Origin: Ochrobactrum sp. Marseille-Q0166
GTDB taxonomy: Bacteria > Pseudomonadota > Alphaproteobacteria > Rhizobiales > Rhizobiaceae
Direction: 5' to 3'
Length of the DNA: 64,000 nucleotides
Assembly (NCBI RefSeq): GCF_014397025.1
Contig: NZ_JACJUO010000003.1
Location: 248,001 to 312,000 of the forward strand
The notes beneath the pieces were generated by a model. That model searched no databases. It had not been told where the DNA came from and saw only the letters and a list, made by a program, of their open reading frames with translations. Shown piece after piece: positions 1 through 64,000 of the stretch; the stretch's first letter is position 1; every line of letters begins with the position of its first letter. Both the position numbers and the translations under genes were made by a program.

Positions 1-86
1 AAAACTGGTATATAAGTTTATTCGAATATCAGGATGACGCAGCCCGTGTTACCGTCATTTGCCCGTTCTGAGAAACTAGAGAATAT

Positions 87-677
87 ATGATGAGTGCCAT
101 AAAATCAGCCCGTGGCCGGCCACGGCGGGAAATCACGCGGACGCAAATTGCAGATGCCGGAATTGCTATGGGACTGCCAAAGATTTCTATCGTCGGTGTT
201 GCAGCAGCACTTAGCCTCAGTCATATGACGCTTTACACGTATGTATCCTCTTTAGATGAGCTCAAGCAGTTAGTTGCGAGCGAAATTTTCCTACGCTGGC
301 AGCTTCCTGCCCCACATGACGAGCCATTGGAAGAATACATGGAAACTTTCGGTGCTAGTATGTGGCACTTTGTGGAAAAACATCCGGGCATCGCACCGTA
401 TTTGCTACGTGAAGATTTGATTACACCGGATATGATTACAAAAATTCATAACCACCAAAAATTATTAGTGCAATCCTATAATCTTACAAATGAGCAAGCT
501 CATTGGCTTTTTCAAACTGTCGCGCATGTGTGTGTTGCTGTTGCTGATACCCTTATTCCCAAAGAAGAAACAAGCCAAAACAGTGGCCATAGAGGAAACT
601 GCGAAATTAAAAATAAATATATGCTTGGTGTCAAAGCTTTAATTATTGGTTCTTTATCTATGATATCTGAAAATTAA
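87..677 (+). CDS. TetR-family transcriptional regulator
   Basis: A 196-residue protein with a TetR-like N-terminal helix-turn-helix at about residues 15-55 (basic start, then VGVAAALSLSHMTLYTYV, the usual recognition-helix pattern) and a helical C-terminal ligand or dimer domain. Members repress genes until a small effector binds; the effector cannot be read here. Two ATG codons stand in tandem at 87 and 90, with only a weak purine stretch upstream, so either may start the protein. The C-terminal third is Lys/Asn-rich and AT-rich compared with the genes that follow. The nearest downstream gene is convergent, so no target is evident in the window. Confidence 0.8.
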   Translation: MMSAIKSARGRPRREITRTQIADAGIAMGLPKISIVGVAAALSLSHMTLYTYVSSLDELKQLVASEIFLRWQLPAPHDEPLEEYMETFGASMWHFVEKHPGIAPYLLREDLITPDMITKIHNHQKLLVQSYNLTNEQAHWLFQTVAHVCVAVADTLIPKEETSQNSGHRGNCEIKNKYMLGVKALIIGSLSMISEN

Positions 678-1128
678 TGCACTCTTATTCGGCATCAGCA
701 GCTTTGAAACAAACGTAGCTTATTTCGGCTTATTATAGCTTGCTCAACAGAAGCGGGAATGGGACAAAAAGCGAGATGCAGACACCGACGACCAAAAGCT
801 TCGATCATAGGGTGTCACTAGCACTGCCAAGCCGAGATTTTACCGCTTAAATGATCATTTCCTAAGCTACGGCGTCAAAAGGCAGGCAAATCCAATCTTC
901 CAAAGCCCAAATGTCTCAGATAATTGGACGACACATCCTGCATTCTATAAATTCGGCATTTTACAGATTGTCATCCAATAAAGGTGTCAGTCGCCATCGG
1001 TTTGTCGCTATAAGCACTAAAACTAAAATATATGAATAGACCGCTTCACAGCAAGCGGACTATTTGCAAATACTTCATGCAACGAACCGCTGCTGAAACA
1101 ACGGTTCATTACAAGATTCTTTTTGAGA
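678..1128. other. Intergenic gap with two small hairpins
   Basis: This is the 450-base space between convergent genes; no convincing ORF is present. Two inverted repeats are visible: CCGCTT/AAGCGG at 1041-1058 with a 6-base loop, and GAACCG/CGGTTC at 1084-1107 with a 12-base loop. They lie just past the 3' end of the minus-strand amidohydrolase gene and could stop its transcript, but neither carries a clear U tract. Confidence 0.4.
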
Positions 1129-2340
1129 TCAGCCCAATTCGGCTTTGATCAGCGCAACCCAATAGCCAATACCAAAAAGCAATGCTTGGTCATTAAAATC
1201 AAAATGCGGTGTATGCACATGATGAAAATGTCCGTTTTCATCCACACCATTGCCCATCAGCATGAATGCGCCCGGCTTGTTCTGCAACATATAGGCGAAA
1301 TCCTCCCCCGCTGTGATCGGCGGAAAATCGCTGTCCACATTTGCTTCACCCGTCACACAGACAGCCGCCTTTGCAGCAATGGCAGTCTCTTCAACACTAT
1401 TAACAAGAGCCGGATAACCTCTCTTATAAAGCACAGAGGCACTGCATCCGTAAGCTGCTGCCAGATTTTGCCCCAGTTCAGACAAGCGGTTTTCCAAGAT
1501 GTCCCGCACTGCCGGATCATATGACCGTGCCGTGCCATGAACTGTAATTTCAGAAGGAATAACATTACCGGAATCAGGATGACCGCCGGCAATATATCCG
1601 ACACTGATCACCGCCGTTTCTCGCGCCGGTACACTGCGCCCGACAATGCTCTGCAGGCCGGTCAGAAAATGTCCGAGCGGCACGCTCGGATCAGTTGCAC
1701 GGTGCGGTACGGCACCATGACCGCCGGTTCCTTTGAAAACCACCGTCCATGTATCAACATTGGCCAGCATCGGGCCAGAACGGATACCGAATTTACCCAA
1801 GGCCAGCCCTGGTTCATTGTGCAACCCGTAAACGGCATCACAAGGAAAGCGCTGAAACAGGCCGTCCTCGATCATGCACAGACCGCCGCCGCCCTTTTCC
1901 TCTGCCGGCTGGAAGATGAAATGAACCGTACCGGCAAAGTCGCGATGTTCCGATAAATAACGTGCGGCCCCCAGCAACATGGTTGTATGGCCGTCATGAC
2001 CACAGGCATGCATTTTGCCTTCAATTGCCGAGGCATAGGGCACATTGGTTGCTTCAACAATATCCAGCGCATCCATATCCGCCCGCAAGGCTATTGCCCT
2101 TGAACCGGGTCTTGTACCTGTCAGCGTGCCGACCACGCCGGTACCGGCAATGCCTGTGGCCACATCAATACCCCATTTTTTCAGGGTGTCAGTCACCAGT
2201 GCAGCAGTACGGTGTTCTTCAAAAGCCGTTTCCGGATGTTTATGAATATCATGTCTGATAGCAATAAGTTCCGGCAGATAACTGCTGATCGTTTCTGACA
2301 AGCGATCATCCATTTCATCTGTCTCCATAAGTGTGATCAA
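1129..2340 (-). CDS. M20D-family amidohydrolase (hippurate hydrolase-like)
   Basis: A 403-residue zinc-dependent amidohydrolase of the M20D peptidase family, which cleaves N-acyl amino acids or related amides. The metal-site motif HACGHDGHT at about residues 112-120 and the paired glutamates in QPAEEKGGG are present, as is the family C-terminal signature around HTPHFDFND. Length is normal for the family. Its ATG overlaps the stop of the upstream permease gene in an ATGA arrangement, so the two are translationally coupled. The likely role is hydrolysis of the compound brought in by that permease. Substrate is not readable from sequence; hippurate-like or indole-acyl amino acids are family possibilities. 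Confidence 0.88.
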   Translation of the reverse strand: MITLMETDEMDDRLSETISSYLPELIAIRHDIHKHPETAFEEHRTAALVTDTLKKWGIDVATGIAGTGVVGTLTGTRPGSRAIALRADMDALDIVEATNVPYASAIEGKMHACGHDGHTTMLLGAARYLSEHRDFAGTVHFIFQPAEEKGGGGLCMIEDGLFQRFPCDAVYGLHNEPGLALGKFGIRSGPMLANVDTWTVVFKGTGGHGAVPHRATDPSVPLGHFLTGLQSIVGRSVPARETAVISVGYIAGGHPDSGNVIPSEITVHGTARSYDPAVRDILENRLSELGQNLAAAYGCSASVLYKRGYPALVNSVEETAIAAKAAVCVTGEANVDSDFPPITAGEDFAYMLQNKPGAFMLMGNGVDENGHFHHVHTPHFDFNDQALLFGIGYWVALIKAELG

Positions 2341-3662
2341 TCATCGAGGGAAACATGGCGCGTTTCCCGCATAAGAAACATGGCGATCACCGCCAACGCA
2401 TTGGCAACAACAAGATACCAGGCCGGTGCCATCGGGCTGCCGGTCACACTGATCAGCCATGTCACCACAAACTGCGCGGTGCCGCCGAAAATCGTTACAG
2501 CAACCGCATAGGAAAATGACAAGCCGATACTGCGCACCCGTCGGGGGAAGGATTCAGGTATCATACCCAGCATTACACCGGCATTAAGCGAATGCAGTGT
2601 CACCAGCAAAGCCACCATCAGCAACAACGTGGTACCGGTTTGCTGATAAGTGATCAACATAAAGGCCGGATAGGCTGCCAGTACCAGCAGCACACGCGGA
2701 ATAATCATCACAACTTTGCGGCCATACCGGTCTGACAACCAGCCGCCGACAACGCTCATTACCGCCATTGTCAGACCGGTTACCAAAGTAGCCAGCATTG
2801 AAACCCCGGCCGGCAGATGCAGCGTGGTCAAGGCATAAGTGGTCATATAGCTCGAAATATACATAGTAACGGCACCGCCAGCGATGGCAAGACCTGCCAG
2901 CACCACAGTGCGCCGGTGTTCTGTCAGCACATCGGCCAGCACGGCTTTGGTTGTGCTATGGGCCTGTTCATGCTGAATCGTTTCGGGCAAACGGTTGCGG
3001 ATATACATACCGACCGGTGCAATCAGAATGCCGAGCAGAAACGGCAGACGCCAACCCCAGGATTCCAGACTTTCCGCCGGTAATGCCTCAATCAGTGCAA
3101 AACCGATAATACCGGCAATTAAAAACGCAATGCCCTGACTGGCCGACTGCCAGCTTGTATATAAACCACGGCGATGACTTGGTGCCCGCTCGAGAAGATA
3201 AGTGGTAGCCGGTCCCATTTCCCCTCCTGCGGAGAAACCCTGAATCAAACGCGCCACAACAACCAACATCGGTGCAGCAATGCCAATTGAATCATAAGGC
3301 GGAATAATCGCCAGCAGACCGGTGCCCGCCGCCATCAGCAGGATTGTCAGGGTCATGGCCGCTTTGCGGCCAGCCCTGTCCGCATAGGCGCCGATCACTA
3401 TGCCGCCGAGCGGGCGGGTGAGGAAACCGACACCGAACACGGCCACAGACAACAACAAACCGCCGAAAGGTGTTTCCAGCGGAAAAAACTGCCGCGCAAT
3501 AACCGCAGCAAAAATGCTGTAAATCGTAAAATCATAAAATTCCAGTGCATTGCCGAGCGTTACCGCCGCCACACTGGAGATATTGTTTTTAACTGCAGGT
3601 TTGCTCTCTTCGAGCCCTCCGGTTGCACCGGCAGAAATGGTACTCTCCAACGTTCCGTTCAT
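2337..3662 (-). CDS. MFS permease, metabolite:H+ symporter (MHS) type
   Basis: A 441-residue inner-membrane transporter with about 12 hydrophobic segments. The family signatures are clear: NALEFYDFTIYS near the N terminus, the loop motif DRAGRKAAM after TM2, and RLIQGFSAGGE in TM4, all typical of the MHS branch (alpha-ketoglutarate, proline-betaine, shikimate permeases). It probably imports an organic acid or acylated amino acid with protons. The ATG has GGGGCGA upstream. It is the first gene of a two-gene operon with the M20 amidohydrolase and diverges from the LysR gene at 3799, which is the likely regulator. Confidence 0.88.
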   Translation of the reverse strand: MNGTLESTISAGATGGLEESKPAVKNNISSVAAVTLGNALEFYDFTIYSIFAAVIARQFFPLETPFGGLLLSVAVFGVGFLTRPLGGIVIGAYADRAGRKAAMTLTILLMAAGTGLLAIIPPYDSIGIAAPMLVVVARLIQGFSAGGEMGPATTYLLERAPSHRRGLYTSWQSASQGIAFLIAGIIGFALIEALPAESLESWGWRLPFLLGILIAPVGMYIRNRLPETIQHEQAHSTTKAVLADVLTEHRRTVVLAGLAIAGGAVTMYISSYMTTYALTTLHLPAGVSMLATLVTGLTMAVMSVVGGWLSDRYGRKVVMIIPRVLLVLAAYPAFMLITYQQTGTTLLLMVALLVTLHSLNAGVMLGMIPESFPRRVRSIGLSFSYAVAVTIFGGTAQFVVTWLISVTGSPMAPAWYLVVANALAVIAMFLMRETRHVSLDD

Positions 3663-3722
3663 TGGTATCGCCCCTTTATTTTTCCTTGTGTGACAAAATA
3701 AACAAAGACGCTTGTTTTGAAA

Positions 3723-3776
3723 AATGCATTAATCTAATTTAAATATTACATTTTATGTATTAATATGTGCATTTCG
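3723..3776. promoter_or_regulatory. AT-rich divergent control region with nested dyads
   Basis: The space between the permease and LysR genes is strongly AT-rich and symmetric. TACAT-TTT-ATGTA lies at 3747-3759, flanked on the left by ATGCATTAAT and on the right by ATTAATATGTGCAT, which mirror each other. LysR regulators usually bind such dyads in the promoter they share with a divergent target, so this is the likely binding region. Binding is inferred. Confidence 0.45.
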
Positions 3777-3798
3777 TTTGATTTTTGGGGGGATCAAA

Positions 3799-4722
3799 AT
3801 GGCCGTGCCTTATTCTGTTAAACATCTGCAATATATCCTTGCCGTCAAACAGACAGGCTCACTGTCCAGAGCCTCGGAACTTATGTCCGTCTCGGTCTCC
3901 TCTGTTCGCGAAGCCATACGCCTGACAGAACAGCGCCTTGGCGTGATTTTGTTTTTCGGCACGCCATCCAAAGGTATGCAACTGACCGGCGAAGGCGAGC
4001 GTTTTACGGCGCTCGCTGAAGATTTTCTCAATTCCTATATGGGCTTTGAAAAAGCTGCTGCCGATATTCCGCTGGACTGGAATCGCGACATCACAATCGG
4101 CGTGCTCAAAAGTGTCGGCCCAATGATTATGCCGTCAATCTTGCGTAAGATCTCAGGCATAATTCCCAAGGCGCATTTTCAGATCATTGAAAGCAGTGCA
4201 CGGGAATTATCAGAAGCAATCCGCACAGAAAAACTCGCTGCCGCCTTTACCTTTAATGATGACCTGCACCCCGCGCTTGAATTTGCGGAACTCAATCGCA
4301 CGCCTTTGCATGCAGGTCTTTACCCCGGTCATCCACTGGCGGGAAGACACGAGATTGAACTGGTCGAGTTGCAGGAAGATCCCTATATCCTGCTCGATTT
4401 TGACGGAGCCCGCCGTTATTATAGCGGTTTATTTGAACGCCATAATGTCAAGCCCCGCGTGGCATATACGGTGGATACGCGTGAAATGGCCTATAGTCTC
4501 ATCTCTACCAATCTGGGCTATTCGATTTTCAATCTCTGCCCTTTGTTAGATGACCAAACGCGCTATGATAATCTGATGGCGCGCGTACCGCTTGTTTCCG
4601 ATTACTGGAACCCAAGTTTCGGCATGATCCATATGAGCGGCCGCTCCGGCCATCTGATCCGGATTCTCAAAGACATCTGCGCATCTTTTCAAACGGTTCC
4701 GATCACACCGCCTACGCCGTAG
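3799..4722 (+). CDS. LysR-family transcriptional regulator
   Basis: A 307-residue LysR regulator. The N-terminal winged helix-turn-helix spans about residues 5-65 (LQYILAVKQTGSLSRASELM, then a recognition helix ending REAIRLTEQRLGVILF), followed by a two-lobed effector-binding domain. A TTG codon seven codons upstream is in frame, but the ATG at 3799 is preceded by a run of six G residues at good spacing and is the better start. The divergent permease/amidohydrolase operon is the natural target. A terminator follows. Confidence 0.85.
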   Translation: MAVPYSVKHLQYILAVKQTGSLSRASELMSVSVSSVREAIRLTEQRLGVILFFGTPSKGMQLTGEGERFTALAEDFLNSYMGFEKAAADIPLDWNRDITIGVLKSVGPMIMPSILRKISGIIPKAHFQIIESSARELSEAIRTEKLAAAFTFNDDLHPALEFAELNRTPLHAGLYPGHPLAGRHEIELVELQEDPYILLDFDGARRYYSGLFERHNVKPRVAYTVDTREMAYSLISTNLGYSIFNLCPLLDDQTRYDNLMARVPLVSDYWNPSFGMIHMSGRSGHLIRILKDICASFQTVPITPPTP

Positions 4723-4745
4723 ATCCCCCATACAAAAGTAAATAA

Positions 4746-4777
4746 AAACGGTTTCCAGAAGGAAGCCGTTTGTGTTT
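4746..4777 (+). terminator. Intrinsic terminator after the LysR gene
   Basis: An 11-base-pair stem, AAACGGTTTCC with GGAAGCCGTTT (one G-U pair), has an AGAA loop and is followed by TGTGTTTCT. It lies 24 bases past the LysR stop. The A-rich left flank lets it also serve the convergent minus-strand fragment. Confidence 0.7.
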
Positions 4778-4793
4778 CTAGTCTGAACGAGCC

Positions 4794-5213
4794 TTATTCA
4801 ACCGATGGTGTCAAATTGAGTTTGAACCATTTCATCGAAAGATAGCGACCAGTGCCATCCTTGACCGCGTCCGAAATCGCTTTGTTGAAAAGCTCTTTAA
4901 TTTCCGGCTCATTCTTGCGCAGCACTACACCAACATCGGTACGGAACACACCGCCGCGCAGAGCCGTCCCCACCATTTTCATGGTGGCAAAATCCGGTTT
5001 TTCCATCGTTGTCACAAAATTCGTCTGGGCGGCAAAAATCGCATCCACACGACCGTTCAGCAGATCTATATCATGCACATTGGTGGTTCTATATTCAGAA
5101 ATCTCAACCATATCGGCTAGATATTTTCCCAGAAAATTCGCACCTATTGTTGAGCCCTGCACGCCGATGGTTTTGCCTTTGAGCAATGGTTTCCATTTCT
5201 CCAGCAAGATTTT
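4794..5213 (-). pseudogene. C-terminal stump of a family-3 amino-acid-binding protein
   Basis: About 138 residues of a periplasmic polar amino-acid-binding protein survive. The segment LKGKTIGVQGSTIGANFLGKYL and the following GRVDAIFA are typical of the second lobe of lysine/arginine/ornithine-type binding proteins, and ISDAVKDGTGRYLSMKWF matches the family C terminus. The signal peptide and first lobe are missing. The reading frame meets a TAG at 5214-5216, next to the left end of the IS3 element, so the insertion removed the 5' half. No matching N-terminal half is found on the far side of the IS, so DNA was also deleted or rearranged. Confidence 0.75.
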
Positions 5214-5277
5214 CTAGACTTTTCACGGTTTGCTTCCGCCTCCTTGAATAGACTATTTGTCCTTAGGGAGAAGATTT

Positions 5278-5553
5278 ATGGCAGCGTTACATAGTGATGA
5301 TTTCCGACGTTTAGCCGTTCGGATTGCGCTTACGAGTGGTCTTACTCGTCGGCAGGTAGCCACCGATTTGGGCGTTGGCCTTTCCACGCTATCGAAATGG
5401 ATACAGCGTTGTCGCCCCTCGGATATGCCTCCAGCTAGCGATATTGACCTTGCGAAAGAAAATGAACGCTTGCGCAAAGAGAACCGCCTACTTTTGGAGG
5501 AGAGGGAGGTATTAAAGAAGGCCACCGTGTTCTTTGCGGACCCAAGCAAGTGA
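5278..5553 (+). CDS. IS3-family OrfA (transposase DNA-binding subunit)
   Basis: A 91-residue OrfA. It has a helix-turn-helix of the kind found in IS3 elements (LTRRQVATDLGVGLSTLSKW, about residues 20-40) and then a leucine-zipper-like coiled coil, LAKENERLRKENRLLLEERE. It normally binds the IS ends and, by ribosomal frameshifting, is joined to OrfB. The ATG at 5278 has AGGGAGAAG upstream; a TTG further up is less likely. This ORF is intact although its partner is not. Confidence 0.85.
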   Translation: MAALHSDDFRRLAVRIALTSGLTRRQVATDLGVGLSTLSKWIQRCRPSDMPPASDIDLAKENERLRKENRLLLEEREVLKKATVFFADPSK

Positions 5554-6412
5554 GGTTTGCTTTCCTGGAAGAACACCGCCATCAAATTTCAGTCCATGCT
5601 TTGTCAGATTATGGATGTTACATCACGCGGTTATCGTGCTTGGCGCAGACGACCATTAAGCAGGCGGCAAAGACACGACATGGTGATCCTCGCGCATATT
5701 CGAGAGCAATATCATCTTAGCCTTAAATCTTATGGTCGTCCCCGCATGACGCAAGAACTACAGGATATTGGTCTATCTTTTGGGCATCGAGCGTTGGGCG
5801 TTTGATGCGCCAAAACAACATTTATGCAATCAGAACCCGCAAGCATAAGGTGACAACTGGCAGCAACCATACTTTCAATATAGCCCCGAACTTGCTGGAT
5901 CAGGATTTCTCAGCTGACAAGCCTAATCAGCAATGGGCAGGTGACATCAGCTACTTATGGACACGCGAAGGATGGTTATATCTGGCCGTCATAATTGATC
6001 TTCATTCACGGCGGGTTGTGGGTTGGGCTATCAGCAATCGTTTGAAACAAGATCTGGCATTACAGGCATTGAACAGAGCCTTTGCTTTGCGCAATCCAAA
6101 GCCCGGCTGCATTCATCATACAGACCGTGGCAGTCAATACTGTGCTCATGACTATCAAAAGTGGCTGAGGCAGCTCAAATTCCAAGCATCAATGAGCGGA
6201 AAGGAAACTGCTGGGATAATGCTATGTCTGAAACATTCTTCAAAACATTGAAGGCGGAGTTAGTTTGGCGACATTCATGGCAAACACGCCAGCAGTTGAC
6301 CCATGCGCTTTTCAAATACATTAATGGATTTTACAACATACGCAGAAGGCACTCAACACTCGGAGGAATATCGCCCGCTCAATTCGAACAAATAACCGCC
6401 AAAACGAGATGA
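5550..6412 (+). pseudogene. IS3-family OrfB transposase, three frameshifts
   Basis: The integrase-like OrfB begins at a GTG at 5550 (MRFAFLEEHRHQISVHAL), one frame back from orfA and overlapping its stop. Frame breaks occur near 5602 (two bases missing), near 5793 (one base missing) and near 6200 (one A missing). Correcting these restores the catalytic DDE set: D in QQWAGDISYLW, D in HHTDRGSQYC and E in NAMSETFFKTLKAE, plus the terminal RRRHSTLGG motif. The copy is inactive. Confidence 0.85.
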
Positions 6413-6485
6413 TGAGGCGGAAATAAAGCGGAACAAGTCCATGGAGAGGCATGGACGTTCATGTAAAACGCCCATGCGATTGCGC

Positions 6486-7382
6486 TTATGCTTCTTCGTA
6501 TTTGAGTACGTTTGCCAATTCGCGTTTGATGTTTTCCAGCTGCACGGTCGATGTTTGAGGCATCGGCATGCGCGGAAGACCGGCTTCAGTGCCTTGCAGT
6601 GAAATAACGGTCTTGATATTTGCCGGCAGATTGTCCGCGTAAATCGTGTTCCAAAAGCGAAGCAGTGCTTCATGAATTTCCTTCGCCCGCTTATGCTCGC
6701 CGCGCTGCACTGCATTCCACAATGCAATGCAAACGCCCGGCACTGCTGCTGGATTAGCTGCAATTGTTCCGTGGCAGCCAAGAGCGAATGAAGGATAAAG
6801 CAATGCATCAACAGCTGTGTAAATCTTACAGCCTTCGGGAATGCCTAACATCAGATCGGCCATCAACTTCAGATCACCCGCACTCTGCTTGACACCCTGA
6901 ACACCGGGAAGTTCTTTCATCAAGCGAATGAGAAGTGCCGGGCTCAGATAGTTCCATGGAACGACGTTGTAGATAATGACCGGAACGTCTGTCGCCTCAC
7001 TAAGGGCTTTAAAGTGGGCGAAGGTTGCTTCTTCATCGGGTTTGAAAACATAATGAACCGGGGTTACCTGAAGCCCCTGTACGGAGAGGTGTGAAATTGC
7101 CTTTGCACGGCGGATCGCATCACGCGTCGAATTGGCAATAATACCCGCAAGCACCGGAATACGTCCGTTAACTTCTTCAACGGTAATTTCCATGAGACGC
7201 GCGAATTCTTCAACGGTGAGGGTATGTCCTTCGCCAGAACTGCCGCCCACGCAAACACCATGCACTTTTTTATCGAGATTGAATTTCACGATATTGCGGA
7301 ATGCCGCTTCGTCAATTTCTCCGTCACTTGTGAACGGTGTGACGATTGGCGGAATGATGCCGTTGATGTTTTCCAGATTCAT
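6486..7382 (-). CDS. Dihydrodipicolinate synthase/N-acetylneuraminate lyase-family aldolase
   Basis: A 298-residue class I aldolase of the DHDPS/NAL superfamily. The Schiff-base lysine is K165 in GVKQSAGDL, the proton-relay tyrosine is Y138 in IIYNVVPW, and the carboxylate-binding loop is GGSSGEGHT near residue 47. Members condense or cleave pyruvate-type keto acids. Biosynthetic DapA is possible, but the catabolic neighbourhood favours a sugar-acid or keto-acid lyase. The ATG at 7382, with GGGA upstream, is preferred to an upstream in-frame start that adds 17 non-family residues. It is third in a minus-strand set after the aminotransferase and the kinase. Confidence 0.82.
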   Translation of the reverse strand: MNLENINGIIPPIVTPFTSDGEIDEAAFRNIVKFNLDKKVHGVCVGGSSGEGHTLTVEEFARLMEITVEEVNGRIPVLAGIIANSTRDAIRRAKAISHLSVQGLQVTPVHYVFKPDEEATFAHFKALSEATDVPVIIYNVVPWNYLSPALLIRLMKELPGVQGVKQSAGDLKLMADLMLGIPEGCKIYTAVDALLYPSFALGCHGTIAANPAAVPGVCIALWNAVQRGEHKRAKEIHEALLRFWNTIYADNLPANIKTVISLQGTEAGLPRMPMPQTSTVQLENIKRELANVLKYEEA

Positions 7383-7501
7383 GATTTTTTTCCCAAGGTT
7401 TGACCTATTCAGGTCCGTTTCATCAAGGCGCACGAAAGGGTTCGCCCGTTCTCGTGACGACGTGAATTCTTAATGATTGAGTTTGGTGTCGATGATCGCG
7501 C

Positions 7502-9196
7502 TTACAAACTGTTTGCCAGCGCACGCATCCAAATAGCTACGGCCACTGCACCTCCATCTGGAACTCCAATTGCACGTTCTCCCAGATAGCTTGCACGTCC
7601 AAGTCGCGGCATCATTGCCGCCGTGGCTTTTGCCCCGACTTCAGCAGCATCCGCTGCTTGATGCCACACATCTTTACCGCTCAATGAAGGATCGGCTGCA
7701 TCAAGCGCATCTCTGGCAGGTAACAGTGCATCAAGCATCGTACGGTCGCCTGCTTTGGCTCCGCCTATTTCACTGATTGCGGCCGTCGCAATACGAAATG
7801 CCGCCTTATAATCGGGAACCCCAGATGTGGAATCCAAACCAAGTGAACGACCCGCGCGTGTGAGGGCAATTGCGTAAAATGGTCCGGAACTTCCCGCAAT
7901 TGCACGGCGTACAGCATTGCCCAATGCGATGAAGGCATTTGCGGGATCTGCCCATAACTCCTCGGGCACATCACGGATGGCTTGGGCACCGCGCACCATG
8001 CTTGCGCCAAGATCACCATCACCCGCTTTGCTATCGAGATCGGTCAGTTCAGCTTCTGCCTGTTCGAGTGCATCAGCAACAGCGAGTGCGATGGCATGAA
8101 CTGCCTTTGCATCATAGCATACGGATGTCTTTACGTTGGCCTCACCTTCAGATATCCGCGACACATGCGTGATACTCAGGTTTTCCGGCACAGCGCCGCC
8201 ACGAGGCCATGCGCTTGCATCCGTTGGATAGTCCAGCCCGGACATCGCTGCATCGTCAATTTCAAACAGCGTAATCGAGCAGCCTGGCATTTCAATAGCG
8301 GTTAGAAAATTACCGCTCCACGCTCTTATAACTTCGATATTCAGACTGCGAAGTCTGGCCAGAGCACGGCGCGCAACAATAGCCAGTTCCATCGGCGGCG
8401 TGGAGCCAAGGCCATTAATGAGTACAGCAACACGTGCTCCCGCCTGTATTTTCCGGTCATCAACGATTGTATCGATCAAACGATCTGTAAGCTGGTCCGC
8501 GGCCATGATGTTGACACGCTCCACGCCTTTTTCACCGTGAATCCCAAGCCCGAGTTCTATCTCGTGATCGCCAAGTTCAAAGCTCGGCTTTCCTGCGGCC
8601 GGAACAGTGCATGAGCCGAGTGCAACACCCATTGTTCCGATGCGTTCTGCAGCATTTCGGGCGATAGCTGCTACTTCCGCAAGTGACTTGCCCGATGCTG
8701 CTGCAGCACCGGCAATTTTATGGACAAACACAGTTCCGGCGATACCACGTCGGCGTTCATCAGGTACAATACCGGCAAGCGCCACATCATCAGCCACAAC
8801 AACCAGTTCGGTGGGAATACCTTCAAGTGCTGCAAGCTCACCGGCTAATCCAAAGTTCAGCCGATCACCTGTATAGTTTTTGACGATAAGAAGAGCACCC
8901 GCAGGGCCAGCGCTGGCGCGAATGGCCGCCAGAACGGCATCCGCACTTGGGGATGTAAATATTTCGCCTGTAACAGCCGCTGTTAGCATACCTTTGCCGA
9001 CATAACCTGCATGGGCTGGCTCGTGGCCTGCACCACCACCGGAAATCAAGGCAACCTCACGCTCCTCCGGCGCAGGCAATCCGGACTGTATCACCACATT
9101 TTCGCTGTCCAGCAGTGACAAGTCCGCATTAATCCCGACCAGACCTTCCAACATTTCACGGACAATATCCGCCGGACGGTTGATAATTTTTTTCAT
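7502..9196 (-). CDS. Dihydroxyacetone kinase-family protein, fused DhaK-DhaL
   Basis: A 564-residue fusion. The DhaK domain (about 1-330) holds the covalent substrate-binding histidine near residue 220, in GLGIHGEKG, and the GGGAGHEP loop. The DhaL domain (about 365-564) holds the magnesium/ATP aspartate motif DSKAGDGDLG and the end motif GRASYLGERAIG. This is the ATP-dependent single-chain form; related enzymes phosphorylate dihydroxyacetone or tetruloses. The start with GGGAGAA upstream is at 9196. It lies between the aminotransferase and the aldolase, suggesting that phosphorylation of a small ketose belongs to the same pathway. Confidence 0.87.
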   Translation of the reverse strand: MKKIINRPADIVREMLEGLVGINADLSLLDSENVVIQSGLPAPEEREVALISGGGAGHEPAHAGYVGKGMLTAAVTGEIFTSPSADAVLAAIRASAGPAGALLIVKNYTGDRLNFGLAGELAALEGIPTELVVVADDVALAGIVPDERRRGIAGTVFVHKIAGAAAASGKSLAEVAAIARNAAERIGTMGVALGSCTVPAAGKPSFELGDHEIELGLGIHGEKGVERVNIMAADQLTDRLIDTIVDDRKIQAGARVAVLINGLGSTPPMELAIVARRALARLRSLNIEVIRAWSGNFLTAIEMPGCSITLFEIDDAAMSGLDYPTDASAWPRGGAVPENLSITHVSRISEGEANVKTSVCYDAKAVHAIALAVADALEQAEAELTDLDSKAGDGDLGASMVRGAQAIRDVPEELWADPANAFIALGNAVRRAIAGSSGPFYAIALTRAGRSLGLDSTSGVPDYKAAFRIATAAISEIGGAKAGDRTMLDALLPARDALDAADPSLSGKDVWHQAADAAEVGAKATAAMMPRLGRASYLGERAIGVPDGGAVAVAIWMRALANSL

Positions 9197-9292
9197 TTTT
9201 TCTCCCAGAGAGTCCATGCGACAGGGTTTTCAAGCGCCGAGTGGCAAACTGTTCAGTCAAAACGATGCGCTCTTCTCCCGCAACGTCAAACC

Positions 9293-10480
9293 CTATATTT
9301 TCTTCAGAAAAGCCTCGAGACGTCCCGCACCTTCAGCAACGAGTGCCGGGTCCACAGCAAAGCAAACCCGTAGAAAGGCTTCTCCCCCCGGCCCGAACGC
9401 TGAACCTGGAGCGACGCCAACACTCGCCTCGCGTAAAATGCGTTTTGCCATGTCGTAGCCATTGTTCATGCCGTGAACCGCAAAGAAGAAGTAAAATGTG
9501 CCTTCCGGCCAGAACACGCGCACGTTAGGAAGCTTATCAAGAGTCGAACAGATGATTTCCCGTCCTTTCGCTGAACGAGCGACGAGATCCTTTATGAACC
9601 CATCCCCCTGATCAAGCGCTGCGACGGCTGCATGCTGGCTGAAGGTTGAAACACTCGTCGTGTTATACTGGCTGAGATTGTCGAAGATTATCGACATGCC
9701 TTCTGGATAGATCACCCAGCCAACCCGCCACCCCGTCATGCACCAGTTCTTTGAAAAGGTGTTGGTTATCAGTAGCCTGTCCGTTGGCTCGGTAATTTCC
9801 AGAAATGATGGTGCGAGGCTGCCATCATAAGTAAAATGCGAATAAACCTCATCGGAAACGATCCATAGACCACGTTCTCGCGCAAAATCCCGAACAGCGA
9901 TCATTTGTTCACGCGGCATGATCCAGCCGGTCGGGTTGGAAGGTGAATTGATTGCAATAACCTTTGTGCGCGGGGTGACTGCCGCAAACAGATCTTCCAG
10001 AGCAAGCGAAAATCCGCCCTGCTCTTTGGTGCGATATGGAACAGGAACTACCTTGCCGCCAAGTATACCCACAATCTCTATAAGGTTAGGCCAAGCGGGA
10101 ACGGGCACAATGACCTCATCTCCTGGGCTTAAGACGGCCTGAAAGGCCTGCATGATAGCCTGAACCCCACCGGCCGTCGCACTAAAACGGTTGGGGCTGA
10201 CATCAACATTCCAATGACGCTTATGATAACGTGCAAGCGCATCACGAAGCGCGGGTACACCCAATGCGTAGGTGTAGCGGGTATGGCCATTTTCAAGCGC
10301 TTTAACAGCGGCCTCCCGGATAAAGGCAGGCGTAGGGAGGTCTCCTTCGCCGATCCAGAGCTTGATAACATCTGGATCTTCACGCGCCAGATCAGCAATG
10401 TCGCAGATCTGATTAAGCTCTATCGTATTAATCCGTGCCGGAGTGCCAGCTATTGGCCAGTTCGCTGCGTGAAAGTCCAT
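9293..10480 (-). CDS. PLP-dependent aminotransferase, class I/II
   Basis: A 395-residue fold-type I aminotransferase. It has the PLP-lysine in NTFSKNWCMTGWRVGW (near residue 237), the SPSNPTGW substrate motif and the SDEVYSHFTYDG aspartate motif. It transfers amino groups between an amino acid and a 2-oxo acid in the cytoplasm. AGGAG lies upstream of the ATG. It is the first gene of the minus-strand catabolic set and diverges from the amino-acid importer at 10763, so the importer and this enzyme probably serve the same substrate. Confidence 0.87.
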   Translation of the reverse strand: MDFHAANWPIAGTPARINTIELNQICDIADLAREDPDVIKLWIGEGDLPTPAFIREAAVKALENGHTRYTYALGVPALRDALARYHKRHWNVDVSPNRFSATAGGVQAIMQAFQAVLSPGDEVIVPVPAWPNLIEIVGILGGKVVPVPYRTKEQGGFSLALEDLFAAVTPRTKVIAINSPSNPTGWIMPREQMIAVRDFARERGLWIVSDEVYSHFTYDGSLAPSFLEITEPTDRLLITNTFSKNWCMTGWRVGWVIYPEGMSIIFDNLSQYNTTSVSTFSQHAAVAALDQGDGFIKDLVARSAKGREIICSTLDKLPNVRVFWPEGTFYFFFAVHGMNNGYDMAKRILREASVGVAPGSAFGPGGEAFLRVCFAVDPALVAEGAGRLEAFLKKI

Positions 10481-10613
10481 TCTTTACTGCTCCTGATGAC
10501 GGCCATCCTTGTTGGTCCTTGCCAATCGCCGAAGGCGTCTCCCTCAATTTTTTTGACCTAGAAAACCGTAGCTGCTCCTCAAGCCCGGTTGTGCAGCGCC
10601 TTGGCTGCACCTT

Positions 10614-10630
10614 ATTCCGTATTTCGGAAT
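10614..10630. promoter_or_regulatory. Candidate IclR-type operator 1 (ATTCCG-N5-CGGAAT)
   Basis: A perfect palindrome, ATTCCG-TATTT-CGGAAT, lies in the divergent region between the aminotransferase and the binding-protein gene. A second copy of the same motif lies at 10732-10750. Palindromes with TTCCG/CGGAA arms are known for IclR regulators, and an IclR gene lies in this locus at 13841. The pairing of site and regulator is inferred. Confidence 0.6.
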
Positions 10631-10731
10631 TGAAATTCCAGATATACAATTAAATAAATAAATATGAGATAGTCAACACCGCAGTTGCATAAATATCAAA
10701 TATATGCGTTTATTAGTTTGCAACAAACATA

Positions 10732-10750
10732 TATTCCGAATAACGGAATA
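10732..10750. promoter_or_regulatory. Candidate IclR-type operator 2 (TATTCCG-N5-CGGAATA)
   Basis: A perfect 7+7 palindrome with an AATAA spacer sits directly upstream of the ribosome-binding site (AGGGAG) of the binding-protein gene at 10763. It repeats the core of the site at 10614-10630. A protein bound here would block transcription or leader clearance of the importer operon. Confidence 0.6.
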
Positions 10751-10762
10751 AGGGAGAACAAA

Positions 10763-11680
10763 ATGAAAAAAATAATAAGTTATGTTATGGGTGCTCTTAT
10801 AGCGACAAGCCTTGGCGTGAGCGCAGCGCAGGCAGCGGATGATCCGCGCGGGACGCTTGGCGATATTCTTAAAGCTAAGAAGATTGTTATCATGAACGAT
10901 CTGTCCGCAGCTCCGTGGCAGTTCCGTGATGCCAACGGCAATGCAGCAGGTTTCTCCATTGATCTTGATCGTCTCATTGCAGCCAAGCTAGACGTTGACC
11001 TTGAAATGCGCAATGTCGAATGGGCCGGCCTCATTCCTGGGTTGCTAAGCCGCAAGTCGGATATATTGGCCACAAGCATGTCAACAACGTTCAAACGCGC
11101 GCAGCAGGTCATGTTCACGCGTAACAATTGGTATGAAACCGGGGTTGTTGCCATTGTGAAGGCTGAAGATAAGGGACAATCATGGGAAGACCTTAACCAG
11201 CCAGGAAAGAAGATTGCTGTTAAAGCTGGAACAAATGCAGTTGATGCCGCTAAGCAGTTTTTCCCAAAAGCTGAATTGCAGACCTATCCTAATGACGTCG
11301 ATACTTATCAGGCTCTGAAAACAGGTCGTGTGAATGCAGTCCTCAATGATCTTGCTGTGCTTGGCATTGTAAATGAAGAATATGGCTTTGAAGCTCTCTC
11401 TGAGCCTCGACAGCTTGTAACCTCCGACACCTGGGGTTTTGCAGTTCGCCCCGGCGACTTCTACACGCAACAATATCTCGATTTCTTTCTAACCAAGATC
11501 AAGGAGAGTGGCGAGCTTGATGCCCTGAAAAAATACTGGGTGGAAGGGGATGCGTGGAAGAAAGACTTCCTTGAAAAAAATAACGGTGTTTCTGATGAGC
11601 GTAAAAAGCTGGTCGAGTTGCTTGGGATCAGCGCTTATGTTCCTGAAAGTGGCGACGGCAGCCGTATGACCCTCCAATAG
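10763..11680 (+). CDS. Periplasmic amino-acid-binding protein (SBP family 3)
   Basis: A 305-residue solute-binding protein. The Sec signal peptide is MKKIISYVMGALIATSLGVS, with cleavage near AAQA-ADD. The mature part follows the family-3 pattern: KKIVIMNDLSAAPWQFRDANGNAAGFSIDLDRLIAAKL, then WAGLIPGLLSRKSDILA, which lines the ligand pocket. It delivers a polar amino acid or related compound to the two permeases downstream. The ATG at 10763 with AGGGAGAAC upstream is preferred to a TTG 26 codons earlier. A hairpin follows the stop. Confidence 0.88.
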   Translation: MKKIISYVMGALIATSLGVSAAQAADDPRGTLGDILKAKKIVIMNDLSAAPWQFRDANGNAAGFSIDLDRLIAAKLDVDLEMRNVEWAGLIPGLLSRKSDILATSMSTTFKRAQQVMFTRNNWYETGVVAIVKAEDKGQSWEDLNQPGKKIAVKAGTNAVDAAKQFFPKAELQTYPNDVDTYQALKTGRVNAVLNDLAVLGIVNEEYGFEALSEPRQLVTSDTWGFAVRPGDFYTQQYLDFFLTKIKESGELDALKKYWVEGDAWKKDFLEKNNGVSDERKKLVELLGISAYVPESGDGSRMTLQ

Positions 11681-11692
11681 TTGACTCTTATC

Positions 11693-11717
11693 GGCGACGT
11701 GCAGGAGCCACGTCGCC
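11693..11717 (+). promoter_or_regulatory. Intercistronic hairpin after the binding-protein gene
   Basis: A perfect 9-base-pair stem, GGCGACGTG with CACGTCGCC, and a 7-base loop lie 12 bases past the binding-protein stop and ahead of the ATPase gene. There is no U tract, so it is more likely an mRNA-stabilising or partial read-through element than a full terminator. Confidence 0.65.
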
Positions 11718-11757
11718 AAACGAAGAATTACATCCTATCGGCTTTTGGGAGGCTATT

Positions 11758-12489
11758 TTGGCGTATTTTGAAGCTCGTGACGTTGGCTTGCACTTCAATC
11801 AATTTCATGCATTGCGAAACATCTCTCTTTCCCTCGATAAGTCCGACGTTCTGGTGATATGCGGGCCATCCGGATCGGGAAAGAGCACATTTATACGCGC
11901 GATCAACAGGCTTGCTCCAAAGCTCTCTGAAGGAAAAATGCTTCTTGACGGCGAAGATCTGGCCACTATGCGCAGTAAAAATCTGCATCGCAGAGTGGGT
12001 ATGGTCTTTCAGAGGTTTAACTTGTTTCAGCATCTCACAGTTGCTGAAAACATTTCTCTCCCTCAACGTCGTGTACTGGGCCGTGGTCGCCGTGCAGCAG
12101 ATACACGTGCGCTTACACTTCTCGAACGTGTCGGGCTTGCTGATAAAGCGAAATCTTATCCGGTTCAACTGTCTGGCGGGCAACAGCAACGCGTGGCGAT
12201 TTGCCGGGCGCTGGCGATGGACCCCGAAATGCTGCTTTTCGATGAACCAACCTCAGCACTCGATCCCGAAATGGTGGGTGAAGTGCTGCAGGTCATGCGC
12301 GAATTGGCACAGTCTGGAATGACCATGATTATCGTAACGCATGAAATGGGTTTTGCACGTGAGATCGCCAATGAAATTGCTTTCCTAGAGCAAGGACAAC
12401 TGGTGGAAATCGCTTCGCCGGAGACGTTCTTTTCAAATCCGAAGGAACAGCGCACCCGTAATTTTCTTGATCAGATTCTCAGGCACTAG
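11758..12489 (+). CDS. Polar amino-acid ABC transporter ATPase (GlnQ-like)
   Basis: A 243-residue ABC ATPase. Walker A is GPSGSGKST at about 36-44, the signature is [11 protein letters not shown], Walker B is [11 protein letters not shown], and the switch histidine is in VTHEMGFA. It powers the importer formed with the binding protein and two permeases. The start is a TTG: GGGAGG stands at 11747-11752, five bases before it, and no in-frame ATG exists near the N terminus. The Q-loop reads FQRFNLF where FQQFNLF is usual. Confidence 0.87.
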   Translation: MAYFEARDVGLHFNQFHALRNISLSLDKSDVLVICGPSGSGKSTFIRAINRLAPKLSEGKMLLDGEDLATMRSKNLHRRVGMVFQRFNLFQHLTVAENISLPQRRVLGRGRRAADTRALTLLERVGLADKAKSYPVQLSGGQQQRVAICRALAMDPEMLLFDEPTSALDPEMVGEVLQVMRELAQSGMTMIIVTHEMGFAREIANEIAFLEQGQLVEIASPETFFSNPKEQRTRNFLDQILRH

Positions 12490-12498
12490 GAGAATAAA

Positions 12499-13170
12499 AT
12501 GCTTTCTGATGCCTATGATTTGTTTTTACAATATCAGGACACTTATCTCACGGGTGTAAAAAATGCACTCTCGGCGGCAGCGCTGGGTTTGGTATTTGCT
12601 TTGATTATCGGTGTCTTCGCAGGGATATCGCGATTCCAGAATGCGAATTTTCTCAGCCGAATTATCGCGGTTTATGTATCGATCGTTCGTAACACACCGC
12701 TTCTGGTGCAGGTTTATTTTATATATTTCGGGCTACCCGCTTGTGGCATTACGCTCAATGCATTCTGGACCGGGGTCATTGCGCTCACGTTTAACTCAGG
12801 TGCCTACATCGCTGAAATGGTGCGCGGCGGTTTGAGTGCTATTCCAAAAGGACAAAGCGAAGCCGCTTCGGCACTGGGTCTCAATCAGCATTTACAGCTG
12901 CGAAAAGTCCTGCTCCCACAGGCAGCTCCGGTCATTCTGCCGGCCATTACAGGGCAATTTGTTCAGCTCATCAAGGATACGTCGCTGCTTTACACAATTG
13001 CCGTTCTTGAAATCACCAAGGCTGCCGATGATGTGGCTAACGAAAGCTATCAGTTTTTGCCTGCATATCTCGTCAGTTGCATTCTCTACATAATCATTTG
13101 CGTGACATTGAATGTCCTGGTGGACGTTTATGAAAACCGCGCAGGTTTTTCCAGACATAAGCGAGCTTGA
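12499..13170 (+). CDS. Polar amino-acid ABC transporter permease 1
   Basis: A 223-residue inner-membrane permease of the His/Glu/Gln/Arg class. About five hydrophobic segments are seen. The family motif VSIVRNTPLLVQVYFIYFGLP follows the second segment, and the coupling-helix region is GQSEAASALGLN. It pairs with the next gene as a heterodimer. AGGAGAATAAA precedes the ATG, and the gene begins nine bases after the ATPase. Confidence 0.88.
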   Translation: MLSDAYDLFLQYQDTYLTGVKNALSAAALGLVFALIIGVFAGISRFQNANFLSRIIAVYVSIVRNTPLLVQVYFIYFGLPACGITLNAFWTGVIALTFNSGAYIAEMVRGGLSAIPKGQSEAASALGLNQHLQLRKVLLPQAAPVILPAITGQFVQLIKDTSLLYTIAVLEITKAADDVANESYQFLPAYLVSCILYIIICVTLNVLVDVYENRAGFSRHKRA

Positions 13171-13172
13171 GC

Positions 13173-13838
13173 ATGGCACATCTTATCTCCATATCCGGCG
13201 ATGGTCTGGCTCTTATCCTCACGGGGCTCCCGATCGTTATCTATCTGATGATCGCTTCCTTTTTTCCGGCACTTGGCATTGGAATCATCGGCGGGGTTTT
13301 GGCCACATCACCATGGCGGTTGCTACGCCTTATCGCGACAATCTATGTATATATTTTCCGAAGCACACCGTTCCTGATGTTCATATTTCTTGTCTATTAC
13401 GGGCTTCCAGAATTCGGAATAGACATAGGACCCATCACCACGGCTGTAATCGCACTGTCTCTATCACACGGCGCTTACATGACCGAAATTATAAAGGGTG
13501 GGTTGCGTAGCCTTGATAAAGGCCAGAACGAAGCCGCCATTGCGCTTGGCTTCAACCTATTCCAGCGTTTGAAAGATATCACACTCCCTCAAACTTTGAT
13601 GGCGATTATTCCGTCATTGTTAGGGCAAAGCATTCTGATTATCAAAGATACGTCACTTGTTTCTGTGGTCGGGATCAGCGAAATCACCAAACTGGCGCGC
13701 GAAGTCGTCATCAGAACAAACGAGCCTTTTATTATCTTCGGGGTTCTCGCCTTGATTTATTTTGCCGTCTGTTTTGTGCTGGAAAGAGTCGCAGGAAGAT
13801 TAGAAAAGCGTGCGCGTTTGATTTTAGCAGGAAGATAG
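13173..13838 (+). CDS. Polar amino-acid ABC transporter permease 2
   Basis: A 221-residue partner permease. It has the same plan: YIFRSTPFLMFIFLVYYGLP, then the coupling motif GQNEAAIALGFN and several membrane segments. The ATG at 13173 lies two bases after the stop of the first permease; a TTG at 13167 would overlap it and is an alternative. Close spacing implies translational coupling. Confidence 0.87.
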   Translation: MAHLISISGDGLALILTGLPIVIYLMIASFFPALGIGIIGGVLATSPWRLLRLIATIYVYIFRSTPFLMFIFLVYYGLPEFGIDIGPITTAVIALSLSHGAYMTEIIKGGLRSLDKGQNEAAIALGFNLFQRLKDITLPQTLMAIIPSLLGQSILIIKDTSLVSVVGISEITKLAREVVIRTNEPFIIFGVLALIYFAVCFVLERVAGRLEKRARLILAGR

Positions 13839-13840
13839 AT

Positions 13841-14644
13841 TTGGAAAAAAACATGGCAACAAATTACGCAGATACTCATAACACTGATGGTAGTGAAGGC
13901 CGTGAAACAGGTGCAAAATCATTGCGCAAAATGGCTCTGGTGCTTGATAGTTTTTCAAGAAAGCAGCCTTCACTGACGGTTGGTGAGATCGCTGTTATAA
14001 CGGGGCTGCCAAAGACGACAGTGCACCGGATTGTTGCATCTCTTCGCGATGTAGGGCTGCTCGATCAGGACGGACGCAGGCAAGGCTACCGACTGGGAAT
14101 GAAGATGTTTCATTATGGCAGCAGTGTTCTCGACAGTCTCGATACAGCGACCCGCGCACATCCCCATATCGCTCGATTGCAGCAACTCACAGGAGAAATC
14201 ATCCATTTTCATATGTTTGACGGTCACCAGATGGTGTGCGTGGAGCGTGAGGAAATGATCGCTTCCAGCCTGACAACGCTCAGCGCCGCGCCAACTTATT
14301 GCACAAGTGTTGGTAAAGCTTTTCTTGCTTTTCAGGACGACAGCCTTGTCAGAAAGATCGCAGCCGAAGGTTTCCATAGATATACGGACAATACCATAAC
14401 AACGCTGGATGCACTCTTTGAGGATCTGGAGCTGATACGTGGGCGAGGCTATTCGATCGATAATGAAGAGATCGAGGTCGGAATACGCTGTCTTGGAGCC
14501 CCTGTACGCGATTCGACACGGCGGGTTTTTGCTGCAGTCAGTGTTTCTGGCCCTGCGGAGCGCATGCCTGATGCCCGCCTTGCAGGACTTGCTCCAACGG
14601 TAATTCAAATCGCAAATGACATTTCCGCAGCCCTTACGGAATAA
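13841..14644 (+). CDS. IclR-family transcriptional regulator
   Basis: A 267-residue IclR regulator. The N-terminal winged helix-turn-helix runs about residues 25-90 ([20 protein letters not shown], then [15 protein letters not shown]), and the C-terminal effector domain about 95-260 has the typical [14 protein letters not shown] and [11 protein letters not shown] segments. It follows the permease by two bases, so it is cotranscribed with the importer. AGGAAG at 13829-13834 fits a TTG start at 13841; an ATG at 13853 is the alternative. The palindromes at 10614 and 10732 are its probable operators. Confidence 0.87.
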
Positions 14645-14669
14645 ATTTAAAGCTGATCGGAGAAACGCT

Positions 14670-15449
14670 ATGTCCACGCAAGACAAAATGCAGGTCAACA
14701 TGCCCAAAATGGCTGCCGATACCGTCATCGAGACCAAGAACATGCACAAGTGGTATGGTGAGTTCCATGTTCTGCGCGACATCAATTTGAAAGTCATGCG
14801 CGGCGAACGCATCGTCGTTGCCGGACCATCGGGTTCCGGCAAATCCACCATGATCCGCTGTATCAACCGTCTGGAAGAACACCAGAAGGGCCAGATCATC
14901 GTTGATGGCATCGAACTCACCAATGATCTCAAGAAGATCGATGAAGTGCGTCGCGAAGTCGGCATGGTGTTTCAGCACTTCAACCTGTTTCCGCATCTGA
15001 CCATTCTGGAAAACTGTACGCTGGCGCCAATCTGGGTGCGCAAGATGCCCAAGAAGCAGGCGGAAGAAATCGCCATGCATTATTTGAAGCGCGTGAAGAT
15101 TCCAGAGCAGGCCAACAAATATCCGGGCCAGCTTTCGGGTGGGCAGCAGCAGCGTGTGGCAATTGCCCGTGCGCTTTGCATGAGCCCGAAAGTGATGCTG
15201 TTTGATGAGCCGACATCGGCGCTCGACCCGGAAATGGTCAAGGAAGTGCTCGATACGATGGTCAGCCTTGCGGATGAAGGCATGACGATGATCTGCGTAA
15301 CGCATGAAATGGGCTTTGCGCGTCAGGTTGCAAACCGCGTGATCTTCATGGATCAGGGGCAGATCGTTGAGCAGAACTCACCAGCCGAGTTCTTCGACAA
15401 TCCACAGCATGAGCGAACCAAGCTGTTCCTGGAACAAATTTTGCACTAG
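14670..15449 (+). CDS. Second polar amino-acid ABC transporter ATPase
   Basis: A 259-residue GlnQ/HisP-like ATPase with all motifs: [53 protein letters not shown] and [13 protein letters not shown] precedes the ATG at 14670; an upstream in-frame start would overlap the IclR gene. It is the second ATPase in one operon that has a single permease pair. Its codons look more GC-rich and more conserved than those of the first ATPase, suggesting a different origin. It may serve a permease elsewhere, such as that of the truncated binding protein at 4794. Confidence 0.87.
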
Positions 15450-15466
15450 TTGACGAGGCAACAATC

Positions 15467-16312
15467 ATGAAATTTCTTCGCTATGGCGAAACCGGACAGG
15501 AAAAGCCGGGCCTTCTCGATGCCGACGGCAATATCCGTGATCTCTCTGCCCATGTCAGCGATATGTCGGGTGCCGTTCTCAGCCCTGAAGCACTCGCCAA
15601 GCTCGGTTCGCTGGATGTCAATGCGCTGCCAAAAGTCGAAGGCAATCCACGCCTTGGCCCATGCGTTGCAGGCACTGGTAAATTCATCTGCATCGGCCTC
15701 AACTATGCTGATCACGCAGCAGAATCCGGCATGGCTGTGCCACCGGAGCCGGTCATCTTCATGAAGGCAACCTCGGCCATCGTCGGCCCGAATGATGATC
15801 TGCTGATCCCGCGCGGCTCTGAAAAGACCGACTGGGAAGTCGAACTCGGCATCGTTATCGGCAAGACCGCAAAATACGTCTCGGAAGAGGACGCGCTAGA
15901 TTATGTTGCTGGCTACTGCACGCTGCATGACGTCTCAGAACGCGCTTTCCAGATCGAACGTGCTGGTCAGTGGACCAAGGGCAAGTCTTGCGACACATTC
16001 GGCCCGACCGGCCCGTGGCTGGTGACGAAGGACGAAGTTGCTGATCCGCAGGATCTCAAAATGTGGCTCACCGTCAATGGCGAAACCATGCAGGATGGCT
16101 CGACCAAGACCATGGTCTATGGCGTTCGTCATCTGGTGTCTTACCTCTCGCAGTTCATGTCATTGCAGCCGGGCGATATCATCTCCACCGGCACGCCTCC
16201 GGGCGTTGGCATGGGCATGAAACCACCGCGTTATCTCAAGGCTGGCGACGTTGTCGAACTCGGCATCGAAGGCCTCGGCTCGCAGAAGCAGAACGTGCGC
16301 GCCGACGTTTAG
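15467..16312 (+). CDS. Fumarylacetoacetate hydrolase-family protein (ureidoglycolate lyase-like)
   Basis: A 281-residue FAH-superfamily enzyme. The divalent-metal ligands are the glutamates in DWEVELGIVIG and the aspartate in CTLHDVSER; the end motif GDIISTGTPPGVGMG is present. Members hydrolyse or decarboxylate 1,3-diketo acids, act on ureidoglycolate, or open lactone-like rings. The gene starts 17 bases after the second ATPase and shares its GC-rich codon style, so the two form a unit. Substrate is not determined; the locus suggests a keto-acid breakdown step. Confidence 0.85.
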   Translation: MKFLRYGETGQEKPGLLDADGNIRDLSAHVSDMSGAVLSPEALAKLGSLDVNALPKVEGNPRLGPCVAGTGKFICIGLNYADHAAESGMAVPPEPVIFMKATSAIVGPNDDLLIPRGSEKTDWEVELGIVIGKTAKYVSEEDALDYVAGYCTLHDVSERAFQIERAGQWTKGKSCDTFGPTGPWLVTKDEVADPQDLKMWLTVNGETMQDGSTKTMVYGVRHLVSYLSQFMSLQPGDIISTGTPPGVGMGMKPPRYLKAGDVVELGIEGLGSQKQNVRADV

Positions 16313-16980
16313 TGCTTAAAACTTTAACCCTTCGAGCCATTCACCTCGTCTCACTTGCTTTACGCCTCAACAGCTCAAATGCGGCATATCGACAACTAAA
16401 ATGAGCAACTTTCTTAATGAACCGTCTGGTGATAGGCTTTGCTATTAGCCTGAACTTAGACTTGCAGCTCAATTACAGGATACTAGGTTTATAAATACGT
16501 TAGGCAGACAAGAACACCCGATCCCCTGATTGTTAGACAATATTGGCGGCATATCCTTTCTCGTGCCCGCCACTTCCAGCGTGCGACTTGTTTCGTTTCC
16601 AGCTTTCGCGCAGGTGTCAACCCCTGTGATTGCGATCTCGGATTGTCGTGTCAGACGCATCTGTCTCACTCCCTTAGCTCTTGTCATTCACCGGCAAGCG
16701 GCGCAGCGGACGGTCCCTGTTTTGATTGCCGCTAAGAACTGACCCAGTAGGGGGGGAGAAAACTTGGGCTATCTCGGTCTTATAACATCGATAGCGTAAC
16801 TTCGCGGGGCGTTTCCCGAAGCTCAAAAATCTACAGTTGGCGGAGTTCGTCCTCGTCGATATCCCGAGACATTCAAGAAGGACGGTGTCGTTGGACTTTA
16901 TAATCGACAAGAAAGCGTGCAGGTTTCGGTGGAAAGCTCAGCGTATGCACACCGACACTGTATAACTAGAAACCAGATAG
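16313..16980. other. Degenerate non-coding stretch
   Basis: About 670 bases with no ORF that I can support. The open frames here have no recognisable domains and lack ribosome-binding sites. A motif near 16735 (CTGACCCAGTAGGGG) recalls IS-flanking sequence but is too short to assign. The stretch leads into an IS3 relic, so it is probably decayed mobile DNA. Confidence 0.4.
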
Positions 16981-17345
16981 GGAGAAATCAGTCCGGCGCC
17001 TGAAAACCTCGTTAATCGCAACCGCCAGGCTACAGCCCTAAACGAGAAATGGCTGGCTGATATCACTGAGTTTCATATCCCGGCTGGCAAGGTATATCTC
17101 TCACCCGTCATCGACTGCTTCGATGGTTTGGTTATTAGCTGGTCTACCGAAGCGACATCAGATGCGGAATTGGTCAATAAGCTGCAGAGAATGCAGCGTA
17201 CAATGTCTTCTTTCACTGGCTGAAAATGGAGCTCTTTCATCCTCGTGATTGGAGGTCGACCGCGCTCGAGCAATTTATGAAAGAAGTCGATGACTACATT
17301 TGATGGTACGATCAGAAGCGTATCAAGATATCGCGGGGCAATAAA
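16981..17345 (+). pseudogene. IS3-family (IS150-like) OrfB relic
   Basis: The frame from 16981 reads GEISPAPENLVNR, then NEKWLADITEFHIPAGKVYL and SPVIDCFDGLVISWS, the IS150-type transposase core with its first catalytic aspartate. After DAELVNKL the sequence jumps to FFHWLKMELFHPRDW and WYDQKRIKIS, so the second aspartate and its surroundings are deleted; a stop also interrupts the tail. No IS ends are recognisable. Confidence 0.75.
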
Positions 17346-17355
17346 CATTCAATGG

Positions 17356-17664
17356 TCATCGACCATGTTTTCCTCCCGCTAAGCCTTCAAATGACCACTC
17401 GAAGTCCACGCTTGGGAAGGCCTCTGCAAATTCAGAAGCAATTGTAGACATCTGATCATCGGCGATCCAGTCATCCGATAAATGTATGTATCGCAAGGCT
17501 GCCAAGCCCGCAATCCAAGAAAAAAGCTGATCGCGCGGGATAGACCGGTAAAGCCGCGCCCCGATATGCAAGGTCTGGATGTGGCCCAAGTTCACGGTGT
17601 CAGGCAGTTTTGCCAATGCCTCAGCCGTGTTTATCATCAATATCGTGCTGCCGCTCAATGCCAT
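17356..17664 (-). CDS. Hypothetical protein with leucine-rich-repeat character
   Basis: A 102-residue ORF that I do not recognise. Spaced hydrophobic stretches (LGHIQTLHIGARLY, then LAALRYIHLSDDW) suggest leucine-rich-repeat units. AAGGAG lies eight bases before the ATG, which supports translation. It sits between an IS3 relic and about 600 bases of decayed sequence, so it may be a surviving fragment of a longer protein. Immunity-type proteins sometimes look like this, but nothing here proves it. Confidence 0.35.
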   Translation of the reverse strand: MALSGSTILMINTAEALAKLPDTVNLGHIQTLHIGARLYRSIPRDQLFSWIAGLAALRYIHLSDDWIADDQMSTIASEFAEAFPSVDFEWSFEGLAGGKHGR

Positions 17665-18288
17665 GCACCAGCTCCTTTATGTGCTTGATAGCCTTCGCCG
17701 GAAAGTTCTGCGCTACCAAAGACTCCGATATCACTTATGGCATCCTGGGGATCTAGTTGCCATCAGCGGCTGCTTCTGCATAGAGTACGACCCAAACCTG
17801 CCAATCCGCAATCCACTAATACCAGACACTACAGCACTGGCCCGCAACTGCTACTCCTCGCTTCATTTAGGCCATTTAAATCTTACAAGCGTGGATTCTT
17901 GACTGACAAACTGGGCCGCGAAGGTCTCCGCAAGACCATGCGATGGTGTCGGGTAGGAATCAGCCTTGCGGTCCTCACCCGGGATTAGTCTACTAACGTT
18001 GACGTTGATGACGCTGCTTGCTGTGGTCTCGGCGAACAAATTTACGGGCTTGTTGCGAAATGCATCCATCTTCCCAGCCCTGGCGAAATGTTCTTGGAGA
18101 GGCTCATCTCGCACAGCCCGAAAATTATTCCCCACTCCCGAAACTTTCCCCTCCCCGTCATCTCACGATGCCGGAGTTGCCAAAATATTTGCCACAGCGC
18201 CTGTGGTGTCACCGCGATTGTCTTGACCACCATCCCCACCGACACCCGCGGTTTCGGCTCACCAAATCGACCAGCTCTGAAGTTATCT
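17665..18288. other. Decayed region without an assignable gene
   Basis: Short minus-strand stretches look protein-like (for example DIGVFGSAELSGEGYQAHKG near 17700, with a related FGSYSMQKQPL near 17790), but stops break every frame. A 90-residue minus-strand frame at 17863-18135 starts at GTG and has no recognisable domain. This could be the ruin of one or two genes related to the ORF at 17356. Confidence 0.3.
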
Positions 18289-19272
18289 CTATCTGGAAGA
18301 ATAAAACCGCTCGCGGTATTCTAAGGGATTTAAGCCGTGGTGCCGTTGGAACAAACGGCGCAGGTTCTGCTCGTCGCCGAGTCCGACGGTTCGGGCGATA
18401 TCCTTCAATGGCCGGTCGGTCTCAACGATCGCGGTACGAGCCGCTTCGAGCCGAAGCCGTTCCACTGTCTTGGATGGGGTCGTGGCAGTCGCTGCGGAAT
18501 AGGCCCGTGAAAATGTGCGGAGAGACATGCCGACCGTCTCGGCTAGACGTTCAACGCGCAAATCTCCTGACAGGTTTTCGCGCATCCAAGCGTGAAGATC
18601 GGAGAATGCGCCCCGCCCCGCTTCTTGCGCGGCGAGAGGTGCTGAGTATTGAGACTGGCCGCCCGATCGCCTGAGATAGACGACCAATTCACGCGCAACA
18701 CTGATGGCAGTATGGTGATCATGATCTGCTTCTATGAGTGCAAGCGCCAAGTCGATTCCAGCGGTCACGCCGGCCGAGGTCCAAATGTTGCGATCCTCAA
18801 TAAAGATCGCATCTTCCAAGATACTGATGGCCGGATGACGTTGGTGGAGCAGGTTGGCCCATCGCCAATGTGTCGTGGCCCGGCGATCATCGAGCAGACC
18901 AGTATCCGCCAGGATGAACGCACCGGTGCAAACTGAACACAGGCGACCGATACCACTGGCATGGGTTCTGACCCAGTCAGAAACTGCTGGTGCATCTGGT
19001 GGCTGGCCGTTTGCGCTCCCACCCGGAAGTACCAAAGTGTCAAACGACGTGGCAGTTAGATCGGCCAGCCTCTCGGTTAAAACGGCGAGTTGCGCTCCAG
19101 AGCGCACCAGCCCCCCATCAATCGATGCAACAGTGAGACGGTAAGGGATGCCGCACGTTGAATTAAGGATTCGGTTCGCTTCTTCGAAAGCCTGCAAAGG
19201 TCCCGATATGTCTATCAGGTTCACGCCGTCATAAGCGATCATCAGCACTTCATGGCGTCTTCTGTGTTCCAA
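18289..19272 (-). CDS. GlxA-family regulator (DJ-1/PfpI domain plus AraC helix-turn-helix)
   Basis: A 327-residue regulator. The N-terminal DJ-1/PfpI-like domain (about 1-185) keeps the cysteine elbow in CSVCTGAFILADTGLL; the C-terminal AraC-type double helix-turn-helix is at about 225-325 (VERLAETVGMSLRTFSRAY, then PLKDIARTVGLGDEQNLRRLF and GLNPLEYRERF). Such proteins sense small nitrogen compounds in the known cases. Its ATG lies 21 bases after the stop of the MFS gene, so both are probably on one transcript and the regulator may control the transporter. Confidence 0.87.
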   Translation of the reverse strand: MEHRRRHEVLMIAYDGVNLIDISGPLQAFEEANRILNSTCGIPYRLTVASIDGGLVRSGAQLAVLTERLADLTATSFDTLVLPGGSANGQPPDAPAVSDWVRTHASGIGRLCSVCTGAFILADTGLLDDRRATTHWRWANLLHQRHPAISILEDAIFIEDRNIWTSAGVTAGIDLALALIEADHDHHTAISVARELVVYLRRSGGQSQYSAPLAAQEAGRGAFSDLHAWMRENLSGDLRVERLAETVGMSLRTFSRAYSAATATTPSKTVERLRLEAARTAIVETDRPLKDIARTVGLGDEQNLRRLFQRHHGLNPLEYRERFYSSR

Positions 19273-19293
19273 TCCGCTCTATGCTCCAAAAAT

Positions 19294-20532
19294 CTATGCT
19301 ATCGCCAGGTTCGACTTGCGCTCGCAAATGTTCCACCACACCGTCATCGCAGCCGCTAGAATGATCAAGGGAATAATGCTGATGTTGAGTGTTGCCCATC
19401 CGAACACTTGCAAAAAGGGGCCCGCGATCAATGTAGCAACAGCCGTTGCAGCGAACCGAATGAACTCGGCAATACCCTGCGTGTTAGCCTGCTCTGAGGG
19501 GCGGTATGAACGGGCCAAGAGCGTTGTACCACCCACAAACATGAAGTTCCAGCCAACCCCGAGAAGGAAAAGTGCGATATGGAAGGCGACAAGGTCGATG
19601 GAAAGTATGGCTATTGCAACACAAGCCAGGTTGAGCGCCATACCCGCATATAGAATAGGTGGCAGCCCGAAGCGGGCAATCAACAGCCCTGTCACGAAAG
19701 ATGGAGCATACATACCTACAAGATGCCATTGGATGATGCTCGCCCCATCACCAATCGAATAGCCGCAAGAAACGGCGGCTAGTGGCGCGGCTGTCATCAC
19801 GAACATCATGGTGATTGCTCCTACGATATTGTTCGCAGCCGCAGCCACGAAGATCGGTGTTCGCAGGATAACGCCAGTCGGGCGAGGCGACAGAACTTCT
19901 GATTCAGGATTTCCCACATACGCGGTTGGGGTGTCACGGTAGAAGATCAGCAACAGGACGGCCGAAACTCCCCCCATCGCCGCCACCATCAGATAGGCCC
20001 CCGCGAATAGCGCCGCATGGAAAAAGTCCTTGCTCCATGCTGCAAGCATCGGCCCGGTGATCGCCGCGATGACACCACCCGCAAGAACCATCGAGATTGC
20101 GCGACTTTTGTTGGCCGGTTCAACCGAGTCTGCTGCGGCAAGCCGATAATATTGGGCGAACGCCTGATAGACTCCGACGGCTGCTGTTCCGATGCAGAAT
20201 AGCCAGAAGTCCTCACGGAAAACTGCCCAAACGGAAAGCAAACCGCCGAGCGCACCTATGATTGAGCCAAGAGCAAAACCTTTTTGCCGTCCAATTCGTT
20301 GCAGAAGGTGTGAAACAAACAGAGTTGAAACTGCTCCCGCCACAGTAATCAACGCGAAAGGCAAGGTGGCGAGCAGCGGGGTCGGGGCAAGTTGCCATCC
20401 CGTCAGGGCGGTTAAGGTTAGATCTATGGATATCGCGCAGGTGAAGATTCCATGGCAGATCGCTAGGATCAGGGCATTGCGCCCACCCAGCTTATTGAAG
20501 TCACCGAGACCCTGTTTTCTCCGAATTAGCAT
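19294..20532 (-). CDS. MFS transporter
   Basis: A 412-residue protein with about 12 hydrophobic segments and the loop LLQRIGRQKGFALG after TM2, as in major-facilitator permeases. The middle loop (about residues 205-220) and the second bundle are normal. Charge and motif content do not fix a substrate; YfcJ- or YhjX-like exporters are possible relatives. The ATG at 20532 is preferred to a GTG four codons upstream. It is cotranscribed with the GlxA-type regulator. Confidence 0.78.
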   Translation of the reverse strand: MLIRRKQGLGDFNKLGGRNALILAICHGIFTCAISIDLTLTALTGWQLAPTPLLATLPFALITVAGAVSTLFVSHLLQRIGRQKGFALGSIIGALGGLLSVWAVFREDFWLFCIGTAAVGVYQAFAQYYRLAAADSVEPANKSRAISMVLAGGVIAAITGPMLAAWSKDFFHAALFAGAYLMVAAMGGVSAVLLLIFYRDTPTAYVGNPESEVLSPRPTGVILRTPIFVAAAANNIVGAITMMFVMTAAPLAAVSCGYSIGDGASIIQWHLVGMYAPSFVTGLLIARFGLPPILYAGMALNLACVAIAILSIDLVAFHIALFLLGVGWNFMFVGGTTLLARSYRPSEQANTQGIAEFIRFAATAVATLIAGPFLQVFGWATLNISIIPLIILAAAMTVWWNICERKSNLAIA

Positions 20533-21050
20533 TAGGACACCCACCGCGCGTTGCTCGTTTACATTGATATGCAGCTGTAAATTTATGGCCTCAATGACAA
20601 TGAGCCTTCAAATCCGGCCACGCGCGCAGAACAGGAATTTTGCGATTGCCACAATGTTCGGTGTGGTGCGATGCTGCCAATCATGAAAGCATTGGTTCAA
20701 TGCCGGGAAAATTGCTTCCGCTTAATGATGCTGAGTAACACATGGATAGTGGCGGTAAGTTTGAAACATGCTTCGCGGAATAATCGCTAAGCCTCCTGCC
20801 GAAGACCTGGGTGCCAACATATCCATTTTGCCGCACGACCGCTTCGACGTCCGTGTTTGTTCCCCGGGCACTTATCGAGAAAGCGCGAGCCGGTGAATGC
20901 GAGGTACTTTCGAAGTCATTGGCGATCTGCGAAAGAACCTCGCTTTTAAAGGCCTAAGTTTTTAAAGGCCTTTAATATTTCAACTTGGAGCTCCCATGAT
21001 TGTGCATAGTATACTAAAGAATATGCGGCATCTTTCTGTCGCGAGTTAAG
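20533..21050. other. Intergenic region with duplicated TTTTAAAGGCCT
   Basis: About 520 bases without a credible gene. TTTTAAAGGCCT occurs twice, at 20944-20955 and 20960-20971, and the two copies allow a 9-base-pair hairpin, TTAAAGGCC (20946-20954) with GGCCTTTAA (20967-20975). It lies downstream of the MFS gene at 21051-22259 and could end that transcript. The rest should hold the promoter of the MFS/GlxA unit. Confidence 0.45.
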
Positions 21051-22259
21051 TCACGGATGATTCATTTGTGAAGCCGGCGGAAATCCATGCTTGGACGCGA
21101 GCCATGAAACGACCAGTGCCGGAATCGTTAGCGCGAATACTGCCCAAGGGAATGAGGCAACGCCGAAGCCGTCCAATAGTATTCCACCAATGAGGCCACC
21201 GCCAGCGAGTCCTGTATTCCAGACTGTAACGAACATGGCCTGAGCGACATCCGTCGCATCGCCCGCGGCCTTTGCTTCTGCCGTCTGAAAGAGCGTTGGT
21301 GCTCCCCCCATGACCAGTCCCCAGACCACAACACCGATTAGGACGACTACCGGCGATGTGCCTGCAACACCAAGAGCAAATGCAACGGTGGCGAAAGCAA
21401 TCAAACTCCCCAGCACCAGACGACGTAGGTTTCTGTCAATCAGTGCACCAACGATCCAAAGACCGAAGACGCCAGCAACCCCAAAGGTCAGAAGCACCAG
21501 ATCAACACGGTCTGCGAGACTGGATGGCGCCAGGAATGGTGCAATATACGTGTAGAGAATATTGTGCGCGACAACGAATGCAAGCAATACGAACAAAATC
21601 GGCCTCAACCCTGGTAAAGTCACAACCTGACGGATTGAATACTGTTTTCCCCGCGGTTGCCCGGCAAAATCCGGTAGCCTGATCAAGCTCCACGCAATAA
21701 GTGCCAGAGCAAATACGCTCATTAGTCCAAAAGATACACGCCAGCCCAGTTGGACACCCAGCCACGTTCCTGCCGGCACACCGATCGTAAATGCAAGCGG
21801 ACCGCCGATCCCCGTTATTGCGATAGCGCGACCAGCAAGATGGGACGGGACCATGCGTGCAGCATATCCAACAATCAGTGCCCAGACCATCCCACCGAAA
21901 ATCCCGGCAAAGAAGCGAGCCGTCAGTGTGACCCAATAATGATCGGACAACGCCGTCACTGTATTGACGACTGCAAAGCCCCCCAGAGCCACAAGCAAAA
22001 GACCACGCCGTCGCATGGCTTGCGTCAGCATCATCAGAGGAATCGCCGTAATGAGCGATCCAGCTGCGTAAGCTGTTACGAGTTGTCCCGCCATGCTCTC
22101 GGCGATACCGAGGCTCATACTGATCTGCGGTAGAAGCCCGGCAGGCATCACTTCTGTCATGAGCGTGACAAATCCCGCTAATGCCAGCGCCAAAAGCCCG
22201 CCGAGTGGCAAACTATCATCGGCGGCGTTTGTAGAGGTTGCGGATTTGGCTAAAGTCAT
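21051..22259 (-). CDS. MFS drug/sugar-type efflux transporter (AraJ/CmlA-like)
   Basis: A 402-residue DHA1-type MFS protein with about 12 membrane segments. TEVMPAGLLPQISMSLGI in TM1 and YAAGSLITAIPLMMLTQAMRRR around the A loop are hallmarks of the AraJ/YdhP/CmlA efflux group. It most likely exports a drug-like or sugar-like compound. AAGGAG lies upstream of the ATG. It diverges from the LysR gene at 22439. A close relative with the same regulator partner lies at 47915-49120. Confidence 0.83.
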   Translation of the reverse strand: MTLAKSATSTNAADDSLPLGGLLALALAGFVTLMTEVMPAGLLPQISMSLGIAESMAGQLVTAYAAGSLITAIPLMMLTQAMRRRGLLLVALGGFAVVNTVTALSDHYWVTLTARFFAGIFGGMVWALIVGYAARMVPSHLAGRAIAITGIGGPLAFTIGVPAGTWLGVQLGWRVSFGLMSVFALALIAWSLIRLPDFAGQPRGKQYSIRQVVTLPGLRPILFVLLAFVVAHNILYTYIAPFLAPSSLADRVDLVLLTFGVAGVFGLWIVGALIDRNLRRLVLGSLIAFATVAFALGVAGTSPVVVLIGVVVWGLVMGGAPTLFQTAEAKAAGDATDVAQAMFVTVWNTGLAGGGLIGGILLDGFGVASFPWAVFALTIPALVVSWLASKHGFPPASQMNHP

Positions 22260-22438
22260 CGGGCGCTGTCTCCTTCGATCTTTCGGCTATGCCGCAGTTG
22301 AGACACCTCCACTGACAAAAACGGAAGTTACAACAAGGCAGCCATTTAGCCGGAAGGGCTAGCAATTTTCATTATCGCGAAAAATATGCTAAAGCTCAAA
22401 ACACTTTGGACATTTATGTCGTACAAAAAGAAGATCTC

Positions 22439-23338
22439 ATGGACAGTCTCGGAGCATTACACGCCTTTGTTCAGGTAGCAGACGCTAATGGGTTTACCGA
22501 CGCTGGCCGCAAGCTCGGAGTTTCCGCTTCTGCTGTCAGTAAGGCGGTACAGCGACTGGAGGATCGCCTTGGCACACGGTTGTTTCACCGCTCTACGCGG
22601 AGCATCACACTGACTTCGGAAGGGGCGATGTTTCTTGAGCGCTGCCGGCGCATCCTGAGCGAATTTGAAGCTGCCGAAGCTGAACTCTCGCAGACGCAGA
22701 CCGAGCCTCATGGCAAACTGCGTGTCAGTATGCCATCAATGGGGCTACTGTTCATGAAGAACATGGCCACGTTCAAGCGTCTCCATCCAAAAATCGAACT
22801 GGAGTTGGATATCAGCGACCGATTGGTGGACGTGATTGATGAAGGCTTCGATGCGGTCATTCGCACAGGCGAGCATACTGATTCCCGGTTGATGACACGC
22901 ACGCTGGGCTACTATCGCCGCGCGATCGTGGGTTCACCGGACTTGTTCGCAAATGCAGGCATCCCAGATACGCCAGAAGATCTCATAGGACTTCCCTGCC
23001 TAGTCTATCGCTTCCCTGCGACGGGTAAGCTCGACCGATGGCCCTTATCCCGCGACGGCAGGCCAATTCATATTGAACTGACCAACAGCGTGCTGATGAA
23101 CGCGCTTGAACCTCAAATCTGTTTAGCAGAAAATGGCGTTGGAGTCGCTTGCGTGCCAGATATCGCAGTATCGGGACAGTTAGAAACCGGCTCTCTGATT
23201 AGCGTATTAGAGCCCTATCTTGAGGACCGAGCCAAGATCAGCATCATGTGGCCAACAAGTCGGCATCTCTCGCCTAAACTGCGCGCTTTTTTAGACTTCG
23301 CGAGTAAGGAACTATCCATGATATTATCGATGTCTTGA
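22439..23338 (+). CDS. LysR-family transcriptional regulator (MFS-linked, copy A)
   Basis: A 299-residue LysR regulator. The helix-turn-helix is at about 1-60 (FVQVADANGFTDAGRKLGVS, then SAVSKAVQRLEDRLGTRLFHR), followed by a LysR substrate-binding domain. The STRSITLTSEG motif and the DRLVDVIDEGFDAVIRTGE segment are shared with the LysR protein at 49607. AGAAG precedes the ATG at 22439; an in-frame start 11 codons earlier adds no family sequence. The divergent MFS gene is the obvious target. Confidence 0.87.
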   Translation: MDSLGALHAFVQVADANGFTDAGRKLGVSASAVSKAVQRLEDRLGTRLFHRSTRSITLTSEGAMFLERCRRILSEFEAAEAELSQTQTEPHGKLRVSMPSMGLLFMKNMATFKRLHPKIELELDISDRLVDVIDEGFDAVIRTGEHTDSRLMTRTLGYYRRAIVGSPDLFANAGIPDTPEDLIGLPCLVYRFPATGKLDRWPLSRDGRPIHIELTNSVLMNALEPQICLAENGVGVACVPDIAVSGQLETGSLISVLEPYLEDRAKISIMWPTSRHLSPKLRAFLDFASKELSMILSMS

Positions 23339-23378
23339 AAGTTGATTGAGCGCTCCGCGATGCAGAACCCCCTACGGG

Positions 23379-24653
23379 TTAATCGCGCGCGGCATGCCAC
23401 CGCGAGACTTCCGATAACCGCTCCTTGTCCATGTCCATGGTAAGAGAAGCCTTTGCGCGGTCGAACGCCAGCCGAGCCTGTTTCAGTGCCGCAGCCTTGA
23501 AGTCATCGTCCCCCATAAGAGCGAGGGCGGCCAAAGTCTTCTGCATACGCAATTGCACTTCGATCAGGCCAGCGCCGTCCCGCGCCATCAGCATGAAGGC
23601 ATCCTCAAAAAGATCATCCGAATTGAGCGGTGGCACATGAACACGCGGATAGTCCGGCTCATAATCACTATCTTCGCGTTTGCTCGCGCTCCAAAGACTT
23701 AGCAGGCGCGTGTTGCGACCAATGACGTCGATCGCGGTACCTGGATCGTTCGTGGCCGGAGAAAGTGCGCGTGAGCCGATCTCACTCATCACTGCCAATC
23801 CGAAACGTGGATCCTGATCAAAGGATCGCTCATCTCCGACAGTAAACGCAGCTCGTACTCGCTTCACAGCGGCATCTGCGTCCTCGATTTCCCCATCCGC
23901 GATCCAGGCAAGAGGCGTATGCGGATAGACGAAGGTGCCTGGAACGGCGTTGACATACAGATCTTTGTCATACTCTTCAGAGAGCCGGGCAAGTGCGGGT
24001 ATGTCCACATGCTGGATATACCCGATAGTGTCAGTCGTCACCCCAAAGGAGGCCGGCGGATCCTGCGCATCAGCACTCCGCAAAGGTACCCCGCCAAGAT
24101 AAGGCTGTCGTAGCCGACTCTCAAGAGCTTCACGTGTCGCGTCCTCTACCCTGTCGGTCGTTTCTCCAACTCGGCCAAGCCGAGTCAAATGATCAATCCA
24201 TCGCAATAGAGAGATAACAACAAGCGCGATGACGGCGACCGTCACGATGAAGAGAACAACCCGCCCACGTTCGCCGTACACTCCCGTTCTAAGGACGATC
24301 AGGCCGACGATGCCAAACAGGAAAGAACCGATGAAAGTCGACAGAACCGTCTGTGTCAGGCGATCCTCAATCAACAACTTCGTCGCACGCGGCGTGACAT
24401 TGTTCGTCGCGGAACCGTAGGCGGACACCATAATGCTCAACGAAAACGTCGTCACGGCGAGCATGCTGGAGGCAATTATCGCAAGAATGCTGTCGACGGC
24501 ATCAGCTCCGATACTACCCGGCATATCCCACGGGATATACCTCTCTGCGACAGCAGCGAGAATGGCAGCGAGGACGCCTAAAGCGCCGATCAATGTGGCC
24601 CGAACCCACAGCCGGCGCGTCATTTGCGCCATCAACCATCGCCATTTTGGCAT
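23379..24653 (-). CDS. DUF2254 family membrane protein
   Basis: A 424-residue predicted inner-membrane protein of the DUF2254 family. Four hydrophobic segments occupy about residues 15-155, including SMLAVTTFSLSIMVSAY and SFLFGIVGLIVLRTGVY. A long soluble C-terminal part follows, with GYIQHVDIPALARLSEEYD and the conserved SRALSPATNDPGTA. The family function is unknown. It faces the LysR gene from the other side, ending 40 bases from it, and shows no operon partner. Confidence 0.83.
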   Translation of the reverse strand: MPKWRWLMAQMTRRLWVRATLIGALGVLAAILAAVAERYIPWDMPGSIGADAVDSILAIIASSMLAVTTFSLSIMVSAYGSATNNVTPRATKLLIEDRLTQTVLSTFIGSFLFGIVGLIVLRTGVYGERGRVVLFIVTVAVIALVVISLLRWIDHLTRLGRVGETTDRVEDATREALESRLRQPYLGGVPLRSADAQDPPASFGVTTDTIGYIQHVDIPALARLSEEYDKDLYVNAVPGTFVYPHTPLAWIADGEIEDADAAVKRVRAAFTVGDERSFDQDPRFGLAVMSEIGSRALSPATNDPGTAIDVIGRNTRLLSLWSASKREDSDYEPDYPRVHVPPLNSDDLFEDAFMLMARDGAGLIEVQLRMQKTLAALALMGDDDFKAAALKQARLAFDRAKASLTMDMDKERLSEVSRWHAARD

Positions 24654-24984
24654 TTGTTCCCCTTCGCATACTGCAACTTAGAGATATATTTAACGGGAAA
24701 AAGCGGCTTTCAAACTATTAATTCACGACGATGTTATAATCCGGAGCGAGATACGCCTTCATTCTTGCAGATCGAGCTAAAAGACTATTTCGATTTTATG
24801 AAGAATGACGCTTCATCCCGGTGAAGTAGACTTCCTCTATGGGGTTCTGTGGGGCGGCGGTATTGGAGGTGATCGAAGTGTAGTCTTTTCTGCGAACGAG
24901 GAAGGTTCTGATGGGATGGACGCCCTCCGACGGCCTTGATGTGGCAGAATGGGTTCGTTGAGCACCATTGAGGAGGATGCGTCC
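24654..24984. other. Non-coding stretch: promoter side of DUF2254 and IS110 left flank
   Basis: About 330 bases without a gene. The lower part must carry the DUF2254 promoter. The upper part, from roughly 24830, is the leader of the IS110 element; AGGAGG at 24971-24976 is the ribosome-binding site of its transposase. IS110 elements lack clear inverted ends, so I cannot fix the left boundary. Confidence 0.45.
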
Positions 24985-26009
24985 ATGGAAGAGATTACTA
25001 CAATTGGTTTGGATCTGGCGAAGAATATATTTCAGTCCCACGGAAGTGGCAGTGATGGGCGAGTTCTTTTGCGCAAGAAATTACGCCGCGAGCAATTGCT
25101 GCCATTCTTCGCCAAACAGCCTGCTTGCATGGTGGCGATGGAGGCGTGTTCCAGCAGTCATCATTGGGGTCGGGAGATTGGCACTCTGTGGCATTTAATT
25201 CGATTGATCCCGTCCGCTTATGTGAAGCCATTTGTGAAGCGTCAGAAGAATGATGCGAGTGATGCAGAAGCGATCTGCGAAGCAGATTTACGCCTACGAT
25301 GCGGTTTGTTGCTGTAAAAAGTGAACAGAGCCAAGCTGCAGCTATTGTGTTTAGAACACGCGATCTTCTGGTCAGACAGAGAACGCAGATTATCAATGCC
25401 TTGCGTGGACATTTAGCTGAGTTTGGCATTGTGGTTGCCCAAGGCCCTGCACATGTTAGCAAACTGGTGATGGTCGTTCAGGATCCAGAGATGTCTTTGC
25501 CAGATATGGCCCGGCCGGTTATCGGCGTACTTGTTGATATGCTTGCTACACTGGATGAGCGTATCAAAGTTTTAGACAAAGAGATTGCCCGTCGAGCCAA
25601 AGAGGATGAAGTCGCTCATCGGTTGATGACTATTCCAGGTATTTGCCTGGTGATTGCTACAGCCCTGACAGCATTGGCTCCTGCGGCATCGACCTTCAAA
25701 CGCGGGCGGGATTTTGCAGCCTGGCTTGGCCTCACCCCTTTACAGCATTCAACCGGTGGCAAACAGCGGCTGGGTCGTACATCCAAAATGGGTGAACGGA
25801 CTTTACGGCGCTTGCTGATCATAGGGGCCAGCACCGTCGTGCGTTGGGCTGGGAAAAAGGGATCAGATACGGGTACGTGGCTGGCCAGTATGCTCAAACG
25901 TAAGCCACCCATGCTGATACGCTTTGCATTGGCCAACAAAATGGCACGGATTGTCTGGGCATTGATGGCGAAGGGCGGAATTTATCGGGCTCCGGTCATT
26001 GCAGTATGA
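24985..26009 (+). pseudogene. IS110-family transposase, one frameshift
   Basis: A DEDD transposase of the IS110 family split by a single missing base near 25293. The first part (24985 on) has GLDLAKNIFQ with the first catalytic aspartate and FVKRQKNDASDAEAI. The second part, entered near 25290, carries TMRFVAVKSEQSQA and the C-terminal transposase domain: IPGICLVIATALTALAP, AAWLGLTPLQHSTGGKQRLG with the essential serine, and RTLRRLLIIGA. Repairing one base would restore a protein of about 340 residues. Element boundaries probably lie near 24830 and 26220. Confidence 0.87.
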
Positions 26010-26275
26010 AAACGCAACGAACCGGTGGTTGTTGGAGGTGTAAGAAGGTCAAAAGGAAAGTTATGGCGTAACAGTCGATGAGACGAGATCAGGAAAACCA
26101 GATTGCGACGAAGTGCTAAAACCACGCGGTTCTGAATTGGACCTGATCTGCGAATTCCCATACGGGCCAGCAGCATGTTGATGGCTGCATCACAGGCCGG
26201 ATACATGTCAGCACCCGACTTACACGCTCAAAATTTCCCAAAAATTCTTCTTCCAACCAATGGGGCGTCCATACA

Positions 26276-26343
26276 TGTCGCAAATTTTCCAGCGGGGTAA
26301 AGGCGTCCTTATCTGCGGACGCAATTATGCTGCGAGTTCTGCA
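26276..26343. mobile_element. IS6-family end fragment
   Basis: About 70 bases matching the terminal region of the IS6 element at 46582: TCGCAAA, then AAAGGCG and the nearly identical CGGACGCAATTATGCTGCGA, which encodes the last residues of that transposase in reverse. The terminal bases and the rest of the element are lost. It directly abuts the VapC-like toxin stop codon. Confidence 0.7.
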
Positions 26344-26345
26344 AA

Positions 26346-26771
26346 TTAACGCCAGGGGTTTAACAGCTTAACGCCAAATTTTTCGAGCAGGGTGAAATCT
26401 CTCTCGTTTCGGGTAACTACGCATAACCCGTGCACTTTGGCTGTGGCTGCTATCAAGCTATCTGCTAAAGGTCTCGGATTCGGGACGTGATAACTTGCAT
26501 TTTCTAACGCAATTGCCTCGTCGATCGATAAAATACGGCCCTTGAAGGCTGGCTGTACCTTCTCATAAAACCAGCGACGTAAAATATCTCCAGCTTCCGC
26601 ATCTTGTCGCGCCTTTAGCAGAATACCCTTTTCCAGCTCCATTAACGTGATGACACTGATAAATAGTGAGCTGGGGGGTACGGACTGAGCCCATTCGACA
26701 ATACCTGAATTAGCACGCCCGGATGGCGCTTTACGAAGCTCGGCGACAATGTTTGAATCGACCAGATACAT
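26346..26771 (-). CDS. PIN-domain toxin, VapC/FitB type
   Basis: A 141-residue PIN-domain ribonuclease. The acidic active-site residues are D5 in MYLVDSNIVAEL, the glutamate in ITLMELEKG and the aspartates in PRPLADSLIAATA and RNERDF. VapC toxins cut tRNA or rRNA when freed from their antitoxin. Its ATG overlaps the antitoxin stop by one base (TGATG), so expression is coupled. The stop is only two bases from the IS6 fragment, but the protein is full length. Confidence 0.87.
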   Translation of the reverse strand: MYLVDSNIVAELRKAPSGRANSGIVEWAQSVPPSSLFISVITLMELEKGILLKARQDAEAGDILRRWFYEKVQPAFKGRILSIDEAIALENASYHVPNPRPLADSLIAATAKVHGLCVVTRNERDFTLLEKFGVKLLNPWR

Positions 26772-27028
26772 CAGGACAAATCCACTGAGCGCGGCAAATC
26801 GGATATAGGTTTAACATCAAAATCGATGTCTGCGGCCTCTGGCATAGCAAGCATCTGAAGAATGCTTTGTTTCTGTCCGGACAACTCTCTGAATTTTTCT
26901 ATGCTCATGAGCACATGAGCAGGTTTTCCTCTGTCGAGTATATATACAATATCGTCGCCGTTCGCAGCCTTCTTGGCTGCTGCAACGTGCTGATTAAATT
27001 CTCGACTGCTGAAATTGGAAACTTGCAT
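26771..27028 (-). CDS. Antitoxin, Phd/YefM-like (VapB role)
   Basis: An 85-residue antitoxin. The N-terminal part, MQVSNFSSREFNQHVAAAKKAA and the following VYILDRGKPAHVLMSIEKFREL, matches the Phd/YefM fold that binds DNA and leads into a disordered toxin-neutralising tail. The ATG at 27028 has GGAGG at good spacing; the TTG just before it is less likely. It is the first gene of the pair, and the inverted repeat upstream is the likely autoregulatory operator. Confidence 0.85.
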   Translation of the reverse strand: MQVSNFSSREFNQHVAAAKKAANGDDIVYILDRGKPAHVLMSIEKFRELSGQKQSILQMLAMPEAADIDFDVKPISDLPRSVDLS

Positions 27029-27050
27029 CAAGTACCTCCACTTATTGAAT

Positions 27051-27087
27051 GTATGTTGCTACAATAACGAAAAATGTAGCAATGTAC
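27051..27087. promoter_or_regulatory. Toxin-antitoxin operator
   Basis: A perfect TTGCTACA (27056-27063) / TGTAGCAA (27075-27082) inverted repeat lies within a longer imperfect 13-base dyad, 23 bases upstream of the antitoxin start codon. Toxin-antitoxin pairs typically repress their own promoter through such a site. Confidence 0.6.
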
Positions 27088-27410
27088 AATCAAAATTTGA
27101 TGGAGTTCTATAAATTTAATTCAACACTCATGAGCATTTAGATGATTGATTTAGCTAGGCGTCGGACGTGTCCCGTTTTATTTCCGACGTCATACAAATA
27201 TCGAGGAAGGCGCGAGAGTGGTCGCAGCTGGCCATGATCTGCGGCATGGTATATGCTTCTGTCCATGGGATACGAGCTCAAGCGGCTGAAGCAAATGTTC
27301 AGGGTGACGACCAGGTGGAGGAGGCCCTTGCTCTCGTTCGGGAGTGGACCCACGGAGGCGGGCTCTCCTCCGCACAGTCACAATGACATACTTTCAACAG
27401 ACAGGGGGGC

Positions 27411-27543
27411 GACTTCTCCAGGCATGGCAAGCCGACTGATTACAGCTACATTGAGAGCTTCAATAGAAGGTTTAGAGCTAGAACCTGAACGCCCATTGGT
27501 TTATGAGTCTTAACGACGCACGTATTCAGATGGATGATAGGCC
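27411..27543 (+). pseudogene. IS3-family OrfB tail relic
   Basis: The C-terminal portion of an IS3 transposase survives in two frames: DFSRHGKPTDYSYIESFNRRFR, holding the catalytic glutamate in IESFN, then after a frame shift NAHWFMSLNDARIQMDD. It is cut off by the IS5 element at 27546. The 330 bases before it (27088-27410) show no gene. Confidence 0.7.
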
Positions 27544-27545
27544 TA

Positions 27546-28385
27546 GGCTCAGGACTCATTGGTTTCCGAGCCAGAAGATGACGACTGCTGCGAGATCTAT
27601 TGCTGCTCGGAACACAATCGGGCAGCGATCATAACGGGTGGCAATTCTGCGCCAGTCTTTCAGTCTTCCAAACATGATTTCGATACGATTGCGCCGCTTG
27701 TATCGGCGTTTATCATACTTGATAGCCTTCTTGCGGTTTTTGCGCCCCGGGATGCATGGCTTTATCTCTTTGTCTTTTAACTGTTTTCTGAACCAGTCTG
27801 CATCATAGCCTCTGTCAGCAAGAAGCCAGTCGACCTTCGGTAACGTCTCGATTAAGACTGCAGCTCCGGTATAGTCGCTGATTTGTCCGGCCGTGACGTG
27901 TAACCTGATGGGACGCCCCTGCGTGTCGGTGACGGCGTGCAATTTGGTATTCATGCCACCTTTCGTCCGACCGATCAGGCGTCCATCGCCCCCTTTTTTA
28001 ACTGTAGGCTTGAAGCCGTGCGGTGTGCTTTCAAATAGGTCGCATCCATCATGACGGTCTTTCCGACCGGCGACTTGGAAGACAGGCCTTCCAATATTTG
28101 AGCAAATATCCCCTTGAGACACCAACGGTTCCAACGATTATAGAGCGTTTTACAAGGCCCGTATTCCCGAGGGGCATCACACCACCGTAACCCATTGCGA
28201 AGAATGAATATAATTCCACTCAAGACACGCCTGTCATCAACGCGCGGACGTCCATGACTTTTAGGGAAAAAGGGGCGAAGGCGTGACATTTGTCCTTCGC
28301 TCAGCCAGTAAAGATTACTCATCGATCAGTCTCCTCAAGCGAAACTGAATCAGCTCATCATTCTGAAATCAATGGGTCCTGAGCC
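27546..28385 (-). mobile_element. IS5-family element, IS427 group (IS711-like)
   Basis: An 840 bp element with terminal inverted repeats: GGCTCAGGACTCATTG at 27546-27561 and CAATGGGTCCTGAGCC at 28370-28385 (one mismatch in 16, continuing imperfectly inward). A TA duplication flanks it (27544-27545 and 28386-28387) inside CTAG, the target pattern described for Brucella IS711. Length, target and ORF organisation all fit that group. It is the only IS in the window that looks complete. Confidence 0.85.
27556..28322 (-). CDS. IS5-family (IS427 group) transposase, two ORFs joined by frameshifting
   Basis: The first ORF (28322 down to 27975, 115 residues: MSNLYWLSEGQMSRLRPFFP) holds the DNA-binding part and, near its end, VMMDATYLKAHRTA with the first catalytic aspartate. 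The second continues as DGRLIGRTKGGMNTKLHAV, LLADRGYDADWFR (second D), and RRNRIEIMFGRLKDWRR (catalytic E). The two overlap at an A6G5 run (27989-27999 on the complement), a typical slippery site, so the split is probably programmed and not a mutation. Confidence 0.82.
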
Positions 28386-28588
28386 TAGTGCACAAACCGC
28401 CCTTTATCCAACTGAGGGAGTGTTTGCGGCCGTTTCAATTTTCAGCGGATAGCTTGATACGACGAGGCGGAATAATATTCTAAAATCAGAAAGAAAGTAT
28501 TTGTTTTATTGCTTGTTGATGATTTTCTCTAATGAGATTAACAAGGCTCAAAACCCATATTCACCTTGTTAATCGATAAAGTGCAAAA

Positions 28589-30184
28589 ATGCCCCACCAG
28601 AAGAGCCCACTTAATTCGCTGCAGCCTTCGCGGCGCCAGTTTCTCAGCATGTCAGCCGGAGCAGCCATTGCAGCTGGCTTAGGAATGTCTGCATCCGGAT
28701 TGCTGCTGCCCGCACAGGCCCGCGCACAAGATGCGAAGCCAAAAAAGGGTGGGCATCTGGTTATTGCCATGCATTCTGCTTCAAGTTCGGATCATCTTGA
28801 TCCAGCATCTTACACGATGGCATATATGTATACCGTCGGCTTCCAGCTCTTCAACACGCTGTTGGAACTAGGCCCGGATGGAAAACTTACAGGCGCATTG
28901 GTGGAAAGCTGGGAGCCCGCAAATGCAGATGCCAGCAAATGGATATTCCGTCTTCGCAAGGGTGTGACGTTCCACAACGGCAAAGAGTTGACTGCCAAAG
29001 ACGTTGTCTATTCGCTCAATCATCATCGAGGCGACGACACCAAATCGGGCGGCAAGGGTGTACTTCTCGCTGTCAAAGATGTCGTTGCATCCGACACATA
29101 TGAAGTCACAGTCACATTGAATGCTGGTAATGTCGATTTTCCAGCAGCTTTTGTAGACTATCACCTCGGCATTGGGCCTGACGGTGAAGACTTCGACAAG
29201 GGTATAGGGACCGGTGCATTTGTTCTGGAAGATTTTCAACCGGGCGTACGTGCTTTAACTCGTCGCAATCCAAACTACTGGCATCCAGACCGCGCCAATG
29301 TGGACTCCGTTGAAACAATCGCCATGGATGACACAACTGCGCGCATGGCAGCGTTGATGAGCGGTCAGGCGCATATCGTCAATGCGGTTGAGCCGCGTCT
29401 GGTCAGCCATCTGAGTGCGCGCCCCGATATCCAGATTCTACGTACACCGGAAAACTCGATGTATTGCTTTCCGATGCGCACGGATTCAGAGCTGCTGAAG
29501 AACAATGATCTGCGTCTTGCGCTCAAATATGCGATTGACCGCGAAGAGTTGCAGAAAAGTTTGCTGGTTGGCACAGGCGCTGTCGGCAATGACCATCCGA
29601 TCCCTTCATGGAATCCGCTTTATTCCAAAGATATTCCGCAGCGTGCCTTCGACCCGGAAAAAGCTGCATTTCATCTGAAGAAATCGGGCTTCTCCGGTTC
29701 AATTCCGCTCAGCGTATCGGATAACGGTTTTACGGGATCGGCTGATGCAGCTCAACTCTATCAGGCATCTGCGGCAAAGGCGGGCATTACGATAGATGTC
29801 GAGCGTGTACCATCGGACGGTTACTGGGATGAAGTCTGGCTGAAGAAGCCATTTGTCGCTTCTAACTGGTCAGTTCGCCCGACCGCTGACGCTATGCTTT
29901 CAATGCTGCTTCAGACCGGCGCTCCATGGAACGAAACCGGCTGGAGCAACGAGACGTTTGACAAACTGCTTGCTGCGTCCCGCGTTGAACTGGATGAATC
30001 CAAGCGCAAACAGATCTATCACGACATGCAGGTTTTGATCGTAGAAGATGGCGGAGAATTAATCCCAGTCTTCACCGATAATCTTGCTGCCGCAAATGGT
30101 AAGGTTAAGGGCTATATTTCTGTGCCAGGTGGCGGCGATATGAGCGGTTATCGTCTGGCTGAAAAAGTCTGGCTAGAAGAATAG
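28589..30184 (+). CDS. Periplasmic substrate-binding protein, SBP family 5 (peptide type), Tat-exported
   Basis: A 531-residue family-5 binding protein. The leader has a twin-arginine motif, SRRQFLSMSAG, with a hydrophobic stretch and cleavage near ARAQ-D, so it should be exported folded by Tat. The mature part has the family pattern LVESWEPANADASKWIFRLRKGV and DVVYSLNHH. It captures peptides, opines or similar ligands for the permeases downstream. It is the first gene of a five-gene operon. A strong hairpin follows the stop. Confidence 0.87.
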   Translation: MPHQKSPLNSLQPSRRQFLSMSAGAAIAAGLGMSASGLLLPAQARAQDAKPKKGGHLVIAMHSASSSDHLDPASYTMAYMYTVGFQLFNTLLELGPDGKLTGALVESWEPANADASKWIFRLRKGVTFHNGKELTAKDVVYSLNHHRGDDTKSGGKGVLLAVKDVVASDTYEVTVTLNAGNVDFPAAFVDYHLGIGPDGEDFDKGIGTGAFVLEDFQPGVRALTRRNPNYWHPDRANVDSVETIAMDDTTARMAALMSGQAHIVNAVEPRLVSHLSARPDIQILRTPENSMYCFPMRTDSELLKNNDLRLALKYAIDREELQKSLLVGTGAVGNDHPIPSWNPLYSKDIPQRAFDPEKAAFHLKKSGFSGSIPLSVSDNGFTGSADAAQLYQASAAKAGITIDVERVPSDGYWDEVWLKKPFVASNWSVRPTADAMLSMLLQTGAPWNETGWSNETFDKLLAASRVELDESKRKQIYHDMQVLIVEDGGELIPVFTDNLAAANGKVKGYISVPGGGDMSGYRLAEKVWLEE

Positions 30185-30225
30185 CAGAAACGTTTACTGA
30201 TTATTATTTCTGCTTGCTGCTGCAT

Positions 30226-30252
30226 CCCCAAAGCTGGCTTCCAGTTTTGGGG
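30226..30252 (+). promoter_or_regulatory. Intercistronic hairpin after the binding-protein gene
   Basis: A 12-base-pair stem, CCCCAAAGCTGG with CCAGTTTTGGGG (one G-U pair), has a CTT loop and begins 42 bases past the stop. There is no U tract, and the permease gene follows 90 bases later. It is probably an mRNA-protection or attenuation element. Confidence 0.65.
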
Positions 30253-30344
30253 AAATGCTTCTAACAAGGGACTTGGCATTGATGTGCTGACCGGGTAACA
30301 ACCGGCGGTGCCTCCCAGCTACGACGCCCACTTCCGGACAGCCA

Positions 30345-31388
30345 ATGACAGACGTTCTACCAGACCAGTCTCCACACGATAGCAAGGCAGCTGCGATTTC
30401 TGACCGTGGACATTCTTTCGGTCTTTTACGTGGCAATTCACTTTCGGGGCTGATCTTAAGGCGTCTCCTGCTTGGTATCGTTTTGCTCTGGGCCATTTCA
30501 GCTGTCATCTTCGCTGGAACTCAAATCCTACCTGGCGACGTCGCGACTGCAATGCTGGGTCAACAGGCAACACCACAGGCTGTCGAGAACATTCGCAAGG
30601 AACTCGGACTCGAACGACCGGCTTTACAACGCTATGTGGAATGGCTTGGCAATGCTGCACAGGGAGATCTGGGTCGCAGCTATTCTAACCGGCAGGACAT
30701 TGCGAAAAGCATTGCGCCCCGTTTGTCCAATACACTCTATCTCGCTGCAATGGCTGCACTGTTTGCAATTCCGATCGCGATCCTGCTCGGCCTCATTTCT
30801 GTTTTGTATGCCGGTACTATCATTGATCGCGGCATAGCGGTTGCAACACTCAGCACCATATCGCTGCCAGAGTTTTTCGTAGCGTATATTCTGATTGCTT
30901 ATTTTGCGATTTCGCTTGGTCTGTTGCCATCGAGCGCCATTGTAAACCCTGGAATGAGTGGCTGGCAGCGCCTTACCGCGATTGCCTTGCCCTGCTTGAC
31001 GCTAGTTATTGCCGTTACCGGACATATGGTACGCATGACACGCGCTTCGCTTCTTGCGGTTATGTCATCACCCTATATCGAGACCGCGCAGCTTAAAGGT
31101 CTTCCCCGCTGGCGCATTCTCCTCAAACATGCGCTTCCCAATGCACTCTCACCGGTGATTAACGTCGTCGCACTGAACCTCGCCTATCTGGTTGTAGGTG
31201 TAGTCGTTGTTGAAGTAATTTTCGTTTATCCGGGTATGGGTCAATACATGGTTGATCATGTCTCCAAACGCGATGTGCCGGTGGTGCAGGCGTGCGGGCT
31301 TATTTTTGCATCCGTTTACATTGGCCTTAACATCATTGCCGATGTCATCGTCATTCTGACCAACCCGCGGCTGAGACATTCAGCATGA
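30345..31388 (+). CDS. Peptide-type ABC transporter permease (DppB-like)
   Basis: A 347-residue permease with an N-terminal cytoplasmic extension of about 35 residues and then six hydrophobic segments. The DppB hallmarks are ILRRLLLGIVLLWAISAVIF, ILPGDVATAML (PGDP variant), the ERPALQRYVEWL segment and the coupling helix around YIETAQLKGLPRWRILLKHALPNALSP. It pairs with the next gene. The extension upstream of the first membrane helix is longer than usual, so an internal start is possible. Confidence 0.86.
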   Translation: MTDVLPDQSPHDSKAAAISDRGHSFGLLRGNSLSGLILRRLLLGIVLLWAISAVIFAGTQILPGDVATAMLGQQATPQAVENIRKELGLERPALQRYVEWLGNAAQGDLGRSYSNRQDIAKSIAPRLSNTLYLAAMAALFAIPIAILLGLISVLYAGTIIDRGIAVATLSTISLPEFFVAYILIAYFAISLGLLPSSAIVNPGMSGWQRLTAIALPCLTLVIAVTGHMVRMTRASLLAVMSSPYIETAQLKGLPRWRILLKHALPNALSPVINVVALNLAYLVVGVVVVEVIFVYPGMGQYMVDHVSKRDVPVVQACGLIFASVYIGLNIIADVIVILTNPRLRHSA

Positions 31389-32221
31389 GAAAACGCAACA
31401 AAGGCTCACAATTTCTCGCATCAATTGGCTTTAGCGGTATAGCCTTCTTTCTGCTTGTTGCAATTTTTGCAGAATGGCTCGCACCGCATCCCATATCGGA
31501 AATCGTTGGCAGCGTATGGCAAGGTCCCTCACGCGAGGCGTTGCTTGGAACCGATAACATTGGCCGAGATCTTCTGTCTCGTGTTATCTGGGGTACGCGG
31601 TTAACGCTTTCGATCGCCGCCGCAGCTACAATCCTCGCATTTTTGATTGGCGTACCGCTAGGCTTTCTTGCTGCCTTGACGCGTGGATGGCCCGATCAGG
31701 TTCTCTCGCGCGGCAACGATCTTCTGATGGCAATTCCGACACTGATTTTTGCTCTTGTTGTGCTGGCCGTTCTGCCTAAAAATGTCCTCATCCTGATAGT
31801 GGTAATCGCAGTGCTGGAAGCAACACGTGTTTTCAGAGTAAGCCGTGCGATTGCCTGCGATATTGTCGTGCTCGACTATATCGAAATCGCGCGCCTGCGC
31901 GGCGAAAGCAAAAGCTGGATCATCTTCCACGAAGTGCTGCCCAATGCATTGTCACCGCTGCTTGCAGAGTTCGGACTGCGTTTCGTCTTTTCTATCCTGT
32001 TTCTTTCGACTCTTTCCTTTCTCGGACTCGGTGTTCAGCCGCCTATTGCCGACTGGGGAAGTCTGGTCAAAGAAAACAAGGATGGGTTGATGTTTGGCGT
32101 GTTTGCCGCCCTTATTCCCGGCGGAACCATTGCTTTGCTTGCTATCAGTGTGAACTTTGTCGTCGACTGGATTTTACAGCGCACCACCAGCCTTAAAAGA
32201 GGCGCGCAAAACAATGGATAA
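31385..32221 (+). CDS. Peptide-type ABC transporter permease (DppC-like)
   Basis: A 278-residue partner permease. It keeps LLGTDNIGRDLLSRVIWGTRLTL and FLGLGVQPPIADWGSLV, which are DppC signatures, and the coupling region around IEIARLRGESKSWIIFHEVLPNALSP. Its ATG overlaps the end of the previous gene (ATGA), and its own 3' end overlaps the ATPase start, so the three are tightly coupled. Confidence 0.87.
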   Translation: MRKRNKGSQFLASIGFSGIAFFLLVAIFAEWLAPHPISEIVGSVWQGPSREALLGTDNIGRDLLSRVIWGTRLTLSIAAAATILAFLIGVPLGFLAALTRGWPDQVLSRGNDLLMAIPTLIFALVVLAVLPKNVLILIVVIAVLEATRVFRVSRAIACDIVVLDYIEIARLRGESKSWIIFHEVLPNALSPLLAEFGLRFVFSILFLSTLSFLGLGVQPPIADWGSLVKENKDGLMFGVFAALIPGGTIALLAISVNFVVDWILQRTTSLKRGAQNNG

Positions 32222-33854
32222 TCCGAATAAACCACCACTTCTGAACATCCGTGGTCTCCGGATAAGCTCCGATGAAGGTTTGATCGTTGACGGCATTGAT
32301 CTGACTTTGCAAAAAGGCCACGTACTCGGCCTGATCGGGGAGTCCGGCGCAGGTAAATCGACCATTGGTCTCGCTGCTCTTGGTTTCGCACGCAGCGGCC
32401 TTCAGATCACTGGTGGATCGGTTGCGCTGGATGGGCAAGACATACTTTCCTTATCCGGCAAGAATAGGCAGAGAATCCGCGGCAGCCGGATCGCCTATGT
32501 GGCGCAATCTGCAGCTGCGGCATTCAATCCTGCCCATAAGCTGATCGATCAGGTTACGGAGGCCAGCGTCTGGCACGGCCTCATGAAACGTGGCGAAGCG
32601 AGAAGCCGCGCTGTTGAGTTATTCACCCTGCTGGGTCTACCGGATCCACAAAATTTTGGCGAGCGTTATCCCCATCAGGTTTCAGGAGGCCAGCTTCAGC
32701 GCGCCATGACCGCAATGGCGCTTTGTACCAGTCCTGATCTTGTGGTGTTTGACGAACCGACAACCGCTCTCGATGTAACGACACAGATTGAGGTGCTGAT
32801 TGCCATCAAAAAAGCAATCGCAACCACTGGAACAGCCGCACTTTATATATCGCATGATCTGGCAGTTGTCGCTCAGATTGCCGATGAGATCATGGTGCTT
32901 CGCCATGGAAAAATGGTGGAACGAGGTTCTGTTCGCAAAATTTTTGATGCGCCACAGGAAGACTATACCCGGCAGCTTGTGGCAGTTCGTCAAAAGGAAA
33001 TTGAAGGTCGCATAGAAACGTCTGCTTCCTTACTTTCCATTGCAAACATTTCCGCTTCCTATAGTCCGGCGACACCTGTGCTTGCCGACATCACGCTTGA
33101 TCTCGCAAAAGGTCAGACACTGGCTATCGTGGGCGAGTCTGGTTCCGGTAAATCGACACTGGCCCGTGTGGTGTGCGGCCTCCTCGCACCTACAGCCGGA
33201 AACATACACTTTGACGGCGCAGTTTTGCCTGCAAGTCTGGAACGTCGTTCAAAAGAGACGCTGCGCAATATCCAGATGATCAGCCAGTTGCCCGATTTGG
33301 CTCTTAATCCGCGCCGGACCATAGCAGAAATAATCGGCAGACCATTGCAGTTTTATTTTGGGATGCCGCGTGATTTGCGAAGCAATGCTGTTGACGAGTT
33401 GATGGAGCTCACCGGACTGCCTAAAAGCCTTCTCAAAAGGTATCCGGCTGAGTTGTCAGGCGGCCAGAAACAGCGTGTCTGTATTGCTCGCGCGCTTGCT
33501 GCACGCCCCAAACTGCTTGTATGCGATGAGCCAACTTCCGCTCTCGATCCATTGGTGGCAGAGGGCATTCTGGAGCTGTTGCGTCGGGTTCAAAACGAGA
33601 CAGAGACCTCTTATCTCTTTATCACGCACGATCTCGCAATCGTTCGAGCCATAGCCGACAAAATTGCTGTCATGCACCGGGGAACAGTCGTGCGTTATGG
33701 ATTGAAGTCAGACGTACTCAGTCCGCCTTATGACGATTATACCGCAAAGCTTCTGGCATCTGTTCCACAAATGAAGCCAGGTTGGCTGGATGACATTATG
33801 GCGCAGCGTGCAGACCTCACTATCGCAGATACCGATAAGGACATGAAAATATGA
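32214..33854 (+). CDS. Peptide-type ABC transporter ATPase, two nucleotide-binding domains
   Basis: A 546-residue protein that fuses DppD- and DppF-like ATPases. The first domain has [19 protein letters not shown] and VVFDEPTTALD; the second, from about residue 285, has [24 protein letters not shown] and [11 protein letters not shown]. One chain thus replaces the usual two subunits. The ATG at 32214 overlaps the upstream stop and is preferred to a start 19 codons earlier that lies inside the permease gene. Confidence 0.88.
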   Translation: MDNPNKPPLLNIRGLRISSDEGLIVDGIDLTLQKGHVLGLIGESGAGKSTIGLAALGFARSGLQITGGSVALDGQDILSLSGKNRQRIRGSRIAYVAQSAAAAFNPAHKLIDQVTEASVWHGLMKRGEARSRAVELFTLLGLPDPQNFGERYPHQVSGGQLQRAMTAMALCTSPDLVVFDEPTTALDVTTQIEVLIAIKKAIATTGTAALYISHDLAVVAQIADEIMVLRHGKMVERGSVRKIFDAPQEDYTRQLVAVRQKEIEGRIETSASLLSIANISASYSPATPVLADITLDLAKGQTLAIVGESGSGKSTLARVVCGLLAPTAGNIHFDGAVLPASLERRSKETLRNIQMISQLPDLALNPRRTIAEIIGRPLQFYFGMPRDLRSNAVDELMELTGLPKSLLKRYPAELSGGQKQRVCIARALAARPKLLVCDEPTSALDPLVAEGILELLRRVQNETETSYLFITHDLAIVRAIADKIAVMHRGTVVRYGLKSDVLSPPYDDYTAKLLASVPQMKPGWLDDIMAQRADLTIADTDKDMKI

Positions 33855-34762
33855 GCAAAAAGACAATCATTCTCGATGGTGGCATGGGACGTGAACTGGA
33901 ACGCGTCGGTGCACCATTCCGTCAACCGGAATGGTCCGCACTCGCGCTTATCGAAGGTCCTCAATACGTTCGCGAAGTGCATGACGGCTATATCGCAGCC
34001 GGCGCCGATGTCATTACCACAAACAGCTATGCAGTCGTCCCTTTCCACATCGGAGAAGACCGTTTTGCGGCTGAAGGCCACAAACTCGCAAGCCTTTCTG
34101 GCAGGATTGCTCGCGAAGCAGCAGATTCAGCATCCCGTGAAGTTAAAGTAGCCGGATCCTTACCGCCTGTCTTTGGATCCTATCAGCCTGACCTTTTTGA
34201 TCCTGCCAGAGCAGGCGAATTGCTGAATGTGCTTGTGGATGGGCTGGCACCATCCGTTGACCTCTGGCTTGCCGAGACGCAAAGCAGCCTGATTGAAGTC
34301 AAAGCCGCACATGAGGCCATTCGTTCAACGGGAAAGCCTCTCTGGATTTCCTACACGCTCCGCGATGATGTAGCCAGCGGAGCAATCACCGAGGCACAGC
34401 TTCGTTCAGGAGAAACGGTGGCTGAAGGTGCACGGCTTGCCGCAGAGCTCGGAGCGGAAGCGCTCCTGTTTAATTGTGCAATGCCTGAAGTTATGGATGC
34501 AGCCATTCTTGCAGCAAAGCAGGTCTTCGATGAGCTGGGCAAGGATATTCCAATTGGCGTTTATGCCAATGCATTTCCTTCACAACAGGGCGCTGATGAG
34601 GCGAACGCTACTATTACTGAAATTCGCGCTGACCTCGATCCTGACGCCTACGGGGTATGGGCTCAGCGTTGGGTCAAGAGCGGTGCAGGTATCATTGGCG
34701 GCTGCTGCGGAATTGGCACCAACCACATTCATGCATTGTCGAACCAATATCTCTGCGAATAA
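33851..34762 (+). CDS. Homocysteine S-methyltransferase-family protein
   Basis: A 303-residue zinc methyltransferase of the MmuM/BhmT family. The start ILDGGMGRELERVG is the family N-terminal loop; the zinc cysteines are in LLFNCAMPE and IGGCCGIGT. Relatives move a methyl group from S-methylmethionine, betaine or S-adenosylmethionine to homocysteine or selenocysteine. The ATG overlaps the ATPase stop (ATGA), so it belongs to the importer operon. This suggests that the imported compound is a methyl donor or an amino-acid derivative processed by this enzyme. A strong terminator follows. Confidence 0.87.
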   Translation: MSKKTIILDGGMGRELERVGAPFRQPEWSALALIEGPQYVREVHDGYIAAGADVITTNSYAVVPFHIGEDRFAAEGHKLASLSGRIAREAADSASREVKVAGSLPPVFGSYQPDLFDPARAGELLNVLVDGLAPSVDLWLAETQSSLIEVKAAHEAIRSTGKPLWISYTLRDDVASGAITEAQLRSGETVAEGARLAAELGAEALLFNCAMPEVMDAAILAAKQVFDELGKDIPIGVYANAFPSQQGADEANATITEIRADLDPDAYGVWAQRWVKSGAGIIGGCCGIGTNHIHALSNQYLCE

Positions 34763-34764
34763 CA

Positions 34765-34794
34765 AAAAAGGGCGGCTTTTTAGCCGCCCTTTTC
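34765..34794 (+). terminator. Intrinsic terminator ending the importer operon
   Basis: GGGCGGC and GCCGCCC form a stem with a TTTTTA loop, extended by flanking A and T runs and followed by TTTTCGTTT. It lies directly after the methyltransferase stop. Confidence 0.88.
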
Positions 34795-34797
34795 GTT

Positions 34798-34890
34798 TCA
34801 TGACAGAATGCGTGCTGCTGCCAGTGACAGTGCGATGACACCATTTGTAATAGAGCGTTCGTCAGGCTGATAATCCGAATTATGCAACTT
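34798..34890 (-). pseudogene. C-terminal relic of an M20 amidohydrolase
   Basis: A minus-strand frame of about 30 residues, KLHNSDYQPDERSITNGVIA and LSLAAARILS, ends in TGA. The HNxxYxxDExxIxxG pattern resembles the extreme C terminus of M20 peptidases. No upstream part remains; the porin terminator region follows immediately. The match is short and is offered as a likely gene ruin. Confidence 0.35.
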
Positions 34891-34916
34891 GACGCTGCTC
34901 AACATTGAACAGCGTC
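34891..34916 (-). terminator. Hairpin downstream of the porin gene
   Basis: GACGCTG and CAGCGTC pair around an inner TCAA/TTGA stem, 18 bases past the porin stop. The U-run is weak, but stem length and position fit a terminator. Confidence 0.5.
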
Positions 34917-34933
34917 ATAATTCTAATCACTCA

Positions 34934-36025
34934 TCAGAATGAGCGCTGGAAACGCAGTTTCAAGCCCAGCGCATCCTGTCCATCAAGTGCAATACGCTTG
35001 TTGTTCCACTGAACATAGGTAACTTCAGGAGTGATGTTGAAGCCCGGTACTAATGCATAGCTGACATTGCCAGTCGCCATCAGAGTTTCGCTGGCATCAT
35101 AGCCAACTTGCAGGTTGAGTTTGGCTTTTTTAGTTGCCTGATAGGCGAGGCCACCCCACAAAGCCCAATCACCACCCCATGTACCGTAGAAACTATCTAC
35201 AATACGATAGACATCGCCATTGGCATTCGCCTTGTAATGGTCTTCATTAGACTTATAGGCGAACTGCGACCAGAGCGAGAACTTGTCGCTCACCTTGAGA
35301 TCAACCTTGACCTTACCCGCCCATTCTTCGTTACGTGCGTCATAGGCAGCTACGCCTGCGATGCTTCCCCATGACTGAGCGTATTTCAGACCACCCACCA
35401 CATGCGGCATATAATCATCGATTGTAACATCAACATCGGAATCGGAATTGCCGCCTTGTTCAAGCGACAAGATAGCCGAGAAGCCTTCTTTATTCTTGTA
35501 GGTATAGCTGATCAGATTAGTACGATAGCCACCGGCCAGAATGACGTCATCATTGAGCACGTTGCCCAGATAATCAGAGAAAGTCACGAATGCCGACTGG
35601 TCGAGACCGACACGGAGACCACCAAGCTCGATAAAGCCCAGACGCAGGGAGCCGGACGATGAAGAATCTGCACCGTTGTACCACTGATAGCGCGTTTCGG
35701 TCACTGTCTTGAGAGTACCGAGTTCAGTTTCGGTTCCGGTAAATGTGCGGAAAGTGAAACGGGTCAACTGCCCGTAAGTGTCCATTTTTTTGGTGCTTGG
35801 AACGCGTGCATAAGCATAATCACCACCGCTAACATCATAACGCACATAACCCGCCAAACGCAGGCATGTTTCCGTTCCAGGAATATAAAAATAGCCTTTG
35901 CCGTAGGCATCGCAAACGCGGACATATTCCACAGCTTCCGGCTCGGGTGCCACTATGGTATCGGCAGCCGACGCAGCTTGCGACATTGCCAGAACAGCGA
36001 CCGATGCAGCTAGAGTTTTCTTCAT
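34934..36025 (-). CDS. Outer-membrane porin, Omp2a/Omp2b-like
   Basis: A 363-residue alphaproteobacterial porin. The signal peptide MKKTLAASVAVLAMSQAASA is followed by the mature start ADTIVAPEPEAVEYVRVCDA and GKGYFYIPGTETCLRLAGYVRYD, the hallmark of Brucella Omp2-type porins with its two cysteines. Alternating beta-strand patterns run to the terminal FQRSF, whose final phenylalanine is the outer-membrane insertion signal. It forms a general diffusion pore. It lies between two importer operons on their common border and could widen uptake, but shows its own transcription signals. Confidence 0.92.
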   Translation of the reverse strand: MKKTLAASVAVLAMSQAASAADTIVAPEPEAVEYVRVCDAYGKGYFYIPGTETCLRLAGYVRYDVSGGDYAYARVPSTKKMDTYGQLTRFTFRTFTGTETELGTLKTVTETRYQWYNGADSSSSGSLRLGFIELGGLRVGLDQSAFVTFSDYLGNVLNDDVILAGGYRTNLISYTYKNKEGFSAILSLEQGGNSDSDVDVTIDDYMPHVVGGLKYAQSWGSIAGVAAYDARNEEWAGKVKVDLKVSDKFSLWSQFAYKSNEDHYKANANGDVYRIVDSFYGTWGGDWALWGGLAYQATKKAKLNLQVGYDASETLMATGNVSYALVPGFNITPEVTYVQWNNKRIALDGQDALGLKLRFQRSF

Positions 36026-36070
36026 TTGAGTAAGTGTCCCCTTTGGTTTTAGACAATAGGAGTTTTTCGG

Positions 36071-36087
36071 CGGAAAGAGACTTTCCG
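36071..36087 (-). promoter_or_regulatory. Hairpin in the porin leader
   Basis: CGGAAAG and CTTTCCG form a perfect 7-base-pair stem with a three-base loop, 46 bases upstream of the porin ATG and 94 bases past the end of the PaiB-like gene. It may shape the porin 5' leader or help end the upstream operon; the tail is not U-rich in either direction. Confidence 0.45.
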
Positions 36088-36180
36088 TCGTGATGAGAAC
36101 AAGCTGCCGGAACTCGCTAAAACCGGCCGCCCGTTATGGTTGTGAATGCTGGATTACGTGCCTGAACAAGCCATGGCGCT

Positions 36181-36807
36181 CTAAAGCTTGCAATGACGCG
36201 CCATCATTTCGGCAACATCTTCCCGCCCCTCTTCGCGCAGTTTTTTGATCGCAGCATTCATATCTGCCGACCGTTCGTCCTGCCCGAGCTTGAACTTGAT
36301 TTCCATCTTCTCAATCGGCATTTCGTAGCCAACGATATTGGGCAGACGCCGTTCCAGACCACCGGGGCCGAGTTCCTTCATCTGCCAGGGCTTATCACGC
36401 CCCTTTTCCATATGCTTGACGAGTTCGTGGAGATGTTTGGCGGTCGCTGCTTCCGACAGGATTTTGGGTGTGCCGTGGATATGAGCAACCATAAAACTCC
36501 AGGTCGGTGCGCTGTCCCTTTCCGGATAGCCCGGATACCAGGACGACGACACATAATGACCAGCATCCATCAGGATCGCAATTGATGGCAGGCCACGTTT
36601 CAGAGACTCAACATGATCGTTGGATGCGGCGACGTGCGAGACCAACGTGCCATTCTCGCCGCGTGTCCGATCCATCATGAAGACAGGGTGCGATATAGCA
36701 ACGCCACCCTCATGGCTGGTGATCAAAGTACCAAGCACCGTTCTGTCAACGAGATCGAAAACCTCTGTCGTATCGGACGGTTGATAATAGGGCTTTGTAT
36801 AGAGCAT
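36181..36807 (-). CDS. PaiB-like FMN-binding protein
   Basis: A 208-residue member of the PaiB family (FMN-binding split barrel, annotated as negative transcriptional regulator). Visible are MLYTKPYYQPSDTTEVFDLV at the start, TLITSHEGGVAISHPVF, the conserved ASNDHVESL and YVSSSWYPGYP, and WSFMVAHIHGTP. The ATG at 36807 begins the family sequence; an open frame continues further upstream into the amidase gene but lacks homology. Role in this operon is unclear: flavin-dependent reduction or regulation are both possible. Last gene of the eight-gene operon. Confidence 0.82.
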   Translation of the reverse strand: MLYTKPYYQPSDTTEVFDLVDRTVLGTLITSHEGGVAISHPVFMMDRTRGENGTLVSHVAASNDHVESLKRGLPSIAILMDAGHYVSSSWYPGYPERDSAPTWSFMVAHIHGTPKILSEAATAKHLHELVKHMEKGRDKPWQMKELGPGGLERRLPNIVGYEMPIEKMEIKFKLGQDERSADMNAAIKKLREEGREDVAEMMARHCKL

Positions 36808-36823
36808 CGCTTGTCTCTTGATT

Positions 36824-38257
36824 TCAGGCGTGAATGGCGGGCAGTCGATCAGACCATGGGCACATGGCTTCCAACTGACCTGCAAGCTCGAATAGCAGAT
36901 TTTCGGCCCCATAAGGAGCAATGAACTGGCTGCCGACGGGCAAGCCATCAGACGTTTCATTTAGCGGAACACTCATTGCAGGCAGGCCAGCGGCATTGAT
37001 CGGATGGGTAAAGGCCGTCAGTTCCAGAAACTGTCGGGCAAAACCTTTCCAATCGGGTGAGCGCACGTCGAGCTTTCCAAGCGGAAATGAGCCGATCGGC
37101 ATGACCGGGCTTAGCACCACGTCGCATTCTTCAAATAAACGACCAAAACTGCGCGCGGTACTGTTGGCGGTTAAACGCGCCTGAATGACCTCTGTGGCGG
37201 CCAAGCCATCGCCATAAGCAGCTAATCCCAGGTTTGAAGGCTCAAAATAGAGAGCATTCGCGGGCTTTGCCATTGTTGCGGCAACATCCGCCACTTCAAT
37301 TGCGGTATAAACAGCGATCAGTTTTTGTATGGCATCTGCAAGCCGTACACCGTCAAAATCAGGCTTTACCCGAACGACGCTATGTCCCAGCTGTTCGCAC
37401 AGCGCAATCGTCGCCTCCAGTGCTGCAACTGTTTGCTCGTCGAGAGCTTGATGGAGATCAGACTGTTGCCAAACTCCAATACGAAGCTTTTGCGGTGCCG
37501 TTCTGACACTGTTGACGAACAGGTCCGTCTTGGCCGGGGCCGCATAAAGCGAACCCGGTTCAAGAGCATCTGTCAGATCAAGCATCATTGCGGAATCGCG
37601 AACTGAACGCGTCAACACATGATGGCTGACCATTCCGCCCCAGTTTTCTGTCGAGACCGGGCCGCATGGGACACGTCCGCGTGACGGACGCAGTCCGAAA
37701 AGCCCGCCACACGATGCGGGAATGCGGATCGAACCTGCACCGTCATTGCCATAGGCCACGGGCACCATGCGTGCAGCAACCGCCGCTGCTGCACCGCCAG
37801 AAGAACCGCCAATGCTGCGTTTTATATCCCAGGGGTTAAGCGCCGGACCATGCAGCGAGGATTCGGTTGCGATATTGCAGGAAAACTCAGGCAAATTGGT
37901 TTTACCCACCACCACGAGGCCAGCGGACTTATACCGTTTGACGATTTCATGATCGCGCTGCGAGATATTTCCCTCTGCGGCCCGACACCCAAAGGACATC
38001 GCAGCACCGGCATAGGACGGGCAATCATCCTTCAGTAACACTGGAACACCGCTAAGCGGACCTTCCGGCAATGTTTTAAGCTGCTCTTCCGCCTGATCGC
38101 GCATCTCATGGATCACTGCATTCAGATTGGGATTGCACCGATCAATGGCTGCAAATGCTTCCTGAACAGCCTCATGCGGCGACAGAACTTTTGCGCGAAT
38201 GGCCTCTCCCAGACCGACCGCATCGGCCCGGGTGTAGTCAAACGATTTAGACGTCAT
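36824..38257 (-). CDS. Amidase signature-family amidase
   Basis: A 477-residue amidase with the Ser-cisSer-Lys triad: the lysine in [11 protein letters not shown], the cis-serine in [14 protein letters not shown] and the nucleophilic serine in [12 protein letters not shown]. It hydrolyses an amide to acid and ammonia in the cytoplasm. Length is normal. It lies between the binding-protein gene and the PaiB-like gene in the same direction, and probably acts on a compound brought in by the importer, or on the product of the acyltransferase or hydrolase steps. Confidence 0.88.
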
Positions 38258-38295
38258 GGGGTTATCCCAATGCTAAGCTCACCAAGCGGAGCGTT

Positions 38296-39858
38296 TTATT
38301 GTTCCTTGCTGATCATCCAGAAGCGATCTGTATCGCCTGCCCAGCCTTTGTAATCATTCACTTTCGGGCCCGTCGCCGTAATAGACGGCAAATTGACCAG
38401 ACCAAGGATTGGAACCTGTTCGGCCATCAGCGTATTGAGCTCGTTGAAGAGCTTCTTGCGTTCTTCGACATCGCTTGTCACTGAAACCTTCTTGAGAAGT
38501 TCTTCCGCCTTGGCATCATCCCACTGGCGCGCAGCATCAGCCTTTTTGTCACCAATCATCGACTGGAATGACAACAGCGGATCAAGGCGGGCTGAATAAG
38601 CGAAAACCGCAAGTTCATAGGCGCCACGGCGATACTGGTCGAGCTGGGTCGCCCAGTCACGCACTTCGAGCTGCGCATTGATGCCGGAAGCTGCAAGGAA
38701 TGCCTGAATGATCGTGGCAACCTGTACACGGTTCTGGCGGTTGGCAACCAGAAGGCTGATCGGTTCACCCTTGTATCCGGCCTTGGTCAGTAGCTCCTGC
38801 GCTTTGGCAGGGTCATATGCAGGCCATGCGGCTGCCTGATTATCCGAATAGATCGTGTTTGGTGCAATAACCGAAGGATTCGGTGTATACATCCCCTCGC
38901 CTATTGCAGCGGCAAGCTGATTAAGATCAATCGCATGCGCAATCGCCTGACGTATCTGCGGATCTTTAAGCTTATCGGAAGCAGATTGTATCTGAAGTAC
39001 CATCCATGCTGGCGTCTGCTGCACATTGACCTTCATGCCTTTTGCTTCCAGATCCTTGACGCCTGTTGGCTCCACTTCATCGATGAAGTCGATCTCACCG
39101 GAAAGCAGACCATTGGTGCGGGTGCTTGAATCAGGAACAGTCATGAACTGAATGGTCTTTACATGGCCTGTTTTGTTCCCCACCAGACCGTCGACATCGC
39201 CGGGCAGAGCCGCGTAATCATCGAAACGGGTCAGGTCCAGATAACGACCACGCTCCCATTTGGAAAAAGCATAGGGACCGGTGCCAATCGGCTTTACAAA
39301 CTTGCCATCTGCATCAACGGATTCCGGGCTCAATATCCATGGCGTGCACTGGATGGTAGCCATGGTAATGACGAAGTTTGGCGCAGGTGCCGCAAAGCTG
39401 AAGCGCACCGTGCTGTCATCGACAGCCTCGACCGACTTCAATTCGGAGTCCACTTTGCCATTGTAACGATTGACGCATTGAAACGCTGTATCGGGCTTGA
39501 GATAGCGTTCAAAATTCCAGACGACATCCTTGGCGGTCAGGTCTTTGCCATTCTGGAACTTGACACCTTTTCGCAGCTTGAAATCATAGACCGTATGATC
39601 GGCATTCGCGGTCCAGCTCTCAGCCAGCATTGGCTTGATGGCGAGATCGTCGCCGTAAGCGACCAGACCTTCGGCAATGTGAGCAACAACCATATCGGCA
39701 TTGGCATCGCGATTGACGCCCGGATTGATGCTCGCAACATCCGAGTGAATGGCAACGCGCAAAGTCTCATCATTTGCAGCATGTGCTTGAAAGGCTGTGG
39801 CGCTGAGACCAAGAAGCGCAATGCTAAACGCAGAGCGTAGTGAAATTGGATTGAACAT
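38296..39858 (-). CDS. Periplasmic substrate-binding protein, SBP family 5 (peptide type)
   Basis: A 520-residue family-5 binding protein. The Sec signal peptide covers about residues 1-27 (hydrophobic FSIALLGLSATAF, cleavage near AHA-A). The mature part has IAEGLVAYGDDLAIKPMLAESW and VYDFKLRKGVKFQNGKDLTAKD, the family signature. It serves the importer at 40749-44181. Unusually it stands in the middle of its operon, after the hydrolase gene, and unlike the other binding-protein genes it has no strong hairpin behind it. Confidence 0.88.
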   Translation of the reverse strand: MFNPISLRSAFSIALLGLSATAFQAHAANDETLRVAIHSDVASINPGVNRDANADMVVAHIAEGLVAYGDDLAIKPMLAESWTANADHTVYDFKLRKGVKFQNGKDLTAKDVVWNFERYLKPDTAFQCVNRYNGKVDSELKSVEAVDDSTVRFSFAAPAPNFVITMATIQCTPWILSPESVDADGKFVKPIGTGPYAFSKWERGRYLDLTRFDDYAALPGDVDGLVGNKTGHVKTIQFMTVPDSSTRTNGLLSGEIDFIDEVEPTGVKDLEAKGMKVNVQQTPAWMVLQIQSASDKLKDPQIRQAIAHAIDLNQLAAAIGEGMYTPNPSVIAPNTIYSDNQAAAWPAYDPAKAQELLTKAGYKGEPISLLVANRQNRVQVATIIQAFLAASGINAQLEVRDWATQLDQYRRGAYELAVFAYSARLDPLLSFQSMIGDKKADAARQWDDAKAEELLKKVSVTSDVEERKKLFNELNTLMAEQVPILGLVNLPSITATGPKVNDYKGWAGDTDRFWMISKEQ

Positions 39859-39895
39859 TTTGGTTTCCCCTTTTGTTTTTGATTTTATGGTTGGG

Positions 39896-40762
39896 TCAGC
39901 TTTGTGACCTCAACACATCCGCGAAAAATGCTTCGACCGGCTCCAGCACTTTGAAAGGCTCGTGAGCCACACCCGGAACCCTGTCCTTACGAACCGCAAT
40001 ACCGTGACCTTCAAACGACCTGGCCAGTGCTTCAATACGATCGATCCGGCAATCGCCCTGAAGATCGGCGCCGTGCATCCAGAAGGCGCTGTCACGCGGG
40101 ATGGCGATTTCCCAGGTCGCGGTATCTTCCGCACCGATCACGGTATGAACGGTCACGCTTCTCATCGCTTCAAGATCGATGCGGCAGCCAAAACGCACTT
40201 CGACATCGCGAACACCTACCCACCAGTCATAATCAGAATTGAGCAGGGTCACGACGCCGGGCGCTCCGATAGAGACGGCCTTGAGCCTCTGGGGATGCAG
40301 CATGAAAAAGCGCTGGCAGAACTGCCCGCCGCCAGAAAAACCGTACATGATGGCGCGATTGCTTTTGAGGCGATATTTGGCTGCCACTTCGTCGATCATC
40401 GACAACAGAATATGGTCAAAGCGAATGCCGTGAAACTCAATGCGCTTGTAGTTGGCAAGATCGCCTTGCACGACGATGCCCGCGGGAAACAGCGGTGCCA
40501 GTACAATGCAGCGGTTCTTTTGCGCAAAACTTGCAAAGTGATCGCGGTATTGTGCCGCCGTCCGCCCTGTTCCGTGAATGATGACGATCAGTTCGTGCGT
40601 TTCTGTGCCGTCTTCATCATAGTCTTCGGGGACATAAAGGCAGTAGCTGAAACGCTGGTCGAACTGACTTGCAAAAAACGTGGTCGCCCCAAAATCGTAG
40701 AAGCTGAGTTTCTTGCCATGGCCCTGCCGCTTGGTGGCAGGCTTTTCCTCAGTGGTGGACAT
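39896..40762 (-). CDS. Alpha/beta hydrolase, poly(3-hydroxybutyrate) depolymerase/LpqC-like
   Basis: A 288-residue esterase of the alpha/beta-hydrolase fold. The oxyanion region is LIVIIHGTGRTAAQYR, the nucleophile elbow MYGFSGGGQFCQ holds the serine, and the catalytic histidine is probably in PGVAHEPFK. No signal peptide is seen, so it is cytoplasmic, unlike secreted depolymerases. AGGAGG precedes the ATG at 40762, which lies inside the end of the ATPase gene (14-base overlap). Its substrate is probably an ester or amide carried by the same importer. Confidence 0.82.
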   Translation of the reverse strand: MSTTEEKPATKRQGHGKKLSFYDFGATTFFASQFDQRFSYCLYVPEDYDEDGTETHELIVIIHGTGRTAAQYRDHFASFAQKNRCIVLAPLFPAGIVVQGDLANYKRIEFHGIRFDHILLSMIDEVAAKYRLKSNRAIMYGFSGGGQFCQRFFMLHPQRLKAVSIGAPGVVTLLNSDYDWWVGVRDVEVRFGCRIDLEAMRSVTVHTVIGAEDTATWEIAIPRDSAFWMHGADLQGDCRIDRIEALARSFEGHGIAVRKDRVPGVAHEPFKVLEPVEAFFADVLRSQS

Positions 40763-42425
40763 AACCGCCCTCCTCTCCGGATCTCGTATTTGCATTATCG
40801 CCGCGCCATTTGAGTTTGACGCCACCTTCGTCCGTCAGTTCGAGCATCGGAATGGCTGACAAAAGACGGCGGGTATAATCGTTTTGCGGGGCGTCGAAAA
40901 TCTCGTCGCGCGTTCCCTGCTCGATAATACGACCGTCATTCATCACGACCACACGATCGGCAATTTGTTCAACCACGCCCAGATCATGAGTGATAAACAG
41001 GCAACCGAAGCCGTAGCTCTGCTGCAACTTGGCAAAGAGATCGAGAACCTGCGCCCGCACCGTCACGTCAAGCGCCGAGACTGCCTCATCGGCAATAACA
41101 AAAGCGGGACGGCGCACAAGCGCACGCGCAATCGCCACACGCTGACGCTGACCACCCGACATTTCATGCGCATAACGATTGGCATAATCTCCACCGAGGC
41201 CAACATCCTCCAGTGTTTCGCGAACACGATCCACTTTCTGGCTGGACGAAAGCTCTCTTGAGAAACGCAGCGCCTCGCCGACCAACTCGCCCACTTTCAT
41301 ACGCGGGTCGAGTGATGAATAAGGGTCCTGAAACACCATTTGCGTGTGATAACGATAATCCTGATAATGGGATGAACGTCTCTCAACGGGCTGGCCCCTG
41401 AACAGCAATTTGCCTTCGCTCGGCTTGATTAGTCCGGCCATCACACGCGCGGCTGTCGTCTTGCCCGAACCGGAGCCGCCAACCACGGCAACAACCTCGT
41501 TGGGCAGAACATCAATTGTAACTCCATGCAGAGCTCGTTTGCCGCCCGCTTTCTTGAACCAGCCGCCCCGACCTTCAAAATCAACCACAAGATCGCGCAC
41601 GCTGATCAGCGGATCAGCCTTTGGAACCACGCGGGCAGGCCCACGAACCGGCAATGTCGAAAGCAGTTTGCGGGTGTATTCATGGCGAGGCTTTGCCAGA
41701 ACATCAGCGGTATCGCCTGTTTCAACCACTTCTCCATGGCGCATTACAACAACACGATTAGAATAGCGCGCAATCATTGGAAGATCGTGGCTGATCAGCA
41801 AAACGGTCGTGCCGCGTTCGCGCGTGAGATCGACCAGCAACTCCATAACCTCGCGCTGGATGACCGCATCGAGCGCAGTGGTCGGCTCGTCCGCGATCAG
41901 CAGGTCGGGCTTCATCAGCATCGCGCAGGCGATCATGATGCGCTGGCGCATTCCGCCAGAAAACTCATGTGGGAACGCCTCAATCGCCCGGTCAGGATCG
42001 GCAATACCAACACGCAACAACATGGCTCTGATCCAGTCGGCATGTTGCGCCTTCTCGGCTGGAAAGTGCAGTTCAAGCCCTTCTTCAAGCTGCCGCCCGA
42101 TGGTTAGTGACGGGGTGAGCGAGGTCATCGGCTCCTGAAAGATCATAGCAATGCCATCGCCACGCAGCCCGCGCAAAGCGGTCGGCGACATCGTTGACAC
42201 GTTCTGCCCCTTGAAGCGGATCGCACCATGACTTGTTTTAATGGACGCCGGAACCAGTCCCATAATGGCCCGCGCGAGCATGGTTTTGCCGGAGCCGGAT
42301 TCACCAACGATGCCGAGAATTTCGCCAGCTTTTATGGAGAAGGACGCGCGCTTGACGATCTCCAGCGCACTGTCGCCAACGCGCAGGCTGACATCGTCGA
42401 TTTCAAGCAGGGGTGCGGAAGTCAT
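40749..42425 (-). CDS. Peptide-type ABC transporter ATPase, two nucleotide-binding domains
   Basis: A 558-residue fused DppD/DppF-like ATPase. Domain 1 has [20 protein letters not shown] and LIADEPTTALD; domain 2, from about residue 275, has [24 protein letters not shown] and VIADEAVSALD. In the second Walker B the usual EPT reads EAV; the catalytic glutamate is kept. It overlaps the permease stop upstream and the hydrolase start downstream. Confidence 0.88.
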   Translation of the reverse strand: MTSAPLLEIDDVSLRVGDSALEIVKRASFSIKAGEILGIVGESGSGKTMLARAIMGLVPASIKTSHGAIRFKGQNVSTMSPTALRGLRGDGIAMIFQEPMTSLTPSLTIGRQLEEGLELHFPAEKAQHADWIRAMLLRVGIADPDRAIEAFPHEFSGGMRQRIMIACAMLMKPDLLIADEPTTALDAVIQREVMELLVDLTRERGTTVLLISHDLPMIARYSNRVVVMRHGEVVETGDTADVLAKPRHEYTRKLLSTLPVRGPARVVPKADPLISVRDLVVDFEGRGGWFKKAGGKRALHGVTIDVLPNEVVAVVGGSGSGKTTAARVMAGLIKPSEGKLLFRGQPVERRSSHYQDYRYHTQMVFQDPYSSLDPRMKVGELVGEALRFSRELSSSQKVDRVRETLEDVGLGGDYANRYAHEMSGGQRQRVAIARALVRRPAFVIADEAVSALDVTVRAQVLDLFAKLQQSYGFGCLFITHDLGVVEQIADRVVVMNDGRIIEQGTRDEIFDAPQNDYTRRLLSAIPMLELTDEGGVKLKWRGDNANTRSGEEGGYVHH

Positions 42426-43240
42426 GAGCGCTTCCTCATGCGTGGGTCGAGGCGGTCGCGCAACGCGTCACCAAGAAGATTGATACCAAGCAGCGACAGC
42501 GAAATTGCAAGGCCGGGGAAAATACCGAGCCAAACGGCCTGCTCAATGAAATTGCGGCTACCGGCCAGCATATTGCCCCATGTCGGCGCTGGCGGCGGCA
42601 CACCCAAACCCAGAAAGCTGAGCGAACTTTCTGCGAGAATTGCCCAACCGCACATGGACGTTGCCATGACAAGAACCGGTGCCAGACAGTTCGGCAGAAT
42701 ATGGCGCACCATCGTATAGATTTCCGAGTTCCCCATGACGCGGGAAGCCTCAACGAACTCCCGTTCACGCAAGCTCAAAACCGTGCCACGAACCACGCGA
42801 ATGACCGAAGACATATAGGCGAGAGCGAGTGCCAAGATGATGCCATTCTTGTTGGCACCAAAAACGGCCAGAAGACCAAGCGCCATCAATATACCAGGGA
42901 ATGCCAGCAGCGCATCGTTGACCATCATCAACAACCGGTCGAACCAGCCACGCAAAAAGCCGCTGATCGCCCCGATAAGCACTCCACCGAGGGTGGCGAG
43001 AAAGACGGTAAACACGCTGATTGAAACACTGGCCGATGCGCCTTTCATAAGACGGCTCAGCTGGTCGCGACCAAATTCATCCGTACCCAGCCAATGCGCG
43101 GCACTTGGCGGCGCAAGGCGCGCGGTGAAGTCCAACGTGAGCGGGTTATAGGGCGTCCAGAAGGAACCCACCACTGCTATTGTGAGAAGCGTTGCGGTCA
43201 GAGTTCCGCCGATCAGTGCGTTGAGAGAGATGTTTTTCAT
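42422..43240 (-). CDS. Peptide-type ABC transporter permease (DppC-like)
   Basis: A 272-residue permease. The motifs WLGTDEFGRDQLSRLMKGA and SFLGLGVPPPAPTWGNML mark the DppC family, and the coupling loop lies around FVEASRVMGNSEIYTMVRHILPN. About six hydrophobic segments are visible. Both ends overlap neighbours by four bases, showing a compact operon. Confidence 0.88.
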   Translation of the reverse strand: MKNISLNALIGGTLTATLLTIAVVGSFWTPYNPLTLDFTARLAPPSAAHWLGTDEFGRDQLSRLMKGASASVSISVFTVFLATLGGVLIGAISGFLRGWFDRLLMMVNDALLAFPGILMALGLLAVFGANKNGIILALALAYMSSVIRVVRGTVLSLREREFVEASRVMGNSEIYTMVRHILPNCLAPVLVMATSMCGWAILAESSLSFLGLGVPPPAPTWGNMLAGSRNFIEQAVWLGIFPGLAISLSLLGINLLGDALRDRLDPRMRKRS

Positions 43241-44181
43241 TTCGCCGTCACCTTCGGGTCGAAGAACGGATAGAGAAGGTCCACGATCAGATTGACCAGC
43301 ACATAAACGCAGGCTGTGAACAGCAAGCAGCCCTGAATGACGGGATAATCGCGGGCAAAGATGGCATCAACGAGAAGCCTGCCAAGTCCGGGAATCGTGA
43401 AAACTGTTTCCACAACTGCAATACCACCAAGCAGATTACCAAGGATCAGCCCCAACAGGGTCCAGGTCGGGCCAAATGCGTTACGGAAGGCATGGCGCCA
43501 CATCACGGTTGCTTCCGACAACCCCTTGGCGCGGGCATGGGTGATGTAATCGAGGTTTAGCACTTCAAGCGTCGAAGCGCGCGCCATACGCAGAATGACG
43601 CCAATTTCATGCAGAAACAGTGTGGTGATCGGCAGAACCAGATAGAGAAACGCTTTCCATGGGTTCTCGCCGAAGCTGACATAGCCGACAATCGGCAACC
43701 AACCGAGCTTGAGGCCAAATGCCAGCAGCAACAGCAAGCCCATCCAGAATGCCGGAACCGAAAGCAGCAAAGTGGCACAGGTCACAAGCGTCAGATCGGT
43801 CAGGCTGTTCTGCTTCCAGGCTGCGATCATTCCAAGCGGAACAGCGACAAGCGTAGAAAGCACCACTGCTGACAAGACAATACGCGCACTCACTGAAAAG
43901 CGCTCCAGAACCAACGGAAGCACCGGCTGCTGGTTGGCAATCGAAACACCAAGATCGCCATGTAAAACATTGCCACCCCAGATCAGAAACTGGGTGAAAA
44001 TACTGTGATTGAGGCCGAGCTGTTCGCGCAGCGCAGCCAGCGTCGCAGCATCCGCAGAATCACCCAGCATCAGGGCTGCTGGATCGCCCGGTATCAACCG
44101 AACGATCACAAACACAGCCACTGCCACGATCAGCAATGTTGGTATGGCCATGCCTATTCTGGAGAGCGCAAAGCGCAGCAT
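43237..44181 (-). CDS. Peptide-type ABC transporter permease (DppB-like)
   Basis: A 314-residue permease with MLRFALSRIGMAIPTLLIVA at the start, then RLIPGDPAALMLG, LGLNHSIFTQFLIWGG and the coupling segment DYITHARAKGLSEATVMWRHAFRNA. The ATG at 44181 (AAGG upstream) gives the family-standard N terminus; an upstream in-frame start lies within the acyltransferase gene. It follows that gene by four bases. Confidence 0.88.
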   Translation of the reverse strand: MLRFALSRIGMAIPTLLIVAVAVFVIVRLIPGDPAALMLGDSADAATLAALREQLGLNHSIFTQFLIWGGNVLHGDLGVSIANQQPVLPLVLERFSVSARIVLSAVVLSTLVAVPLGMIAAWKQNSLTDLTLVTCATLLLSVPAFWMGLLLLLAFGLKLGWLPIVGYVSFGENPWKAFLYLVLPITTLFLHEIGVILRMARASTLEVLNLDYITHARAKGLSEATVMWRHAFRNAFGPTWTLLGLILGNLLGGIAVVETVFTIPGLGRLLVDAIFARDYPVIQGCLLFTACVYVLVNLIVDLLYPFFDPKVTAK

Positions 44182-44185
44182 TTCT

Positions 44186-45352
44186 TTAGCCTTCGATAAA
44201 GAGGGATTTCGCGCGTGGCGCAGCATCGGACGGTAGCGGCGTATAATCCTGCAGACAGTAGGTCGCAAACTGACGGTTCAAGGCCGGCAACGGCGCAATT
44301 TCCATGATGCCAAGCGCTGCTTCCATCACCACCATGGCAACTGTAGCCGTGATATTGTCGTGATTGCCGGGACGCGGCGGGCGGCAGACTGCATAAGGTG
44401 TCAGGAAGTCGTCAAACAGCGCCTCCTTCAGCTCTTTGCGGCCAATTTTTCCACCATGCGATTCAAGAGACTGTCGAACGCGCCAATCACGGTAGAAGCT
44501 TTCAGGCACAAACGGGATGCCGGTGTCGCGCAGCTTCGTCAGCGCAATCGGGCTGACCCAATGGTTGGCATGAACGATCAGATCATTTTCCGGCAGGATC
44601 GGAAAAGATTCATCCGGCGCGCATTCAAAATCGATGCCGAAACCGGCGCTCGTCGCAATCATGATATTGTTTGAGCAGGATTTTGGTGTCGAAGCCACAG
44701 CCTTGATTGCTTTTGCAAAATGCTCTTGCTCCAGCACCTTGCGGCGCACCAGACCCAGAGGAACGCCCAGCTTCTTATAGTCGCGTTCGCATTCAAGATA
44801 ATTTGCAGTAATCGAGATGCCAGCCTCATTGAAGCCGCTGCGCGCCAGACCACCAGCCTCGACAAATGTCACAAAATCCGGACCGTTATTGTTGCGGACA
44901 CGCAGCACAATGCCGGTTTCAACACATTCAGAACGCCAGTCCCAGTTCTGGCCATGAACCAGATTACCAGAAGCGCTTTTTGCAGGCATGATGAGAGCGC
45001 CGGTGCAGCCATCATCCTGCTCTTCGGGATCAGGCGAACCCGTTTCCGCACGCGCCATCGCAACAACTTCCGTGCGCGCATTGATCATGACGATCTGCTC
45101 AAATGGCACATCCGCACCTTTGGCGATGCCGCGCATTTCCTCGACATAGGACGCGTCGAATTCTTCAATCCGGCCTGCAAATTCTTCGATGAGGCTTTGC
45201 CTGCGTTCTGGCGAAAGACCAAATGCATCGAGCGTGCCGGAATAAAGACCTGCGCTGCGCCGAATGCGTTCTGCTGCCAGCACCCCATATTGGCGCCCGC
45301 GCTCTTCCGGTACGCCCGAAACTGTAATGAATGGAAATGGGGTTACTGACAT
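44186..45352 (-). CDS. C45-family acyltransferase/hydrolase (penicillin acyltransferase-like)
   Basis: A 388-residue Ntn-hydrolase of the acyl-CoA:6-aminopenicillanic acid acyltransferase family. The autoprocessing nucleophile is C116 in QDDGCTGALI; the upstream IVMINARTEV and downstream HGQNWDWRSE segments are typical. The chain is expected to cleave before C116 into two subunits. Family members hydrolyse or transfer N-acyl groups on amines, peptides or beta-lactams. It is the first gene of the operon. The ATG at 45352 is chosen over a start 17 codons upstream with no homology. No secretion signal is evident. Confidence 0.85.
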   Translation of the reverse strand: MSVTPFPFITVSGVPEERGRQYGVLAAERIRRSAGLYSGTLDAFGLSPERRQSLIEEFAGRIEEFDASYVEEMRGIAKGADVPFEQIVMINARTEVVAMARAETGSPDPEEQDDGCTGALIMPAKSASGNLVHGQNWDWRSECVETGIVLRVRNNNGPDFVTFVEAGGLARSGFNEAGISITANYLECERDYKKLGVPLGLVRRKVLEQEHFAKAIKAVASTPKSCSNNIMIATSAGFGIDFECAPDESFPILPENDLIVHANHWVSPIALTKLRDTGIPFVPESFYRDWRVRQSLESHGGKIGRKELKEALFDDFLTPYAVCRPPRPGNHDNITATVAMVVMEAALGIMEIAPLPALNRQFATYCLQDYTPLPSDAAPRAKSLFIEG

Positions 45353-45373
45353 ACTCAATCCATATTTTGTATT

Positions 45374-45392
45374 TTGTATCTTCTTAATACAA
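45374..45392. promoter_or_regulatory. Candidate GntR-family operator (TTGTAT-N7-ATACAA)
   Basis: A perfect 6+6 inverted repeat lies 22 bases upstream of the acyltransferase start, with TTTTGTAT repeated just beside it. GntR regulators commonly bind GTAT/ATAC dyads, and a GntR gene diverges from here at 45587. The link is inferred. Confidence 0.5.
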
Positions 45393-45586
45393 TTCACATT
45401 CAATCATTGCGGAGTCAACAGTTTTTTATTAGAATATGGAACAATTTGATTTATACACTATCTGCAGAGGACCGCCTGTCATTCCAATGGGATAGGCTAT
45501 ACGAGAAAGAAATGGCCTATTGCGAAATATCCCGTATTCTTTGAGCATAGGTTCATGAGAGAACGCACATTCAGGGGGCGCTGCGC

Positions 45587-46498
45587 GTGAATATGGACGT
45601 TAAGAGATCAACGGAAGGCGAATCCGGTCTGAGCAGTCTTCAGGCGGAAGTCGCACATAAAATGGTCTCGCTCATATCCGCTGCTCGCTGGAATATCGGC
45701 GACCGGCTGTCGGATGCCGCCATTGCAAAAGAACTTCGCGTATCGCGGTCGCCCGTGCGTCAGGTGCTCAATCTTCTTGTACAGCAAGGTATTGTCAGCC
45801 AGACGCCCAATCGCGGATATCAGTTGCATCGCATCCCAGAGCCGGACGAACTCAATGACAATCTGCTGCCGCCATCGGAGGCGGAAGAGCTTTACCGGCG
45901 TCTGATGAGCGCGCGCGCCTCTGGCGCTGTTGGCGACGAAGTATCGGAAGCTGAACTGGCCGATCAGCTGGGTGCAACGCGTGGCGCAGTCCGCCGGGCT
46001 TTGATGCGCTTTGCCACCGAAGGTCTCGCAGAGCGTCTTCCGGGCCATGGTTGGCGCTTTGCCGAGTCGCTCGATAATGAGCGTGCGGTCAATGAAAGCT
46101 ACGCCTTCCGTTTGGTGATCGAATGCGGTGCACTTTCGCAACCCGACTACGCGCCTGATCTCAGCCAGTTGACAGCCCTGCAACGCGAACAGAATGAAAT
46201 AGCGGTTCTACCCATCCAAAGCCTCACACGTGATCTTTGGTTCAACGCCAATGCAAACTTTCACGAAACTATTGTTTCATGGGCGAATAATCGCTTTTTT
46301 ACACAATCAGTCCGCTGGCAGAACCATCTACGCCGCATGACGGAATATTCCGACTTTGATCGTCTGGGTGAAGAGCGTATTCGCAAGGCTTGCAAAGATC
46401 ATTTAGGCATACTCGAAGCCATTGAAAACAAGGATTTCGAGTTTGCTGCAGCGTTACTAAAACGCCATATCAGCCGCTCGGGTGCGGAGGATGTTTAA
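45587..46498 (+). CDS. GntR-family regulator with two winged-helix domains
   Basis: A 303-residue regulator. The first winged helix is at about 20-85 (DRLSDAAIAKELRVSRSPVRQVLNLL, a GntR motif) and a second at about 97-160 (VSEAELADQLGATRGAVRRALMRF, then GLAERLPGHGWRF). A helical FCD-like effector domain follows (about 165-300). Two N-terminal winged helices in one chain are unusual; GntR proteins normally carry one. GTG at 45587 has AGGGGG at eight bases; an ATG two codons later is possible. It diverges from the acyltransferase/importer operon, its likely target. Confidence 0.82.
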   Translation: MNMDVKRSTEGESGLSSLQAEVAHKMVSLISAARWNIGDRLSDAAIAKELRVSRSPVRQVLNLLVQQGIVSQTPNRGYQLHRIPEPDELNDNLLPPSEAEELYRRLMSARASGAVGDEVSEAELADQLGATRGAVRRALMRFATEGLAERLPGHGWRFAESLDNERAVNESYAFRLVIECGALSQPDYAPDLSQLTALQREQNEIAVLPIQSLTRDLWFNANANFHETIVSWANNRFFTQSVRWQNHLRRMTEYSDFDRLGEERIRKACKDHLGILEAIENKDFEFAAALLKRHISRSGAEDV

Positions 46499-46581
46499 TG
46501 GCCGCGTAATGCATGAATCGTTCAGGCTAGTTGTTTGATCCCAGCGTTTGATGGTGCGATATTTTCCACAAAATGGAAGGA

Positions 46582-47395
46582 GGCTGTGTCGCAAAATTTT
46601 GATCAGATTAAAGGCGGGCGTATCTCCGGACGCAATTATGCTGCGAGCTCCGCAAAGAGCTCGAATGGCGAGCGATTGTCATTTGCAAATTGCTTCTTGC
46701 GGATCATATGTGCGACTTCAATGCCCACGATTGTTGCTGATGCGCTGTGAAACGCGTTGGAGCCCATCATCGGTTTGGTGACCCGCTTGATGAACAGATG
46801 ATCTTGTTCAAGAATATTATTGAGATATTTGACCTGAAGAATTTCAATCATTTTGCTTGAACCGGTGATCTTCAGAATGTTGTTAACAGCCTGCGCTCCC
46901 GCTGGATTGGCTCCACTTTTATCAATGATTATTTTGTTTGGAACGCCATTGCTTGAAATGGTTTTCTCCAAAAACGCCTTGCAGCGCCGAGATTTCGCCG
47001 TTCAGAGAGCATGAAATCGAGCGTTTGACCGTCACGATCAACAGCCCGATACAGATAGGTCCATTTCCCTTTGAGCTTTATATAGGTCTCGTCAACACGC
47101 CAGGAGCCAAGCGTTGGCCGTTTACGTCTTTGTGCTTCAGCCGCGATCTGGGGGGCGTAACGAACCACCCAGCGGTTCAGTGTTGCATGGTCCATGTCGA
47201 CACCCCGCTCAGCCATGATCTCCTCAAGGTCACGATAGGAAACCGAATATCGGACGTAAAAGAAAACGGCAGAAAGCATCACACTTTTGGGGAAATGAGC
47301 TCCTTGGAAATCAATCGCCATCCCCGCTCTCCTCACTCAATGATGCCTCGCAGCGTAAAATAGCTCAGAAAAAATGAACCTTTTGCGACAGAGCC
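46582..47395 (-). mobile_element. IS6-family insertion sequence, 814 bp, frameshifted
   Basis: The ends are inverted: GGCTGTGTCGCAAAA at 46582-46596 and TTTTGCGACAGAGCC at 47381-47395 (one mismatch in 15). The length is typical of IS6. The eight bases outside each end differ (TGGAAGGA and CCATGCCA), so there is no target duplication, which points to a later recombination or deletion across the element. Confidence 0.85.
46636..47321 (-). pseudogene. IS6-family transposase, one frameshift
   Basis: The N-terminal frame (47321 down to about 46971) has AIDFQGAHFPKSVMLSAVFF, YRDLEEIMAERGV and SWRVDETYIKLKGKWTYLYRA with the first catalytic aspartate. A frame break near 46970 moves to LEKTISSNGVPNKIIIDKSG (second D), then LNNILEQDHLFIKRVTKPMM with the glutamate, and ends FELFAELAA. 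Repair of one small indel would give a normal IS6 transposase. Confidence 0.85.
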
Positions 47396-47396
47396 C

Positions 47397-47533
47397 CATG
47401 CCATTGTCCTCAATAACTGCGGCCATTCTTTCTCGGACGAGGCTGATATTGTCGAGCACATTACCCGGATGATTGCTGGCTATCTGCGCACTGAACCAAT
47501 ACCTATCCGTGTTATTTTGAAAGAAGCGGCCTG
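47397..47533 (+). pseudogene. C-terminal fragment of an unidentified protein
   Basis: Directly after the IS6 end, a 45-codon frame reads HAIVLNNCGHSFSDEADIVE and then HITRMIAGYLRTEPIPIRVI, ending LKEAA-stop. The last part recalls small tautomerase-like proteins, but I cannot assign it with confidence. The 5' part was removed by the IS6 event. Confidence 0.4.
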
Positions 47534-47579
47534 ATTCTAATTGTTTAAAGGCTGAACTCGAACAAAACGCCTTCATCGG

Positions 47580-47866
47580 ATGACAAATGACATTTGGATG
47601 AAAGGATTATTATTATCAAAGGTAAACGCTATTTTCTTTGGCAAGCAGTTGATCAGGATGGCTTCACGTTAGAGGTTTTAGTCCAGAAATGCCATACTCC
47701 AAGCGCTTCATGCGCAAACGAGCGATAGGCCTTAACGTTTGCGATCATCACCAGCATAAAGGTCTGAACAACCGGTCAGAGACTTCACATCAGCCGATCC
47801 GACGACGCGAGCGGGTTATGCAGCGCTTTAAATCGGCGCGACATGTGCATAAAAGAGCAAGTTAGG
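47580..47866 (+). pseudogene. Second IS6-family transposase relic
   Basis: A separate, more diverged IS6 transposase remnant on the other strand. HLDERIIIIKGKRYFLWQAV and DQDGFTLEVLVQ hold the first catalytic aspartate, and after an internal loss HQHKGLNNRSETSHQPIRRR and MQRFKSARHVH give the tail with the glutamate region. Neither N terminus nor IS ends remain. Confidence 0.72.
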
Positions 47867-47914
47867 TCGGCACGCACGTTAAAGTAACGGTGCCTAACGG
47901 AGCATTTCGTGCGA

Positions 47915-49120
47915 TCATGCTTGATTAGGCGGGAATCCATGCTCTTTGGCGAGAAAAGCTATAGCGTAGGTCAACAATAGCAACGTCAACACCGACCATG
48001 AGAGCCATGTGACATCTGTATGTTGGAGCAATACCCCACCCACAAGTCCGCCCCCCGCAATCGCAAGGTTCCAGGCGGTAACTATCATAGATTGCGCCAC
48101 ATCCGACGATTCATATGCTGTGTTTGCTGCGGCTGTTTGGAACAGAGTGGCAGCTCCGCCGAAAGCCAGCCCCCACATTACTGTCGCCGACCATACTAGA
48201 CTCTGCACATTACCCCATATGCTAAGCATAAGTGCTGCAATACTGAAAAGTAAAATGCTTGCTAAGACGAGCTCACGCAGCCATCGGCCGATGAAATAGC
48301 CAACAATGCAGATTCCAACAACTGCCATTATTCCAAATAAGAGCAAAATAATTTCAAGCTTAGAAGCCAGTCCCGAAGGCCCGACAAGCGGACCAATATA
48401 GGTGTAAAGAATATTATGAGCGAGAACGAATAATAGAGTTACAAGCAACACTGACTTGATACCATCAATTGACAATGTTCCAAATATAGACGTCTTATCC
48501 CTAGTAGTCGTTCCAGGATAGTTCGGTACCTTTATAAATACCAAAAAAATCAATGCTATAGTAAGAACCATCATCAATAAAAACGTCGTTCTCCACCCAA
48601 TGAAGGAACCGATCATAGTGCCCGCGGGGATGCCTAATGATAAAGCGAGTGGAGTACCAACCATAGCAACAGCAATTGCACGACCTCGCAATTGTTCTGA
48701 AACCATTCGTGCTGCATATCCTGCCAGCATCGCCCAAAGAAGCCCAGCACAAATTCCCGCAAATAGGCGGGCTAGCAGCATAATGCTATAACTTCCTGTG
48801 ATCGCCGTCATGCTATTGGCTATGGCAAAGCCTGAAATAGCGCAAAGCAGTACCGGTTTTCGCGGAAAATGCTGCGTGAGCGTGGTCAACGGAATAGCTG
48901 CTATAAGTGAGCCGACAGCATATACTGTAATGAGCTGGCCAATCGCAGAGGGACTGGCACTAAGTTCCCTACTCATTAAAGGAAGAAGACCAGCAGGCAA
49001 GGCTTCCGTCAGGATTGTTATGAAGCCTGCCATAGCGAGGGTGAGCAAAGCAGCCATCGGCAATCTGGTTTCATCATTACCTTCAACGCGATCTTGATTT
49101 TCTAAAATTAAGCTGGGCAT
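47915..49120 (-). CDS. MFS efflux transporter (AraJ/CmlA-like), copy B
   Basis: A 401-residue DHA1-type MFS protein with about 12 membrane segments. TEALPAGLLPLMSRELSA and YAVGSLIAAIPLTTLTQHFPRK correspond point by point to the protein at 21051-22259, as does NILYTYIGPLVGPSGLA. The two are clear paralogues. AT-richer codons suggest a different history. It follows the monooxygenase-like gene by five bases and shares its promoter, opposite a LysR gene. Confidence 0.85.
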   Translation of the reverse strand: MPSLILENQDRVEGNDETRLPMAALLTLAMAGFITILTEALPAGLLPLMSRELSASPSAIGQLITVYAVGSLIAAIPLTTLTQHFPRKPVLLCAISGFAIANSMTAITGSYSIMLLARLFAGICAGLLWAMLAGYAARMVSEQLRGRAIAVAMVGTPLALSLGIPAGTMIGSFIGWRTTFLLMMVLTIALIFLVFIKVPNYPGTTTRDKTSIFGTLSIDGIKSVLLVTLLFVLAHNILYTYIGPLVGPSGLASKLEIILLLFGIMAVVGICIVGYFIGRWLRELVLASILLFSIAALMLSIWGNVQSLVWSATVMWGLAFGGAATLFQTAAANTAYESSDVAQSMIVTAWNLAIAGGGLVGGVLLQHTDVTWLSWSVLTLLLLTYAIAFLAKEHGFPPNQA

Positions 49121-49125
49121 TGTAA

Positions 49126-49482
49126 TTAGCCGCGAAGCCCAAGTTTCGGTAAAACCAAATCGTGCACTTGATAGGTATGGAATTCACTTTTTGAGACGGT
49201 ATCTAACTTACGAAACTTTTCGACGAAGACAGGATCGGAGAAGAACTCATCCACATTGTCTGCGCCCTGAATAGCTTCAATATTAACAACTGTGAGCCCA
49301 TCCGTACTTTTGGCGAGATTGCTCCACAGGAAACCAAGTTTTCTCTCCGCCACATAATGAACTACATCCTGAATGATTTGAAATGCTTCATCCTGCTTGC
49401 CTGGAAAAGCATGAATAACATTGACGATGAATGTGGTTGGAACTGGCGACGACGTAAATCCGGCAGAAGGCTTCATATCCAT
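49126..49482 (-). CDS. ABM-domain small protein (antibiotic biosynthesis monooxygenase-like)
   Basis: A 118-residue protein with the dimeric ferredoxin-like ABM fold expected from FIVNVIHAFPGKQDEAFQII and GFLWSNLAKSTDGLTVVNIE. Members include cofactor-free monooxygenases that oxidise quinol-like or polyketide substrates, and stress proteins. AAGGAAG precedes the ATG. Placement before an efflux pump gene, in one operon, suggests modification and export of the same toxic compound. Confidence 0.78.
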   Translation of the reverse strand: MDMKPSAGFTSSPVPTTFIVNVIHAFPGKQDEAFQIIQDVVHYVAERKLGFLWSNLAKSTDGLTVVNIEAIQGADNVDEFFSDPVFVEKFRKLDTVSKSEFHTYQVHDLVLPKLGLRG

Positions 49483-49498
49483 TGTAAACTTCCTTGAA

Positions 49499-49517
49499 AA
49501 GATGAGTCATTCATCTT
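49499..49517. promoter_or_regulatory. Inverted repeat AAGATGA-N5-TCATCTT upstream of the ABM gene
   Basis: A perfect 7+7 palindrome lies 16 bases upstream of the ABM start, in the space shared with the divergent LysR gene. It is a candidate LysR or repressor site. Confidence 0.45.
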
Positions 49518-49606
49518 GCGACACACTGGATATCGCCTTCCAAATAAGTGATAAATAATCTTCTATTCTCATAAGACAGGAATTTATTTCCGTAATAGAG
49601 AGTTCT

Positions 49607-50509
49607 ATGGATAAGCTCGCAACCTTGAAGATATTCGTTCAAACAGCTGAAAGCGGTAGCTTTGTCGCGGCCTCCCAACGCATGGGGCTTACCAGTTCGG
49701 CAATAGGCAAAGCAGTGGCGCGCCTTGAGCATGATGTCGGAGTTTCTCTATTTCATCGCTCGACCCGCAGCATGACGCTGACGGAAGAAGGGAGTTTCTT
49801 TCTCGATACTTGTAAAAGAATATTATCGGAACTTGATGCCGCAGAAGCACAACTCTCCCGGTCGCACAGCACACCATGCGGTCTGTTACGTGTAAGCTTT
49901 CCGCTGACCGGAATGCTACTCATGCCAACCATTTCTGCATTTATGAAGGCCTATCCTGCAATCGATCTTGACCTCGATTTCACCGATCGGCTGGTTGATG
50001 TGATAGAGGAAGGGTTTGATGCCGTTGTGCGCACGGGCGAAGTTCGGGATACGCGGCTGATGAACCGCAAACTGGGAACGTTCAAACATCGGGTTGTCGC
50101 ATCACCCGACTATCTGAAACAACAAGGTACGCCACGTTTACCAAAGGATCTACTGCAGCATAGGTGTATGCATCACCGCTATGCTAATTCGGGAAAACTG
50201 GAACCTTGGCCTCTCATTGCAGATCAAACAGAGACCCGCATGATATTGCCGATAACGACCGTTGCCAGTACTTTGGAGCCGCTTATCCACCTCGCAGAAA
50301 ACGGCTTTGGCATCACGTGTTTGCCTAGTTTCGCAGTTAAACAGCAGATTGCAGAAGGCAAACTTGTTCCGATACTCGATGAATATCTTGCGGAAACAGG
50401 TATCTTCCGAGCTCTATGGCCGACGAACCGATATTTATCTCCTAAAGTCCGTGTATTTGTCGACTTCATGGTTGCAAATCTGTTCGCGACGGGAGGCACC
50501 CAGCTCTAA
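49607..50509 (+). CDS. LysR-family transcriptional regulator (MFS-linked, copy B)
   Basis: A 300-residue LysR regulator. The helix-turn-helix region (FVQTAESGSFVAASQRMGLT, then SAIGKAVARLEHDVGVSLFHR) and DRLVDVIEEGFDAVVRTGE closely parallel the regulator at 22439. It diverges from the ABM/MFS operon, its presumed target. It ends seven bases before the 3' end of the convergent ATPase gene. Confidence 0.88.
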   Translation: MDKLATLKIFVQTAESGSFVAASQRMGLTSSAIGKAVARLEHDVGVSLFHRSTRSMTLTEEGSFFLDTCKRILSELDAAEAQLSRSHSTPCGLLRVSFPLTGMLLMPTISAFMKAYPAIDLDLDFTDRLVDVIEEGFDAVVRTGEVRDTRLMNRKLGTFKHRVVASPDYLKQQGTPRLPKDLLQHRCMHHRYANSGKLEPWPLIADQTETRMILPITTVASTLEPLIHLAENGFGITCLPSFAVKQQIAEGKLVPILDEYLAETGIFRALWPTNRYLSPKVRVFVDFMVANLFATGGTQL

Positions 50510-50515
50510 ATCACG

Positions 50516-52183
50516 CTAACTCAAGTCTCTCCGCACCAACGCTTCATTGACATCAGGGACTGCGTTGATAAGCATTTTCGTGTAGGCATGTGTTGGGTTT
50601 TCAAAAATATCTTCAACCTCCCCCTGCTCTACAAGAACACCATGACGCAATATCCCAACACGATCAGCCATCTGTCTCACAACTGCAAGGTTATGGCTTA
50701 TCAGCAGGTAAGTAAGATTAAATTCCGCCTGTAACGTCGTCATTAAGTCGAGAACCTGAGCCTGCACCGAAACATCAAGTGCAGATGTGGGTTCATCGCA
50801 AATAATAAAACGGGGGCGGCTGGCAAGTGCTCGTGCGATTGCAATGCGTTGCCTTTGTCCGCCAGAAAACTCATGCGGATAGCGCCGCAAAGAGTCCTGA
50901 GGTAACCTTACCTTATCCAATAAATCGCTCACGAGGGCCTTAACAGCGGAAGGGTCACGTTCAAGCTTCAAGCGTCGGACAGGCTCTGCAATAATATCGC
51001 CGACACGCCAGTGAGGGTTGAGGCTGGCATATGGATCCTGAAATATCATCTGCACCGCACCGTTATGATCGAGAGAAGCTCCATCAGAACGTTCTTTACC
51101 ATCAACTTTGATCAACCCCTCTCCAATTGGTAAGAGACCGGCAACAACCCGCGCAATTGTCGATTTACCGGAGCCGGATTCACCCACAAGTGCATAGGTT
51201 TCACCTTCTCGAATATGAAATGAGACATTGTTCACAGCACGAAGATTATTCTGCCTTTCCTCGCGCTTCCAGAAGAAAAAGCCGCGACTTCCAACACGAA
51301 AATCGTGCGCAAGGTTTTCAACGCGCAACATCTCCTTGGTTGATGATTGTGGAGGTTTGCGGAGGTTTTTCTGGTGAATAGAGGGCGTGGCTGCGATCAA
51401 TCCGCGGGTATATTCTTCACGCGGTGTCTGGATCACATCACGGACGGATCCGGCCTCCACAGCTCGACCGTGATGAAGCACCAAAACACGATCGGCAATC
51501 TCCGCAATGACGCCCATGTCATGCGTAATAAGCAAAACAGCCAAGCCACGTTCAACGCAAAGTTTTTTAAGAAGCGCAACAATCTGAGCCTGAACCGAAA
51601 CATCGAGAGCCGAGGTCGGCTCATCAGCAATAAGCAGTTCCGGGTTGGCGGCAATTGCCAGAGCAATAACAACGCGCTGGCGCATACCACCAGAAAACTC
51701 ATGCGGATAAGCATCAAGTCGTCGCTCAGCCTCCAGGATTCCAACCTCTGTCAGAAGCTCAATTGCCCGTTTACGCGCAGCCGACTGGGAAAGGGGAAGA
51801 TGACGGCGTATCGTCTCGATTAATTGCCGGCCAATCGTGTAAAGTGGGTTGAGACTTGAAAGGGGATCCTGAAAGACAGTTCCTATTTTTTTACCACGTA
51901 AAGCTGCTAATTCTTTATCCGGCAAATTATCAATACGCTGTCCCTTGAGATGAATTTCACCACCGGCAACATATCCGGGAGCGTCAAGCAGACGTGTTAT
52001 CGCCGAACCGGTCATTGATTTTCCTGCGCCTGACTCTCCAATCATTCCAAGCACTTCACCGGCATGGATATCGAAAGACACATTATTAACGGCATGGAAT
52101 ACATAGCCATCCGCAGGGAAGTCCACTTTCAGATTGCGTACGGTTAATATGGGAGTTCCCTCTTTGCTCGACGCATCATGCAT
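50516..52183 (-). CDS. Peptide-type ABC transporter ATPase, two nucleotide-binding domains
   Basis: A 555-residue fused ATPase. Domain 1 has [24 protein letters not shown] and [11 protein letters not shown]; domain 2, from about residue 285, has [24 protein letters not shown] and [11 protein letters not shown]. The terminal residue of the first Walker A is Met where Ser or Thr is usual. It is the last gene of a four-gene importer operon, overlapping the permease stop by one base. Confidence 0.88.
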
Positions 52184-53130
52184 TAGCGTTGCCCCAGCTT
52201 TTTCGGATTGAGAAAATCGCGTAGCCGGTCACCAAGCAAATTTATGGACAAAGCAAGCAGAACCAACGTGACCGCAGGAAAGAAGAAGATCCACCATTCG
52301 CCTGAAAACAAAAACTGCTGTCCATTGCGAATGAGTGTACCCAATGATGGGCGTGTGGGCGGAACCCCTACCCCAAGATAAGACAGTGTTGCTTCTTCCA
52401 GTATCGCCAGAGCCAGCCCCAATGTTGCCACGACGAGCGTTGGGCCGAGCAAGTTGGGCAAAATATGCGTAAGCAACAAACGAAGAGGGCGAACACCAAT
52501 CAGCCTTGCAGCTGCGACATAGTCCTTACGCCGCTCAACCAGGACTGCACCTCGAACTATACGCGCAAATTGTGGCCAATTCGAAAGACCAATTGCGAAA
52601 ATCAGGAGCCACACAGCAGCTGCCTCCTGATGCGCGGAAGGAACCAACCCTTGCGCAAGGCCAAAAATTAGAAGTGCAATCAGTATTGTAGGGAATGTCA
52701 ATTGAGTGTCGGCTATGCGCATGATGATCGTATCGAGCAGCCCACCTGCATATCCGCTGATAAGTCCGGCGCTGACACCGATTAACAATGATACAAAGGT
52801 TGCAGACACAGCCACCAGCAAAGAAACACGGCTTCCATAAAGAATAGAGGAAAATATATCGCGGCCCTGATGATCCGTCCCCATCAGAAATGTGTTGCCT
52901 GTAAACGCACTGGGCTGCAAAGGCGCACTCAAACCGTCCATAAGATTCAGCGTTGCCGGATCAAAGGGTGAATATGGTGCTATCAAAGGGGCAAATACTG
53001 CGCCCAATACCAGTATTGCAGCAAAAAATGCGGCAATTGTAGCAACCAGTGGTAACCGTTTGGAGTACGATTTAACCCCGGCCGAACGGCGATGATGGGC
53101 CATTTCTACAGAAAAAGGCGTATCTGTCAT
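52183..53130 (-). CDS. Peptide-type ABC transporter permease (DppC-like)
   Basis: A 315-residue permease with FLMGTDHQGRDIFSSILYGS, SYLGVGVPPTRPSLGTLI and the coupling segment YVAAARLIGVRPLRLLLTHILPN. The ATG at 53130 has GGGAGCG upstream; an open frame extends 44 codons further but lies in the previous gene. It starts one base after the stop of the DppB-like gene. Confidence 0.88.
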   Translation of the reverse strand: MTDTPFSVEMAHHRRSAGVKSYSKRLPLVATIAAFFAAILVLGAVFAPLIAPYSPFDPATLNLMDGLSAPLQPSAFTGNTFLMGTDHQGRDIFSSILYGSRVSLLVAVSATFVSLLIGVSAGLISGYAGGLLDTIIMRIADTQLTFPTILIALLIFGLAQGLVPSAHQEAAAVWLLIFAIGLSNWPQFARIVRGAVLVERRKDYVAAARLIGVRPLRLLLTHILPNLLGPTLVVATLGLALAILEEATLSYLGVGVPPTRPSLGTLIRNGQQFLFSGEWWIFFFPAVTLVLLALSINLLGDRLRDFLNPKKLGQR

Positions 53131-53131
53131 A

Positions 53132-54118
53132 TTACGCTCCCGTCTTGATACGGTCGAAACGAAGACGCGGATCAACAGAAAAATAAAGAAGATCAACCAC
53201 GAGATTGATGCTGACAAAAAGCAGAGATATGAAAACCAGATATGCAGCCATAACGGGCACATCGACGGCCTGTACGGAGTTGATAAAGAGCGAACCCACG
53301 CCCGGCCACTGAAACACCGTCTCCGTCACAATAGCAAAAGCGATGACTGAACCAAGTTGTAGTCCGACCACTGTTATCACCGGAACGAGGGTATTTTTCA
53401 GCGCATGTCCGAAATAGATACTCCGGCTGGAAAGACCACGCGCTTTTGCAAAACGGATATAATCCTGCCGCAAAACATCAAGCATTTCCGACCGGATCAA
53501 ACGCATGAGCAGGGTAGTTTGAAACAGGGACAAAGTGATTGCCGGCAATATCAAAGAGCGCAAACCTGATGTTGTCAAAAAACCGGTGGTCCACCAGTTA
53601 CCAAGCTCGATAACCTGCCCTCTTCCAAAGGAGGGCAGCCAGCCCAACTCGACGGAAAATAGATAGATCAGCCCCACTCCGATCAGGAATGTTGGCAACG
53701 AAACTCCAATGAGTGACGATGTCATTATGAATGCAGTCAAGCGCGATTTAGGGCGTAATGCGGCGTAGACACCCAGAATGCCGCCCCCGATAAGAGCTAT
53801 GATTGAAGAGGTTATTGCCAGCTCAATTGTAGCGGGCAGTTTCTCTATGATCATTCGGGTGACTGGTTCCTGCTGTTTGTATGACAGGCCAAAGTCGCCC
53901 GCCAGACCACGCTGTATGAAAGACAAAAATTGCAGATAGACAGGTTTATCCAGTCCCAGACGTTCTTTCAGTTCCAGCCGTTCCTCTAGCCGTGTCTCCT
54001 GACTGGCTATTGATTCCAGTGGGTCGCCGACAAATCGAATAACAGCAAAAGCGATTAGTGCTACCGTGAGCATGACACCCGCAGATTGAAAAATGCGCCT
54101 GATGATAAAACTGGTCAT
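53132..54118 (-). CDS. Peptide-type ABC transporter permease (DppB-like)
   Basis: A 328-residue permease. MTSFIIRRIFQSAGVMLTVA opens it; the first periplasmic loop has GDPLESIASQETRLEERLEL, more charged and slightly longer than the usual PGDP region. The coupling helix is around YIRFAKARGLSSRSIYFGHALKN. It follows the binding-protein gene after a hairpin. Confidence 0.87.
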   Translation of the reverse strand: MTSFIIRRIFQSAGVMLTVALIAFAVIRFVGDPLESIASQETRLEERLELKERLGLDKPVYLQFLSFIQRGLAGDFGLSYKQQEPVTRMIIEKLPATIELAITSSIIALIGGGILGVYAALRPKSRLTAFIMTSSLIGVSLPTFLIGVGLIYLFSVELGWLPSFGRGQVIELGNWWTTGFLTTSGLRSLILPAITLSLFQTTLLMRLIRSEMLDVLRQDYIRFAKARGLSSRSIYFGHALKNTLVPVITVVGLQLGSVIAFAIVTETVFQWPGVGSLFINSVQAVDVPVMAAYLVFISLLFVSINLVVDLLYFSVDPRLRFDRIKTGA

Positions 54119-54171
54119 ATATTCAGCCTGAACTGTACTGCCACCTTGTGGCTGTTATTCATGATTTTGCT

Positions 54172-54199
54172 CTTTCGCCCGCGTATACGAGGGCGAAAG
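54172..54199 (-). promoter_or_regulatory. Intercistronic hairpin after the binding-protein gene
   Basis: A perfect 9-base-pair stem, CTTTCGCCC with GGGCGAAAG, and a 10-base loop begin 15 bases past the stop of the binding-protein gene. A smaller GCCAC/GTGGC hairpin lies 21 bases further on. No U tract is present. Confidence 0.65.
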
Positions 54200-54213
54200 C
54201 AGTGATTAATTGC

Positions 54214-55797
54214 TTACTTGTTGATCGTTGCTTGTCCGATCTTGGGCGAATTATCAGGCTGATGTTCGAGATTAAACTTATCGCGCACCGCCCACGCTCC
54301 AACCTGATTGTGAAGCGGCAGATAAAGGTGCTCCGCTTTCACGAGTTTCCATAGCTCATCAATGGTTGCATCACGCTTGGCTGGGTCTATTTCAGCCCCC
54401 AATGACTCAATTTTCTGGTCAACGTCTGCATTGGAATAGCCGGTCGCATTATAGGCACCATAACGTCCCTGTCGTGTGTGCACCAAATCGTTGAAGTTAT
54501 AGGCACTGTCGAAGGTCGGTACTCCCCAACCAAAAAGATAGAAATCTGTCTTTTGATCAACAATTAAAGGCGAGTGTTGTGCATAGGGTCGTGACGCCAA
54601 ATTTACCTTTACACCTATGCGGCCAAGAAACCCTACAACTGCCTGTGCTATGGCTTCATCATTGACATATCGATTGTTCGGGGTGTCGAGAGTAATGGTA
54701 AAGCCCTGCGGATAACCTGCTTCAGTCAAAAGCGCTTTTGCTTTTTCGACATCAGGCTTTGAATAGCTGTCGAGTTCCTGCGTCCAGCCATGAACAAATG
54801 GCGGAACGATGATACCGGTTGGCACTGAGTTGCCGCGAAGGACAACTGTCTTGATGGCATCGCGGTCTATTGCAAGATCAAAGGCCTCGCGCACCCGAAC
54901 ATCGCTGAGTGGATTTTTATCCTTGACGTCAGAAGAGGCAAGCGGTGCATCATCAACCCGGTAGCCAAGGAAAATGGAGCGGTTTTCGGGGCCAACCGAG
55001 ACGTTGATCCCAGGTGTATTTCGTAGCCGATCAATATCCTGCACGGGTACTTCATGCAGAAAATCCACCTCACCGGAAAGAAGCGCTGCAACGCGTGTCG
55101 CATTGTCGGCAATTGGCGTATAGACAATTTCCGTTATTTCAGGCTTCTTTTCCGCCCAATGGGCTGGGTTGGCATCAAGCACGGTTCGAACCCCCACCTC
55201 ACGGGACTTGAGCGTATATGGACCCGTACCGTTGGTGTTTTTTACCGCATAATTGTCCTTACCGGCTGCAATATCCTGAACGTCTTTAACGTCATGCTTT
55301 TCCGCCCAATCCTTATCAAGAATGTAGGTTCCAGTCAGATTATTGGGATAGATTGCATTGGGAGCACGCAGCTTTACCTCGACCGTATTGTCGTCAACAG
55401 CCGTAACTTTTTCCACGTCTGCATGAAGCTGACGAAGATTGGATTTATCTGATCGCGCCCGATCAAGTGTAAAAACAACATCTTCAGCAGAGAAATCCGC
55501 ACCGTCGTGGAATTTGACATCCTTACGCAGTTTAAAGACCCAAGTGGTCGGGTCACCCTCTTTCAAGCTCCATTCAGTCGCCAGGCGCGGCACCAGCTTG
55601 CCTTCGGCATCACGCCATAGAAGGCTTTCGTAAATATGGTTGAGGATCGCATGTGTGACGCCGTCATTCTGTGCATGAGGATCCAGCGTTAAGGCATCGG
55701 CAGCTCTGGTCCAGCGCAACGTGTCGGCGTTACTAAACTGCGTGGAGGAAGCAATAATCAGTGTAGCCGACAAAAGGCTTAGTATAGTTGATCGCAA
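54214..55797 (-). CDS. Periplasmic substrate-binding protein, SBP family 5 (peptide type)
   Basis: A 527-residue family-5 binding protein with a Sec signal peptide (ILSLLSATLIIASSTQFSNA, cleaved before DTLRW). The mature part has LATEWSLKEGDPTTWVFKLR and VKFHDGADFSAEDVVFTLDR. The start is TTG: a stop codon stands immediately before it, GAGAGGG lies seven bases upstream, and the signal peptide is complete from there. It opens a four-gene importer operon without an adjacent enzyme gene. Confidence 0.87.
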   Translation of the reverse strand: MRSTILSLLSATLIIASSTQFSNADTLRWTRAADALTLDPHAQNDGVTHAILNHIYESLLWRDAEGKLVPRLATEWSLKEGDPTTWVFKLRKDVKFHDGADFSAEDVVFTLDRARSDKSNLRQLHADVEKVTAVDDNTVEVKLRAPNAIYPNNLTGTYILDKDWAEKHDVKDVQDIAAGKDNYAVKNTNGTGPYTLKSREVGVRTVLDANPAHWAEKKPEITEIVYTPIADNATRVAALLSGEVDFLHEVPVQDIDRLRNTPGINVSVGPENRSIFLGYRVDDAPLASSDVKDKNPLSDVRVREAFDLAIDRDAIKTVVLRGNSVPTGIIVPPFVHGWTQELDSYSKPDVEKAKALLTEAGYPQGFTITLDTPNNRYVNDEAIAQAVVGFLGRIGVKVNLASRPYAQHSPLIVDQKTDFYLFGWGVPTFDSAYNFNDLVHTRQGRYGAYNATGYSNADVDQKIESLGAEIDPAKRDATIDELWKLVKAEHLYLPLHNQVGAWAVRDKFNLEHQPDNSPKIGQATINK

Positions 55798-55817
55798 TTA
55801 GAGACCCTCTCATCCAT

Positions 55818-55839
55818 GAAAAACTAGTTAGAGTTTTTC
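55818..55839. promoter_or_regulatory. Inverted repeat GAAAAAC-N8-GTTTTTC upstream of the importer operon
   Basis: A perfect 7+7 dyad lies 20 bases upstream of the TTG start of the binding-protein gene. It could be an operator or a leader hairpin. The remaining 245 bases to 56084 are AT-rich and show no gene; they should carry this promoter and the 3' end of the sugar-importer transcript. Confidence 0.45.
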
Positions 55840-56084
55840 ACAGGAAAGGGACTTGACGCACGCATCAATTAACTAAAATTTTCTACATGATAAAAATATT
55901 CTTCTTATAATTTCCTGTATATGCTCTCCCCACAATCTCACAGCCCTCAAGACTATCTTTATTCGCTCCACTGCAAAACAGCCGCATTATGTAATGGGTA
56001 AATTCTAACTATGTTTACACCGCCACCGATGGGCAACCCAGATTGATCGGATGGAACCCACTCTTCTCTGCTCGATACACTTAA

Positions 56085-57572
56085 TCAGTGCACCGCAGCA
56101 TACATAATGTCTTTCTCAGTGACTGTAAGGGGTGAGAATTCTTCGACAATGCGTCCCTGACGACAAACCAGAATACGATCTGACAGGGCCAGAATTTCCG
56201 GCAAATAAGATGAGATTACGATAACAGCCAGTCCCTGATCTGCGAGACCTTCAATCAGACTGTGAATTTCCGCAATCGCGCCCACATCAACGCCTCGCGT
56301 CGGCTCATCGAAGATAATGAGTTTGGGCTTCTGCACAAGCGCCTTGCTGATGACAACCTTTTGCTGATTGCCGCCTGAAAGTTCAATAACCTGTGCCTTT
56401 GAATCAATACTTCTGATGGCGAGCTTACTTCGCCATGCGTCGGCAAGCGCCCTCATTTCCTTATAGCTGACAACAGGCAGCCGCTCCAAACCAGCAGCGA
56501 GAAGTCCGGCATAAAGGTTTTCAGCGATGGACATGGTCTCAAAGAAACCGTCAATTTTACGGTCTTCGGTGACATAAACAATCCCGTCCCGCACGGCCTC
56601 GCGCGGCGTTGTGTAGCGCACGGGCTGTCCGCGATATTCAATAGTTCCGCCACGCAGAAAATTGCGTTTGAAAACTCCGGCGATGATCTTGGCCGTCTCT
56701 GTTCTGCCAGAACCAACAAGCCCAAAAATACCGGTCGCCTGCCCCTCGAAAACTGAGAACGATGTATTGCGCACCATCGCTCCCATAGACACATCTTCGA
56801 CAGAAAGGATGCGTGGACCAGCAGAACGAATAGCTCTGCGGGGCTGGGAACCCTCGACAGAAGCACGGCCGATCATCGCCTCAACGATCTTCGCCTGATC
56901 CAGATGAGCCGTTTTTTCTGTCATCACCTTTTCACCGTCACGCATGATAGTGATGCGGTCTGATATAAGCAGAGCTTCTTCGAGAGCATGACTGATGAAA
57001 ACGATGGTTACGCCGCGTTTTTTCAATCGCCGGACAAGTGCGAAGAAGTGTTTTCGCTCTTCAGGTGTCAAGGTCGCCGTTGGTTCATCAAAAATGATGA
57101 TCCTGGCATTCAGCCGCACTGCGCGCGCAATCTCCACCATCTGACGCTTTGCAGCACCAAGCGTAGAAACATTGGCCGTGGGATCAACAGTAAAATTGAG
57201 CGATTGTAAGAATTGCTGTGCAGCAATGGTGATACCGCGCAAACGGTTGAATGCTTTCTCGTCACCGAGATAGAGATTTTGGGCAACAGTCATCGAGGGC
57301 ACAAGGCTCGTTTCCTGAAACACCATAGCGATACCATGTTGCAAGGCATCAGCCGGGCCTGAAAACTGTATTTCCTTTCCATTCAGAACAAGCTTGCCTG
57401 AACTCGGCTCCACAACACCGGCAAGCAGTTTGCTCAGCGTAGACTTTCCGGCTCCATTTTCACCCAGCAGTGCATGCACCTCACCCGGGTGAAGGTCGAA
57501 ATCAACCGCATTCACGGCGACATTCCCGTGATATGACTTCGTAATCGCTTTGGTTTCCAGCAGAACTGTCAT
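56085..57572 (-). CDS. Sugar ABC transporter ATPase, two domains (RbsA-like)
   Basis: A 495-residue carbohydrate-type ATPase. Domain 1 has the complete Walker A GENGAGKST, Walker B IIIFDEPTATLT and the divergent signature LGAAKRQMVEIARAV. Domain 2 has the degenerate Walker A GLVGSGRTETA and the full signature LSGGNQQKVVISKAL, as is normal for RbsA/MglA. It powers the importer formed by the two permeases. Its ATG overlaps the preceding propeller gene (ATGA). Last gene of the operon. Confidence 0.9.
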   Translation of the reverse strand: MTVLLETKAITKSYHGNVAVNAVDFDLHPGEVHALLGENGAGKSTLSKLLAGVVEPSSGKLVLNGKEIQFSGPADALQHGIAMVFQETSLVPSMTVAQNLYLGDEKAFNRLRGITIAAQQFLQSLNFTVDPTANVSTLGAAKRQMVEIARAVRLNARIIIFDEPTATLTPEERKHFFALVRRLKKRGVTIVFISHALEEALLISDRITIMRDGEKVMTEKTAHLDQAKIVEAMIGRASVEGSQPRRAIRSAGPRILSVEDVSMGAMVRNTSFSVFEGQATGIFGLVGSGRTETAKIIAGVFKRNFLRGGTIEYRGQPVRYTTPREAVRDGIVYVTEDRKIDGFFETMSIAENLYAGLLAAGLERLPVVSYKEMRALADAWRSKLAIRSIDSKAQVIELSGGNQQKVVISKALVQKPKLIIFDEPTRGVDVGAIAEIHSLIEGLADQGLAVIVISSYLPEILALSDRILVCRQGRIVEEFSPLTVTEKDIMYAAVH

Positions 57573-58642
57573 TGTCCATCACCTTTACCAAGTTCGATAA
57601 TCAGATCAGCTCCCTTCACGGTTGCAAGCACCGACGAGCCGGTATCCAGTATCGACGTTAATCCGTGACGGTTTCCGTCAGAGCGACTATGGAAACTTTC
57701 CTCGGGCAGGCACTGACTGTCGAGTCGGACCGCCAGACCGTATGAACGCGATGGCGCCCAGGGTTTGTGCACCCCCATCGTGCGCACCGATCCGCATTGC
57801 AATGGCGCAAGAAAGTCGGAGCCAGAAGACAGTGCGGGCGCAATCCAGTATTCGCGCTCAATTGTTGCAAGCATATCGTGACGAAAAGTCTTTTCCTGCA
57901 ATACAAACTCGATCAGGCGATTTCTGGGTGCAAAGACAGATAGCCAGAAACCACCATTGCGCGCAGGGGACAGTCTGCCCGGATAACCCGGAATTCTGGT
58001 CAGAACCGGCATTATACCCTTTGTGGCATCTATGCGAATAATGCGGTGTGCAAAAGCCTCACTAAAGTAAATCGAGCCATCACGGTCAACCTGAACACCC
58101 GATGGCCATGCAAGCCTCTCAGCCAGAAGAGTTGCTTTTCCGGAAGCAATATCAAGCGACCAAACAGACCCGGTCGCCTGTTTGTTCATGAGTGCGACAA
58201 CCCAGTCAGACGGCGCATATGTGGCAGAACCCACTGTCACAACGATGGTCGTTGCGTCGATTACTGATACAGCCGTTGGACAACGAAGGACGTTGGAACC
58301 AAGACGGTCGAAGGACTTACCGTCATGTGTGCCACCGTGCACAAGCAGTTTTCCGTTATCGAGCGCGACAATCAGAGCGTCATCGGAAAGCGCCGCCAGC
58401 GCGGAAATATCGGCATCGTAGTCGGCAATCTTCTCCGTTGTCGCGCCAGTGATTTTGAACACTGAAGCACCGGACGAAAAGACAGGCTTGCCCGACCAAA
58501 GAACGAGATTATCTGGCACTTCATGCGCATGAAGGACCGGGGCATCATCCAGCGCAGTATTTGGTTTGTAGGCACCATCATAGGGTGGGATCGTAATGGC
58601 CTTGCCACGGAATGGATCAAGAAGGCGGTCAATGAAACTCAT
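57569..58642 (-). CDS. Strictosidine-synthase/SMP-30-like beta-propeller, metal ligands substituted
   Basis: A 357-residue cytoplasmic protein of the SMP-30/strictosidine-synthase-like six-bladed propeller group. The repeat landmarks can be followed: HEVPDN near 40, RCPTAVSV near 121, AWPSGVQVDRDGSIYF near 179 and GYPGRLSPARNGGFWL near 219. In active relatives these carry E, N, N and D as metal ligands; here the last three read T123, S181 and G222. It therefore looks non-catalytic and may bind sugar-like ligands or regulate its neighbour. GGGGAGAGG precedes the ATG, which overlaps the upstream stop. Confidence 0.78.
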   Translation of the reverse strand: MSFIDRLLDPFRGKAITIPPYDGAYKPNTALDDAPVLHAHEVPDNLVLWSGKPVFSSGASVFKITGATTEKIADYDADISALAALSDDALIVALDNGKLLVHGGTHDGKSFDRLGSNVLRCPTAVSVIDATTIVVTVGSATYAPSDWVVALMNKQATGSVWSLDIASGKATLLAERLAWPSGVQVDRDGSIYFSEAFAHRIIRIDATKGIMPVLTRIPGYPGRLSPARNGGFWLSVFAPRNRLIEFVLQEKTFRHDMLATIEREYWIAPALSSGSDFLAPLQCGSVRTMGVHKPWAPSRSYGLAVRLDSQCLPEESFHSRSDGNRHGLTSILDTGSSVLATVKGADLIIELGKGDGQ

Positions 58643-60762
58643 TTTGCCTCTCCCCAATAGGAATTCCAGCCCGTCCATTCAGGATCAGCTCCGTCAATTC
58701 GGATACGGCCAATCCGGTTATTGAGGATACCGCCAATATAGAGAAAGCCTTTGTGCTCGCGCATGGACGTCACCATAGGGTGACTTGCGCCACCAAGATC
58801 GCCCAAGGTTGCAACGATGGTGCCGGATTCATCAAATTTCACGACGCCGCCCGTGTTAATATTGGGAAACAGCCACTCATCCTGCGGAAGACGCCGGGTC
58901 ATGCGTTTGCGCATACCGGGATTACGCAACGCAAGATCGAAGCTTGGTGTGCGCATGCCCAGCCATGCCATCCAGTAGGTGCCATCGGAGGCACGATTGA
59001 TATTATCCGGATAGCCGGGCATGTCCCTGATAACTGTTTCAAGCGTGCCCGCCTTTGGTCCCTCAATCCAGTAACGGTGAACTGAGCACGCCCACGACTC
59101 TGCCAAGAGCAGCGACTGTCCATCATGGGATATGCAAACGCCGTTGGAATAGCGGAGATTTTTAAGAACTGTCCGCGTTTTGCCAGTTTTTGGATCATAG
59201 ACCAACAAACGCCCGGTGGGTCGGCTCTCAATGGAATCCAGAACCCAGTCATGTGCATCATAACGGGTAGTGGAATCGGTAAACCAGACCCGACCGTGGC
59301 GGTCTATGTCACAATCATTCGGATCACGCAGTCGCGCATCGTCGATGACGGAAAAAAAGGATCGCCGTGTCTCCGTTGATAATTCACTGACCGTGCCATC
59401 CTGTGCAACAGAATACAAACCCATCGCACCCACGCAAGATTTGATCGATCCGTCACGGTCGATAGCCAGCCCCAGCGGAAATCCGCCAATATGGGCAAAT
59501 ATCTCTGAGCGTTTATAATCCGGTGCAAAATAGCGGACGATTTCGCCATGCCGGGTGCCCGCATAAAGATTATCCTCGCGGTCCAGAACCACATCTTCCG
59601 GACCTTCGACTTCACCAATACCGATGGCTTCAGCACTGGCCAGTGAATTGTTGAGCGCGTATGGCGTTCCCGATCCGGGAACCGCTGACAAAGCCGTCTG
59701 CATCCGGTGATGCACGGGTGCCACGTAAACTTCAGATACGACCTTGTGGCGGTTCTTAAGCCAGCGAACATCAAACACGATTGCAAGCGCCAACAACAAT
59801 CCGAGGATCATCTGATTGGTCCCCGTTCCCGCGCCCATGCGGATCAATCCGTTATTGATGAGCAGAACGGCAACGGCACCCATAAAGCCCTTGGCAATGG
59901 AACCACGACCGCCACCAAGGCTGTTCCCACCGACAACGGCTGCTGTCAATGCCAGCAGTTCCAGTCCAAGACCGGTTCCTGGCCCGACCCCGGACAACCG
60001 AGCCGCGAAAAGATAGCCGGCGATGCCACATGCACCTCCGCACACCACATAAGTCAGGAAAACCGTTCGCCGCACCGGAATGCCAATATTAAATGCAGAA
60101 CGACGAGCGCCACCAACGGCGCTGATGTGCCAGCCAATGCGTGATCGTGTGATAATCAGATGAGCGAGTACTGTAAAAATCAGAGCGATCAACGCACTCA
60201 CAGGCACTCCCCATAAGGTGCCCATACCCATCCAGTCAAAGCTATCAGAATAGACCGCAGAACTTTGTATCTGTCTGCCGTAATGAATGATCAGAATATC
60301 GTAAATTGAACGACCGATAATGAGCGTAACAAGTGTTGTGAGAAATGCGCGCAGACGCAGATAGCCAATGAGAAAGCCGTTGAACGCGCCAAACAAGGCC
60401 CCTACGCTGACCGCAGCAATAAAGGCCAGCCAGACAGGCCCTTCTCCAATATAAATGACGCAGAGTGTGGTAAAAGCTGCAAGAGCAAAAATAGACCCTA
60501 CCGACAGATCAATCCCGCCTCCGATGATAACCACCGTAAGCCCGATCACGACAATTAGAAACTCTCCAAGCTGCCGGGATGTATCAAGAAGACTGCCTGC
60601 GGTAAAAAAGCCCGGAACGAGCGCGCCAAAAATACCGATGACAGCGATCAGAAAGACAAACGGAACCAGATTGTCAGCCCAGTTTTTAACCAGAATTTCT
60701 CCGGCGAGATGATCCGGGATTCTGTTATATCGAAACCGCGCTAGCGCTTCTCTCATTTTCAT
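58639..60762 (-). CDS. Sugar ABC permease fused to an SMP-30/strictosidine-synthase-like propeller
   Basis: A 707-residue fusion. Residues 1-345 are an RbsC-type permease (IIGGGIDLSVGSIFALAAF, then AVVGGNSLGGGRGS and eight to ten membrane segments). A linker of about 35 residues leads to a propeller domain (about 380-707) with EGPEDVVLDRE (E386), RDPNDCDID (N482), RYSNGVCIS (N540) and GYPDNINRASDG (D586), the full ligand set of metal-dependent lactonases and strictosidine-synthase-like proteins. RbsC permeases end inside the cell, so the enzyme domain should sit at the cytoplasmic exit. The ATG at 60762 is chosen; earlier in-frame starts run through the hairpin at 60804. Confidence 0.85.
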   Translation of the reverse strand: MKMREALARFRYNRIPDHLAGEILVKNWADNLVPFVFLIAVIGIFGALVPGFFTAGSLLDTSRQLGEFLIVVIGLTVVIIGGGIDLSVGSIFALAAFTTLCVIYIGEGPVWLAFIAAVSVGALFGAFNGFLIGYLRLRAFLTTLVTLIIGRSIYDILIIHYGRQIQSSAVYSDSFDWMGMGTLWGVPVSALIALIFTVLAHLIITRSRIGWHISAVGGARRSAFNIGIPVRRTVFLTYVVCGGACGIAGYLFAARLSGVGPGTGLGLELLALTAAVVGGNSLGGGRGSIAKGFMGAVAVLLINNGLIRMGAGTGTNQMILGLLLALAIVFDVRWLKNRHKVVSEVYVAPVHHRMQTALSAVPGSGTPYALNNSLASAEAIGIGEVEGPEDVVLDREDNLYAGTRHGEIVRYFAPDYKRSEIFAHIGGFPLGLAIDRDGSIKSCVGAMGLYSVAQDGTVSELSTETRRSFFSVIDDARLRDPNDCDIDRHGRVWFTDSTTRYDAHDWVLDSIESRPTGRLLVYDPKTGKTRTVLKNLRYSNGVCISHDGQSLLLAESWACSVHRYWIEGPKAGTLETVIRDMPGYPDNINRASDGTYWMAWLGMRTPSFDLALRNPGMRKRMTRRLPQDEWLFPNINTGGVVKFDESGTIVATLGDLGGASHPMVTSMREHKGFLYIGGILNNRIGRIRIDGADPEWTGWNSYWGEAK

Positions 60763-60803
60763 TCGATGTTTCCGGCTTTCCGAAATGCGATACCTGTCAT
60801 CCA

Positions 60804-60826
60804 GTCCCCGCCGCTGGAGCGGGGAC
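60804..60826 (-). promoter_or_regulatory. Intercistronic hairpin between binding-protein and fusion-permease genes
   Basis: A perfect 8-base-pair GC-rich stem, GTCCCCGC with GCGGGGAC, and a 7-base loop lie 61 bases past the binding-protein stop. It is placed like the hairpins behind three other binding-protein genes in the window. Confidence 0.65.
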
Positions 60827-60886
60827 GTGTAAGAAAATTGGGAAAGCACAGCGCTCACGGCGACCGTACTTTCCATAATGACGTCT

Positions 60887-61915
60887 TTAAGTCTTCGCTG
60901 CTTCGATTGCTTTCTGGCTCCAGCAGACGCCGGGCGCCAGATCAGCCTTCGTACGCGCGCGTTCAAGCGTGTAAAGGTAGCGGGCCTTGTCACCAGGCTT
61001 TTCATTGCCCTGCAACAGAAGCTTTATCGCAGTTACAACGTCGTGCGACTGACGAACCAGCTCACTGGTGACAATGGCGCCGAAAGTGCCATCTTCCAGC
61101 AGGTTACAGTCGATCTGCTCGCCCCCGCCGGTGGTCACCAGAAACACCTTGTCTTGAAGACCGGCATCACGAATGGCAGCAGCGGTTCCCTGCGCGGTCG
61201 CATCCCAGAAATCGATAATACCGCACACATCAGGATTCTGCTGCAACAGAGTTGTGGCTGCATTGCGTGCGGTGGTTGGATCCCAGTTGGAATCAGGCTG
61301 GCCAACGACTTTGAATTCAGGGTTCTTCTCGAGAACAGCCTGCACGCCAGCCCATTGATCGAGGCTGGATGCATTAACCTGATCGCCCTGTATGACGCCG
61401 ATCTTCTTGCTGGAATTTGGCCCGCAGCCTTTGATAACCGCTTCTGCTTCCAGCTCTCCAAGCTTCTTCCAGTCCGAGCCAGCAAAGACGTCCGACGCAT
61501 AGTTTGATGGATTATCGAGCTGGATAACAAAAATGCCAGCATCCTGTGCCCGCTTATAAAGGCGGCTGTAGGAGTTGATGTCCGGGGACTGTACAATCAG
61601 CACATCAGGCTTGTTCGCCGACGAAATCAAATCGGTAATCGCCTGCGCACCTGCGTCCACGCTCCAATTCGGATCACGCGTTTCCCAGATACCACCGAAA
61701 GCCTTGACTTCTTCGCCAATAAAATGGTTCCAGCCCTGAGCGAGATCGAAGCCCATTGTCATTGGCACCAGCACAACGCGCTTGCCCTTGAGCGCATTTT
61801 CATAGGCTGCTGGACCAGGATTACCCGCATCCTGCGCAGAGCTTGTGAAGGCTCCCACAGCGAACATCATGGTCGCAGACACAGCGGCCAATAAACCACG
61901 CTTCCATAATTTCAT
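60887..61915 (-). CDS. Periplasmic sugar-binding protein (RbsB-like)
   Basis: A 342-residue binding protein of the type I periplasmic-binding fold. A Sec signal peptide covers about 1-27 (LLAAVSATMMFAVGAFTSSA, before QDAG). ALKGKRVVLVPMTMGFDLAQ, AITDLISSANKPDVLIVQSPD and GIFVIQLDNPSN follow the family pattern; cysteines such as C176 in VIKGCGPNSS are uncommon in this fold. AGAGGG precedes the ATG. It supplies both permeases of the operon. Confidence 0.88.
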   Translation of the reverse strand: MKLWKRGLLAAVSATMMFAVGAFTSSAQDAGNPGPAAYENALKGKRVVLVPMTMGFDLAQGWNHFIGEEVKAFGGIWETRDPNWSVDAGAQAITDLISSANKPDVLIVQSPDINSYSRLYKRAQDAGIFVIQLDNPSNYASDVFAGSDWKKLGELEAEAVIKGCGPNSSKKIGVIQGDQVNASSLDQWAGVQAVLEKNPEFKVVGQPDSNWDPTTARNAATTLLQQNPDVCGIIDFWDATAQGTAAAIRDAGLQDKVFLVTTGGGEQIDCNLLEDGTFGAIVTSELVRQSHDVVTAIKLLLQGNEKPGDKARYLYTLERARTKADLAPGVCWSQKAIEAAKT

Positions 61916-61966
61916 TTTCCAACCCTCTTTTCGATGGACCGCCAGGCGCGCCCTTAGTTACAAATG

Positions 61967-62953
61967 TCAGATATCGCCCTGCTGACTGGTTTGTTCATCA
62001 CGTGGGTTGAGACGCCCATCAAGAATGATTGCAGCCAGCAAAATTGTTGCTTTGATCAGGTTCTGATAGATATTGGGAAGGTCGAGGATGGTCATGCCGT
62101 TGAGCAGAATGCCAATCAACAGAGCACCAACCAGAACATTGCGCATTCCGCCTTTGCCGCCGGAAAGGCCTATGCCGCCAATCACCACGACCAGAATGAC
62201 ATCATAAAGCAACGTTGAATTCACGATGCGGGTATTCATGCTTTGCAGGCTGACAGCCGTAGCAACTCCTGCAATCCATGCCAGCAAGGCACTGACGACA
62301 TATTTGAGCAGTGTCAGCGGACGTACACCGATGCCCATGGTTCGCGCGGCCTGATAGTTATCGCCCATCAGGTAAAGGAACCGTCCCGGCTTTGTATATC
62401 GGAGAAACAGCCAGCCTATGAGCAGCATACCAAGAAAAAGCAGCACATCGAGTGGAAGCCCCAAAAGCCGCGCCTGCCCCAGAGAAAGCAGCGTCAACGC
62501 ATCCTGCGGAATGGCAATCACATCCTGCTTCAATATCTGTGAACGAACAAAGCCAAAAACAAATGCGCTTGTGGCAAGCGTCGCAAAAAGCGCCGGAACA
62601 CTGGCATAGGCGATCAGAAAACCGTTGACCAGACCGATAGCCACAACAACCAGAAAGACGATTGAACTCGCCGCCAGCAAACTCCAGCCGGAATGCAGCA
62701 ATTCAAGCTGCAGCGCTGTCGCTATCACCATCACAGCAACCATGGATAGATCGATACCGCGACCGATAACCACCAGCCCCATCCCAATAGCCAGAATGCC
62801 CAGCACGGATATGCTGCGTATAATTGCGATAAGATTTCCCGTTGCCCTGAAACCATCAAGGCTCACGGCAAATCCTGCAAACAATGCGAAAGCCAGGATC
62901 AGAACAATCTTTTCCTGACTAACCGATTTAAAAAAGCCAGATGATCGCGACAA
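61967..62953 (-). CDS. Sugar ABC transporter permease (RbsC-like)
   Basis: A 328-residue permease with GLVVIGRGIDLSMVAVMVIA, IGGIGLSGGKGGMRNVLVGA and about eight to ten membrane segments. It probably pairs with the permease half of the fusion protein. The start is TTG: a TGA stands immediately before it, the first membrane helix begins at residue 16, and AAAGG lies nine bases upstream. First gene of the five-gene operon. Confidence 0.85.
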   Translation of the reverse strand: MSRSSGFFKSVSQEKIVLILAFALFAGFAVSLDGFRATGNLIAIIRSISVLGILAIGMGLVVIGRGIDLSMVAVMVIATALQLELLHSGWSLLAASSIVFLVVVAIGLVNGFLIAYASVPALFATLATSAFVFGFVRSQILKQDVIAIPQDALTLLSLGQARLLGLPLDVLLFLGMLLIGWLFLRYTKPGRFLYLMGDNYQAARTMGIGVRPLTLLKYVVSALLAWIAGVATAVSLQSMNTRIVNSTLLYDVILVVVIGGIGLSGGKGGMRNVLVGALLIGILLNGMTILDLPNIYQNLIKATILLAAIILDGRLNPRDEQTSQQGDI

Positions 62954-62972
62954 TCAGGGCAACCTTTCACAT

Positions 62973-62992
62973 GCTGAAACAGTCGTTTCAGC
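62973..62992. promoter_or_regulatory. Candidate LacI-type operator (GCTGAAAC-N4-GTTTCAGC)
   Basis: A perfect 8+8 palindrome sits 20 bases upstream of the first gene of the sugar operon. TGAAAC/GTTTCA arms are typical of LacI-family operators of sugar genes. No LacI gene lies in the window. Confidence 0.55.
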
Positions 62993-63033
62993 CCGTTAGT
63001 CAGCGCCCCATCGGGCTGCAACATTCGCGGTAA

Positions 63034-63049
63034 TTGAAACGCTTTCCGG
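63034..63049. promoter_or_regulatory. Second LacI-type half-palindrome (TTGAAACGCTTTCCGG)
   Basis: TGAAACGCTTTC matches the LacI-family consensus TGAAACGCTTTCA except for the last base. It lies 42 bases from the perfect palindrome at 62973, as paired operators often do. Confidence 0.4.
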
Positions 63050-63200
63050 ATCATCAATAGCCGGTCCACGCTGTTGCTTGCAGGCAGCCTTTTCTATCTT
63101 GAAGCCAAAATGAGAACAATTTTTTGCCAAACAGCGTCGTCAAGGAAACATGTCTTGAACCGCATTATCGGCCACAGAAACAAAGTTGAAATTATCCGGC

Positions 63201-63611
63201 TCAACTGGTCACATCAAATTCAGGGTCAACAGGAATAGACAAGGCGGTAACAATCCGATTGGTCTCTGATGCCATTCCAATAACAGCAAGGAGATCGCCG
63301 TACTGAGCATCCGTCATTCCCTTGGCGCGCGCTGCGGCCGTGTGGGAATGGATGCAATAATTGCAACCGCTGGCAACCGACACTGCAATATAAATCAGTT
63401 CTTTTGTCAGAGGATCCAGTGCAGACGGCGCTACCATCACTTCTTTCAGACTTTGCCACGTCCGTTCGAGGGTGAGAGGATCATTCGCCAATCCCCGCCA
63501 AAAATTATTGATGAAGTCTGATCCCCGAACCGCCTTTATGTCATCGAATACGGCTTTGACGCGGGGGGATTTCTCTGCATCCATGTCGGTCCAGAGCTTT
63601 ACTGTCGCCAT
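63201..63611 (-). CDS. Carboxymuconolactone decarboxylase/AhpD-like protein
   Basis: A 136-residue helical protein with the CxxC redox motif CNYCIHSHTAAARAKGM, preceded by LDPLTKELIYIAVSVASG, typical of the CMD/AhpD family. Members reduce peroxidase partners through the CxxC pair or decarboxylate lactones. AAGGTGAT precedes the ATG at 63611; an in-frame start nine codons earlier is less likely. It lies upstream of the sugar operon in the same direction but is separated from it by the operator region. Confidence 0.85.
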   Translation of the reverse strand: MATVKLWTDMDAEKSPRVKAVFDDIKAVRGSDFINNFWRGLANDPLTLERTWQSLKEVMVAPSALDPLTKELIYIAVSVASGCNYCIHSHTAAARAKGMTDAQYGDLLAVIGMASETNRIVTALSIPVDPEFDVTS

Positions 63612-63744
63612 TTCATCACCTTGAATTACTTCCATCATCGCTAGACGTTATAGCAAACAGACAACGCCGCCCAAAATAAGAATTTCTCTTCAGGCAAAGT
63701 AAATCATGGCGGGTTCACCACCCTGCATGGAATAACGGAATTGT

Positions 63745-64000
63745 TCAGATATTCCCTGCGATTTTGAAGCGTAGCGTGTTGTCAATAAAGCTCTTTTCTC
63801 CAGGTTCGCTTTCATTGGAACCGAACGGCAACTGGGCACGTAGCTTCCAATTGTGTGGAATATCCCATTGCTGTGCAACCAGAGTGTCGATCACCGGATT
63901 ATAATGTTGCAGGCTTGCCCCAATCCCGACATTCGCTAAAGCAGTCCAGACGGAAAACTGTGCCATTCCCGACGATTGCTCGGAGAATTCGGGAAACTTA
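63745..64000 (-). CDS. Nitroreductase-family protein, C-terminal part (runs off the window)
   Basis: The frame is open from the window edge to a stop at 63745, giving 84 residues. KFPEFSEQSSGMAQFSVWTA and LANVGIGASLQHYNPVIDTL match the C-terminal half of FMN nitroreductases of the small oxidoreductase type, as does LPFGSNESEPGEKSF. These reduce nitro groups or quinones with NAD(P)H. The start lies beyond base 64000. The CMD-like gene downstream may be cotranscribed. Confidence 0.72.
   Translation of the reverse strand, partial: KFPEFSEQSSGMAQFSVWTALANVGIGASLQHYNPVIDTLVAQQWDIPHNWKLRAQLPFGSNESEPGEKSFIDNTLRFKIAGNI

What the first reader, a model, noticed from the sequence alone, without database searches (positions are those of the whole stretch)
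58639..60762. Sugar importer permease fused to a metal-ligand-complete SMP-30/strictosidine-synthase-like propeller
One chain joins an RbsC-type permease (1-345) to a beta-propeller (about 380-707) that keeps E386, N482, N540 and D586, the ligands used by lactonases and strictosidine-synthase-like enzymes. The topology expected for RbsC places the propeller at the cytoplasmic exit of the channel. This suggests import coupled directly to lactone hydrolysis or another reaction on the arriving sugar, a vectorial arrangement that standard ribose-type importers lack.
Basis: partly seen in the sequence, partly recalled or inferred. Interest (0 to 1): 0.75.

Follow-up and report, generated by a model that had tools for sequence, protein, structure and literature searches.

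The report
Importer with built-in hydrolase-like propeller
A bacterial nutrient importer carries, as part of one of its membrane channel proteins, an enzyme-like wheel-shaped domain that probably opens ring-shaped lactones (or similar esters) as they enter the cell; it belongs to a widespread family whose members keep the same five-gene layout.

Summary
The fusion is real. It lies on the minus strand (window 58639-60762, 707 aa): an RbsC-type permease followed by a strictosidine-synthase-like (SSL) propeller. It is neither a frameshift nor unique. In class, phylum and order samples, 15 of 16, 17 of 17 (rows above 50% identity) and 53 of 54 rows lie in open frames of fusion length. It sits in one cassette: permease, binding protein, FUSION, second propeller, double ATPase. 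'Sugar' is doubtful, not excluded: about half of the paralogous cassettes examined sit near CoA-linked acid catabolism genes. Four, in two clades, lie between a degradative HMG-CoA reductase and an HMG-CoA lyase, which points to mevalonate or mevalonolactone; a propeller lactonase (Drp35) hydrolyses the latter. Best reading: an ABC importer class with a cytoplasmic, exit-side lactone or ester hydrolase. The window member's substrate is unknown; catalysis is untested.

The parts
58639..60762 (-). Fusion gene (FUS), 707 aa: RbsC-type permease plus SSL-type propeller
   Evidence: start chosen by homologues (M1 nearly invariant)
59728..60762 (-). Permease part, residues 1-345 (BPD_transp_2 at 62-327)
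59668..59727 (-). Linker, residues 346-365; segment 341-379 is 39 residues in 81 of 81 orthologues and 36-39 in the paralogue set
58642..59667 (-). SSL-type propeller, residues 366-707
59596..59598 (-). Codon of E389, the ligand-position Glu (aligned to TGW6 E59), invariant in 108 rows (107 distinct)
59317..59319 (-). Codon of N482 (N in 83, D in 25 of 108 rows)
59143..59145 (-). Codon of N540, invariant in 108 rows
59002..59007 (-). Codons of D586-N587, invariant in 108 rows
57569..58642 (-). PROP2, stand-alone degenerate propeller, 357 aa; its ATG overlaps the FUS stop (ATGA)
56085..57572 (-). RbsA-type double ATPase, 495 aa; start overlaps the PROP2 stop
60887..61915 (-). Periplasmic binding protein (Peripla_BP_4), 342 aa
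61967..62953 (-). PERM1, second RbsC-type permease without propeller, 328 aa (start codon not verified)
63201..63638 (-). AhpD/carboxymuconolactone-decarboxylase-like protein; its family is within 8 genes of FUS in 73 of 81 loci

Best explanation
The locus encodes one member of a conserved five-gene ABC importer class (PERM1, binding protein, permease-propeller fusion, stand-alone pseudo-propeller, double ATPase). The binding protein delivers a small cyclic ester (lactone) or related ester to a PERM1-FUS permease pair. The ATPase drives uptake. The propeller fused to the permease C-terminus sits in the cytoplasm beside the exit and hydrolyses the arriving molecule with an SSL/lactonase-type pocket. 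The open acid is charged and handed to acid catabolism, so hydrolysis traps it inside. The degenerate second propeller, probably co-translated with the fusion, pairs with it or with PERM1 as a structural or regulatory partner. In a small subset the substrate is probably mevalonolactone or mevalonate; for the window's own member it is unknown. Shown here: fusion, cassette, residue conservation, gene contexts. Inferred: cytoplasmic side, subunit pairing, hydrolysis, vectorial coupling, substrate class.
For: Fusion conserved: 15 of 16 rows, 17 of 17 rows above 50% identity and 53 of 54 rows lie in frames of 707 aa or more. The 559-aa exception runs off a 3230-base contig; the 608-aa one is a partial match. 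Cassette order: PROP2 next in 78 of 79 loci, ATPase second in 78 of 79, binding protein -1 in 71 of 72, PERM1 -2 in 71 of 72; the one upstream exception is the window's own locus, where my gene caller missed the binding-protein gene that one search shows. Same order in all 27 copies at 40-69% identity (26 new; L153 repeats L054). Propeller more conserved than permease: mean 0.89 against 0.835; 86 propeller against 49 permease positions at 98% or more. Pocket positions E389/N540/D586/N587 never vary. Nearest solved structure by sequence is a hydrolase, TGW6. The propeller profile also matches DFPase and Drp35; Drp35 hydrolyses mevalonolactone at 478 umol/min/mg, at least 100-fold above other lactones tested (PMC6052127). 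The cassette lies between degradative HMG-CoA reductase and HMG-CoA lyase in four genomes, in two clades. FUS ends in ATGA in 71 of 81 loci.
Against: TGW6 had no Ca in its crystal. The Arylesterase (PON) model stays below its cut-off (15.3 against 21.3). Mevalonate-linked cassettes are few: 2 of 54 FUS rows in the order sample, and HMG-CoA reductase and FUS co-occur in only 4 genomes of 347 (35 and 45 carriers; about 4.5 expected by chance). Other HMG-CoA reductase operons carry TRAP or Peripla_BP_6 genes instead, so the transported form could be mevalonate itself. The window's own member has no lactone-specific neighbour; in its subfamily LacI-type regulators (4 of 81 loci) and a DUF4432 gene (3 of 81) hint at sugars, and one paralogous cassette lies next to a carbohydrate-kinase gene (L132).
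Confidence: 0.55

Rival explanations
1. The propeller is not an enzyme but a cytoplasmic sensor or gate: it binds the imported compound (or its product) and slows transport, like the regulatory domains that trans-inhibit some ABC importers (recalled).
For: It is physically tied to the permease; a second propeller without the metal-site residues is kept beside it; metal-site acidity varies among paralogues (N482 to D in 25 of 108 rows).
Against: 86 propeller positions, including the pocket, are conserved at 98% or more across paralogues with very different operons; a mere sensor would be expected to vary with its ligand. The nearest solved relative is a hydrolase.
Confidence: 0.25
2. The propeller is a structural anchor: with PROP2 it builds a platform that holds soluble catabolic enzymes or the ATPase at the membrane.
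For: Nearly constant linker length (39 residues in 81 of 81 orthologues; 36-39 in the paralogue set), pairing with PROP2, FUS ending in ATGA in 71 of 81.
Against: A scaffold needs no conserved pocket. PROP2, the likelier scaffold, evolves much faster: the P group has longer branches than the F group.
Confidence: 0.1
3. One reading: a sugar importer whose propeller opens the sugar's lactone.
For: The permease, ATPase and binding protein are of the ribose type. The same genome has another ribose-type operon followed by a separate SMP-30 gene. In the window's subfamily, 4 of 81 loci have a LacI-type regulator and 3 of 81 a DUF4432 gene (sugar-epimerase-like fold, recalled) upstream. One paralogous cassette (L132) lies beside an FGGY carbohydrate kinase, another (L131) beside two SMP-30 genes.
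Against: No sugar equivalog cut-off is met among the models shown (25 of 190 shown for the ATPase). In the window's subfamily the commonest neighbours are AhpD-like protein, quinone reductase and class IV aminotransferase. 13 of the 27 copies have a CoA-linked catabolic gene in the fetched stretch, by my reading.
Confidence: 0.15

Closest known systems
RbsABC-type (CUT2) ABC importers
   Same: Peripla_BP_4 binding protein, BPD_transp_2 permeases, double ATPase of the RbsA/AraG type.
   Different: Two unlike permeases, one with a C-terminal propeller, plus a second stand-alone propeller; scores far below the curated sugar-transporter cut-offs (RbsC 149 against 398).
Strictosidine-synthase-like (SSL) hydrolases such as rice TGW6 (8kg3)
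   Same: Str_synth and SSL_N models above cut-off; same pocket positions E/N/N/N.
   Different: Fused behind a permease and probably cytoplasmic. The three unfused bacterial relatives examined begin with a hydrophobic segment.
Drp35 / SMP-30 / DFPase propeller lactonases and esterases
   Same: Profile match to DFPase and Drp35 and to SGL; Drp35 is a mevalonolactone lactonase.
   Different: Distant in sequence; the fusion to a permease is not known to me for these (recalled).
LplT-Aas transporter-enzyme fusions (recalled, not searched)
   Same: A membrane transporter fused to the enzyme that modifies the arriving substrate.
   Different: Unrelated protein families and chemistry; not an ABC importer.

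Membership tests
CUT2/RbsC-type ABC importer | BPD_transp_2 permease, Peripla_BP_4 binding protein, double ABC ATPase in one operon | tested here: met
   BPD_transp_2 111.5 bits (cut-off 26.8), Peripla_BP_4 135.8 (35.1), ABC_tran two stretches
CUT2/RbsC-type ABC importer | Equivalog of a named sugar transporter | tested here: not met
   best scores RbsC 149.4 of 398, AraG 446.6 of 689, allose binding protein 59.1 of 335; for the ATPase only 25 of 190 models were shown
CUT2/RbsC-type ABC importer | Transports a sugar | not testable with these tools
   needs binding or uptake assays
SSL (strictosidine-synthase-like) propeller | Str_synth and SSL_N domains | tested here: met
   Str_synth 79.5 (cut-off 25), SSL_N 51.2 (18.9)
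SSL (strictosidine-synthase-like) propeller | Pocket positions of the Ca site (TGW6 E59/N167/N226/N272) | tested here: met
   E389, N482 (N or D), N540, N587
SSL (strictosidine-synthase-like) propeller | A bound metal | not testable with these tools
   no structure; TGW6 crystal had no Ca
Strictosidine synthase proper (Pictet-Spengler enzyme) | Catalytic Glu in the last blade (identity and place recalled) | tested here: inconclusive
   the aligned position is T665 in all 108 rows, but which Glu is catalytic is recalled
SMP-30/gluconolactonase (SGL) | SGL domain above cut-off | tested here: met
   60.3 bits (cut-off 26.3)
SMP-30/gluconolactonase (SGL) | Lactonase activity | not testable with these tools
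   needs an enzyme assay
Paraoxonase/arylesterase | Arylesterase domain above cut-off | tested here: not met
   15.3 bits, cut-off 21.3

The most novel reading that the evidence does not exclude
A distinct class of ABC importers does vectorial import-hydrolysis: lactones are imported and opened at the channel exit by a propeller built into one permease half, while a catalytically dead sister propeller, translated in step with it, completes a pseudo-symmetric complex. At least twice the cassette was built into mevalonate-degradation operons, where it acts as a mevalonolactone importer-lactonase.
Probability: 0.35. Interest if true: 0.82.

Novelty: new variant of a known kind. Interest (0 to 1): 0.66.

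Why it matters
If true, this is a broad, so far undescribed transporter class (I found no paper on it in the held open-licence library; searches). The trapping enzyme would be part of the channel rather than a separate cytoplasmic protein. It would give a function to many database proteins now named only 'SMP-30/gluconolactonase/LRE family protein', 'ABC transporter permease' or 'ribose transport system permease protein'. It would supply an uptake step for mevalonate or mevalonolactone catabolism in some Alphaproteobacteria, and it offers a natural enzyme/pseudo-enzyme propeller pair for testing how ABC importers can couple transport to chemistry.

Tried and rejected
Joining error or pseudogene: rejected; homologues share the join.

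Separate genes as the common state: the 17 rows above 50% identity are all in frames of 707-840 aa. The 22 rows at 41% or less are in frames of 358-441 aa except three: one of 840 aa (G608, where the called gene is 354 aa) and two of 620 and 664 aa that contain stops. These searches scored only a few candidates per genome (usually five or six), so row counts are lower bounds. Database searches with each half alone returned mainly pieces on short contigs; one genome (Rhizobium sp. OAE497) has the two halves as separate pieces on one long contig (P0314 and P0150), which I read as a broken copy but did not examine.

Periplasmic propeller: considered because the three unfused relatives examined have an N-terminal hydrophobic segment. 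Less likely: no hydrophobic segment after residue 338 and no signal-like segment in PROP2 (0 of 107), basic residues right after the last segment. The linker 336-379 as a whole is only slightly positive (K+R 5.3, D+E 4.4). E. coli RbsC having its C-terminus inside is recalled. The hydropathy script found nine segments; I count a tenth at about 89-108 by eye.

E386 as ligand: rejected for E389.

Pathway from neighbours for the window's own member: AhpD-like 73, quinone reductase 29, aminotransferase IV 25, LysR 25, glutamine-synthetase-like 17, isochorismatase-like 16, FGase 15, RpiR 10 of 81 loci; LacI 4, DUF4432 3. Too mixed to name a substrate.

Dropped rows: the genome-contig scan kept 80 of 141 confirmed relatives. 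The 29 regions were chosen by me from hits (26 regions with 27 fusions, 3 unfused controls). In one search every second F and P row was used. The first gene caller picked shadow frames and was replaced. Neighbour genes were assigned by clusters and a few family-searched representatives, not gene by gene. Papers: passages only of PMC6052127, PMC10958001, PMC11378808, PMC9007349; all others seen only as search listings. Searches on RbsC topology (49) and mevalonate uptake (63, 64, 66) gave nothing I used; search 79 led to PMC6052127 and search 80 to PMC10958001.

Full report
1. The observation. The finding lies on the minus strand (the + strand frame at these coordinates holds many stops). The 707-codon gene at 58639-60762 (a longer frame of 788 codons starts inside the binding-protein gene; homologues favour the shorter start) carries BPD_transp_2, SSL_N, Str_synth and SGL, all above the curated cut-offs. 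Of 2952 database relatives with E of 1e-3 or less, the 120 listed all show the same four domains and 706-741 residues. The genome has 4.44 Mb in three contigs. A same-genus genome (G019) shares its contig length, 677,111 bases, with a Brucella pituitosa record, from which I infer the genus. The fusion occurs in 8 of 35 genomes sampled from that genus, own genome included.

2. Is the join real and general? With the propeller as query there are 16 rows at 49% identity or more in 10 of 385 genomes of the class and 17 above 50% among 398 of the phylum. With a paralogous propeller as query there are 54 rows in 45 of 347 genomes of the order. All lie in open frames of 707 aa or more except one (559 aa, running off a 3230-base contig) and one partial match (608 aa). 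In one search (60 genomes) 11 of 12 rows at 50% or more lie in frames of 709-794 aa; the twelfth, 430 aa, is a second copy in the same contig as an intact frame. Frame length alone does not prove a permease, but all 108 rows that I aligned (107 distinct) have both halves. The 22 rows at 41% or less are distant relatives; the three whose neighbourhoods I fetched are unfused (354-370 aa). A tree of 15 fused propellers, 15 PROP2 and 3 unfused SSL proteins separates the three groups. So the fusion looks like a single, old event followed by duplication.

3. The cassette. In 81 loci (80 from public contigs plus the window's own genome) FUS is followed by PROP2 in 78 of 79 and then the ATPase in 78 of 79, and preceded by the binding protein in 71 of 72 and PERM1 in 71 of 72. 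The upstream exception is the window's own locus, where my caller missed the binding-protein gene that one search shows; the downstream ones are L031 (PROP2 split) and L039 (PROP2 outside the cluster). All 27 fusions, 40-69% identical, show the same order; one of them (L153) repeats L054. One genome (G399) has three cassettes within about 25 kb and two more fusions on other contigs. PROP2 starts on the FUS stop codon in the window: ATG 58642-58640 overlaps TGA 58641-58639; the last four bases of FUS are ATGA in 71 of 81 loci.

4. The pocket. By alignment to TGW6 (8kg3), whose Ca-site positions are published as E59, N167, N226 and N272 (passages of PMC10958001), the equivalents here are E389, N482, N540 and N587, with D586 beside. 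The offset of 28 between chain and published numbering is my derivation; it fits all four positions. A canonical SMP-30 from the same genome aligns N482, N540 and D586 to its own N, N and D. TGW6 is a hydrolase but its crystal showed no Ca, so metal binding must not be assumed. In the paralogue set of 28, N482 is kept in 4, N540 in 4, D586 in none. PROP2 is therefore a pseudo-enzyme by sequence, yet it accompanies the fusion throughout.

5. Side of the membrane. Family-averaged hydropathy and charge give a strongly positive loop 205-233 (K+R 6.5, D+E 0.1); four segments follow it, which puts the C-terminus inside. Basic residues follow the last segment, though the linker as a whole is nearly balanced (K+R 5.3, D+E 4.4). 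No 19-residue window of 1.6 or more occurs after residue 338 in the 108 fusions, and none in the first 80 residues of 107 PROP2, whereas the three unfused SSL proteins score 2.25-2.94 there.

6. What passes through it? The window's subfamily keeps an AhpD-like protein nearby (73 of 81), a quinone reductase (29), a class IV aminotransferase (25) and a LysR regulator (25) (families); four loci have a LacI-type regulator and three a DUF4432 gene. Of the 27 fusions, 13 have a CoA-linked catabolic gene in the fetched stretch by my reading: an acyl-CoA ligase-hydratase fusion with an AraC regulator, BKACE, a CoA-transferase with a hydantoinase/caprolactamase-like pair, enoyl-CoA hydratases, HMG-CoA enzymes. 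Others have alcohol and aldehyde dehydrogenases or nothing telling; one (L132) has a carbohydrate kinase and one (L131) two SMP-30 genes. Four cassettes are embedded in mevalonate-degradation operons. G399 (L129) and G853 (L187) read HMG-CoA reductase, PERM1, binding protein, FUS, PROP2, ATPase, HMG-CoA lyase. G488 (L135) and G028 (L147) have a CoA-transferase and an enoyl-CoA hydratase in addition (the lyase is on the other strand in L135). In L135 reductase and lyase exceed the NCBIfam cut-offs (431 against 259.95 and 411.4 against 246); the G399 and G853 reductases do too; the G028 reductase and the other lyases rest on BLAST identity. The tree puts these four in two clades, and its well-supported branches force two changes. 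Of the 12 other reductase loci fetched, 7 carry TRAP genes (L171-L173, L178-L181), 4 a Peripla_BP_6 protein (L170, L175, L176, L177) and one neither (L174) (families from representatives). The window's own genome has such an operon without the cassette (L175). In the order sample reductase occurs in 35 and FUS in 45 of 347 genomes, both in 4, about the 4.5 expected by chance; in 2 of those 4 they are adjacent. So the link is by gene position in a few loci, not by co-occurrence.

7. Mechanism. Drp35, a propeller lactonase that the present profile matches, converts mevalonolactone to mevalonate at 478 umol/min/mg, at least 100-fold above other lactones tested (passages of PMC6052127). Together with a hydrolase as nearest solved structure, a conserved pocket, and many contexts with acid-activating enzymes, the simplest account is import of a lactone or ester and its opening at the exit, which yields a charged acid that is trapped inside. 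The pairing of PERM1 with FUS, and of the two propellers, is inferred from gene content only. A sugar lactone as the window member's substrate is not excluded.

8. Standing. The transporter parts are ordinary CUT2-type; the fusion, the pseudo-propeller and the fixed five-gene layout are not described in any paper I found (open-licence full texts only). Databases already contain the architecture under generic names. I rate it a new variant of a known kind.

Noticed in passing
L029 1913-7628 (own genome C2, about 510-516 kb): A second ribose-type importer operon (binding protein, ATPase, two permeases) followed by a separate canonical SMP-30 gene: the same pairing of importer and lactonase-like propeller, but unfused.
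   Followed up: partly
L175 (own genome C3:72978-74138 and neighbours): Degradative HMG-CoA reductase operon with CoA-transferase, enoyl-CoA hydratase, HMG-CoA lyase and MocR-type regulator, without the fusion cassette; a same-genus genome (L147) has the five-gene cassette between the hydratase and the lyase.
   Followed up: partly
L171-L173, L178-L181, L187: Degradative HMG-CoA reductase operons show a 'transporter slot' filled by unrelated transporters (TRAP, Peripla_BP_6-type, fusion cassette): a lead for mevalonate uptake in bacteria.
   Followed up: partly
L036 15222-20231 and similar loci: Glutamine-synthetase-like, isochorismatase-like and N-formylglutamate-amidohydrolase-like genes near the cassette in 15-17 of 81 loci; an unexplained amine or amide pathway.
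   Followed up: no
L038-L041 (Pleomorphomonas-like loci): LacI-type regulator (4 loci) and DUF4432 gene (3 loci) upstream of the cassette: a possible sugar-type substrate in this branch of the window's subfamily.
   Followed up: partly
L154_5, L155_6, L156_4 (unfused SSL proteins): Stand-alone bacterial SSL propellers begin with a strongly hydrophobic segment, suggesting an extracytoplasmic propeller, opposite to the fusion's inferred side.
   Followed up: partly
L031 / G019:C3 (Brucella pituitosa contig, 677,111 bases): A second copy of the fusion near the other contig end has a shorter frame, and the PROP2 gene is interrupted in the first copy: possibly assembly redundancy with indels; not examined further.
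   Followed up: no
L032 (MAG labelled Xylophilus): 97% identical (best segment) to the window's fusion although labelled as a betaproteobacterium: possibly a mis-binned contig.
   Followed up: no
L131 14157-15497 (G322): Two separate SMP-30 (SGL) genes, one of them short, lie close to a fusion cassette with alcohol and aldehyde dehydrogenases.
   Followed up: partly
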